From assembly GCA_003225465.1 (NCBI GenBank), contig QIAH01000348.1, positions 1 through 37,804 on the forward strand: a DNA stretch of 37,804 nucleotides. Direction: 5' to 3'. Both the position numbers and the translations under genes were made by a program. The stretch is from Acidobacteriota bacterium. Lineage in GTDB: Bacteria; Acidobacteriota; Terriglobia; Terriglobales; Acidobacteriaceae. Of this stretch, positions 1 to 37,804 are shown in pieces (within the stretch, counting starts at the first letter, position 1; each line of letters starts with the position of its first letter). Under the pieces are notes generated by a model. The model was not told the DNA's origin and did not search any database. It saw only the letters and a list, made by a program, of their open reading frames with translations.

Positions 1-176
1 ATCTCCAGCTTGCTTCCCTCGGTAATTCGGCCATCGGTGTATAGAAACACCCCGCCCGTGCTGAGATCACGGGTGATTGCCGACACCTCGGCCGCGCTCT
101 CTTTGCTTCTGACCTTCGCGGGAATGCTTACGGGAATGCGCGAGCGCGCGCGCTTGTCTGTCTTCGCGTCTGACAT
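1..176 (-). CDS. PilZ-domain protein, C-terminally truncated by the window edge
   Basis: This frame runs from an ATG at 176 off the left edge of the window, so only the first 58 or so residues are visible. It carries the PilZ hallmarks in order: an Arg-rich RxxxR-like stretch (RARSRIPV, residues 9-16) and, after a short strand, the D-x-S-x-x-G motif (DLSTGGVF, around residues 38-45). PilZ domains bind cyclic di-GMP through these two motifs. The motif is seen directly; the ligand is inferred from the family. No strong ribosome-binding site is visible and the frame stays open upstream, so a start further upstream (for example a GTG) is possible. It lies downstream of the TPR gene on the same strand, separated by a repeat hairpin. 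Confidence 0.75.
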   Translation of the reverse strand, partial: MSDAKTDKRARSRIPVSIPAKVRSKESAAEVSAITRDLSTGGVFLYTDGRITEGSKLE

Positions 177-254
177 GGGAGTGGAGCCTATCACGATCAA
201 CGCCTTGGTGGTCGATGAGTTTTTCGCAAGATGCAAACATGAAAGGGGGTGATT

Positions 255-335
255 CAGTCGTCAGTCGCTAGTCCTTTAGTCGTCAGCTGAAGGCTCGCTT
301 CGCTGACGACTGACGACTGGAGGCTGACGACTAGC
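255..335. repeat. Heptad-periodic repeat with inverted arms (AGTCGTC family)
   Basis: The left half consists of AGTCGTC-like 7-mers and the right half of the complementary GACGACT-like 7-mers. The inner arms AGTCGTCAGC (278-287) and GCTGACGACT (302-311) pair perfectly over 10 bp around a 14-nt loop. It sits between the TPR gene stop and the PilZ gene. A close copy lies inside the rsmH coding region (36563-36592). Read on the minus strand, one frame encodes SLQSSVVSE, which matches SLQSPVASE in RsmH. It may act as a transcript 3' structure, but there is no T-tract. Confidence 0.8.
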
Positions 336-395
336 AACCCATGGGGTACCCAGGAGCCAATTCGGAATCGAACAGCTGTGAGCGCGAAAGCGCGG

Positions 396-1880
396 TTACG
401 TGGTCGAAGGCTTCTGCGAGCGAGCGGCCGGCACGACGACAGCCTGCTCAATCGTTGGCACATTCGTTCCGCGGAGCCGCTCTTCGACCTGGTGCATTTT
501 GTCGTTCGATCCTGCCTCAAAGTATGCGCGGGACAGCAGTTGCATCGAGAACGGATCATCCGCGTCTTCCTCGAGGTGCGCGATGGCGTCTTGCCACTTG
601 CCCCGCGCTGCCAATACGGCGCCCGCTGCACCGTGATACGAACTCTGAATGACCAGGTTGCGGCTGCTGGACGCCATGGCCTCAAGCGTGTAGAGCGATT
701 TCTGCGCTAATTCCTGATTGCCGGCATGCGCGGCTCGAACCGTGCGATATCTCAGAATGCGGGAAAGTTCCTCATCGTGGTCCAGGGGAGAAATGTCCTG
801 CCGATGCGCCAGCGCTGCCTCGGCCGCATCCAGGTGCTGCAGGGCAACTTCGTCGTCACTCTGGTAGGCCGCCATACGCTGGTGAGCTTGCGCTTCCTGC
901 AGGTCGAGTCCCAGTTGGTGGGCTTTCTGCGCGGTTTCGGTGAATGCGTCATCGGCCTCCGCCGGCTTGGCATCGCGGACCCAGGTGGTCGCCTTCTGCA
1001 TCATGTAGTCGATGCGGTCGGCATCGTTATGGGCCTGGGCGATGGCCTTGTCGTACTCAATCCGCGCCTGGCCCTGATTTCCCATCAGCGCATATGTGTC
1101 TGCAATCCCGACCTGCGAAGAAGTGAAATCCGGATCCACCTTCAAAGCCATGCGATAGTGCGCGAGCGAGTCGTCGAAGTGCCCCGCCATGCGTAACAGT
1201 TCACCGTAAGAATCGTGCGGATTGGGCTCCTTGGGAAGGACCACGACATAACGGTCCATGGTCGCGAAGGCTTTCGAAAATTGGCGGGTGCGCGCGTACA
1301 CGTAGGCCGCATCGTTGAGCGCGGCGGGATAATTCTTGTCGAGAGCAAGCGCGCGCTCGAGGAGCTTGAGCGCCTGCTCGTCGCCGTTCTCTCCCATCAA
1401 CCAATTGCCCGCGAGATAAATCAGGTGCTTATCCTTCGGGAACATGGCCAGCATGTCATTCATGGCCGAGATGCCGGCGATGTAGTTGCCTTCCTGCACG
1501 TTCGAGATCCACTGGATCATCAGCTTTTCGCCGGGCGTGACTTGCGGGAGAAGCGCTTTGGCTTGCGCGCGTGCCGCACTGACTTCAGCAGGATTCCGGC
1601 TGTTGAAGGCGATCCATGCCCAGGCGACAGCGATACTGGGATCTTCCTTCACGGCCGCGCGCCAGTCCTCGTTGCAGCGCTCGAGGTACAAGTTCTCGTA
1701 GTCTTCCATGCCCTTCTGGTAAAGCTCGCGACCCTTTGCGGAGGCAGCGGTGACGGGCATCAGGCCGATGGTTGGCTTGGTCTTGGACGACTTGGTCTTC
1801 GAGCTCTTGTCGCTGGCGGCAGCGAGTGAGGCGAGGGTCAGGCAAACTGCCAACCCGGCGAGAAGGCGGCGCTGAAGCAT
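396..1880 (-). CDS. Secreted TPR-repeat protein
   Basis: The 494-residue product starts with a Sec-type signal peptide (basic MLQRR, hydrophobic core to about residue 20, AxA-like cleavage near ASLAAAS). A Lys/Ser/Thr-rich linker with a repeated SSKTK motif follows. The rest is alpha-helical tetratricopeptide repeats. The clearest is near residues 165-260, with the usual Ala/Gly/Tyr and Pro spacing (ALKLLERALALDKNYPAALN, then SLAHYRMALKVDPDF). TPR domains are protein-binding scaffolds and no enzymatic domain is visible. A GAGAGA element 4 nt before the ATG at 1880 supports the start. The TonB receptor upstream ends in its own terminator, so this gene should have a separate promoter. The partner is unknown. 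Confidence 0.85.
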   Translation of the reverse strand: MLQRRLLAGLAVCLTLASLAAASDKSSKTKSSKTKPTIGLMPVTAASAKGRELYQKGMEDYENLYLERCNEDWRAAVKEDPSIAVAWAWIAFNSRNPAEVSAARAQAKALLPQVTPGEKLMIQWISNVQEGNYIAGISAMNDMLAMFPKDKHLIYLAGNWLMGENGDEQALKLLERALALDKNYPAALNDAAYVYARTRQFSKAFATMDRYVVVLPKEPNPHDSYGELLRMAGHFDDSLAHYRMALKVDPDFTSSQVGIADTYALMGNQGQARIEYDKAIAQAHNDADRIDYMMQKATTWVRDAKPAEADDAFTETAQKAHQLGLDLQEAQAHQRMAAYQSDDEVALQHLDAAEAALAHRQDISPLDHDEELSRILRYRTVRAAHAGNQELAQKSLYTLEAMASSSRNLVIQSSYHGAAGAVLAARGKWQDAIAHLEEDADDPFSMQLLSRAYFEAGSNDKMHQVEERLRGTNVPTIEQAVVVPAARSQKPSTT

Positions 1881-2011
1881 GGTTTCTCTCAGAAAACAAA
1901 GATTTTGCGGACGGCTACCGGGCCAAGCGTAGCATCGCCGCTAGAGGGGACCAAGGTGACGGAAGGGTTACGACGGGTGGGGGAGGCCGAACCGACACAC
2001 TCCAGATGAGC

Positions 2012-2047
2012 AAGAAAAAGCCCCTGCAGCAGCAGCGGCAGGGGCTT
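2012..2047 (-). terminator. Rho-independent terminator of the TonB receptor gene
   Basis: A perfect 10-bp stem, AAGCCCCTGC/GCAGGGGCTT (2018-2027 with 2038-2047), has a 10-nt loop. On the minus strand it is followed by a T-rich tract (TTTTTCTTG). It begins 18 nt past the receptor stop codon. Confidence 0.88.
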
Positions 2048-2065
2048 AAAAGATCCACAAAGTTT

Positions 2066-5000
2066 CTAGAACGTTATCCTCAGCGAAAGCACCGTGCTGA
2101 AGGCTTCGCCCGGCCCGATGCCTGGCGCTCCGTTGAAGTCGCCAATCGTGTCGGTGACTTGGCCCGAGCCGCCCGGGCCTAAACCAAACGCTCCCGGCCC
2201 CGACGACAGATTGATATTGTTGAAGAGGTTAAACATCTCCGCCTTGAACTGAGCCTTGAAGCGCTCGGTGATCAAGAAGCTCTTGCTGATTCCCAAGTCG
2301 ACGTCTTTGTATCCCGGGCCGTGGATCTGGTTGCGACGAAGTGTACCGTAGCATCTTCCGTCGGAAGTGACCGGAGCACAGGTGGCTGTATCGGGAGTAG
2401 CAAAAGCGGTCGGGTTGATCCATTGCACCCCGGTAAACGTCGCACTCTTCACAAAGCTGTGGGAAACACCGCCGAATGGATCGCCAATAAGGTCCACGCC
2501 TGGCCGCACCTGGTCATCCGGTTGACCTCCATGGAAGGCCAAAGCCGTACTAACGTTCCACCCATGTGTCAGTGCCTTTGGTCCGCGGGTAGAACCGGGT
2601 ATATCCCAACTTAACGTGCCGGTGAACGTATGGCGCTGGTCGAAGTCGCTGTTCCCGTAGTCCGCCTTAAGGTTATAGCTGTCGAACGGAATGACCCCAC
2701 GGTATGCGGTGATCTCGTCCAGATTATGTGCCCAGGTATATCCAAATTGCGAACTCACTCCGTGCCAGGCGCGCGTACGCAGCGTGGTCTGCAGAGCGTT
2801 GTAGTTGGACGTCCCGATACTGTTTAGCTGGTTGATGGCACCGAAGTTCGGGTATTGCCCGAAGAAGGGATAAATGAAGTTGCCGGGCACAGCAGGATCT
2901 GGAACTTTCTGATTGATGTCCCGCAATACCGTTAGCCTGCGCCCCTCGCTGCCTACATAACCAACCTGCCAGACCGCCATCCCGTTGCCAAAACTCTTTT
3001 CCACATTCAGGTTGTAGTTATAGAAATACGCTGTGTGGAAATTCTGATTGACCGAGTAAGCGGCAAATACCGAGTTTCCGCAGGTTGGATCGATCGCAAC
3101 GTTTCCGCTCGGGCATAACTGGACCGGGGCGAAGGTGTACTGGTTGGGCTGCCAAGTGTAGCAAGTCGGGAAGGTGGCGCAACTCTGGCCCACCGCCGGG
3201 AGAGACGTCTGAGTATAGATGGACACTGGGTGTGGCCCAGCTGGGTTGTCCTGTACGCCGTCAGCGTTATTCGGCGGGCGGACGTCCATAAAGGGATTCA
3301 CATTGACCTGGTCAAAGTAGATCCCAAATCCTCCGCGCACGACCAAGTCTCCGCGACTTGTCGGCTGATAAGCGAAGCCCAAGCGAGGTGAGAAATTCTT
3401 TAGGTTCTTGTGGAAAATTCCGTCCAGTCCGGCGCCCTGAATTTGAATTCCGCGGCCAGGAACAAAGATCGCAATATCTTTGCTGCCATTATGCAAAGGG
3501 CCGAAGTAGTCCCAGCGCAAGCCTAGATTGATGTTCAGCCTCGGAGTTACCTGCCAGGAGTCAGAGCCAAAGAAATCCAGGGCATTCACCACAATCTTGC
3601 GTTCCGCATTTCCGACGTTGATTGCCGAGTTGTCTACAAATCCGGCAAGAAAGTCGGCCAGGGAACAAACATTGGAGTCAGCTACGGCACAGACTGGGCT
3701 TGTCGCTGTACCGATATTCCATGGCCCCTGTGCGCCAGAGAATATAAACTTGCCTAGTGAGTGGAAAAAGTAAAACTCGTTAAGATGCGCTTGGCGATAT
3801 TCACCGCCAAAACGCAATTGGTGTTTGCCGGTATTGTAGGAAACCACGTCCGCGATCATCCCGGTAATGTCATTGCGGCCCTCGGGAGGCGTAAGCCCAA
3901 CCTGCTCAAAGCCAGTGATCCTTAGATTCGGAGACCCAAAGAATTTGGGCGTGACCGGCGTGTCCGGACTCAGGAACAGCTGCGCGTTCGTGTGTGTGTC
4001 ATAGCTCGCAACCGCGTCACGGAAAACCTGATTGAAGTAATTGACACCGACCAGCAGCTGATTTGTCATGCGATTACTAAGCACAGAGTTCAGCGTAACC
4101 GCGTAATTAAACACGTGAATCGGCGCCTTCTCAAAATAGAACGGAAGGTTGGAACTGGCCGTCGCTAACGCTGCACTGCCGCCTGTGGGAGCGGTCTGGC
4201 TTCCTTGTCCACCAAACCAGCGTGCCGAAAGATGATTTTTGTCATTGAAGTTGTGATCGAGTTTGATCACTCCGTTGTAGCTATATCCAGTCGAAGGGCT
4301 AGTCGCAAAATAGTTGCTCGGCTGCGCCGGCAATTGGTTGATCAGGCTGGGCCAGAGATTCGCCATCAGAGCCTGCGAGATCGGACTCTCCGGAATGCCG
4401 TCGGCTTGCAGCAGCGACAAGGCGAGGTTCTGATAGGCAGGAGAAGGTTCGGTGTTCAGGCCTGACAGCGCAATTGTATATTTTTGCTTCTCGAAGGACA
4501 GAAACCAGAAAGTTTTATCCTTGATAATCGGTCCACCAAGAGAGAATCCATAGTTCTCATTGCGAAGCGGGGGCTTGTTGGTCGGTGCGCCGGGCGGAAG
4601 GGTGCTGGGATTGAAAAAGGCGGTGGGCTTTCCAAGTGCGGTGTTGCGGTTGAAGTAGTACACAGAACCGTGAATCTGGTTGCTTCCGGATTTCAGAACA
4701 ACGTTAATAACGCCGCCGGCATTGCGCCCGGCTTCGGCATTGGATTGCGTCTGCGCGCCGAATTCATCGATCGCATCCAGCGGCATTAGGGTGCCCGCAA
4801 TGCCCGATACGCCACCCTGGTTCACCGCCGCAAGGTTGTGCCAGAAATCGTTATTGTCGACGCCGTCTATCTGCCAGTTCATCTGATTGGCGCGTGTTCC
4901 GTTCAAGGACCCGAAAGCCTGCGCTCCCGAATATCCCGCATAGCCCGGTGTCGTAGCCGTGAACTGGGTGAAGTCGCGCCCGTTCATGGGCAAATTTTGC

Positions 5001-5419
5001 ACTTGCTCGGTCGGGATGACGTTGTTCTGCTGGACCGTCGTCGTGTCAAGCGTAAGCGCTTCAGCGGAGACTTCCACTGAAGTAGTCGACGTTCCGACCT
5101 TAAGTTTTACAGGTAGCGTATAAACTGACCCTGCGGTGACGGGCACGTTCTCAACCGTAGCAGCGTTGAAGCCGCCTGCCGAAACCGCAATCCTGTAGGA
5201 GCCGAGGGGCAAATCCTGAAACGAGAACTGTCCATCGCTGGTGGTGGTGGTGGTGAGCGTTACGCTGGTCGCAATGTTGGTGGCCTTTACGTTGGCGCCC
5301 GAAACCATCGCTCCGCTCGGATCGTTTACGGTGCCGTTGATGGCTCCCCGGAATGTCTGACTGTACCCTGCAGCCACTAGCAGTGTAAGTACGAAGATGC
5401 TTCCCAGTACGCGTCTCAT
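2066..5419 (-). CDS. TonB-dependent receptor, CarboxypepD-like N-terminus (Oar-type)
   Basis: The product is 1117 residues from the ATG at 5419. That start is chosen because GGAGGAG precedes it and a signal peptide (MRRVLGSIFVLTLLVAAGYSQ) follows; the frame stays open about 70 codons upstream without a signal. Domains in order are a carboxypeptidase-regulatory-like beta-sandwich (about residues 22-110, GTVNDPSGAMVSGANV), a TonB plug (about 120-230, with NLPMNGRDF and a QIDGVDNND-like segment) and a long outer-membrane beta-barrel ending in Phe (SLRITF). This architecture is greatly expanded in Acidobacteriota and related to myxobacterial Oar. The substrate cannot be read from sequence; polymeric carbohydrate or peptide uptake is the usual guess. 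It is monocistronic, with its own terminator, and no SusD-like partner is nearby. Confidence 0.92.
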   Translation of the reverse strand: MRRVLGSIFVLTLLVAAGYSQTFRGAINGTVNDPSGAMVSGANVKATNIATSVTLTTTTTSDGQFSFQDLPLGSYRIAVSAGGFNAATVENVPVTAGSVYTLPVKLKVGTSTTSVEVSAEALTLDTTTVQQNNVIPTEQVQNLPMNGRDFTQFTATTPGYAGYSGAQAFGSLNGTRANQMNWQIDGVDNNDFWHNLAAVNQGGVSGIAGTLMPLDAIDEFGAQTQSNAEAGRNAGGVINVVLKSGSNQIHGSVYYFNRNTALGKPTAFFNPSTLPPGAPTNKPPLRNENYGFSLGGPIIKDKTFWFLSFEKQKYTIALSGLNTEPSPAYQNLALSLLQADGIPESPISQALMANLWPSLINQLPAQPSNYFATSPSTGYSYNGVIKLDHNFNDKNHLSARWFGGQGSQTAPTGGSAALATASSNLPFYFEKAPIHVFNYAVTLNSVLSNRMTNQLLVGVNYFNQVFRDAVASYDTHTNAQLFLSPDTPVTPKFFGSPNLRITGFEQVGLTPPEGRNDITGMIADVVSYNTGKHQLRFGGEYRQAHLNEFYFFHSLGKFIFSGAQGPWNIGTATSPVCAVADSNVCSLADFLAGFVDNSAINVGNAERKIVVNALDFFGSDSWQVTPRLNINLGLRWDYFGPLHNGSKDIAIFVPGRGIQIQGAGLDGIFHKNLKNFSPRLGFAYQPTSRGDLVVRGGFGIYFDQVNVNPFMDVRPPNNADGVQDNPAGPHPVSIYTQTSLPAVGQSCATFPTCYTWQPNQYTFAPVQLCPSGNVAIDPTCGNSVFAAYSVNQNFHTAYFYNYNLNVEKSFGNGMAVWQVGYVGSEGRRLTVLRDINQKVPDPAVPGNFIYPFFGQYPNFGAINQLNSIGTSNYNALQTTLRTRAWHGVSSQFGYTWAHNLDEITAYRGVIPFDSYNLKADYGNSDFDQRHTFTGTLSWDIPGSTRGPKALTHGWNVSTALAFHGGQPDDQVRPGVDLIGDPFGGVSHSFVKSATFTGVQWINPTAFATPDTATCAPVTSDGRCYGTLRRNQIHGPGYKDVDLGISKSFLITERFKAQFKAEMFNLFNNINLSSGPGAFGLGPGGSGQVTDTIGDFNGAPGIGPGEAFSTVLSLRITF

Positions 5420-6001
5420 AATTCTCCTCCGCAGAACTCGTCCCCAGATGGCTGGCTCATTCCAGCCGATTGCCATGCAATATGCTGCTTGCGCATGATG
5501 CCGAATACTTCGCGTGCCATAAGGCGCTTGCAAAAATATGTCGTTTAGAAATTTAGGCGCCACCAATATGAAAAAACGTATCCGGGAATGGCGTACGCTC
5601 CGCCCTTCCTGTTGCGTAAATTCGTGCAATTGATGAAGAAAACAAACTATTTAGGCGTAGTCTCCTGCTCGAACTGAACCGAGCCTGCCCTTTCGTAGAA
5701 CTAATCGATCTTCTATATCGGAGGCACACCGCCTGCCAACCTTGGCGGGAACGACAGAACAAATTTCGATTTGCTACATCAGTGGTTGTGTAATTCGACA
5801 TGTCAGGACGACGCATCGAAAGGCGCCGAATCCACTCACAATGACAGCCGCCAGCTCGGTTCTTGAAACTGGCGGACGAGCCTAATCCAATCGAGGATGG
5901 GAGTCAAGACGCAGAAAAGATTCCTGGTGGGCGCGGCAGTTAGGGTAAAATCTGAAGGCTCTTATCGGCCGACTCATTGCGGCCAGGCCCGGGGTTCTTC
6001 C
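5420..6001. other. 582-bp divergent intergenic region
   Basis: This is more AT-rich than the surrounding genes and separates the minus-strand receptor from the plus-strand 105-aa gene, so promoters for both are expected here. A CCGCCAG/CTGGCGG stem (5848-5854 with 5869-5875) is visible. I could not fix a convincing -35/-10 pair or recognise a riboswitch. Confidence 0.5.
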
Positions 6002-6319
6002 ATGGTTCGCTGGATTGCGTTTGATGACGAGACTGCTGAAGCGGTGGTGAGTCGCCTACGCCGAGGCGCGGCGGAGATTCAAAGCAACACTCCTGTGGAT
6101 GCCGCCCTTCACAACCCCGGCCCTTCCGTGATCGTGCTTCCTTCCTCCACTCCGGGGAAATTGCTGATCGCGCGCTTTTCGCAGCGCAATATCCCTGCGC
6201 TCGAGACGGCTCCGTTCCCTCCGAAGAACGTAGTCTCCCCGTTCATTCCTGTTCCGGCTCTCGAGAAAAAGCCAGCCTCCTCCGCGAAGAAGGCCTGGTG
6301 GCGCAAGATTGTTGCCTAG
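6002..6319 (+). CDS. Hypothetical protein, 105 aa
   Basis: I do not recognise this family. From the ATG at 6002 the product is small and probably cytoplasmic: no signal peptide or membrane segment is visible. The N-terminus (MVRWIAFDDETAEAVVSRLR) looks like a folded alpha/beta start, the middle holds an extended segment (PSVIVLPSSTPGKLLIARF), and the C-terminus is Lys/Ala/Pro-rich with Trp-Trp-Arg-Lys near the end. The frame is open upstream to 5897, but that extension is low-complexity and lacks a ribosome-binding site. The site before 6002 is also weak, so the start is uncertain. Its coding character and position between two opposing genes support a real gene only moderately. Confidence 0.55.
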   Translation: MVRWIAFDDETAEAVVSRLRRGAAEIQSNTPVDAALHNPGPSVIVLPSSTPGKLLIARFSQRNIPALETAPFPPKNVVSPFIPVPALEKKPASSAKKAWWRKIVA

Positions 6320-6328
6320 GAAATTCGC

Positions 6329-6353
6329 GTAGGGGCAGACGCCCCTCTGCCCA
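6329..6353. repeat. GTAG-type hairpin (REP-like) between convergent genes
   Basis: A GTAG (6329-6332) runs into a perfect 6-bp stem AGGGGC/GCCCCT (6331-6336 with 6341-6346, 4-nt loop), then CTGCCC, which can pair alternatively with GGGCAG. GTAG-headed hairpins are typical of REP elements. A better example lies at the rsmH 3' end. It may also serve as a bidirectional transcript end between the 105-aa gene and the CarboxypepD gene. Confidence 0.5.
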
Positions 6354-6377
6354 GCCGAGCGAAACCCGGCTTCATAA

Positions 6378-8069
6378 TCAGAAGATGAACGCGACGCCGC
6401 CGCGTACCGAGCGTGCCGACTGCACCAGGTACACGGTCCTGCCGTCCTGGCCCATCACGGGCACGTAGCCCTGCGCCATCAGATTGCGCAAGTCCAGCAT
6501 GGCTTCCATGTGCAGAGGCAGGAAGCCGAATCCCGGCAAAGGCTGCCGCACGAAGACATTCAGGTAGGGATCGGACTGCCCGGCAGAGGAGTTGAACATA
6601 TCCACCTGGGTCAATGCGCCGCCGCTGACCCAGCCGTAAGAAGTCGTCCAGCGTGTGCGGCAGCCCGGGAGCTTGCCATTCATCTTCGCCGAGAGCGCGT
6701 GGCGATGCACAGTGGTTAGCGATTGCCGGGCGCTCTGCAACTCCACGTCCGGGCGCCCGAGATCGAGCACGCCTCCGTAGCCGTAGTCGACGGTGGCCGT
6801 TAGATCGGATGTCAGCTTGCGCTGCATCACTAACCGCACGCCATTCGTGTTCAGGTTTGTTCCCTGGTAGGAGAACGTACCCGAGTCCACGTCCGGCAAC
6901 ATTTCGCCGGTGCCCGCGTTTCCGACTCCGACTCCTGTCAGAACAGTGTTTGCAACCCGATCGGCGTAGAAAGCGGCTTGCAGATTGGTCCTGCCGATCC
7001 GTCGCGAGAGGGAAACTTCCTGGTGATGGGCGCGCTCCAACGCAGGAGAAAAACTGGCGAGACTCACACGCGGCCCAGACTGCGCCAGGATACTGCCCTG
7101 GACATCATTTTCTTTCGCCATCGCTCCCGGTGGGCGAGAACTGGCATAGCGATATTCCACCACGGTGTCCGGAGAAAGATGCAGGTCCGCCGTTGCGAAC
7201 GGCTGGAATGCGGTGAACCGGTCCATGAACTGGACGCTTTGCAGCTCACTGCCGAAACGAAGTTCGAGGACGTCTCCTACAGTGAGGTTGTCGGTCGTCG
7301 CCAGACTGAAAGCTTGCAGACCCTGATCATGGAAACTGCCCACCGGCGGCATCAAGCGGCGCACGGTGACCGACACCTCGGGTTCCGAGCCGCCTTCCGA
7401 GTGGTGCGTATAGGACGTCCGCAGAATCGCTGCTCCAGCGCCCTGGCCGTAGCCGACGTTCCCCTCCAGGCTGATGGCGTCATCGGACAGAATCTTGTGC
7501 TCGAGCGAGAAGCCGGTGCTCATGTCCGAAACCGTGCCGTAGCCCTCAGAAGGAGAACCGGCCAGAAACGAAAGGCTCGCCTTTAGATCGTGCCCTTCGC
7601 CTTCGCCACTGCTCTTCACCTGAGTCACGGAAGATCCATCATCCAGCACGCGCAGCACAGGACGATTCGCCATCGACCGCAGCGTCCACTTCCAGTCATC
7701 ATCCTCTGCCGGACCGCGCAACGGCCCAAGCTGGATGGCCTCGAAAAGAGTATTCAACGTGACATTCACCATCATCGTCGAACCGGCCCGCAGGCCAATG
7801 CGGTCCCGCAATGCCGGCAGGAAAGAAGGTGCCGTCACTTTGAGGCTGTAGTTGCCGGGAAGCAAATCGTGGATGGAATAAAAACCGTTTTCGTCGGTGA
7901 AGACCTTCAAGGTGCGGGCTGCCGCGCTCAACACTTCCACCGCGGCTCCCATCTGCGGTACGCCGGCGGTGCTGCGCACGTAGCCGGAGATCGAACCGGG
8001 ACTGTCGGCGGCCAGCACAGGCAGCGCCAAGCCGAAAAACACGACGAAGAATCCGAACTTTCGCAGCAT
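6378..8069 (-). CDS. CarboxypepD-regulatory-like outer-membrane protein
   Basis: The 563-residue product has a signal peptide (MLRKFGFFVVFFGLALPVLAA). It continues with a carboxypeptidase-regulatory-like domain (about residues 25-110: GSISGYVRSTAGVP, then a GFYSIHDLLPGNYSL block). After a short acidic linker (EDDDWKW) comes a long stretch of alternating beta-strands ending in a final Phe (GGVAFIF), as in outer-membrane barrels. No TonB plug is recognisable, so it is shorter than and distinct from the receptor at 2066-5419. The ATG at 8069 follows GGTGGAG; a GTG one codon earlier is possible. It begins 29 nt after the GWxTD gene ends, so the two are almost certainly co-transcribed and may work together at the envelope. 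Confidence 0.8.
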   Translation of the reverse strand: MLRKFGFFVVFFGLALPVLAADSPGSISGYVRSTAGVPQMGAAVEVLSAAARTLKVFTDENGFYSIHDLLPGNYSLKVTAPSFLPALRDRIGLRAGSTMMVNVTLNTLFEAIQLGPLRGPAEDDDWKWTLRSMANRPVLRVLDDGSSVTQVKSSGEGEGHDLKASLSFLAGSPSEGYGTVSDMSTGFSLEHKILSDDAISLEGNVGYGQGAGAAILRTSYTHHSEGGSEPEVSVTVRRLMPPVGSFHDQGLQAFSLATTDNLTVGDVLELRFGSELQSVQFMDRFTAFQPFATADLHLSPDTVVEYRYASSRPPGAMAKENDVQGSILAQSGPRVSLASFSPALERAHHQEVSLSRRIGRTNLQAAFYADRVANTVLTGVGVGNAGTGEMLPDVDSGTFSYQGTNLNTNGVRLVMQRKLTSDLTATVDYGYGGVLDLGRPDVELQSARQSLTTVHRHALSAKMNGKLPGCRTRWTTSYGWVSGGALTQVDMFNSSAGQSDPYLNVFVRQPLPGFGFLPLHMEAMLDLRNLMAQGYVPVMGQDGRTVYLVQSARSVRGGVAFIF

Positions 8070-8098
8070 CACTCCACCTCAGGGGTCAAGCGCGCGAC

Positions 8099-9850
8099 TC
8101 ACTCCACCGTGAAGGTGGCAGTAGGGTCGACCGTCTGCTTGGAGATGTTGTCGTTGACCTTGATCTCGATCCGGTATGACCCGGGTTCCAGGTTGCTGGC
8201 CGAAAGACTTTTTTGCAGCGTCACCTGGTCGCCGACATTCCCCATTTGCTCGGTTGATTCCGTTGTATGAACCACGGCCTTGTTGGTGGCCGTGTTGACG
8301 ACATCGTACTCGAAGGTGGCCGAGGGCTTGTGCGTCTTCTCGTCCACGCTCAGGTTATACACCTGCATCCAGAAGTTCATTTTTTGATTTCGTTTGAAGC
8401 TGATCGGCTTGCCGTCCGCCGACGGAACTCTGGGACGCACTTTCATGGTACCAATCACGAAACTGCCGGTGCCGATATCCTTGGTCGCGACCGGATACAT
8501 CTGGTCGGCCACGATCAGCGAGGAGTTGGTCAAGCGCTCATCGCCAAAATCCGGCACCATCAGGCTCTTGCTCCAGTTCCCTACCCGGTCTCCGTTCACG
8601 TCCTTTACGACGACGTCAAGGCGGTAGTGGCCGGGCCTCAGAGGCAGGGCCTTCCAATACACTTGCGAGTTCTCTGCGGTCTTGGGAAGCAGTTCCGCGG
8701 GTACATCGACCTGCACCGTATCCTCAAAAGTCTGCGCGATGCGGCCGCTCAACGTGGCTACACGTCCGAAGATGTTCACGGTCCCGCGCTGCACACCCTC
8801 TTTATTAACGAAGGTGATGTCGCGGTTTTTCACCTGGATCGTAATGGGCGTGAGGACGGTATCGCTGGTCACCTTCACGAAGTCCGCGCGCACGTCAAAC
8901 GGCATGAGGTTGACGGTGATCTTGTGAGAAACGATTTCTTCCAGATCTTTGAACTTCACCGCCGGCGGCTTGTTCAGTTTCGCAAACTGCTCCAGGCGGT
9001 CAAACTGCTTGGTCTGCAAATCCTGATTGAACGGCCCGACGCCCAGCCTCTCCAGACCGCCGCCATTGAAGCGGCTCGTCTTGTTCGCCATGCCCATCTG
9101 CTCGTAGAGCGTCAAACCCGCATTGGGTGTGTAGAGCAGGGCATCTTTTTCGGAGCGATCCAGCGTCATGTGGTAATCGCCGCACATGCAGGTGTCGACG
9201 AACTCGATGATCACTTCCTGACCGATGCCCTCGATGTAGCGATAACGCCAATCTTCGAACGGATAGGTGGAGGTCGATCCTCCGCCTTCTTCCATCGGAC
9301 GCTCGTAACTGCCGCCCGAAGGATGAGACTCGATCTCGTCCGCAGGCCCATACATGATGTACATGCGGCCGCGGTCGGTCTTCCATCCGGGAATGCCTGC
9401 AGCGAAATGCTCGTTCGCGTAAGCGATGCGGCGGTAGTGCTCTTCTTTAAATTCGTTTTCGATAGTGTCCGGGGTAGGATCTCGCCGTTGCCAGAAAGCT
9501 TCGATAAACTGGTCGCGCTCTTCGTCGTTGGAGAGTTGCCTGAAGGCCGATCGCTCTTCGTCTGTGATGATCCAGCGAACGTCTTCGTCGAGCCACTTCT
9601 TGTAGGAGCCCGAAACTTCCTGCTTGAAGCGCTTCTCGTTGGCCTTCTTTTCCTTGTCACTCAGAGGACGCTTGAGAGGGTCAACCTGACCGGCGGAATC
9701 CTTCGAAGAATCGCCTGAACTCTGGTCCGCTTTCGCCTTACTATCCTGTGTCTTAGAATCCTGTCCCCAAGCCGCGGTCGGTCCGAACATGCCAAAGGTG
9801 ATTGCGAGCAGGAACGCCAGAACGCGGTAACGGGAACCTACCAGGAACAT
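8099..9850 (-). CDS. GWxTD domain-containing secreted protein
   Basis: The 583-residue product has a signal peptide ending near AAWGQ and a Ser/Asp/Lys-rich linker. The GWxTD domain follows (TIGR03514-like), with the motif GWKTD at about residues 155-159 inside GIPGWKTDRGRMYIMYGPADE. Upstream of it is the typical FIEAFWQRRDPTP segment. The C-terminal half is beta-rich, with strands resembling carbohydrate-binding or immunoglobulin-like folds (LRPGHYRLDVVVKD, LEPGSYRIEIKVND). The biochemical function of this family is not established. I chose the ATG at 9850, 11-12 nt after GAGGAG; a GTG at 9862 overlaps that element. It is first in a two-gene operon with the CarboxypepD protein. A promoter-like pair lies about 40 nt upstream. 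Confidence 0.85.
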   Translation of the reverse strand: MFLVGSRYRVLAFLLAITFGMFGPTAAWGQDSKTQDSKAKADQSSGDSSKDSAGQVDPLKRPLSDKEKKANEKRFKQEVSGSYKKWLDEDVRWIITDEERSAFRQLSNDEERDQFIEAFWQRRDPTPDTIENEFKEEHYRRIAYANEHFAAGIPGWKTDRGRMYIMYGPADEIESHPSGGSYERPMEEGGGSTSTYPFEDWRYRYIEGIGQEVIIEFVDTCMCGDYHMTLDRSEKDALLYTPNAGLTLYEQMGMANKTSRFNGGGLERLGVGPFNQDLQTKQFDRLEQFAKLNKPPAVKFKDLEEIVSHKITVNLMPFDVRADFVKVTSDTVLTPITIQVKNRDITFVNKEGVQRGTVNIFGRVATLSGRIAQTFEDTVQVDVPAELLPKTAENSQVYWKALPLRPGHYRLDVVVKDVNGDRVGNWSKSLMVPDFGDERLTNSSLIVADQMYPVATKDIGTGSFVIGTMKVRPRVPSADGKPISFKRNQKMNFWMQVYNLSVDEKTHKPSATFEYDVVNTATNKAVVHTTESTEQMGNVGDQVTLQKSLSASNLEPGSYRIEIKVNDNISKQTVDPTATFTVE

Positions 9851-9888
9851 GACGAGGGTCACTCCTCTACTGGCACACTAGTAACCGA

Positions 9889-9917
9889 ATTGTACGGCCT
9901 TCAGACCGGCAAGGCAA
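9889..9917 (-). promoter_or_regulatory. Sigma70-like promoter for the GWxTD operon
   Basis: TTGCCT (9912-9917), a 17-bp spacer and TACAAT (9889-9894) read on the minus strand, about 40 nt before the ATG. The -10 matches 5 of 6 and the -35 matches 4 of 6 consensus bases. Confidence 0.5.
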
Positions 9918-10193
9918 GGCTAAGTCTCGCCCCTAGAGTCTATTGTGAATCATTACTACCGTGCCAGGGTTGCCTGCGATTGCAACATTTTGAACGCCGG
10001 GCATCACAGCGAACACTTCTGTGAACCATTTATAATTCAGGGTTTACCTCAGGCATACCCGGATTTCCCTCCGGCCGGTGTTCACTTTCACAACGGTTGC
10101 CGGAACTTTCACACCCCGGCACCCGTATCTGAGAGCGTGCTGCCAGCTCGCACCGGGAATGCTCTGAGTGGGACGGCTCGACCGACTTGAGCC

Positions 10194-10214
10194 ACCGGCG
10201 AACGCCGGTTTTTC
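10194..10214 (+). terminator. Terminator- or attenuator-like hairpin in the leader of the fusion-protein gene
   Basis: A perfect 6-bp stem ACCGGC/GCCGGT with a GAAC tetraloop (10194-10209) is followed by T residues. It ends about 20 nt before the ATG at 10234, so it lies inside the expected 5' leader rather than after a gene. It could end a short leader transcript or regulate read-through. Confidence 0.45.
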
Positions 10215-10233
10215 GGGGAGCGGGCAAGGACGC

Positions 10234-11619
10234 ATGAAGACTTGGAAGAAGGTGCTGATCGGCGTGGTTGGGATCTCGGCCGCTCTGATCGTGCTCGGCG
10301 TTGCCGTACACGAGAGTAACAAGGGCGTGGTCACGGTCCAGACCGGCAAAGCTGAACGGCAGGATCTTTCTTCCATCGTGAGCGCCTCGGGCGAGATCAA
10401 GCCGAAGACTTACGTCAATATCGGCGCCAATGCCTTCGGAAAGATCACCCATCTGTATGTAAAAGAGGGCGATCGGGTCAGGAAAGGTCAATTGCTGGCG
10501 CAGCTTGAGAACGTGCAGTCGGCAGCCGATGTGGCAGCCACGAAAGCTTCGCTGGAGGCGTCGCGAACCGACGCTCTGGCAGCCGAGGCCAACTTGAATA
10601 CTGCCAAGGCGGACCTGAATCGCGCCAAGGCGGACGCGGAAAGGATGCGACTGGACTGGGACCGGGCAGAAGGTCTTTACAAAGCCGAACTGATTGCCAA
10701 GGCAGAATACGAAACTCGCAAGGCCAATTGGCAATCAGCAGAAGCCGGATTGGCTCAGGCTGATGCGCGGGTTGCGCAAGCCAAGGCGCAACTGGACTCG
10801 GCCGGGCGCCACGTCGCGCAAACGGATGCCACTCTGACGCGCGCATCGGACGTCTTGCAGAAAACCGTGTACGCCGCGCCCTACAACGGCATGATCACCA
10901 ATCTTCCAGTCCGCGAAGGAGAAACCGTCGTCATCGGCATTCAGAACGCTCCCGGCAGTACGCTGATGACGCTCGCCGACATGTCGGTCATTACGGCCGA
11001 GGTAAAGGTTGACGAAACCGATATCGTGAATGTGCGGCTCGGACAGACCGCAGAAGTAACGATTGACGCGATTCCCAAGAAAGTTTTCCACGCGACGGTG
11101 AGCGAGATCGGGAACAACGCGATTGTGCGATCGACCGGTGTCGCGACGTCGCAGCAAGCCAGCGCGAGCCAGGAAGCCAAAGATTTCAAGGTTGTGGTCA
11201 CGCTGCAGGATCCTCCTGAGGACCTGCGGCCGGGATTATCGACGACCGCAAAAATCACCACCGCAACCCGGAGCAACGTGGTCACAATTCCCATCCAGGC
11301 TTTAACGATTCGTCGCGAGGAGGATCTGGAAGCGGCGAACGCGGAAAAGGGATCAGTACAGGCAGCGGCTCCGCAGAAGGATGCGTCCAAGAATAAGAAA
11401 GAGAGTGAAGTCCAGGGCGTCTTCGTTATTCGTGACAAGAAGGCTCAATTCGTTCCCGTGCAGACCGGCATCACCGGCACCACCGATATTGAGGTGCTGA
11501 GCGGTTTGACACAAGGCGATGAAATCGTGACGGGCAGCTACAAAGTCTTGCGCACCGTGAAGCCTGGAACCAGCGTAAAAATCGATAATTCGGCAGCGAA
11601 AAAGGAAGAGAGCAACTAG
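10234..11619 (+). CDS. Periplasmic adaptor / membrane fusion protein (HlyD/MacA family)
   Basis: The 461-residue product has one N-terminal membrane anchor (about residues 5-25, VLIGVVGISAALIVLGVAV). It is followed by the first half of a barrel-sandwich lipoyl-like domain (GKITHLYVKEGDRVRKGQLLAQLEN) and a long Ala/Lys/Asp-rich coiled-coil hairpin (about residues 92-205). The second lipoyl half (YAAPYNGMITNLPVREGETV), a beta-barrel (ITAEVKVDETDI) and a membrane-proximal C-terminal domain come next. MacA-like adaptors bridge an inner-membrane ABC pump and an outer-membrane channel. AAGGA precedes the ATG. A Lys/Ser-rich insertion (EKGSVQAAAPQKDASKNKKE) interrupts the last domain. The ABC ATPase gene follows after 107 bp, but no FtsX/MacB-type permease is in the window. 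Confidence 0.92.
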   Translation: MKTWKKVLIGVVGISAALIVLGVAVHESNKGVVTVQTGKAERQDLSSIVSASGEIKPKTYVNIGANAFGKITHLYVKEGDRVRKGQLLAQLENVQSAADVAATKASLEASRTDALAAEANLNTAKADLNRAKADAERMRLDWDRAEGLYKAELIAKAEYETRKANWQSAEAGLAQADARVAQAKAQLDSAGRHVAQTDATLTRASDVLQKTVYAAPYNGMITNLPVREGETVVIGIQNAPGSTLMTLADMSVITAEVKVDETDIVNVRLGQTAEVTIDAIPKKVFHATVSEIGNNAIVRSTGVATSQQASASQEAKDFKVVVTLQDPPEDLRPGLSTTAKITTATRSNVVTIPIQALTIRREEDLEAANAEKGSVQAAAPQKDASKNKKESEVQGVFVIRDKKAQFVPVQTGITGTTDIEVLSGLTQGDEIVTGSYKVLRTVKPGTSVKIDNSAAKKEESN

Positions 11620-11726
11620 TATCGATACGCCAGACTTGACGACTAACAAAGGTTGGGGTGGCTCGTCCAATGGGGAGCCGTCCGGATGGAGAAAGTGAAG
11701 TGTCCCCAGAGGACCAGGAGAGAAAA

Positions 11727-12470
11727 ATGGCAACCGCCGAAGTAGTGAATTTCGCACAACCCACAGGGTTGGAGTCTCCGGGTCAGTGCATGATCGCGAC
11801 CGAGGATCTGTGGAAGACGTACGACATGGGCTCGGAGCAGCAGGTGCACGCCTTGCGCGGAGTCAATCTGCAGATTCGGCGGAACGAATACGTCGCGATC
11901 ATGGGACCATCCGGTTCTGGAAAATCGACGCTGATGAATCTGATCGGCTGTCTCGATTCTCCGAGCAAAGGCAATTACTGGCTGAACAATCAGCTGGTCA
12001 GCGAACTGGATGATGACGAGCTGGCGCGAATCCGGAACAAGGAAATCGGGTTCGTGTTCCAGACCTTCAATCTGCTGGCGCGGGCCACGGCTCTGCACAA
12101 TGTCGAACTGCCTTTGATCTACGCCGGGGTTCCGGCGGAGGAACGCATTGCCCGCGCGCAGGGCGCCCTCGCCGCTGTGGGCATGCAAGAGCGCATGTCG
12201 CACAAACCCAACGAGCTCTCCGGCGGACAACGGCAGCGGGTCGCGATTGCCCGCGCTCTCGTCAATAAGCCTTCGATCATCCTGGCCGACGAACCCACCG
12301 GAAACCTCGACTCGCAAACCGGCAGCGAGATCATGGCACTGTTCGACCGGCTACGGGCGGAAGGCAACACGATCGTGCTCGTCACCCACGAACATGACAT
12401 CGCCGAGTATGCTCATCGCGTCATCTTCATCAAAGACGGGGTGATCGCGGGAGACCAGAAGAAAAGATAA
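11727..12470 (+). CDS. ABC transporter ATP-binding protein (MacB/LolD type)
   Basis: The 247-residue ATPase has all nucleotide-binding motifs: Walker [10 protein letters not shown] (about residues 60-68), Q-loop FVFQTFN, signature LSGGQRQR, Walker B IILADEP, D-loop GNLDS and H-loop VTHEH. The GCLDSPSKG region and the [19 protein letters not shown] segment are typical of the LolD/MacB/FtsE-like export subfamily. GGAGAG lies 4-5 nt before the chosen ATG; the frame is open 23 codons upstream without a better site. It should power the adaptor encoded upstream together with a permease encoded elsewhere. An intrinsic terminator follows directly, so no third gene belongs to this unit. Confidence 0.93.
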
Positions 12471-12496
12471 GTTCTTAGCCTTTAAGGAAGTCTCGC

Positions 12497-12532
12497 AACG
12501 CTCTGCCGATCGGCAGGGCGTTTCACTTTTTG
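12497..12532 (+). terminator. Rho-independent terminator after the ABC ATPase gene
   Basis: The hairpin AACGC(T)CTGCC-GATC-GGCAG(G)GCGTT has one mismatch and is followed by TTTCACTTTTT on the plus strand, 26 nt after the stop codon. Confidence 0.82.
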
Positions 12533-12548
12533 GCGAACATGATTCGCC
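12532..12548. promoter_or_regulatory. Perfect palindrome upstream of the response regulator
   Basis: GGCGAA-CATGA-TTCGCC lies 40 nt before the response-regulator start. It is a candidate operator for a dimeric regulator. The binding protein is unknown and a single 6+6 palindrome can arise by chance. Confidence 0.3.
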
Positions 12549-12587
12549 TAATACTTTGCTGAAATCTGCCGATGGGAAACATTAGAG

Positions 12588-13034
12588 ATGAATCCGGTGA
12601 AAATTCTCCTGGTAGAGGACAGCAGAGCTTTGCGTTTGAGTAACGAACATGCGCTGCGCAATGCAGGGCACGAAGTAATTTGTGCCGAGGATGGTGAAGC
12701 TGCACTGCAATGTGCCAAGGAACATAAGCCGGATCTCATTCTCCTGGATTTGTTGCTGCCCCGCATGAACGGCCTGGAGGTTTTGACCCGCCTGAAGCAC
12801 GGCCGGTCCACGGCCAACATCCCCGTCATTGCCCTCAGCGGACTATCCGAGCGAAATCGGCAGAAGTTGATCGACGCCGGAGCCGAGGACTACGTGGAAA
12901 AAAGCACCGTCATGAATGACAAAGGCGTGAATCGCCTTCCCCAAGTACTGGCAAAGCTCATTGCTCGCATCAACCGGCGGCGCGGAACGCCGTGCTCTAC
13001 GAGCCTCGCCATGTCGAGTGATTCAAAATCCTGA
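12588..13034 (+). CDS. Single-domain response regulator (CheY-like)
   Basis: The 148-residue protein is a receiver domain with all active-site residues visible: acidic pair E10/D11 (LLVEDSR), phosphoacceptor D54 (ILLDLLLP), the S84 switch residue (VIALSG) and K105 (YVEKS). No DNA-binding or enzymatic output domain follows; the C-terminal 35 residues are Arg/Ser-rich and of unclear role. It therefore probably works by protein-protein contact or in a phosphorelay. No histidine kinase is adjacent. The start ATG is preceded by GAAACATTAGAG, which is only a weak ribosome-binding site. It converges with the TIGR03118 gene. Confidence 0.92.
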   Translation: MNPVKILLVEDSRALRLSNEHALRNAGHEVICAEDGEAALQCAKEHKPDLILLDLLLPRMNGLEVLTRLKHGRSTANIPVIALSGLSERNRQKLIDAGAEDYVEKSTVMNDKGVNRLPQVLAKLIARINRRRGTPCSTSLAMSSDSKS

Positions 13035-13101
13035 TTCTCGACATTGCATTGGCTGGTACTCGGCGGAAAAAATCGCGACCATACAGCGAGCTGTTCTTTT
13101 T

Positions 13102-13132
13102 CCAAAACAAAAACCCCCTCGTGATCAGGGGG
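13102..13132 (-). terminator. Rho-independent terminator of the TIGR03118 gene
   Basis: The stem is CCCCCT/AGGGGG (13114-13119 with 13127-13132) with a 7-nt loop. On the minus strand it is followed by TTTTTGTTTTGG. It begins about 27 nt after the stop codon. Confidence 0.85.
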
Positions 13133-13158
13133 CTTGTTCTTAATAACAACACCCGAAG

Positions 13159-14283
13159 CTACTGGCTATTCCCCGGTTGATCTGACGCTGCCGTCAGATT
13201 TCCAAACAACCCATCGTTCTCGTCGTTGGGTCCAGCCGTGAAGTAAAGAGTCGTGGCTAATCCGTTGTTGGTTGTGTCGCCGCCGAAACTCAGCCCCCAC
13301 AGTCCTTCAATCACGAGGGTCAGTCCGGTTGAGTCGTCCAGCATCGCGCCTTCATGCTTGCCCGTGAAGAGATTGAAGGCATGAATGGTTCCATCTCCGA
13401 AATTGCCGATCAAGAGACGATGTGAGAACTTGCCGAAATCGCCCGGAGCCAGCGCGATTCCCCAGGGAGCATTGAACCATCCCCCATGTTGGATGGTTGA
13501 CAGCAAATGACCCGTGGGATTGAAGACGGCTGCAAAGCCCAATCCCGGCCCGTGGTCTTCGTCTTTGCTACCCGGAGCCCGGTGCGCAAAGGTCACCACC
13601 AGGTTCCCGCCTATGTTCTGGATGTTGAACGGAGCATAGTCGCTGGACAAGCCAGGAATGCGGAACGCAGTTTGACTGTCCGGTTCCACGCGCACAAATC
13701 TGCTGTTGAAGATTTCGACTCGGCCGCTCTGGAAATTAGTCGCGTACAGACGAGGCCCGCTCTGCAAGCTTGCAATCGCACATCCTTTATAAATCGCATG
13801 GCCCGCCCGATTTTTCAGGATCACGGCATCGGGATTCACAGTCGGGTTCCAGCCCGCAATCGTCCCATCTTCGGTTACGAACAGGAAGATCGCCTTGGGA
13901 GAGTTCGCGGCGTTGCCCATCAGAAATCCGGAAGTCGCGTTGAAGACAGTGCCGGTCGGCGCGGACGTACCCGTGCCATCCGGGGTGGGAATCTTTACCA
14001 CGACAGGTTGGGTACCGCCCGGCGGAACAAAGGGCATACCCGAGGCGTTGTACAAAGTTGACAGTCCGGTGCCGTTGTCTGAGATCCACCACGGGCTGCC
14101 GTTGCCACGGGCAATTCCCCAGGCATTCACGAGATTGGGATCGACATTCGGGGCTGGAGCAGTCGTGGATTTGTCCACGGTCAGATTGGTGCGATGATAC
14201 TGCTGAGCGCCGGCGAGCCCCGGCCACAGCAGCGCGAAAAGGCTGGCTACAAATGTGCATCGGCGAACAAGCGAAAACGACAT
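13159..14283 (-). CDS. Secreted TIGR03118 family protein, beta-propeller-like
   Basis: The 374-residue product has a signal peptide (MSFSLVRR, hydrophobic core, AGA-QQ cleavage near residue 26). It shows the features of the TIGR03118 family: a NLVNAWGIARGNGSPWWISD opening, a DNGTGLSTLY motif, and repeated blade-like strands with GDFGKFSHRLLIGNFGDGTIHAFN and EGLWGLSFGG near the end. This usually ends in a glycine-rich or PEP-CTERM-like tail, but here it ends in a short polar tail (DQPGNSQ) with no anchor. GGAGGAAACGT before the ATG is a strong ribosome-binding site. The family's function is unknown; a periplasmic or extracellular propeller is the inference. Confidence 0.85.
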   Translation of the reverse strand: MSFSLVRRCTFVASLFALLWPGLAGAQQYHRTNLTVDKSTTAPAPNVDPNLVNAWGIARGNGSPWWISDNGTGLSTLYNASGMPFVPPGGTQPVVVKIPTPDGTGTSAPTGTVFNATSGFLMGNAANSPKAIFLFVTEDGTIAGWNPTVNPDAVILKNRAGHAIYKGCAIASLQSGPRLYATNFQSGRVEIFNSRFVRVEPDSQTAFRIPGLSSDYAPFNIQNIGGNLVVTFAHRAPGSKDEDHGPGLGFAAVFNPTGHLLSTIQHGGWFNAPWGIALAPGDFGKFSHRLLIGNFGDGTIHAFNLFTGKHEGAMLDDSTGLTLVIEGLWGLSFGGDTTNNGLATTLYFTAGPNDENDGLFGNLTAASDQPGNSQ

Positions 14284-14386
14284 ACGTTTCCTCCACTGAA
14301 CATGAGATCCTCAGACGGGTGCGCGTCGACGGACCCTGATAGGAAAGTAACGGTATGCTCCGCTTGAATCGCGTTATGTCACGAAA

Positions 14387-14423
14387 TTGTCGCGTTTCGG
14401 CAAAATTCTTGTCATCGCGACAA
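14387..14423. promoter_or_regulatory. Inverted repeat TTGTCGCG/CGCGACAA upstream of the TIGR03118 gene
   Basis: Perfect 8-bp arms (14387-14394 and 14416-14423) are separated by 21 nt, about 105 nt before the TIGR03118 start and next to the transpeptidase terminator. It could be an operator; no regulator is identified. Confidence 0.3.
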
Positions 14424-14451
14424 AAAGTGCGGCCCGCGAAAACGCGGGCCG
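14421..14451 (-). terminator. Rho-independent terminator of the transpeptidase gene
   Basis: A perfect 9-bp GC stem CGGCCCGCG/CGCGGGCCG (14430-14438 with 14443-14451) has a 4-nt loop and is followed on the minus strand by CACTTTTTG. It lies 27 nt past the stop codon. Confidence 0.85.
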
Positions 14452-14477
14452 GCGAAGTTTTGAACTGAGACCCTTCT

Positions 14478-15701
14478 CTACTGCGTGGTCGCCGGCTGCA
14501 CTCCAGCCGTGTCGGTGGGTAGCGCAGGCTTTCCAACGAAGAAGTTGTGGTCGTAGAGATTCCGATACAGGCGACCGGCAATTTCCGCCGCTTTAGGACC
14601 GAATGTGGGCCGACCGCCTTGCAAGAACACGACCGTCACGATGCGTCCAACATCGGTGTTCGCGTAGGAGGCGAACCATCCATATCGAGTACCGTCGCGC
14701 GAGCAGGTTCCGGTCTTGCCCAGCACTTGTTCTTCGGAGAAGTTGTAGCGGACACTGCGGGCCGTGCCGTACTGGACCGCTCCCGCCATGCCGTCGGAGA
14801 TCTCGGGAATCAGCGGGGCAATATCGAGGTGCCGCTTGATGCGGGGCTGGAAACTGGCAATGTCGTCAGGCGTGATCGGATGCTGCATGTAGTAAAGCGT
14901 CCCGCCGTTGGCGATCGCCGAAACCATCGCTCCCAGTTGCAGAGGCGTCATGGATACGCCCTCTCCAAAAGAGCACATCTTCCCCACGCCGCCCAGTTTC
15001 GAAGAGATTTCCTCCTCGGGATAAATGCCGAGGTGCTCGCCGTCGATGTTGTAACCCGCCAACTCGCCCAATCCAAACTCGTGCGCGTAATAGCTGACCT
15101 TGTCAAACCCGAGTTTGCGTCCCAGCGCCTCGAAATACGCATTGTTCGAGCGCGCCAGAGCGTTGGTGAGATTCATGCGGCTGCGACGGCCAAGCGTGAT
15201 CGGCGTGTCTTTGTCGATGAGGCCTTCACTCAGAGCTGCGAGCGCGACGGAGACTTTGATGGTCGAACAGGGCTGCGCGCCGCTTGACAGCGCCAGCTTC
15301 TGATTCACCATGGCGAGAACGCGGCCACTGGTTGGCTCGATCGCCACCACGGTTCCATTCATGTTGCCCAGCGCATCGATGGCGGCCTGCCGCACGACCG
15401 CATCTTCGCCCGTAACGACATCGCCTTCGGTTATGTCTTCCGCGAAAGAGCTGGTGTAGAAGCGTTCGTAGTAGCGATGCCGGCGATGGTGTACTAGCGT
15501 GCGACGACTCGCGGTCGTGACACTTCGGCTTCGCGCCAGGTGGCTCATTCGTCGCCGCGCACGCTGGCTTTCTGACACTTTTTGTGACTTCGACTTGCCG
15601 GTAAGTGCTCGAGCATTGACGTTGGCGGCATCGCCCAGCGCCGTCAATGCGAACATCACACCCGCTAAGAACAAGAGCCTGAGGAAATTATTGGTGTTCA
15701 C
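14478..15701 (-). CDS. Stand-alone penicillin-binding transpeptidase
   Basis: The 407-residue product holds the three active-site motifs of a D,D-transpeptidase: S146-T-I-K149, S185-N-N187 and K329-T-G331. The N-terminal hydrophobic segment (about residues 7-26) is a signal peptide or anchor. Residues 35-82 form a strongly basic, Arg/Ser/His-rich linker (RRTLVHHRRHRYYERF). It lacks both the glycosyltransferase domain of class A and the pedestal domain of class B PBPs, so it is essentially a bare catalytic domain, much smaller than FtsI in this window. It probably acts on peptidoglycan in the periplasm. The start codon is GTG with no good ribosome-binding site. A promoter-like pair about 100 nt upstream and a terminator mark a single-gene unit. 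Confidence 0.88.
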   Translation of the reverse strand: MNTNNFLRLLFLAGVMFALTALGDAANVNARALTGKSKSQKVSESQRARRRMSHLARSRSVTTASRRTLVHHRRHRYYERFYTSSFAEDITEGDVVTGEDAVVRQAAIDALGNMNGTVVAIEPTSGRVLAMVNQKLALSSGAQPCSTIKVSVALAALSEGLIDKDTPITLGRRSRMNLTNALARSNNAYFEALGRKLGFDKVSYYAHEFGLGELAGYNIDGEHLGIYPEEEISSKLGGVGKMCSFGEGVSMTPLQLGAMVSAIANGGTLYYMQHPITPDDIASFQPRIKRHLDIAPLIPEISDGMAGAVQYGTARSVRYNFSEEQVLGKTGTCSRDGTRYGWFASYANTDVGRIVTVVFLQGGRPTFGPKAAEIAGRLYRNLYDHNFFVGKPALPTDTAGVQPATTQ

Positions 15702-15799
15702 TGACTTCTAGCCCCCAACCCGTCCACCGAACCTGCCAAATAGAATGCACGCTTGATGCCAGCCTGAGGGCCAGAATTCGTGCGGCATCCATGTTCCCG

Positions 15800-15828
15800 A
15801 TAATAAGGGAGTTAGGTTTGTCTCACAA
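15800..15828 (-). promoter_or_regulatory. Sigma70-like promoter for the transpeptidase gene
   Basis: TTGTGA (15823-15828), a 17-bp spacer and TATTAT (15800-15805) read on the minus strand, about 100 nt upstream of the GTG start. Matches are 4 of 6 and 5 of 6. Confidence 0.5.
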
Positions 15829-16341
15829 TCTAAATTTTATGCACGTTTGGATCGGAACTGAGCCTTCTAACCCTGTTTGTGAGAAGGGGTTAATGGGAAT
15901 TACACCCCGGTTCTGCGGCTTTCGTAATCGATCGAGGCGGTAACTTCGTCGATACCCGCCCTTAAGGAGAAAGATTTTGCACATGGGAGCCGCAGATTTG
16001 TGGAACGGCGGACTTTCGAGCGCGCGCAATCACGGGCTGATGCTGCGCCCGGAACGAGCATGCTTCAGCAAATCTCAATTTGATTCTCTCTGAGCTAAGC
16101 TATTGAAAGCAGGTTCTGGGTCGTTTGGTCAAACAAAATGGGATGCCAATGTCTCGTAGAATGCCCGTCAATTGCGTTCAGGAGCCCGTAGAGCGCTCTT
16201 TGAGGTTGTAGCCGAGGTTCGGGTCATTGTCGTCTCGACAATGCGGCCTGAGGCTTCCTGGAAGTTTGCGTTATCCAATAGCTAAGCCTTGACCGACGAA
16301 TGAAGTCCACCGCAGAGGCGTGGAGAAGTGCAAAAAAGATT

Positions 16342-16404
16342 AACCACGAAGGTCACGAAGGCTTGGCACGAGGCCTTCGTGTGTCCTTCGTGTTCTTCGT
16401 GGTT
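16342..16404. repeat. 63-bp palindromic CACGAAGG repeat
   Basis: The left arm is two 9-mers of CACGAAGG type after AACC. The right arm is the complement, CCTTCGTG repeats ending GGTT. Outer ends AACCACGAAG and CTTCGTGGTT pair perfectly. A one-arm copy of the same sequence lies at the right end of the window (37732-37751). No ORF is involved. Confidence 0.8.
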
Positions 16405-16432
16405 GCTGTTGGTTTTAGCTTGCCCCTGCCGG

Positions 16433-17551
16433 CTACGATCCGTTCGAGCAAACGCTCAGCGACTCACCTTGAAAGCTCAGCCAATCGTTCACAGTTGTAC
16501 TCGGAGGCGCTCCGAAGTACGGGAGCGTCACCAGATCCTGCAGATTGTAGATGAAGCCGTGCAGGACGTAGCGATATGCGCCATAGTTCGGTTTCCCTAC
16601 GAGTGGATCTCCATTCTCGAGGATGCCGCACGGCGTGTTGTTCCCATTGATGTTCACGACCAGGGGATCGTCGGCCCACTCCCCGATTTCATGCGAGAGC
16701 GCGGAGACATCCTGCGAAAAAGCGCCCACGTGATCGACGTAGCTCGCTTGCGCATAGGACTGGGGTGCGCTGAGGCTGCCTTCTGCGCTGTGGTACCCGC
16801 CAATGCAGCATTGGTTGTTTTCTGTGAGGTAGACGTCGTAAGTCAGGAAGATCGGAAAAGCGTGCGGCGCGATGCCGAGATTGCTGATGATGGTGGGAAG
16901 TTGTGCGTCAAACCAGTTGATATCCACCAGTCCCGCAGTGAAACCGAAGGCCTTGCCCGTTTTGCCGTATTGCGCAGGAGGGCTGAGCGTTTGTTCCGCG
17001 GTCACGGTCGGGCCTCCGAGATGAAGATGCGAGTTGGTGTGGGTCTTCACGGTTCCCCAGAAGTTCGCGCGCTGAAAGGCGTCGATATATTGCGTGGTGC
17101 CGACGTCCACACCGTGCTGTGTGTAGGTGGTGGTCGAATCGAATAAGGGCGAGTCCACCGTGTTTTGGATGACGGTGTTTCCGTTCGAGAGAATGTGGGT
17201 GGGATTAAACGTGGTTTTAGTGGTGCCGTTCGTGACCACAATTTTAACGGGAATGATGTAGACCGGAATGGTGGTGTTCGTATTCGCGGAGGGAGCGGTG
17301 CCCACCATGTTGTAACGATAAGTTCTTCCGGCGTGGGTGAAGCTGCCATTCCAGGTTGTCAGCGGCAGCGAGGAGGCTGCCGGAACAGCGATATCGGTGC
17401 GCAGGCGCGGAGGCATGGTGGTGAATCGGGCTTGCGGCGGCTCGTTGCTGACCTTCATCTCGTCATTTGCCTGGGCCGTGGCAATAACGGTTGTGCACGC
17501 CAGCAAGACGAGCGCAGACAGCAGACGAAAATACCTGAGATCGGGGGACAT
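16433..17551 (-). CDS. Secreted protein with HEIGEW motif, putative metallopeptidase-like
   Basis: The 372-residue product has a signal peptide (MSPDLRYFRLLSALVLLACTTVIATAQA). It has Thr/Asn-rich beta segments (SANTNTTIPVYIIPVKIVV) and a C-terminal region with SHEIGEWADDP at residues 286-296, followed by a conserved-looking NGNNTPCGILENGDPL. HExxE/HExxH-type helices bind zinc in many peptidases, so a metal site is plausible, but I cannot name a family and the third ligand is not evident. A Cys-Cys pair (NNQCCIGGYHS) and later cysteines may form disulfides. AAGGAG lies 7 nt before the ATG at 17551; the open frame upstream to 17740 is not used. It appears monocistronic. Confidence 0.8.
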   Translation of the reverse strand: MSPDLRYFRLLSALVLLACTTVIATAQANDEMKVSNEPPQARFTTMPPRLRTDIAVPAASSLPLTTWNGSFTHAGRTYRYNMVGTAPSANTNTTIPVYIIPVKIVVTNGTTKTTFNPTHILSNGNTVIQNTVDSPLFDSTTTYTQHGVDVGTTQYIDAFQRANFWGTVKTHTNSHLHLGGPTVTAEQTLSPPAQYGKTGKAFGFTAGLVDINWFDAQLPTIISNLGIAPHAFPIFLTYDVYLTENNQCCIGGYHSAEGSLSAPQSYAQASYVDHVGAFSQDVSALSHEIGEWADDPLVVNINGNNTPCGILENGDPLVGKPNYGAYRYVLHGFIYNLQDLVTLPYFGAPPSTTVNDWLSFQGESLSVCSNGS

Positions 17552-17866
17552 GGGCGTTCTCCTTGTGGGATAAGTCGTGTGGCGTGTGGCGCCAGCTGAT
17601 GCGCAAGGTTGTGAGATGAGCCAAGGCGACAGCGATCGCCTCACATTCTGTGCGTCGCTGTTCTGACTGTCAATGTGGAAAGCGCGTCGCAAATATTCGG
17701 AAGGGCATGCAAGAGGGCGAAGGGTGTGAAGCCCTACCATTCCAGGCCAGCCGTCGCCCTTGCCGATCGGAATCAGTCGTTGGTCGTCGAGAGTCCAAGA
17801 TTGTTGCGGTAATGGAATCCCACCCTATGCGCAAACGACGCGCATAGGGAGGGGCACCCGGCTTTT
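17552..17866. other. 315-bp region between ftsZ and the HEIGEW gene
   Basis: It contains a short heptad repeat copy (GTCGTTGGTCGTCG, 17776-17789) and a perfect 10-bp stem-loop just after ftsZ. The promoter of the HEIGEW gene should lie here, but no clear -35/-10 pair was found. No gene is supported. Confidence 0.5.
17823..17849 (-). terminator. Strong stem-loop after ftsZ, lacking a T-tract
   Basis: CCCTATGCGC/GCGCATAGGG is a perfect 10-bp stem with a 7-nt loop, 18 nt past the ftsZ stop. On the minus strand it is followed by TGGGATTCC, so it is not a classic intrinsic terminator. It may stabilise the 3' end of the dcw transcript. Confidence 0.4.
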
Positions 17867-19126
17867 CTACATGACCTCTCCGCGCTTGCGCAGGAAGGCA
17901 GGCACGTCCAGGTCATTCTGCTCGAAGTTCGAGACCATGGCTGTGCGCAAGGCGTCGAGGGACGCGGCGTCCGGTGAAACCTGTTGCAGGCCGGCGGAGG
18001 CGGCAGGCTCAACTACCGGGGTCTCTTCCTTCATGATTCGCTCCGGCTCAGGGTCAGGTTCAAAGGGCGCGGGCTGCGGTTCGGGGAACTCGTTGTGCGA
18101 GCTCGCAAACGAGGAATGGATTTCGCGTTGGCGGGCGCGCATGGCCGGCACTTCGCGGAAGCCGGTCGCGATCACGGTGATTTTCACGCTGTCCTTCATT
18201 TTTTCGTCGAGGACGGCGCCGAAGATGATGTTGGCATCATCGTGAGCCGCGCTTTGAATGATGGTGCAGGCCTGCTGAACTTCAGCGAGTTTCAGAGAAC
18301 TGGAGCCGGTGATGTTGATCAGAATGCCACGCGCGCCGTCGATTGCCCCGGCTTCCAGCAACGGCGAAGCGATGGCTTTCTGGGCGGCGTCGGTGGCGCG
18401 GTGATCACCGCTGGCGGTGGCCGTGCCCATGACTGCATAGCCCATGGCCGCCATGATGGCCTTCACGTCCGCAAAGTCGCGGTTGATAATGCCGGGGATG
18501 GTGATGATGTCGGAAATCCCCTGCACACCTTGACGAAGAATGTCGTCGGCCACGCGGAACGATTCGAAGAAGCCGGCGTTCTCCGCAACCGCGAGCAGCT
18601 TCTCGTTGGGGATGACGATGGTGGTGTCGACCGATTCCATCAGCTCGTTGATGCCGCGCTCGGCTTGCGACATGCGGCGCTTGCCTTCGAAGGCGAAGGG
18701 CTTGGTCACGACCGCGACGGTGAGTGCACCCATCTCGCTGGCCAGCGACGCGATAATCGGCGCGGCGCCTGTGCCCGTCCCGCCGCCCAGGCCGGTGGTG
18801 ACGAACACCATGTCGGCGCCTTCCAGCGCTTCGATGATCTTGTCGGAATCCTCGAGGGCCGCCTTGCGTCCGACTTCCGGATTGGCGCCTGCTCCCAGAC
18901 CATTGGTGAGCTTGACGCCGAGTTGAATCTTCACGGGCGCGTGCGACATGCGAAGCGCCTGGAGATCCGTGTTCGCGACTACGAACTCGATGCCTTCCAT
19001 GCCGGCATCGATCATGCGATTGACCGCATTGCCACCGCCACCACCGACCCCGATCACCTTGATCTTGGCGTCGTTGCGATTGTCTTCGTTAAAACTGATG
19101 CGAATGCCGCTTTCGTCTTTTTTCAT
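17867..19126 (-). CDS. ftsZ: Cell division protein FtsZ
   Basis: The tubulin-like GTPase FtsZ polymerises into the Z ring at midcell. The 419-residue product has the N-terminal nucleotide-binding [13 protein letters not shown], the tubulin signature [12 protein letters not shown] (about residues 98-109), the synergy-loop region around [11 protein letters not shown], a variable Pro/Glu-rich linker (about 325-395) and the C-terminal conserved peptide [11 protein letters not shown] that binds FtsA. I chose the ATG at 19126 ([12 protein letters not shown]) because its N-terminal length fits the family. ATGs at 19159 and 19207 are in frame; the last is 9 nt after the ftsA stop with GGTGG right before it. 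It is the last gene of the dcw cluster. Confidence 0.97.
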
Positions 19127-19216
19127 ATCCACCGCCGTAAGGATTTTGTTAGCTCTCATTACCGAACTACCGATCTCGTGAAAACCCCACCGTCCTACTT
19201 GCTCCATCCACCAATC

Positions 19217-20437
19217 TCATGCGCCTTTCCGTACGAACATCGCTTTCAGGCGCGAACTCCAGCGATCGTCCTGAATTCCGCGCGCCACCCGGGCGCGATG
19301 GCCGTAATAGATCATGCCGAGAGCAGCCGCAAATTCAGGTTCGGCCAACTCGACCGGCATTTTTGCGAGCGGCACAGGCCAGGCAATGCGCACCGGTTTG
19401 CGGAGCACGGATTCGGCAATATCGAGCAGACCCGGCAGACGCGATCCGCCTCCGCTTAGAACCAGCCCGGCCAGGCAAGCCTCAAACATGCCGCTCTGCC
19501 GCATCGATTCGCGCAACATTTCGCAGAGTTCGCGGGCGCGTGGCTCCAAGATCTCGCCGAGTAAACGCTGCGTGAGCAGCCGAGACGGCCGGTCGCCGAC
19601 CGAGGGCACCTCGACTTCGTTGCCCTCCGGTATCAGGGTCACGATGGCATTTCCGTAAAGCTTCTTGAGTTTTTCCGCCTCGTTCACGGGCGTACAGAGG
19701 CCCACGGACAGGTCGCTCGTAAAGTGATCGCCTCCGATGGGAATGACGCCGGTATAGGCAACTGCTCCCTGGCAAAAAATCACGAGTTCCGTCGAACCTG
19801 CGCCGATGTCAGCGAGGCACACTCCCAGATCGCGCTCGTCGGAGCGCAGCACGGCATCGGCGCATGCCAGTGGCTCGAACACTGTGTCATCGACGTGCAC
19901 ACCAGCGCGATTGACGGCCGTCACAACATTCTGCGTGGCGCTCGAAGCGGAGGTCACCATGTGGACGCGGACTTCCAGGCGGGTGGCCATCATGCCCAGC
20001 GGATCGTGCACGCCCGACTGCTCGTCGAGAATGAATTCCTGCGGCAGCAGATGGAGAATTTCCCGGTCGGCGGGCAGGGAAATGGCGCGCGCTTTGTCGA
20101 CCGCCATGCGGATTTCTTCGTGGGCGATCTCGCGCGGGCGATTTCCGAAGGTGATGCCACCATGCGTGTTGATGCCGCGCACGTGCGAGCCGGCCACACC
20201 GACCAGCGCATGCTCCACGGGAGCGCCCGCCCTGTCTTCGGCACTCTCCACCGCTTTTTGAATCGAGGAGACCGCCTTCTCCAGATCTACAATCACACCC
20301 TTGCGCGTACCGCGCGACTCGGCAACCCCGTGGCCGCGATAGCGCAAACCGTTCTCCGTGATTTCCGCCACCAGCGCACAGGTTTTTGCGCTCCCCACAT
20401 CTATGACGTTCAGAAAGTGCCCGTGCTGGTTCGCCAT
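19217..20437 (-). CDS. ftsA: Cell division protein FtsA
   Basis: FtsA is the actin-like ATPase that tethers FtsZ to the membrane and recruits later divisome proteins. The 406-residue product has an actin-fold start (NVIDVGSAKTCALVAEI), the 1C (SHS2) insertion region (HALVGVAGSHVRGINTHGGI), phosphate-binding DIGAGSTELVIF (about residues 200-211), and SGGGSRLPGL with MIYYGH near the end. The C-terminus (WSSRLKAMFVRKGA) fits the amphipathic membrane-targeting helix. The ATG lies 1 nt after the ftsQ stop (TAG-G-ATG), which indicates translational coupling and fixes the start; a longer open frame upstream is inside ftsQ. Confidence 0.96.
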   Translation of the reverse strand: MANQHGHFLNVIDVGSAKTCALVAEITENGLRYRGHGVAESRGTRKGVIVDLEKAVSSIQKAVESAEDRAGAPVEHALVGVAGSHVRGINTHGGITFGNRPREIAHEEIRMAVDKARAISLPADREILHLLPQEFILDEQSGVHDPLGMMATRLEVRVHMVTSASSATQNVVTAVNRAGVHVDDTVFEPLACADAVLRSDERDLGVCLADIGAGSTELVIFCQGAVAYTGVIPIGGDHFTSDLSVGLCTPVNEAEKLKKLYGNAIVTLIPEGNEVEVPSVGDRPSRLLTQRLLGEILEPRARELCEMLRESMRQSGMFEACLAGLVLSGGGSRLPGLLDIAESVLRKPVRIAWPVPLAKMPVELAEPEFAAALGMIYYGHRARVARGIQDDRWSSRLKAMFVRKGA

Positions 20438-20438
20438 C

Positions 20439-21773
20439 CTATGGATGATCCTGTTGATCCTGAATTTTTGCGATCGCCGCACTCGGCTTGTTCTTGGCGG
20501 GCGCATGCGGCACGATTGTTGCCTTGCCCGCCGGCTTCGCGGTCGAATTCGCGACCACGTTCCCTGTCGACTGCGGACCGATAGCCTTTGCACCGGGAGA
20601 AGGAGCAGGTTTCGCTGCTGTCTTCCTCGCCTTCGGCTTCCACCTGGTTTTCTTGTGCGCAGTTTTCTTGCTCACCGGCTTGGCAACCGGCTTCTGCGGA
20701 CCTCCATTGGGGGGAAGTGCAGCCGACGCATGCGATGGAGTTGGGAGCTTGGCCGGCGTTACGACGTGAATGAGGGCGGCCGGCTTCACACCCGCGGCGA
20801 TCGCGGCCCTGGCAGCGGCGGGCGTGATTTGCGGCGCTCGGGCCGTCCCCTGCATGTCGGGATTGAGGATGATCTGGTGCTCGTAACGGAGGTCTACCGA
20901 CTCCAGCTTCTCGAACTGCTGGCGCCATCCCCGCACGTGGGTCACGTAGATTTTGTAGCGACTCAGAAAATCGGAAGAGCCGAGGTGCACCAGAACGGCG
21001 CCCGCGGAGTCGTTAGTGAGCACCTTCACGTCATCCTGATCGGAGATATCCACTTCGCTGAGGTCTTGCGAGTAGTGCGCGCCATCGGAGTCGAGCTCGC
21101 GCACTAGCTGGTTGTAAATCCTCATGCGCGCAGCGCGGGTAGAGAGCGGCTCTCCGGGATTCATGCCGACGATCACCGGGAAGGAATATTTCTGCTTGCC
21201 GGCTCCCGGTAATTCCATCAAGGTCCCTCCGGCATCGATCAGCCAGATCCTTGAGCCAAGACGGGCAAACGCGATGGGCGTGCGCTCGTGAATTTCAACC
21301 TGCAGGCGATTGGGGACGAACCGCATCACGCTGGCCGATTCGACCCAGGGAATTTTTTCGAGCTGCGCTTTGCGTTCGGTGAGAGGGATAAAGAAGATGT
21401 TGCGGCCGATATCGCCGCCGAGCACTTCCATCACCTGGGTATGAGGCACGTTATGCGTGCCAATGACTTCGATGTCGTCGCTGGATTCAATGCGGAAGCG
21501 CCAGTTGCGCTCGCCGTAGTGATACAGGGTCGCTCCAGCCACACCGGATACGCAGGCAAGAATGAGTGCGATCGCCGACCAGGCCATCAGATGGAGAGTC
21601 TTTTTCGGGAGGGTGCCGCGCCGGGCGGAGACGCGCTTTTGCCCGCGCAGAAAAGGCGATTCTTCCTCGACGTCGAGATCCACCAGGCGCGCGTTGTCCA
21701 GCTCGCGCTCCGGTTCGCCCGGCGGCGGATACAACTCTTCCTGCAGGATGGTGGGACTGCTTTTCCGCGCCAT
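20439..21773 (-). CDS. ftsQ: Cell division protein FtsQ/DivIB with long basic tail
   Basis: FtsQ is a bitopic divisome protein that connects early and late division proteins with FtsB/FtsL. The 444-residue product has a cytoplasmic N-terminus, one membrane helix (about 62-83), a POTRA domain (about 99-166, ending PNRLQVEIHERTPIAFARL) and the FtsQ beta domain (to about 308, with WLIDAGGTLMELPG and RYKIYVTHVRGWRQQFEKLESVDLRY). After that comes an unusual tail of about 135 residues rich in Ala, Pro and Lys (KKTAHKKTRWKPKARKTAAK), absent from typical FtsQ of about 270-300 residues. In the periplasm such a tail could bind peptidoglycan or teichoic-like polyanions; this is speculation. Confidence 0.93.
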   Translation of the reverse strand: MARKSSPTILQEELYPPPGEPERELDNARLVDLDVEEESPFLRGQKRVSARRGTLPKKTLHLMAWSAIALILACVSGVAGATLYHYGERNWRFRIESSDDIEVIGTHNVPHTQVMEVLGGDIGRNIFFIPLTERKAQLEKIPWVESASVMRFVPNRLQVEIHERTPIAFARLGSRIWLIDAGGTLMELPGAGKQKYSFPVIVGMNPGEPLSTRAARMRIYNQLVRELDSDGAHYSQDLSEVDISDQDDVKVLTNDSAGAVLVHLGSSDFLSRYKIYVTHVRGWRQQFEKLESVDLRYEHQIILNPDMQGTARAPQITPAAARAAIAAGVKPAALIHVVTPAKLPTPSHASAALPPNGGPQKPVAKPVSKKTAHKKTRWKPKARKTAAKPAPSPGAKAIGPQSTGNVVANSTAKPAGKATIVPHAPAKNKPSAAIAKIQDQQDHP

Positions 21774-21959
21774 CAGACCAGGTAGTTGTCGAAGAAAATC
21801 GCTGAGCGGAAATTACTATAAATCTTTTTTGCGGATTGAAATAGACAAAATGTTGGTTCGATCGACGGAATTTTCAATCCGGCTGCAAGGTTCCGTCAAT
21901 ACAAACGCGACTGCCAGTGACAGCAGTCGCGCGCGCAGCAGGAAGCGGAGCCGTATATT

Positions 21960-22490
21960 CTAAATCGGCCCGTCCGAACCATTCACGGAATTCTGATCGA
22001 CTCCGGACACATCGGAAAGATCGATGTCCGGCAGATTCGAAAGGTCGATCTTCGGCATGTCTCCCAGGTCGACGACCACCTTGGAGAATCCTGAGCAGTC
22101 ATGCGCGCGATCGATGCCGACCATGCGAACCTTGTCCATTTTCATGTGGACCAGGTCCATCTTTCTTTGCAGTCGGGCTTGGGCGATCTGCTGGCGGGCC
22201 TGCGCCATCGCAATCTGGCGTTGCGCCTGGGCGACTCGCTGCGCCACCATCTTGCTCTGGAGCTTTTGGAAGCCACCTTCGGTCCGGCCAAGTGTCTCAG
22301 GGCTTCGCCCGAGCATCAACTCAGCCATCGTCACGGCCCGCAGACCGCGCTCGGAAGCCTGCTCGAAGACAGTCGCCGCGCGATCGGCCAGGCAATGTAC
22401 CCAGCCCAGTTGGCCATCCTGATAGGCACCGTTCAATCCCAGGGCCAGAACTCCCGCCGCCAGCCAATACCAACCTGTTTGCGACCGCAT
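21960..22490 (-). CDS. Unknown envelope protein between murC and ftsQ, 176 aa
   Basis: I do not recognise this family. The product has an N-terminal hydrophobic segment (about residues 7-22, WYWLAAGVLALGLNGA) that is a signal peptide or anchor. A Gln/Ala/Arg-rich helical stretch (about 74-121, QRVAQAQRQIAMAQARQQIA) should form a coiled coil, and an acidic tail has repeated IDLS units (KIDLSNLPDIDLSDVSGVD). Cysteines at 33 and 132 could form a disulfide. GAGGAG lies 6 nt before the ATG. It occupies the place where murB and/or ddl often sit, and is co-directional inside the dcw cluster, so a division or wall role is inferred only from context. Confidence 0.8.
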   Translation of the reverse strand: MRSQTGWYWLAAGVLALGLNGAYQDGQLGWVHCLADRAATVFEQASERGLRAVTMAELMLGRSPETLGRTEGGFQKLQSKMVAQRVAQAQRQIAMAQARQQIAQARLQRKMDLVHMKMDKVRMVGIDRAHDCSGFSKVVVDLGDMPKIDLSNLPDIDLSDVSGVDQNSVNGSDGPI

Positions 22491-22654
22491 ACGCCGCTCC
22501 TCAACCTGTAATGCTGTTTAGACGAAGGGAGTTTCAGTTTGTTAGGGAAAGATACGGGCGGGAGACAAGAAAAGTTTCGAGAAATAGGTAGGTTCGTCTC
22601 GAATTGAGACCGAGCTCGCGGTTCTTTTGTGATCAGAGACTTAGCGCCGCTGGA

Positions 22655-24058
22655 TTACGCAACCGGCTGACGAGCCTGTAGTTTTTCCAGGATGATCGGC
22701 CCCAGCTGCGAGACGCTGCCAGCGCCTAGTGTCAGAATCATGTCGCCCTCCTCGGCTTGGCTCGACACCCATTCGGCGGCTTCCGCGAACGAGGGCATGT
22801 AGCGGGCATCCTGTGCCGCGGTTTGGCGGATGTGAGCAGCCAAGGCCTCCCCGCTCACTCCCTCAATGGGCTGTTCGCTGGCGGCGTAGATGTCGAGTAT
22901 GGCGAGCGTGTCAGCGTCACGGAAAGCATCTCCGAATTCTTCCATAAGAGCCTTGGTGCGCGTGTAACGGTGCGGCTGAAAGATGACGTGAACTTTGCCG
23001 AAGCCGCACTGCCTGGCGGCGGCAAGCGTCGCTCGGATTTCGGTGGGATGGTGGCCGTAGTCGTCGACCACGCTGACGCCCGCAGCCCTGCCCCTTAACT
23101 GAAAGCGGCGATCCACGCCGCGGAAGTTCTCGAGCGCGGCACGAATGCTTTCTACTGGGAGGTCGAGGCCGATCCCTACTGCAACTGCGGCCGTCGCGTT
23201 GAGAATGTTGTGGGTACCCGGCACATGCAGCAAAAACTCGCCTAGATCCTTCCCCTCGAAGCTGACTCGAAAATGACTTAACGGACGATGTTCGCCGGGC
23301 AGCTGTTCGATTGTGCCCGGCTTGATAAGAAAATCTGAGCCTCGCCGCGTCCCGTAGGTCACCACTCGCCGTTGCACCTGAGGCAGCAACTTGCGCAGCA
23401 CCGGGTCATCGTTGCAAGCCACGATCATTCCGTAAAACGGCACCCGATCCATGAATTCCAGGAAGGTTTGCCGGACATCGCGCATGTTGCGGTAGCAGTC
23501 CATGTGCTCGCGGTCGATGTTGGTGACGACGGAGAGAATCGGCGACAGCTTCAGGAATGATCGATCGCTTTCGTCCGCTTCCGCGACCAGGTACTGCGAC
23601 TTGCCGAGACGGGCGTTTGAGCCCATGGCATCCACACGCCCACCAACGACCACGGTTGGATCAAGTCCCCCGGAGGCGAGCACGGCGGCCACCATCGACG
23701 TGGTGGTCGTCTTGCCGTGCATGCCCGCGATCGCGATGCCGTACTTCAGGCGCATTAACTCGGCAAGCATTTCGGCGCGCCGAATTACGGGAATGTGAAG
23801 CTCGCGAGCCTTGGCCACTTCGGGGTTGTCGGTGGCGATGGCGGAACTGGTGACCACCACCTCCGCGCCGATCACATTTTCGGCGGCATGGCCTTCAAAC
23901 GTGGTGGCGCCCAGGCTGGCCAGCCGCTGCGTGACCGCGGAACTCTTCAAATCCGAGCCGGAGATCCTGTAGCCCAGGTTCAGCAGTACTTCGGCGATGC
24001 CGCTCATGCCGATGCCGCCGATGCCTACGAAATGGATGCGCTGGATCTTGGCAAACAT
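22655..24058 (-). CDS. murC: UDP-N-acetylmuramate--L-alanine ligase
   Basis: MurC adds L-Ala to UDP-MurNAc using ATP, the first amino-acid step of peptidoglycan precursor synthesis in the cytoplasm. The 467-residue length is usual. The N-terminal Rossmann-type site (HFVGIGGIGMSG, residues 9-20), the ATP P-loop AGMHGKTTTT (111-120), central AEADESDRSFLKL and NIDREHMD, and the C-terminal DDYGHHPTEI and FQPHRYTRTK motifs are all present. The ATG at 24058 lacks a clear ribosome-binding site; the 143-nt gap to murG holds AGCT/TTGGC repeats that start just 5 nt upstream of the start codon. Confidence 0.97.
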   Translation of the reverse strand: MFAKIQRIHFVGIGGIGMSGIAEVLLNLGYRISGSDLKSSAVTQRLASLGATTFEGHAAENVIGAEVVVTSSAIATDNPEVAKARELHIPVIRRAEMLAELMRLKYGIAIAGMHGKTTTTSMVAAVLASGGLDPTVVVGGRVDAMGSNARLGKSQYLVAEADESDRSFLKLSPILSVVTNIDREHMDCYRNMRDVRQTFLEFMDRVPFYGMIVACNDDPVLRKLLPQVQRRVVTYGTRRGSDFLIKPGTIEQLPGEHRPLSHFRVSFEGKDLGEFLLHVPGTHNILNATAAVAVGIGLDLPVESIRAALENFRGVDRRFQLRGRAAGVSVVDDYGHHPTEIRATLAAARQCGFGKVHVIFQPHRYTRTKALMEEFGDAFRDADTLAILDIYAASEQPIEGVSGEALAAHIRQTAAQDARYMPSFAEAAEWVSSQAEEGDMILTLGAGSVSQLGPIILEKLQARQPVA

Positions 24059-24063
24059 GGAAT

Positions 24064-24101
24064 TAGCTCTTGGCCTTTAGCTATTGGCTTTTAGCTTTTG
24101 C
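24064..24101. repeat. Short TTTAGCTATTGGC-type repeat before murC
   Basis: Degenerate copies of AGCTnTTGGCnTTTAGCT are arranged in tandem in the murG-murC gap, 5 nt from the murC start codon. A related fragment, GGCTGCTTTTGGCTTTTAG, is at 37770-37788. Confidence 0.6.
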
Positions 24102-24201
24102 CTCGGCCCGCAATTGTCAGGTGAACGAAACCGTAGGATAAAGCATTTTGGGGACATCGACATGGTTGAAAATTCCCCGGAGTGAAGGGCGATTTACTCG
24201 G

Positions 24202-25272
24202 CTACTTTTTGCGCGAGGCTAGCTCTTCCACCATGGCAGCGATCTCCTCGACTGCTTGGGGATGGGCGAGGGATCTGGCGGCGGTCGACATTCTTTTCAG
24301 GCGGCCAGGGTCGTTGATCAGGGCGCTGACCGTGTCGACCAGGTACGCCGGATCGAGCTTCGATTCTTCCACGACGACGGCCGCGTTTGCCCTTTCCAGG
24401 GCGCGGGCGTTCACGTTCTGATGGTCGTCGGCGGCGCGGGGAAAAGGTACGAAGATGGCCGGCTTTCCGGCAGCCGTGATCTCGGCGACCGTGCTGGCGC
24501 CTGAGCGGCAGACCAGCAGATCGGCGCGCGCAAAGATTCCCGGCATGTCGTCGATGAACTTGTGAACCTCGCCGGAGATGCCGGACTGCTCGTAGGCGAG
24601 CCGCACGCGCTCATAGTCGCGCTCGCCAGTCTGATGAATGATGTGCAGCGCCGGCGCTCTTTCGCGAAGACCTGGCAGCGACGCGATCATCGCGTCATTG
24701 ATGGCGCGTGCTCCCTGGCTTCCGCCGAAAACCAGCAGGGTGGGCTGGGTGCCCGCCGTCTTCGAGGGAATCTGAAAGAAAGCGGATCGGACGGGAACGC
24801 CCGTCACGCGGCAATTCGGAAAGAATCGGCAGGTTTCCTCGAAATGCACCGCGGCGGCCGAGACCCAGCGCGCGATCACGCGATTCGCGAATCCGGGCAT
24901 GACGTTGGGCTCGAACGCGATGGTAGGGATTCGGCGCAGGATGGCAGCCGCCATGGCTGGCCCGGAAGCGTACCCTCCAACGCCGATCACAACGTCAGGC
25001 CGGAATTCGGTAAGCATGCGTAAGGAATTCGCAATGGCGCGCGGCAGATCCAAAGATGTCTTCAGGCGGGTCGTCAGGGTTACGTTTTTCAGCGCGCCGA
25101 CCTGCACCAGGCGCAAGTCGAAGCCGGCGGCCGGGACAAGTCGATTTTCCATTCCACGCGGCGTGCCGATGAACAACAATTCTGCCGAGAATGTCTTCTT
25201 CAACTGCTGGGCAATCGCCAGCGCGGGAATTACGTGTCCACCGGTCCCACCGCCTGCCAGCACTACGCGCAT
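24202..25272 (-). CDS. murG: UDP-GlcNAc transferase making lipid II
   Basis: MurG transfers GlcNAc from UDP-GlcNAc to lipid I on the inner face of the membrane. The 356-residue GT-B enzyme has the N-terminal glycine-rich loop [14 protein letters not shown] (residues 6-19), the second glycine-rich GVGGYASGP, the C-domain [10 protein letters not shown], and the donor-site segment [24 protein letters not shown]. The usual HEQN acceptor-site motif reads FEPNVMPG here. Shine-Dalgarno context is weak (ACGAGACTCC). It follows ftsW after 76 nt filled with a repeat. Confidence 0.97.
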
Positions 25273-25290
25273 GGAGTCTCGTTGATTTAA

Positions 25291-25350
25291 GCTGCGAGCT
25301 GCGAGCTTCGAGCTTCGAGTAGAGTCCAGACCTTTGTTTGCTCGCAGCTC
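25291..25350. repeat. GCTGCGAG repeat with inverted arm at the ftsW stop
   Basis: GCTGCGAGCTGCGAGC plus two GAGCTTC units (25291-25319) pair with an inverted copy: GAGCTGCGAGC (25296-25306) is the exact complement of GCTCGCAGCTC (25340-25350). The second arm overlaps the ftsW stop codon (25349-25351). It fills most of the ftsW-murG gap. Confidence 0.75.
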
Positions 25351-26440
25351 ATTCCACTTGCTTTGAAATGTTCAGCAAAACACCTACGCAGCCCAGCATG
25401 ACGAACAATGACGAGCCGCCGTAGGACACAAACGGCAGCGGGATTCCTTTGGTGGGCATCAGGCCAAGGACCACGCTGATGTTGATGAAGGCCTGCAGGA
25501 TGATCATGCTGGTGATGCCCACGGCGAGGAATCGGCCGAACAGGTCTTCGGTGCGGAGGGCAACGCGGGTTCCGCGCCATAGGAACACTGCAAAGAGTGC
25601 TACCACAAATAAGGCTCCCACCAGCCCCAGTTCTTCTGCCGTGACCGCAAAGATGAAGTCGGTGTGCGGCTCGGGAAGATAGAAGAGCTTCTGCTTCCCT
25701 TCCATCAGACCGATTCCAGTCAGGCCGCCGGTACTGACCGCGATCAGCGACTGAATAATGTGGAAACCGGTGCCGCGGGGGTCGGCATAGGGGTTCAGAA
25801 ACGCCAGCATGCGGTCGCGCCGCCAACTGACGTGGAACAGAAGGAAATAGAGCGGCAGCACCGAGGCAGCAAATGCGTATGCGAAATAGCGAAGCTGCAT
25901 GCCCGCGACAAACAGGATCGCGGCGGTAATGCCGGCGCAGGCAATCGCCGTCCCTAGATCGGGCTGGGCGACGATCAGCAGCAGAAATAATATCGTCGGC
26001 ACGGCCGCCGGCAACAGGGTGTGCTTCCAGTCTGCAATCGCCTTGGTTCGGCCTTCGAGGAAAAATGCCAGAAACAGAATCAGCGCGGGCTTGGCGAGTT
26101 CGGAAGGTTCAAACGAGAAACCGCTCCAGTGGATCCATCGATGGGTATTGTGCGAGCGGTCGAGCAAGAACACGGAGAGCAGCAGCAACGTGGTGACGGC
26201 CAGCAACGAAAAAACCACGCCCGGATGCTTGTACCGGCGATAGTCGATCTTCATGGCCAACGCCATGGCCAACATGCCGCCCAGTGCCCAGAACAATTGC
26301 TTCAGGACGAAGTTATAGGGCGAACCAAACCGTTCCTTGGCCATCACGGCGGAAGCACTGAACACCATGATCAGGCCGACGAACACGAGCAGCATCGTGA
26401 CCGTGAACAACCATCGATCGACACTGACACGCTTGGCCAT
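25349..26440 (-). CDS. ftsW: Septal peptidoglycan glycosyltransferase FtsW (SEDS)
   Basis: FtsW polymerises lipid II at the septum with FtsI as partner. The 363-residue product is a ten-helix SEDS protein with its conserved features: FSASAVMA in helix 1-2, KQLFWALGG, the [12 protein letters not shown] motif, [52 protein letters not shown] and the C-terminal [16 protein letters not shown]. The ATG at 26440 has no visible Shine-Dalgarno element and follows the 540-bp repeat-filled gap after murD. Read-through or a local promoter is therefore a real question. SEDS identity is certain; FtsW rather than RodA rests on position in the dcw cluster. Confidence 0.96.
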
Positions 26441-26983
26441 GAAAGTTTATTTGACCACGGGGTGGGGAGGCAGGAGAGATTTTAGATTCCGAATTTTTGC
26501 TGCGTGATTGGCAAGTTTGGTTCGGCGGTTCCGATTGTGGAAGTCTTTTCAAAGCACGCCACAGCGCACTGTGGCCATCATCGTTTTTCTCGTTCGGTCA
26601 TCCTGAGCGCAGCGAGGCGGCAGCCGAGCGGAGTCGAAGGACCCCTCACCTGCTCGCGTCGAGACGATCTTAGAGAGCTTTTCGAGCATGGACCATACAA
26701 ATTGGACTTAGATCGATGCACGCCTGATTGAGTCCCACAATCCGCAGTGGGAGGATTTGGTGGAGGAGTGGAGTTGCAGATGGCATTTCCGGGGGAGTCA
26801 ATTACAGGAAGATAATTTGTGGTGGAAAATTTCCATAGGCCGGTGGCACTGCGAACTTGCGTGGGGTCCCCTTCGACTACGCTCAGGGCAGGCTTTCGAC
26901 TACGTTCGGCTGGCGCCTCGCTGCGCTCAGGATGACAAAGTTGGTAAGAGAGCGCTCTAAAAAACTCAAGCCATGAATCAGAG
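26441..26983. other. 543-bp non-coding gap between murD and ftsW
   Basis: Most of the gap is a 340-bp element with inverted termini (26597-26936). An open frame across it (26578-27072, minus) translates the repeat itself and has no gene character. The remaining sequence next to ftsW shows no promoter or terminator that I can support. Confidence 0.6.
26597..26936. mobile_element. 340-bp MITE-like element with inverted terminal repeats
   Basis: The left terminus starts GTCATCCTGAGCGCAGCGAG and runs about 50 bp to GAAGGACCCC. The right terminus is its imperfect inverted copy, ending CTCGCTGCGCTCAGGATGAC, lengthened by an internal duplication of TTCGACTACG. About 215 bp of unrelated, AT-richer sequence lies between. 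No transposase is encoded, so if mobile it would depend on another source. GTCATCCTGAGCG-type repeats are, to my knowledge, common between genes in soil bacterial genomes. Confidence 0.6.
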
Positions 26984-28354
26984 TCATGCCCCAGGACGCG
27001 GTTCGCCAAGAAGGGCCTGGACAACTTCTTTGAAAACTCTGCCGCGGTGGTTGTAGCTCTGGAACTGATCAAAGCTCGCGCAGGCCGGGGCTAGCAACAC
27101 AATGTCTCCGGGCTCAGCTACCGCCGATGCGCGCCGGATGGCATTCTCCAACGTCTCGGCGTGCACGACCTCAGCCGCTCCCTTGATGTGCGATTCAATC
27201 TTCTCGGCAGCCGCGCCGATTGTGTATACACGCTTCACTCGCTCCCGGAGCAGATCGTTCAACACCGTGTAATCGCTGCCCTTGTCTTTGCCTCCGAGGA
27301 TCAGGTGGATATTCTTCGGGAACGATTCGAGTGCTTTGATGGTGGCGTCTACGTTCGTTGCTTTCGAGTCGTTGAAGTACTGCACCCCTTTGATGGTCGC
27401 GACATATTCGAGGCGATGCTCGACAGCCTTGAAGTTCTGGATGGCTTGGCGGATTTTTGGGGGCTCGCATCCCATAAGGGCGCCGGCACAGACCCCGGCG
27501 AGCACGTTCTCCACGTTGTGCGCGCCCTTAAGTGGAATCTCGCTGACCAGCATGACCTCACGCTGGGATTTGCCATCGAGGAAGAATATTTTGCCGTCGC
27601 GGACACAGGCTCCCTGCTCAACCTCTTTCTTGCGGCTGAACCAGAACACCTGGGCGCGTGTTCGATCGCGCAATGTCCGGCAGGTTGGATCGTCTTCGTT
27701 CAGGACGGCGAAATCCGATGCCTGCTGGTTCTCGAAGATCCGCGTCTTCGCGTCAACATAGGTTTGAAAGGTGCGGTGGCGGTCGAGGTGGTCAGGAGTG
27801 ACATTGAGAACAACTGCAACCTTCGGCCGGAAGGTTTGGATCGTCTCCAGTTGAAAGCTGGAAACCTCGAGGACCACGATGGTCTGCCTGGTGGCGCGCT
27901 CCACGAGCGAGATCGCCGGAGTTCCAATGTTGCCGCCAACCGATACCGGGAAGCCGCCCGCAGCAAGAATCTCGCCCGCCAGCGTTGTGGTCGTCGTCTT
28001 GCCGTTGGAGCCGGTGATGGCGACGATTTCACCGGGCAGATTCTGCGCGGCCAGTTCGATCTCCCCGATCACTGGCTCACCGGCGGCGCGCGCCTGCACC
28101 AAGGGGGCCGCGTCGACCGGGACACCGGGACTGACCACGATCAAATCTTGTCCTCGGAAAGTGCGCTCCCCATGGCCTCCCGTCTCGACCGTTATGCCGT
28201 GATCGAGCAGCACCGGAATTTCGTCACGCAACTGGTCGGGAGACTTGGTGTCGGAGACCGTCACCCGCGCCCCGCGCTCCTTCAAGAATAGCGCGGAGGC
28301 CACCCCCGATTTGCCGAGACCCACCACCAGAACCCGCTTGTCTTTGAGGTCCAT
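26984..28354 (-). CDS. murD: UDP-MurNAc-L-Ala--D-glutamate ligase
   Basis: MurD adds D-Glu to UDP-MurNAc-L-Ala with ATP in the cytoplasm. The 456-residue product has the N-terminal Rossmann site VVGLGKSGVAS (residues 10-20), the P-loop TGSNGKTTTT (114-123), NVTPDHLDRH, the EHRLEYVATIKGVQYFNDSKATN segment in pieces typical of MurD, GGKDKG and the C-terminal LAPACASFDQF. The ATG at 28354 is chosen over an upstream in-frame start because the N-terminus then begins at the Rossmann strand. It lies 17 nt after the mraY stop. Confidence 0.97.
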   Translation of the reverse strand: MDLKDKRVLVVGLGKSGVASALFLKERGARVTVSDTKSPDQLRDEIPVLLDHGITVETGGHGERTFRGQDLIVVSPGVPVDAAPLVQARAAGEPVIGEIELAAQNLPGEIVAITGSNGKTTTTTLAGEILAAGGFPVSVGGNIGTPAISLVERATRQTIVVLEVSSFQLETIQTFRPKVAVVLNVTPDHLDRHRTFQTYVDAKTRIFENQQASDFAVLNEDDPTCRTLRDRTRAQVFWFSRKKEVEQGACVRDGKIFFLDGKSQREVMLVSEIPLKGAHNVENVLAGVCAGALMGCEPPKIRQAIQNFKAVEHRLEYVATIKGVQYFNDSKATNVDATIKALESFPKNIHLILGGKDKGSDYTVLNDLLRERVKRVYTIGAAAEKIESHIKGAAEVVHAETLENAIRRASAVAEPGDIVLLAPACASFDQFQSYNHRGRVFKEVVQALLGEPRPGA

Positions 28355-28371
28355 CGCCCTGCTTCTTTTAT

Positions 28372-29505
28372 CTACCTCAGCTTCAACGTGGTCAATGCGA
28401 ATAACGCAAAAACCAGCGACGCGATCCAAAAACGGACAATGACCTTGGATTCGGACCAGCCCATCAATTCAAAATGATGGTGGATGGGAGCCATTTTGAA
28501 GATTCTCTTTTTACGCAGCTTGTAGGACGCGACCTGCAGGATCACCGAGAGCGCTTCGATTACGAAAACGCCGCCGATGAACGGCAAAAGCAGTTCCTGC
28601 TTGATCATGACGGCCACTGTGCCGATCGCCCCGCCGAGGGCCAGCGAGCCAACATCGCCCATGAAGACTTCCGCAGGATGGGCGTTGTACCAGAGGAATC
28701 CGATGGACGCTCCCACCATCGCGCCACAAAAGATGGTCAACTCGCCGACCTGGGGCATGCGCTGCAATTCCAGATAGGACGCAAAGGTCGCATGCCCGCT
28801 GACGTAGGTGAGCACGGTCAAGGCTCCCGCCGCGATCACGGTGCAACCGATTGCCAGACCGTCTAGCCCGTCCGTTAAGTTGACCGCATTGCTCGAGCCC
28901 ACGATCACTATGCAGACGAAGATCACGAACGGGAAGAAGGCCAGCGGCCACAAGTGAGGATTGTGTGCCCAGCGCTCGATCACGAGGTCAGGCCGGAACT
29001 GCTTGATGAAGGGAACGATCAGCTTGGTGGAGTACAAGCCGCGTTTCTGCATGGCAATGAGAGCGACCGCAATCAGCAGGCTGGTAAGGATCTGCAGGCC
29101 GAGCTTGGCGCGCGCCGTCAGACCAAGATTGCGGCGCTGCACCACCTTTATATAGTCGTCAGTGAAGCCGATGGCCGCGAACACGCAGGTCGAGATGATG
29201 GCGAGCCACACAAATACATTCGCCAGATCCGCCCACAACAAAGTGGGCACCACGATGGCGATCGCAATCAGCAACCCGCCCATGGTGGGAGTGCCGGCCT
29301 TCTTCTGATGGGCTTTGGGACCTTCCTCGCGAATGTACTGCCCGATCTGGAAGTCCCTCAGGCGATTGATCACGAGCGGCCCAACAATAAGCCCGGTGAA
29401 GAGCGCCGTGAGGCTCGCGAACGCAGTACGGAACGTAAGATAGCGGAAGATACGAAATGGCGGAAAATAATGGTATAGCTTGACGAACAGCAGCCAGTAA
29501 AGCAA
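28372..29505 (-). CDS. mraY: Phospho-MurNAc-pentapeptide transferase, TTG start
   Basis: MraY attaches phospho-MurNAc-pentapeptide to undecaprenyl phosphate, making lipid I. The 377-residue, ten-helix protein shows the polyprenyl-phosphate-transferase motifs: GTPTMGG (after KAHQKKA), the aspartate pair [20 protein letters not shown] and the MAPIHHHFE loop with [11 protein letters not shown]. The only start that preserves the normal N-terminus (MLYWLL and YLTFR) is a TTG at 29505. GGAGG is placed 4 nt before it, which makes the start convincing. It lies about 200 nt after murF, a gap filled with heptad repeats. Confidence 0.96.
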
Positions 29506-29521
29506 TCAGCCTCCGAATTCA

Positions 29522-29568
29522 GTCGTTGGTCGCTATTTAGTCGTTGGTCGTTGGTCGTTGGTCGTTGG
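29522..29568. repeat. Heptanucleotide tandem repeat (GTCGTTG)n upstream of mraY
   Basis: One GTCGTTGG copy (29522-29529) is followed by four perfect tandem GTCGTTG units (29540-29567). The same unit occurs at 17776-17789 and inside rsmH at 36458-36478. It ends 17 nt before the mraY start codon on the minus strand. Confidence 0.9.
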
Positions 29569-29671
29569 CGAATCGTCGCCCTTCGATTGCCGGTCGTCGC
29601 CTAAAGAGACCTGCGCTGCTGTTCTTGGTTCTGTGCTCATGCTTAACTCCAGGACGCGTGTTTCGCGAACG

Positions 29672-29712
29672 GCCATCAGCCACGACCATCAGCCAACGAC
29701 CATCAGCTAACG
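29672..29712. repeat. Three 13-14-bp repeats overlapping the murF stop
   Basis: Three tandem units CCATCAGCCA(A)CGA at 29672-29684, 29685-29698 and 29699-29712 differ by one or two bases. The third contains the murF stop codon (TAG at 29707-29709), so the MurF C-terminal Ser-Arg and stop derive from the repeat. Confidence 0.85.
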
Positions 29713-31083
29713 ACTACCAGCCAGTTCCTTCCACTTCTCCAAAGCTTTCTCGAGCTTGACTCCGCGAGAAGCCTTGAGCAGCACGACATCTCCTTCGCGG
29801 GATTGCCCAGCCAGCCACTCGCCCGCTTCTTCCGGAGTGGCGACGAATTCGGCTTGCATACCTTTGGTCTTCGCCGCCTCCACCATGGGTTGCGCGAGGC
29901 CGCGAACTCCGATCAGGACGTCGATTTTCTTCTCCGCGATGTGCTGCCCTGCCGCCTGGTGCATCTTTTCGCCGGCTGGACCTAACTCCAGCATCTCCCC
30001 GGCAACCACAATTCGCCGTTTTGCCGGCATGGCGGCGAGCGCGTCCACCATCGCTTCGAGTGCTTTTGGGTTGGAATTGTAGCAATCGTTGATGACGCGG
30101 ATGTTACCCAACTGGACGACCTGGCCACGTTTGTCCGCGGCCCGCATGGTTGCCAGGGACGCGACCGCTTCCGCGAGCGTGATGCCGCGTTCGAAGCCCA
30201 CTGCGACTGCGGCCAGTGCATTGGAGATGTTATGAGTGCCTACCAGCGGCAAAACGGCTCGCTCGCGCACGCCGTTTACGACCACATCGAACGCGGAGCC
30301 TTCCGCGCCTCGGGACTGGATCTGTTCGGCGCGGATGTCGGCGTTTGCGCGCGTGCCATACATCACCACCTTGCCCTTGAAGTCGCGGCCAAACTGCGAA
30401 ACATACTCATCGTCGGCATTAAGTACGGCGATGCCTCCCGCCGGTAGCGCCTCGATTAATTCGTATTTGGCGCGGGCGATCGACGCGAGAGAGTCGAAAT
30501 ATTCGAGGTGGACTGGAGCCACCACGGTGACTACCCCGATTTCAGGCTGCGCGATTTTGGCCAGGGCCGAGATTTCCCCGGCGTGCGACATCCCCATCTC
30601 GATGACGGCCATGTCGTGTTCCGGCTCGAGTTTCAGAAGCATCAGGGGCAGGCCGAAGTGATTGTTGAAATTGCCTTCCGATTTCAGAACGCGATAACGG
30701 CTCGACAGCACGTGCGCAATCGCTTCTTTGGTAGTGGTCTTGCCGGCAGATCCCGTGACGCCAACGACAGGCTTTCCCCAAATGCGCCGCACGGCGGTGG
30801 CTAGCGTTTGCAGCGCATGGAGAGTGTCATCGACTGCCAGCAGGCAGGTTTTCACCGGAAAACGTGCCAGTTGATCCTTGCGCACGACCGCGGATACGGC
30901 TCCCCGCTCAAGCGCCTGGTGCACGAAGTCGTGGCCGTCCAGGCGCTCACCCTTGACTGCGAAGAAAAGTTCACCGGGTTGAACGGTGCGGGAGTCGATC
31001 GAGTATCCCTGCGCGATTTCTTTCAACTCACATTCGCCGGTTGCGTTCAGAAACTCCTCGATCTTCGACAGCGGCAGCTTCAT
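29707..31083 (-). CDS. murF: UDP-MurNAc-tripeptide--D-Ala-D-Ala ligase
   Basis: MurF adds the D-Ala-D-Ala dipeptide to complete UDP-MurNAc-pentapeptide. The 458-residue product has the N-terminal substrate domain (IDSRTVQPGELFFAVKGERLDGHDF), the P-loop VTGSAGKTTTKE (109-120), NNHFGLPL, VIEMGMSHAGEI, and the C-domain NDCYNSNPKALEAMVDAL with GEMLELG. The ATG overlaps the murE stop as ATGA, giving translational coupling. Its stop codon lies within a tandem repeat. No ddl gene is present in the window to supply D-Ala-D-Ala. Confidence 0.97.
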   Translation of the reverse strand: MKLPLSKIEEFLNATGECELKEIAQGYSIDSRTVQPGELFFAVKGERLDGHDFVHQALERGAVSAVVRKDQLARFPVKTCLLAVDDTLHALQTLATAVRRIWGKPVVGVTGSAGKTTTKEAIAHVLSSRYRVLKSEGNFNNHFGLPLMLLKLEPEHDMAVIEMGMSHAGEISALAKIAQPEIGVVTVVAPVHLEYFDSLASIARAKYELIEALPAGGIAVLNADDEYVSQFGRDFKGKVVMYGTRANADIRAEQIQSRGAEGSAFDVVVNGVRERAVLPLVGTHNISNALAAVAVGFERGITLAEAVASLATMRAADKRGQVVQLGNIRVINDCYNSNPKALEAMVDALAAMPAKRRIVVAGEMLELGPAGEKMHQAAGQHIAEKKIDVLIGVRGLAQPMVEAAKTKGMQAEFVATPEEAGEWLAGQSREGDVVLLKASRGVKLEKALEKWKELAGSR

Positions 31084-32603
31084 CCCTGTTGCCCCGCTCC
31101 CGCTGTGGCGGCCTGGCACTCGTAGCCTGCCGTCGCCAGAACCTCGCGGGCGACGTTCACATCGTCAAACGGGACCGAACCCTCGCGCGAGACCTGCACT
31201 TTTTCGTGACCCTTGCCGGCGATCAGCACGATGTCTCCCGGAGCCGCCTCCCGGACCGCAAGAGCGATGGCGGCGCGCCGGTCCGGCTCCATTGCATATT
31301 TCGTGCCCGAACGCTGAATACCGACAACGGCATCATTCATAATCGCCAGCGGATCTTCGCTGCGCGGATTGTCGGAAGTAAGCACGACAAAATCGCTGCC
31401 CTTGCCCGCTGCCTCGCCCATCAATGGACGTTTGGCGCGATCACGGTCGCCACCACATCCAAAGACGGTAAGCACGCGTCTTTTGTGGTTTGCCTGAGTG
31501 ACGAACTCCCGCGCCAAAGCGGTCAAATTCCGCAGGGCATCGTCGGTGTGCGCATAGTCGACCACAACCGTGAACGGCTGACCGCAGTCGACCCGTTCGA
31601 ACCGCCCGGGAACCCGGATCAGAGAAGCGACTCCATTGGCGATGTCTTCGTGCGAACACCCGCGAGCCATAGCGGCTCCGGCCGCCGCAAGTATGTTGTA
31701 GACATTCACCTTGCCGATCAACGGCGAAAACAGGGCAATCGCCCCATTGGGCGTAATCATGTCAAAGCGTGTCCCGCGCGCTGTGATCTCCACCGACTTG
31801 GCGCGAAAGTCTCCATTCGTCCAGCCGTAGGTGGAAACCCTGGAGCCTGATTTTTTGCTGATCTGGACCAGCTTCTGTCCGTATTCATCGTCGGTGTTAA
31901 TAACTGCACTGCGCGGGGTATCGGTGCCGCAGCCTTCGAAAAGCATGCGCTTGGCATCGAAGTAACTGTCCATGCTGTGGTGATAATCGAGGTGATCGCG
32001 TGTCAGATTCGTGAACACCGCCACATCAAAAGGCACGGCGAATACCCGCTGCTGGGCCAAGGCATGCGAGGAGACTTCCATGACCGCTTCCGTTGCGCCC
32101 TGGCCAAGCCCTTCCGCCAGGAACTGGTTCAGTTCGAGAGACTCGGGCGTAGTGTGCGGTGCGGGCAGGATCTTGCCGGCAACGTGGTACTCGATGGTGC
32201 CTACGAGCACACTCTTCCGTTTTGCGGCGGAAAGAATGGATTCGACCAAGAAAGCCGTCGTGCTCTTGCCATTTGTACCTGTGATTCCGGTGATGGCGAG
32301 CCGCTCCGCTGGCCGTTTGTAGAAGTTCGCGCTCAAGCGGCCGAGAGCGCGACGACCGTGGGCGACGCGTGCCCAGGAAATTCCCGGGCGAGGCTGCTCA
32401 ACGGCGGAATCGGTGACAATCGCGGCTGCGCCGGCAGCAATCGCCCGGTCGATGAAGCGATTGCCATCGCTGGTCTCCCCTCGCATGGCGAGGAAGACGT
32501 AACCGGGCTTCACCTGGCGGGAGTCGTAGGCCAGGCCGGTGACGTCGGCGTTCCCACTCAGGGAGAGGACCTCCGCTCCCTGCAGCATCTGCTCAAAAGT
32601 CAT
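31080..32603 (-). CDS. murE: UDP-MurNAc-dipeptide--meso-diaminopimelate ligase
   Basis: MurE adds the third residue of the stem peptide. The 507-residue product has DSRQVKPGYVFLAMRG in the N-domain, the P-loop TGTNGKSTT (108-116), the central HTTPESLELNQFL and NLTRDHLDYH, and VDYAHTDDALRN. At residues 411-414 it carries DNPR, the signature that selects meso-diaminopimelate, so a DAP-type (Gram-negative-like) wall is predicted. No clear Shine-Dalgarno element precedes the ATG at 32603; the 129-nt gap from ftsI shows only weak pairing. Its TGA overlaps the murF start. Confidence 0.97.
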   Translation of the reverse strand: MTFEQMLQGAEVLSLSGNADVTGLAYDSRQVKPGYVFLAMRGETSDGNRFIDRAIAAGAAAIVTDSAVEQPRPGISWARVAHGRRALGRLSANFYKRPAERLAITGITGTNGKSTTAFLVESILSAAKRKSVLVGTIEYHVAGKILPAPHTTPESLELNQFLAEGLGQGATEAVMEVSSHALAQQRVFAVPFDVAVFTNLTRDHLDYHHSMDSYFDAKRMLFEGCGTDTPRSAVINTDDEYGQKLVQISKKSGSRVSTYGWTNGDFRAKSVEITARGTRFDMITPNGAIALFSPLIGKVNVYNILAAAGAAMARGCSHEDIANGVASLIRVPGRFERVDCGQPFTVVVDYAHTDDALRNLTALAREFVTQANHKRRVLTVFGCGGDRDRAKRPLMGEAAGKGSDFVVLTSDNPRSEDPLAIMNDAVVGIQRSGTKYAMEPDRRAAIALAVREAAPGDIVLIAGKGHEKVQVSREGSVPFDDVNVAREVLATAGYECQAATAGAGQQG

Positions 32604-32732
32604 TACGATGATTTTATTGTACGAGGAAGCAAAGACTGTTGCTATGTTGAGCGACCCACGAAAAGAGTGTCGTTCCGGGGAAAATCCACCCTACCCTCGC
32701 AAAGAACGTGAGGTTGGGATGGGGCAGCCAAA

Positions 32733-34907
32733 TCAGCGGCCAAACTTCACGACCACTCTTGACCCGGAGGTCACGTGGCTTCCTGGGGCCGGCGACTGCT
32801 CTCGGGCAATTCCACTGCCTACGAGGTTCAGTTCCAGACCGCTGTCTTCCGCGAGCTCGAGCGCATTGCGAACACTCTTGCCGATGAACGAAGGCACCTC
32901 GATGCCTCCTTGCTCGACGTCGAGAACTACGGTTTCGTTGGAAGCGGATTTTGCGGGATCTGTAATATTGGCCGGCAGAGAGACGGCGGAAGGAGCCTGT
33001 GGGGCTGTCTCCTTTGCGCGGAGGGCTGCCGGAACCACTCCTCCTTGCGCGGCTGAGGGTTTAGGCGCTTGCTGGGGGACGGCGGCTACACGCGGCGCCG
33101 AATCCAGCGGTCCAACGTCGGCGACTTCCAGCGACGATCCGAGGTGATCCGGCGAGCTCTCGTCCAGATCGGAGTCCTTCACCTTATTCTGTGCCAGCCA
33201 GACCTGGCGATTGGGTGGCAGTTGCATATCGTGCGGCACATGCAGGTATTCCAGAACCTGCTGTGTGACGCGCTGAAACACAGGCGCGGCGACTTGGCCG
33301 CCCTGGTGCAGCCCGACCGCCGAATCGAGGATGACCGCGACTGTCACGGCGGGATTGTTGATGGGGGCGAAGCCTGCAAACGAACCCACGTATTTTGTCC
33401 GTGAATACCCGCCGGTTGCGGGATCGACTTTCTGCGCGGTGCCAGTCTTCCCTGCCGCTGTGTAGCCTTCGAGCACGGCCTTGCGGCCGGTTCCATGTAA
33501 GACGACCCCGCGCATCATCTGCCGCATCTGGGCTGCAGTAATCGCTGAGATGACACGGCGCTCGTGTTCGGGACGGAATACGAAAGTCTGCGGAATGATC
33601 GAAGGCGGCGTGGTCGTGGCCACAATGCGCGGCGCCTCCCAAACACCGTCGTTCGCGAAGGTTGAAACCATGGCAGCCAGTTGGATCGGGGAGACACCAA
33701 TCTCCTGTCCCATCGAAATCGCGCCAATCGACACTTTTGACCAGCGGTTCACGGGTTTGGTCAGGCCGCGTGTTTCTCCCGGCAGTTCAATGCCGGTCTG
33801 CTGGCCGAAACCGAATGCGCGAATGTATTTGTAAAAGCGATCTTCGCCCAGGCGGAGCGCAATCTTGATGGCGCCCACGTCGCTCGACTCCGCAAGTACA
33901 TCGGAAACCGTGAGCAGTCCGTGCGGCTTGCTGTCGCGGATACGCATGCCGTTGATCACGATAGAGCCCATCTGACAATCAAACACTTCCTCCGGCCGCG
34001 TAATCCTTTCCTCGAGCGCTCCGGAAATCGTGACCAGCTTGAACGTAGAACCAGGCTCGTAGACATCGCTCACTGCGCGATTTTTCAGAGCTTCATTCTT
34101 AATTTGCTTTTTGATGTTGGGATTGAAAGTCGGGCGATTTGCCAGCGCCAGGATTTCTCCCGTGCGCGGATTCTCCACGATCACGGTGCCGGCAATCGCG
34201 TGGGTATCTTTAATGGCCTGTTCCAGTTCTCGCTCGGCAATATATTGAATTTTTTCGTCGATGGTGAGAACCAGATTGTCGCCCGCCTCGGGTTCTTTCT
34301 CAATTCGGGCGAACCACTTCTTGCGGGCGTCGACCGAGATTTGCATGCGGCCGGGCTGGCCGCGCAACTGTTCGTCATATCCGCGCTCGATGCCGCTCAG
34401 GCCGCCATCGTCGGTGCCCACATAGCCGAGCACCTGTGCCGCCAGTTCGCGCTTGGGATAAAAGCGTTTCGATTCTTTCTGGAAATGGATTCCCTGCAGA
34501 TTCAGAGCACGAATGCGCTCGATGGTCTCGGCATTGGCTTTGCGTGCGACCCAGCAAAACGTTTTGTGAGCGCGGCAATCAGCCAGGACGAAGCGCGCGT
34601 CTTCACCCGTAATGCGTGTGATCAAAGAGATCGCATTGGGAAGGTCGGGCACTTCGCTGGGCACGGCAAAGGCCGAATCCACCATGATGGACATGGCCAA
34701 CTCGTTGCCCTGGCGGTCGAAGATAATGCCGCGCTTGGCCGACACGTTGATCGAACGCTGTTGCTGGTGGTCGGCGCGCTGCTGGAAATCGCCGTAGCGG
34801 AAGATCTGCAGATAGACCAGACGCAGGCAGATCACGCACAGCCATAGCAGAAGAAGACCGCCCAGGATGTAGAGGCGGTGGTTCGCGCGGCTGCGAGGCG
34901 TGGCCAA
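32733..34907 (-). CDS. ftsI: Septal class B penicillin-binding protein FtsI with PASTA domain
   Basis: FtsI cross-links septal peptidoglycan. The 724-residue product has an N-terminal membrane helix (about 12-34), the class B pedestal domain (about 50-210), the transpeptidase domain with S287-T-F-K290 and K487-T-G489, a Pro/Ala-rich linker, and one C-terminal PASTA domain (about 660-724, VPSFIGKSVRNALELAEDSGLELNLVGSG). The second motif reads S341-S-D343, not the usual SxN. The PASTA domain recalls SpoVD/PBP2x-like proteins. The start is a TTG with GAGGA 7-8 nt upstream; no ATG is in frame before the membrane helix. Confidence 0.95.
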   Translation of the reverse strand: MATPRSRANHRLYILGGLLLLWLCVICLRLVYLQIFRYGDFQQRADHQQQRSINVSAKRGIIFDRQGNELAMSIMVDSAFAVPSEVPDLPNAISLITRITGEDARFVLADCRAHKTFCWVARKANAETIERIRALNLQGIHFQKESKRFYPKRELAAQVLGYVGTDDGGLSGIERGYDEQLRGQPGRMQISVDARKKWFARIEKEPEAGDNLVLTIDEKIQYIAERELEQAIKDTHAIAGTVIVENPRTGEILALANRPTFNPNIKKQIKNEALKNRAVSDVYEPGSTFKLVTISGALEERITRPEEVFDCQMGSIVINGMRIRDSKPHGLLTVSDVLAESSDVGAIKIALRLGEDRFYKYIRAFGFGQQTGIELPGETRGLTKPVNRWSKVSIGAISMGQEIGVSPIQLAAMVSTFANDGVWEAPRIVATTTPPSIIPQTFVFRPEHERRVISAITAAQMRQMMRGVVLHGTGRKAVLEGYTAAGKTGTAQKVDPATGGYSRTKYVGSFAGFAPINNPAVTVAVILDSAVGLHQGGQVAAPVFQRVTQQVLEYLHVPHDMQLPPNRQVWLAQNKVKDSDLDESSPDHLGSSLEVADVGPLDSAPRVAAVPQQAPKPSAAQGGVVPAALRAKETAPQAPSAVSLPANITDPAKSASNETVVLDVEQGGIEVPSFIGKSVRNALELAEDSGLELNLVGSGIAREQSPAPGSHVTSGSRVVVKFGR

Positions 34908-34945
34908 GGTCAGTTCCTCACGACATCCATCTCAGAGACAAACAT

Positions 34946-34972
34946 GGCGGCTCACCATGTTGGCAAGCCGCC
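34946..34972. other. Stem-loop in the ftsL-ftsI gap
   Basis: GGCGGCT/AGCCGCC (34946-34952 with 34966-34972) is a perfect 7-bp stem with a 13-nt loop in the 120-nt gap. On the minus strand the T-run lies before the stem, so it is not an intrinsic terminator. It may influence processing or translation of ftsI. Confidence 0.5.
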
Positions 34973-35027
34973 AAAAAAGTACTGCCAGGGGAGGGGCAAA
35001 ACTTCTTTCATGCCGCTCAGCTGCTGC

Positions 35028-35486
35028 TTATCGTGCCGAGATCACAGAAATTGGAGTCATGCTTGCCATAACTGGGGTGCCGCCATCGGCCGAGGCGTCC
35101 AGCCGCATCACCTGCCCGGCTTGTGGCGATTGCAGGCCTAGTTTGCGGGCCATCAGGTCGATGCGCTCCGGGTTACGCAGGGACGCATCTTCCAGATGCA
35201 GCTCCCGATTCATTTCCACTATGCTGTCGCGCTGCATTTTGAGCGACTCGATCTGATAGCCGTATTCGATGGCTTTGAAGTGCTGCCACGCATAGGTCAT
35301 GACCAGCAGGAAGAGACAACAGAGCGCGATGCTGAAATGCCGCATTTCGCGGGCCCGGCGCGGATCTTCTACCTTGACCAGGCGCGAGTTGTCGATCGTC
35401 TTCGCAAAGTAAATCTCGGGAGTTCCAACCCAGAACGATTTGCGCTGGCTGTTGGCCATGGCTTGTGCGGTCGCGGCGGCTGGCAT
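35028..35486 (-). CDS. ftsL: Cell division protein FtsL
   Basis: FtsL is a small bitopic protein that forms the FtsQLB complex and activates FtsWI. The 152-residue product has a cytoplasmic N-terminus of about 50 residues, one membrane helix (about 51-67, FSIALCCLFLLVMTYAW), a periplasmic leucine-zipper-like coiled coil (about 70-102), and the family-typical LRNPERIDLMARKLGLQSPQAGQV segment. The family is very divergent, so identification rests on this architecture plus position between rsmH and ftsI. The ATG follows the stop of the 51-aa gene directly (TAAATG); an internal Met at residue 10 is a possible alternative. Confidence 0.9.
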   Translation of the reverse strand: MPAAATAQAMANSQRKSFWVGTPEIYFAKTIDNSRLVKVEDPRRAREMRHFSIALCCLFLLVMTYAWQHFKAIEYGYQIESLKMQRDSIVEMNRELHLEDASLRNPERIDLMARKLGLQSPQAGQVMRLDASADGGTPVMASMTPISVISAR

Positions 35487-35642
35487 TTAGGCTACCCCGA
35501 CGAGATCGGCGTCTACGTGCACGCTCTGATGCTGGGATGCATACCAGCGCTCGAGTTCGTTCTGCGGATTCGCGTCGCGAATGCGAGCTTCCGAACGCTC
35601 GACGATTGCCATTATTTCCTTGATCAATGTTCCTGTGTACAT
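35487..35642 (-). CDS. Small conserved-looking protein (51 aa) between rsmH and ftsL
   Basis: I cannot name this family. The product is short, charged and soluble, with a helical N-terminus (MYTGTLIKEIMAIVERSEAR) and an amphipathic middle with a Trp-Tyr pair (ERWYASQHQ). No signal peptide or membrane helix is visible. AGGAG stands 8 nt before the ATG at 35642 and the TAA stop is directly followed by the ftsL ATG, which supports translation and coupling. The open frame extends upstream to 35783, but that part is hairpin-rich intergenic DNA. Its position suggests a role in, or tuning of, FtsL expression or divisome assembly; that is inference. Confidence 0.75.
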   Translation of the reverse strand: MYTGTLIKEIMAIVERSEARIRDANPQNELERWYASQHQSVHVDADLVGVA

Positions 35643-35712
35643 GGCCCTGACTCCTGTCCTGTTTCTTTTTTCGCCTCGTTTGTGAGAGGCGATGCCGCCT
35701 TGGATACCTTGC

Positions 35713-35742
35713 CCCGGCACGCCTTCCCTGGTGCGTGCCGGG
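35713..35742. repeat. Perfect 10-bp hairpin in the rsmH downstream gap
   Basis: CCCGGCACGC/GCGTGCCGGG (35713-35722 with 35733-35742) has a 10-nt loop. It is one of several hairpins in the 212-nt gap between rsmH and the 51-aa gene; a smaller CGCCTC...GAGAGGCG stem lies near 35671-35690. No T-tract follows. Confidence 0.6.
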
Positions 35743-35836
35743 CTTACTTCACCCACAATCTTTCCCCAACGCGGATGCATCACGCTGGGGCCCCCGATGG
35801 GTTCTTCGGAGGAAAACCCTTTTTGATTGCATGACA

Positions 35837-35858
35837 GCCGGCGAGACGCCGGCGCTAC
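35837..35858 (-). repeat. GTAG-type REP hairpin supplying the rsmH stop codon
   Basis: On the minus strand GTAG (35858-35855) is followed by C and a perfect 7-bp stem GCCGGCG/CGCCGGC with a TCT loop. A GTAG head plus GC hairpin is the form of REP elements linked to RAYT (REP-associated tyrosine) transposases. The TAG of the GTAG is the rsmH stop codon. No RAYT gene is in the window. Confidence 0.7.
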
Positions 35859-36826
35859 AATCTTTCGGCGGCTCGCAGCTTCGCGCTGCGCGACCGCGGA
35901 TTGCGATCGATTTCTTCTTCATCGGCCGTCACCGGCTTTTTCGTCAGCAAGCGGTAGTGACCTCGTTTCGCGCCTTCGCGAAGAGCATCTTTCACGATGC
36001 GGTCTTCCAGCGAGTGGAAACTGATGATCACCAGCCTGCCTCCCGGTTTCAGCAACCGCGGGGCTGCTTCCATCAGCGCCCGCAGGTCGTCGAGTTCGCG
36101 GTTTACGAAGATTCGGAGAGCCTGAAAGGTGCGCGTCGCGGGATGAATTCTTCTTTCCGCCTGGTTCATTGGCCGGGCCGCGGCTGAAACGATTTCCGCA
36201 AGTTGCGCGGTAGTGCGTATCGGCCGCGACCGGACAATGGCTCTGGCGATTCTCCGCGACCTCCTTTCCTCACCGAATTCGTAAATCAGGTTGGCGAGTG
36301 TGACCTCGTCGGCCTGATTTACCACTTGTTCGGCGGTCTCGCCGGACTGCGTGTTCATGCGCATGTCCAGCGGTCCTTCCGCCTGAAAACTGAATCCGCG
36401 CGCGGCATTGTCGAGCTGCAGGCTGCTGACGCCGAGGTCTGCGAGTAAACCGTCGATGGTCGTTGGTCGTTGGTCGTTGGCCAAATCTGCAAACGAACCA
36501 TGTATCAACTCGACCTGCGGCCAATCGGTTCGACCGGCGAGGACGCCCGTCGCTCCACTGACCTCGCTGGCGACTGGCGACTGCAGACTGGCAGCTGCTC
36601 TTTCGAGAGCCGCCGGATCCTTATCGACCCCAATCAAATGACCCGGTGCGCCGAGGCGTTTTGCGATTTCGTAACTGTGCCCGCCCAAGCCCACCGTGGC
36701 GTCGATATACGTCCCACCGCGCTGGATGGCTAGAAAATCGATCGCTTCTTTTAAAAGAACCGGTACATGGCCAGCCTTGCCACCATGCCCCCGCTCGGGG
36801 GTGTTTCGTCCAAAACCCTCGTCCAC
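35855..36826 (-). CDS. rsmH: 16S rRNA (cytosine(1402)-N4)-methyltransferase RsmH
   Basis: RsmH (MraW) methylates C1402 of 16S rRNA with S-adenosylmethionine. The 323-residue product has HVPVLLKEAID, the SAM-binding YIDATVGLGGHS (40-51) and GVDKDP, DGLLADLGVSSLQLD, RGFSFQAEGPLDMRM, RIHPATRTFQALRIFVNREL and the C-terminal IISFHSLEDRIVK. The segment between the SAM site and the catalytic region appears about 20 residues longer than in E. coli RsmH (SLQSPVASEVSG and onward), and its DNA is a heptad repeat; a second repeat encodes NDQRPTTI. The start is GTG, overlapping the mraZ stop by one base (TAGTG). The stop lies in a REP hairpin. Confidence 0.95.
   Translation of the reverse strand: MDEGFGRNTPERGHGGKAGHVPVLLKEAIDFLAIQRGGTYIDATVGLGGHSYEIAKRLGAPGHLIGVDKDPAALERAAASLQSPVASEVSGATGVLAGRTDWPQVELIHGSFADLANDQRPTTIDGLLADLGVSSLQLDNAARGFSFQAEGPLDMRMNTQSGETAEQVVNQADEVTLANLIYEFGEERRSRRIARAIVRSRPIRTTAQLAEIVSAAARPMNQAERRIHPATRTFQALRIFVNRELDDLRALMEAAPRLLKPGGRLVIISFHSLEDRIVKDALREGAKRGHYRLLTKKPVTADEEEIDRNPRSRSAKLRAAERL
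36455..36480. repeat. In-frame (GGTCGTT)3 heptad repeat inside rsmH
   Basis: Three perfect GGTCGTT units (36458-36478) plus GG, identical to the intergenic repeat at 29540-29568. Read on the coding strand they give NDQRPTT just before the conserved IDGLLADLG segment of RsmH. Confidence 0.9.
36563..36592. repeat. In-frame GACTGGC heptad repeat inside rsmH
   Basis: Degenerate 7-mers (GCTGGCGACTGGCGACTGCA and on) encode SLQSPVASE on the coding strand. The DNA matches the intergenic repeat at 255-335, which in one frame gives SLQSSVVSE. The two copies are over 36 kb apart. Confidence 0.8.
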
Positions 36827-37266
36827 TAGATGCCCAGGTCGTCGAGCGTCTTCTCATCGTCCGCGGTGAATGACTCGGTCTCGATCTCCGTTTGCAACGT
36901 TGACAGGTTGCGCACTTCCAGATACGTCAAGTTCCCGAGCACCGCGACTTCGCCCTTGATGACCGCTTTCTCGCGCAGCAACTGCGGGATCAGCAACCGG
37001 CCCTGCCCATCCATTTCCACCTGCTGTCCCCAGTAATTCACCCGGGTGAGGAACCTCTTCTTCGTGGGATTGAAAGTGGAGAGATTGGCCAGCTTCTGCT
37101 CGATCCGCTCCCATTCCTCGAAGGGATATATCTGGGCAACCCTCCCGTCCAAACTTGTGATGTAGAATTGCGTGCCGTATTTCTCGTCGATCACGCGCTT
37201 GAACTCGGCCGGGACCTTGAGACGCCCTTTGTCGTCGACGCGAGTTGGGTGATTGCCGCGAAACAT
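36826..37266 (-). CDS. mraZ: Transcriptional regulator MraZ
   Basis: MraZ is the first gene of dcw clusters and a DNA-binding regulator of its own operon. The 146-residue product contains two SpoVT/AbrB-like halves, each with the DxxGR motif: VDDKGRLKVPAEF (about residues 10-22) and MDGQGRLLIPQLLR (about 84-97). The ATG at 37266 (MFRGNHPTRVDDKG) fits the family start; a frame extension to 37323 is not typical and no strong Shine-Dalgarno element marks either. Its TAG overlaps the rsmH GTG. About 185-240 nt upstream lie a promoter and three MraZ-like boxes. Confidence 0.96.
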   Translation of the reverse strand: MFRGNHPTRVDDKGRLKVPAEFKRVIDEKYGTQFYITSLDGRVAQIYPFEEWERIEQKLANLSTFNPTKKRFLTRVNYWGQQVEMDGQGRLLIPQLLREKAVIKGEVAVLGNLTYLEVRNLSTLQTEIETESFTADDEKTLDDLGI

Positions 37267-37450
37267 AGGTTCGTTTGCGCCGGTGAGGGCGTCCGGTACC
37301 GCTGACAGTTGCCACAACAGCAACCAGGGAGGAGGTAAAAGCGGCTTGCAACGTGGTCATTTCCGGTTCGTTCGGGCTGTTTTTCAGGGTGTCAGTCGTT
37401 ATTTCCACTGGCGCCTCAAAATGCATCACCGCTGCCCACGACCTCTACTG

Positions 37451-37480
37451 ACTTGACCACTTTGTACCACTTTTGACCAC
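37451..37480 (-). promoter_or_regulatory. Candidate MraZ boxes (three GTGGT direct repeats)
   Basis: On the minus strand GTGGTCAAAA, GTGGTACAAA and GTGGTCAAGT follow each other with exact 10-bp spacing. MraZ of E. coli and Mollicutes binds arrays of short G-rich direct repeats with one-turn spacing, and AAAGTGG-type boxes are known in Mollicutes. The array begins immediately after the -10 hexamer, so bound MraZ would block transcription start. Confidence 0.75.
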
Positions 37481-37508
37481 ATCCTACGCCTAAATGGTTT
37501 GTTGTCAA
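37481..37508 (-). promoter_or_regulatory. Promoter of the dcw cluster (PmraZ)
   Basis: TTGACA (37503-37508, perfect -35), a 16-bp spacer and TAGGAT (37481-37486, 4 of 6) read on the minus strand. The predicted start near 37474 falls in the first MraZ box and gives a leader of roughly 200 nt before mraZ. Confidence 0.7.
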
Positions 37509-37665
37509 TAACAAAGTTCAAGGTCGCAGGGGTCTCTACAGGTCGGTTTTCAAAAGCGCGAGTTCTTGTAGCTTACTGTTTCGGTGACCACAAGATGTTG
37601 CGTTTAGAGAATGGGTTCTTTCCCTCTTTCTTCGCCTTTCATTTTACTTGCGCTGGCAACATTTC

Positions 37666-37674
37666 TGTGGATAA
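37666..37674 (-). promoter_or_regulatory. Single perfect DnaA-box sequence
   Basis: TTATCCACA on the minus strand matches the DnaA box consensus exactly. Only one is seen, so an origin is not supported; it may be chance or mark DnaA control near PmraZ. Confidence 0.25.
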
Positions 37675-37689
37675 CAGTCGACCTCCACC

Positions 37690-37762
37690 CACCACAGAGA
37701 CACAGAGGCACAGAGAAAGGCGAAAGACTGAACCACGAAGGAAACGAAGGTTCTCGGGGTGA
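37690..37762. repeat. CACAGAG / CACGAAGG intergenic repeat block
   Basis: Tandem CACAGAGA/G-type units (from about 37690) are followed by AACCACGAAGG and AACGAAGG units, a one-arm relative of the 63-bp palindrome at 16342-16404. An open frame through it (37499-37762, +) translates the repeat and is not a gene. No other feature was found between 37509 and the window end. Confidence 0.7.
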
Positions 37763-37804
37763 AGCCTTGTGGCTGCTTTTGGCTTTTAGGATAGCGGGCG
37801 GCGA

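Follow-up and report, generated by a model that had tools for sequence, protein, structure and literature searches.

Between murC and ftsQ, in the dcw cluster of one Terriglobales clade, lies a gene for a 176-aa protein of no known family, which we read, at a probability of roughly 0.55, as a self-contained transcription unit for an ECF-controlled, inner-membrane-anchored periplasmic envelope-stress protein. The reading builds on properties computed for the gene itself (its reality and clade-wide retention, its place, its promoter-like sites and terminator, the count of its cysteines and the motif at its C-terminus), and the control region of the gene holds more interest than its location.

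The window, i.e. the entire 37,804-nt stretch of DNA that was analysed (to which coordinates refer unless a locus is named), carries on its minus strand the dcw genes mraZ, mraW, ftsI, murE, murF, mraY, murD, ftsW, murG and murC, followed by ftsQ, ftsA and ftsZ. Profiles verified mraZ, mraW, ftsI, ftsW, murG, murC, ftsQ and ftsA; the remaining genes (murE, murF, mraY, murD, ftsZ) we take to be such from their position and resemblance. The 176-aa ORF has the MurC gene upstream (22655-24058; TIGR01082, 551.8 bits) and the FtsQ gene downstream (20439-21773, minus strand; POTRA_1, 8.7e-14). A preliminary description, made from the sequence of the window, had placed the protein where murB and ddl often lie, and the location is true: MurB and Ddl profiles gave no match to the protein, and both genes are found elsewhere in the genome (murB in pieces at the ends of contigs C483 and C288, ddl on C19). 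At the same position, the class-level relative L037 has a MurB-like ORF (recognised by eye). The protein features listed there are likewise all present, as an N-terminal hydrophobic helix, a Gln/Ala/Arg-rich helix, two cysteines (residues 33 and 132) and an acidic IDLS tail (Table 1).

Table 1. Coordinates in the window of the gene, its flanking signals, the predicted parts of its product and similar sites nearby
Feature	Position	Strand	Basis or remark
CDS, 176 aa, ATG start	21960..22490	(-)	ORF list, homologue searches, dN/dS
P1, ECF-type promoter-like site, AAACT-N16-CGTATC	22551..22577	(-)	P1 type in 31/62 loci
P2, ECF-type promoter-like site, TAAC-N16-CGTCTAA	22518..22544	(-)	P2 type in 57/62 loci; ends 27 nt before ATG
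Predicted membrane helix, residues 5-24, most conserved part	22419..22478	(-)	model, alignment
Long helix, residues 71-129, Gln/Ala/Arg/Met rich	22104..22280	(-)	model
Tail, residues 130-176, predicted disordered, P-x-[IV]-x-[LV] repeats, Cys132	21963..22103	(-)	model, alignment
C-terminal Gly-Pro-Ile, fits end motif [GDEA][PTSN][IVFLY]	21963..21971	(-)	motif count
Intrinsic terminator, 12-pair stem then T-rich, between gene and ftsQ	21905..21932	(-)	strict terminator pattern
Second P1-type site, before macA-like adaptor gene (10168-11619)	10103..10129	(+)	genome P1 scan
Second P2-type site, before MacB-like ABC ATPase gene (11658-12470, start more likely 11727)	11644..11670	(+)	genome P2 scan

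The ORF is real and more than a chance reading frame, because relatives turned up in 20 of the 80 genera of the order (62 of 397 genomes), dN/dS lies at 0.11-0.30 and the place is conserved in 50 of 63 loci. The profile used in this search was built from the seven members that a protein search had found (relatives in 7 of 61 genomes, its own counted), and one of the 62 genomes (G223, locus L141) was dropped as a false match, as its hit (E 8e-4) looked by eye like a HisD/HisC ORF. With the sequence around each match, 64 loci were obtained (63 after this removal), and the 50 that retain the place have murC before and ftsQ after the gene on the same strand. Eleven more loci show one neighbour of the same-strand dcw cluster (only murC in four, only ftsQ in seven), mostly near contig ends with the exception of L124 and L106, and in L011 and L127 neither murC nor ftsQ lies beside the gene. 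The synteny seen in the window thus proved to be conserved, and the spacing is variable: murC and the gene are more than 500 bp apart in 14 of the 50 loci, the gene and ftsQ in 7, and some genomes have unrelated genes, a part of them on the opposite strand, inserted on the murC side or the ftsQ side. The murC-ftsQ gap is an insertion hotspot, in which unrelated genes that differ between species stand on either strand (L093, L101, L103, L105, L107, L109, L112, L114, L117, L129).

Promoter-like sites of the ECF type recur immediately before the gene. They were counted in 62 upstream regions (L131, whose locus is cut at its start, was left out) by the patterns [TA][AG]AC-N16-CGTC[CT]A for P2 and AAC-N17-CGTAT for P1. 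The P2 pattern was present in 57 regions (0.09 expected), always with a spacer of 16 (spacers of 13-15 or 17-22 gave zero matches), and in 61 regions when up to one mismatch was allowed (about 1.1 from shuffles); elsewhere in the 599,875 bp of the loci its strict form occurs only twice. P1 was found in 31 regions (0.145 expected), its commonest position being 36 nt upstream of P2 (21 of 35 offsets). The sites thereby combine a -35 element with AAC, 16-17 nt of spacer and a -10 element CGTC or CGTA near the start codon, and CGTC with a 16 ± 1 spacer is typical of ECF promoters (PMC3426412). P2 is retained even by the relocated copies L011 and L127. A scan for a sigma-70 promoter before the gene did no better than shuffles. 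Altogether, the promoter-like sites suggest that transcription of the gene is controlled by an ECF sigma factor.

At its other end, the gene is followed by a strict-pattern terminator in 16 of 63 loci, the window included (0.65 expected; not found with this pattern in the other 47), and murC in 1 of 54. Because it has its own P1 and P2 sites upstream and a terminator behind, the best reading of the gene is a transcription unit of its own, not the head of an ftsQ operon; with regard to co-transcription with ftsQ, these sites and the terminator of the window are sequence signals against. From the placement in the dcw operon, an envelope or division factor had been suggested in the preliminary description. 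The envelope part of this suggestion fits, and the division part is not supported by the placement, considering the ECF-type promoters of the gene's own, the terminator before ftsQ (window and 15 other loci), the opposite-strand inserts between murC and the gene in some genomes, the genome that carries the gene far from the dcw cluster, the DivIC/FtsB gene (PF04977) located elsewhere in the window's genome (G000:C67) and the lack of co-variation specific to FtsQ. A role in division is possible, the positive evidence for it being the neighbourhood only.

The foremost competing explanation, to which we would give a small share of the probability, would make the product a dedicated divisome subunit: like FtsL and FtsB, a bitopic coiled-coil protein, bound to FtsQ at the septum. 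The modelled layout is indeed bitopic and helical, and in 50 of the 57 loci with ftsQ in view the gene stands directly 5' of it, on the same strand and within 500 bp. The resemblance to FtsL and FtsB (DivIC) extends to a short N-terminus, one membrane helix, a helical part and FtsQ as neighbour, but there is no sequence match (the PF04977 profile found none in the 176-aa protein or in 61 family members), and the 176-aa protein differs by its long disordered tail with a conserved C-terminus and by its signals for separate transcription. A replacement of FtsB was rejected, as a DivIC gene already exists in the genome; an FtsL candidate is also at hand, namely the ORF at the ftsL position (35028-35486, minus strand; 152 aa, one hydrophobic stretch), which had no Pfam match at E 0.001. 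Further against a divisome subunit, many close genera lack the gene, which was lost at least once and has one copy outside the dcw cluster. Co-evolution with FtsQ was not supported either: the partial correlation with FtsQ distances was 0.07, a value reached by 135 of 500 permutations; that with FtsA (0.455) is read as shared species history.

Similar sites were sought across the window's genome. The strict P2 pattern was not enriched genome-wide (8 sites, 20 in the reversed control), so that a P2 regulon is conjectural; P1 was enriched (10 sites, 3 in the control). All four P2 sites of the TAAC type lie upstream of correctly oriented genes, which are the 176-aa gene, a MacB-like ATPase gene, bshC and the gene of a secreted-looking 123-aa protein; the four TGAC-type sites fall inside genes or too near a start. 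P1 sites with targets precede the 176-aa gene, the macA-like adaptor gene, pspC and the 123-aa protein gene (which has P1 in addition to a P2 about 350 nt away), another stands at the end of an ECF sigma gene, immediately before its zf-HC2 partner, and half of the ten (five) are inside genes or have no clear target. With their sites, the macA-like and MacB-like genes (10103-12470) are situated about 10 kb from the 176-aa gene. The pspC gene (L185:1501-1869) encodes a zinc-ribbon PspC protein and has its P1-type site 25 nt before the ATG, and before bshC (L180:552-2078; bacillithiol synthesis) 31 nt separate the P2-type site from the start. As candidate P1 targets, pspC and macA suggest an envelope-stress programme, both links coming from one genome.

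Structure prediction returned an anchor helix, a long helix and a disordered tail, at low overall confidence. In the AlphaFold2 model (mean pLDDT 67.6, pTM 0.33; low overall confidence) helices span residues 5-24 (the anchor), 28-60 and 71-129 and are followed by disorder; mean pLDDT reaches 90 or more over about residues 81-120, and the tail is of low confidence. The model of a Sulfotelmatobacter-type member has the same order of elements, also at low overall confidence (pLDDT 62.9, pTM 0.24). A Foldseek search of the PDB with the predicted structure returned zero matches. Exactly two cysteines are present in 50 of 63 members (16.9 expected if these were independent, and the members are related), the first of them in different helices across clades (residue 33 versus 83 in two species of the window's genus). 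Such a conserved pair points to an oxidising compartment, where an intramolecular bond may form. Mean net charge is +0.8 before and -0.5 after the anchor helix, and this asymmetry, the predicted helix and the cysteine pair would fit a single-pass topology in the inner membrane. From these features we infer a periplasmic topology and a disulfide for the product and, from its promoters, stress control. The end motif closes 42 of 63 (related) members, where the composition of the remaining protein would predict 0.66-0.71; among the other long ORFs in these loci, 2 of 352 have it. That a free C-terminus stays conserved while the tail varies suggests that a partner, for instance a PDZ domain, recognises it.

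An ECF-type promoter and a helical, low-complexity body would also suit a membrane-tethered periplasmic chaperone, i.e. a stress-induced, helical, Gln/Arg/Met-rich protein that binds unfolded envelope proteins in the manner of Spy or CpxP, and rapid sequence change under purifying selection is in keeping with such a role. Spy and CpxP share with the product the stress-type promoter, the helical structure and the Gln/Arg/Met-rich composition, but they are soluble, and the 176-aa protein is membrane anchored and ends in a conserved motif, which chaperone activity leaves unexplained; at E 0.05, none of the Pfam families matched by 61 members was of the Spy/CpxP type. We consider this explanation about as doubtful as a divisome role.

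According to the envelope-stress reading that we prefer, the unit between murC and ftsQ would be transcribed on its own, from one or two ECF-sigma-type promoters, and transcription would usually end before ftsQ. The product would be a single-pass inner-membrane protein with its N-terminus inside and its bulk in the periplasm, with helical segments and a pair of cysteines besides its specific anchor helix, and with a flexible Val/Pro tail whose hydrophobic C-terminus is conserved. Disturbance of the envelope would lead an ECF sigma factor to raise the level of the product, which would most likely act as an envelope-stress effector. It may work as a tethered periplasmic rod whose C-terminal peptide is presented to a partner that recognises carboxylates, such as a protease of the PDZ type or a component of the wall or outer membrane; this last step is a guess, with the odds clearly against it.

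A known family could not be assigned: the best Pfam match had E 0.99, NCBIfam gave none, and searches of Pfam, NCBIfam and the sequences of solved structures yielded weak coiled-coil noise only. In 396 genomes from across the phylum, convincing matches were confined to members of the same taxonomic family, and a wider spread was rejected, since the matches outside the order were to coiled coils lacking the anchor helix, some of them with stops. No convincing paralogue was found in the window's genome (second-best match E 0.098). The claim of an undescribed, lineage-specific membrane-anchored protein was supported, the family being conserved well beyond one strain and free of homology to known housekeeping families. 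Genome G372 has two family copies, 95% identical and on different contigs (L089, L131), probably from mixed strains.

Somewhat less probable than either explanation weighed above is that the gene is an orphan with a dispensable role, its position kept by vertical descent alone and the ftsQ neighbourhood uninformative on function. The pattern of descent is vertical: on a MurC tree of 91 rows, gene presence needs 3 changes (29.5 in shuffles), which we read as a single clade that lost the gene in L020, with G005 a probable recipient by transfer whose copy lies away from the dcw cluster (row L034 was scored as without the gene, which its genome has on another contig, L139). The gap, moreover, tolerates many unrelated insertions on both sides. 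Against dispensability stand the retention of the gene in 43 of 45 genomes of the largest genus, Ca. Sulfotelmatobacter (20 of 20 of the better assemblies), the promoter kept in 57 of 62 loci, P2 even in the relocated L011, and a dN/dS of about 0.2 (0.11-0.30 in 12 of 13 pairs; the thirteenth pair, 95% identical and drawn from a single assembly, gave 0.61). Judged from its sequence, the gene is under purifying selection yet fast-changing, with a mean corrected distance of 1.71 for its product versus 0.25 for FtsA (33 shared loci). That it is not protein-coding, or that the opposite strand is the coding one (an antisense ORF of 224 aa lies on the plus strand), is very improbable in view of the dN/dS in the minus-strand frame, the promoter-like sites and terminator flanking that frame, and the lack of internal stops in any profile-search match across the 397 genomes (the sole stop of the 61-genome search, in G005, is the frame end).

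In some relatives without the family, the murC-ftsQ gap holds another small membrane protein, with a TPR-like segment. A profile of four such proteins matched in 12 of 298 genomes; all 12 were inspected, and 10, from sister genera, have the gene behind murC in the slot (L015, L018, L019, L035, L041, L193-L197). The sequence TAAC-N16-CGTCT precedes the likely start by 46-54 nt in 8 of these 10 (it was not found in L019 and L193, nor in L198 and L199, which are outside the slot), and of the 40 murC loci whose gap lacks the family, five have T[AG]AC-N16-CGTC, in four cases before TPR-like proteins. The two kinds of protein share the slot (10 of 12 loci), the promoter-like sequence, an N-terminal hydrophobic helix and a helical segment, but their profiles are unalignable (hhalign probability 0.2%), and homology is unproven. 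They are a single family diverged past recognition, or else two proteins have been served by the same promoter slot. As a long shot, less probable than any of the explanations above except that of a non-coding or opposite-strand locus, the gap in Terriglobales may be a fixed ECF-promoter slot with a continually rewritten protein (at least two unalignable membrane proteins), whose product would be a carrier of an alarm peptide: its tethered C-terminus would dock in the PDZ domain of a periplasmic protease, feeding wall-synthesis stress back into ECF signalling.

The closest known situation is that of Bacillus subtilis, where the murB-divIB-ftsA-ftsZ operon is served by an ECF promoter that lies within murG and has CGTC as its -10 box (PMC6827917) and the targets of SigM include ddl, murB and divIB (PMC11081497). 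Common to both would be an envelope-stress sigma factor acting at this gene cluster (here predicted from promoter-like sites). They differ in that the targets of SigM are known wall and division genes, whereas the acidobacterial gene is a private one of no known family, with its own terminator and in a diderm host. The evolution of the dcw cluster is treated in PMC8871954. Among the papers listed on acidobacterial dcw and ftsQ, Sulfotelmatobacter division, the divisome and ECF or envelope stress we found no description of the gene, and almost nothing on division or envelope stress in Acidobacteriota. An unannotated protein family hereby gains a location, a control region and a testable role, its promoter sequence offers a way into an ECF regulon of Acidobacteriota, and being a neighbour in the dcw cluster, as the case shows, does not imply membership of its operon. 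It is uncommon for slot and promoter to be conserved while the protein is almost unrecognisable, and this pattern may help to find other fast-evolving envelope proteins.

Two further observations concern the dcw cluster of the window. The FtsQ encoded at 20439-21773 carries a long Ala/Pro/Lys-rich C-terminal extension beyond its conserved part, and downstream of ftsZ (14478-15701, minus strand) a stand-alone transpeptidase-domain protein of 407 aa is encoded.
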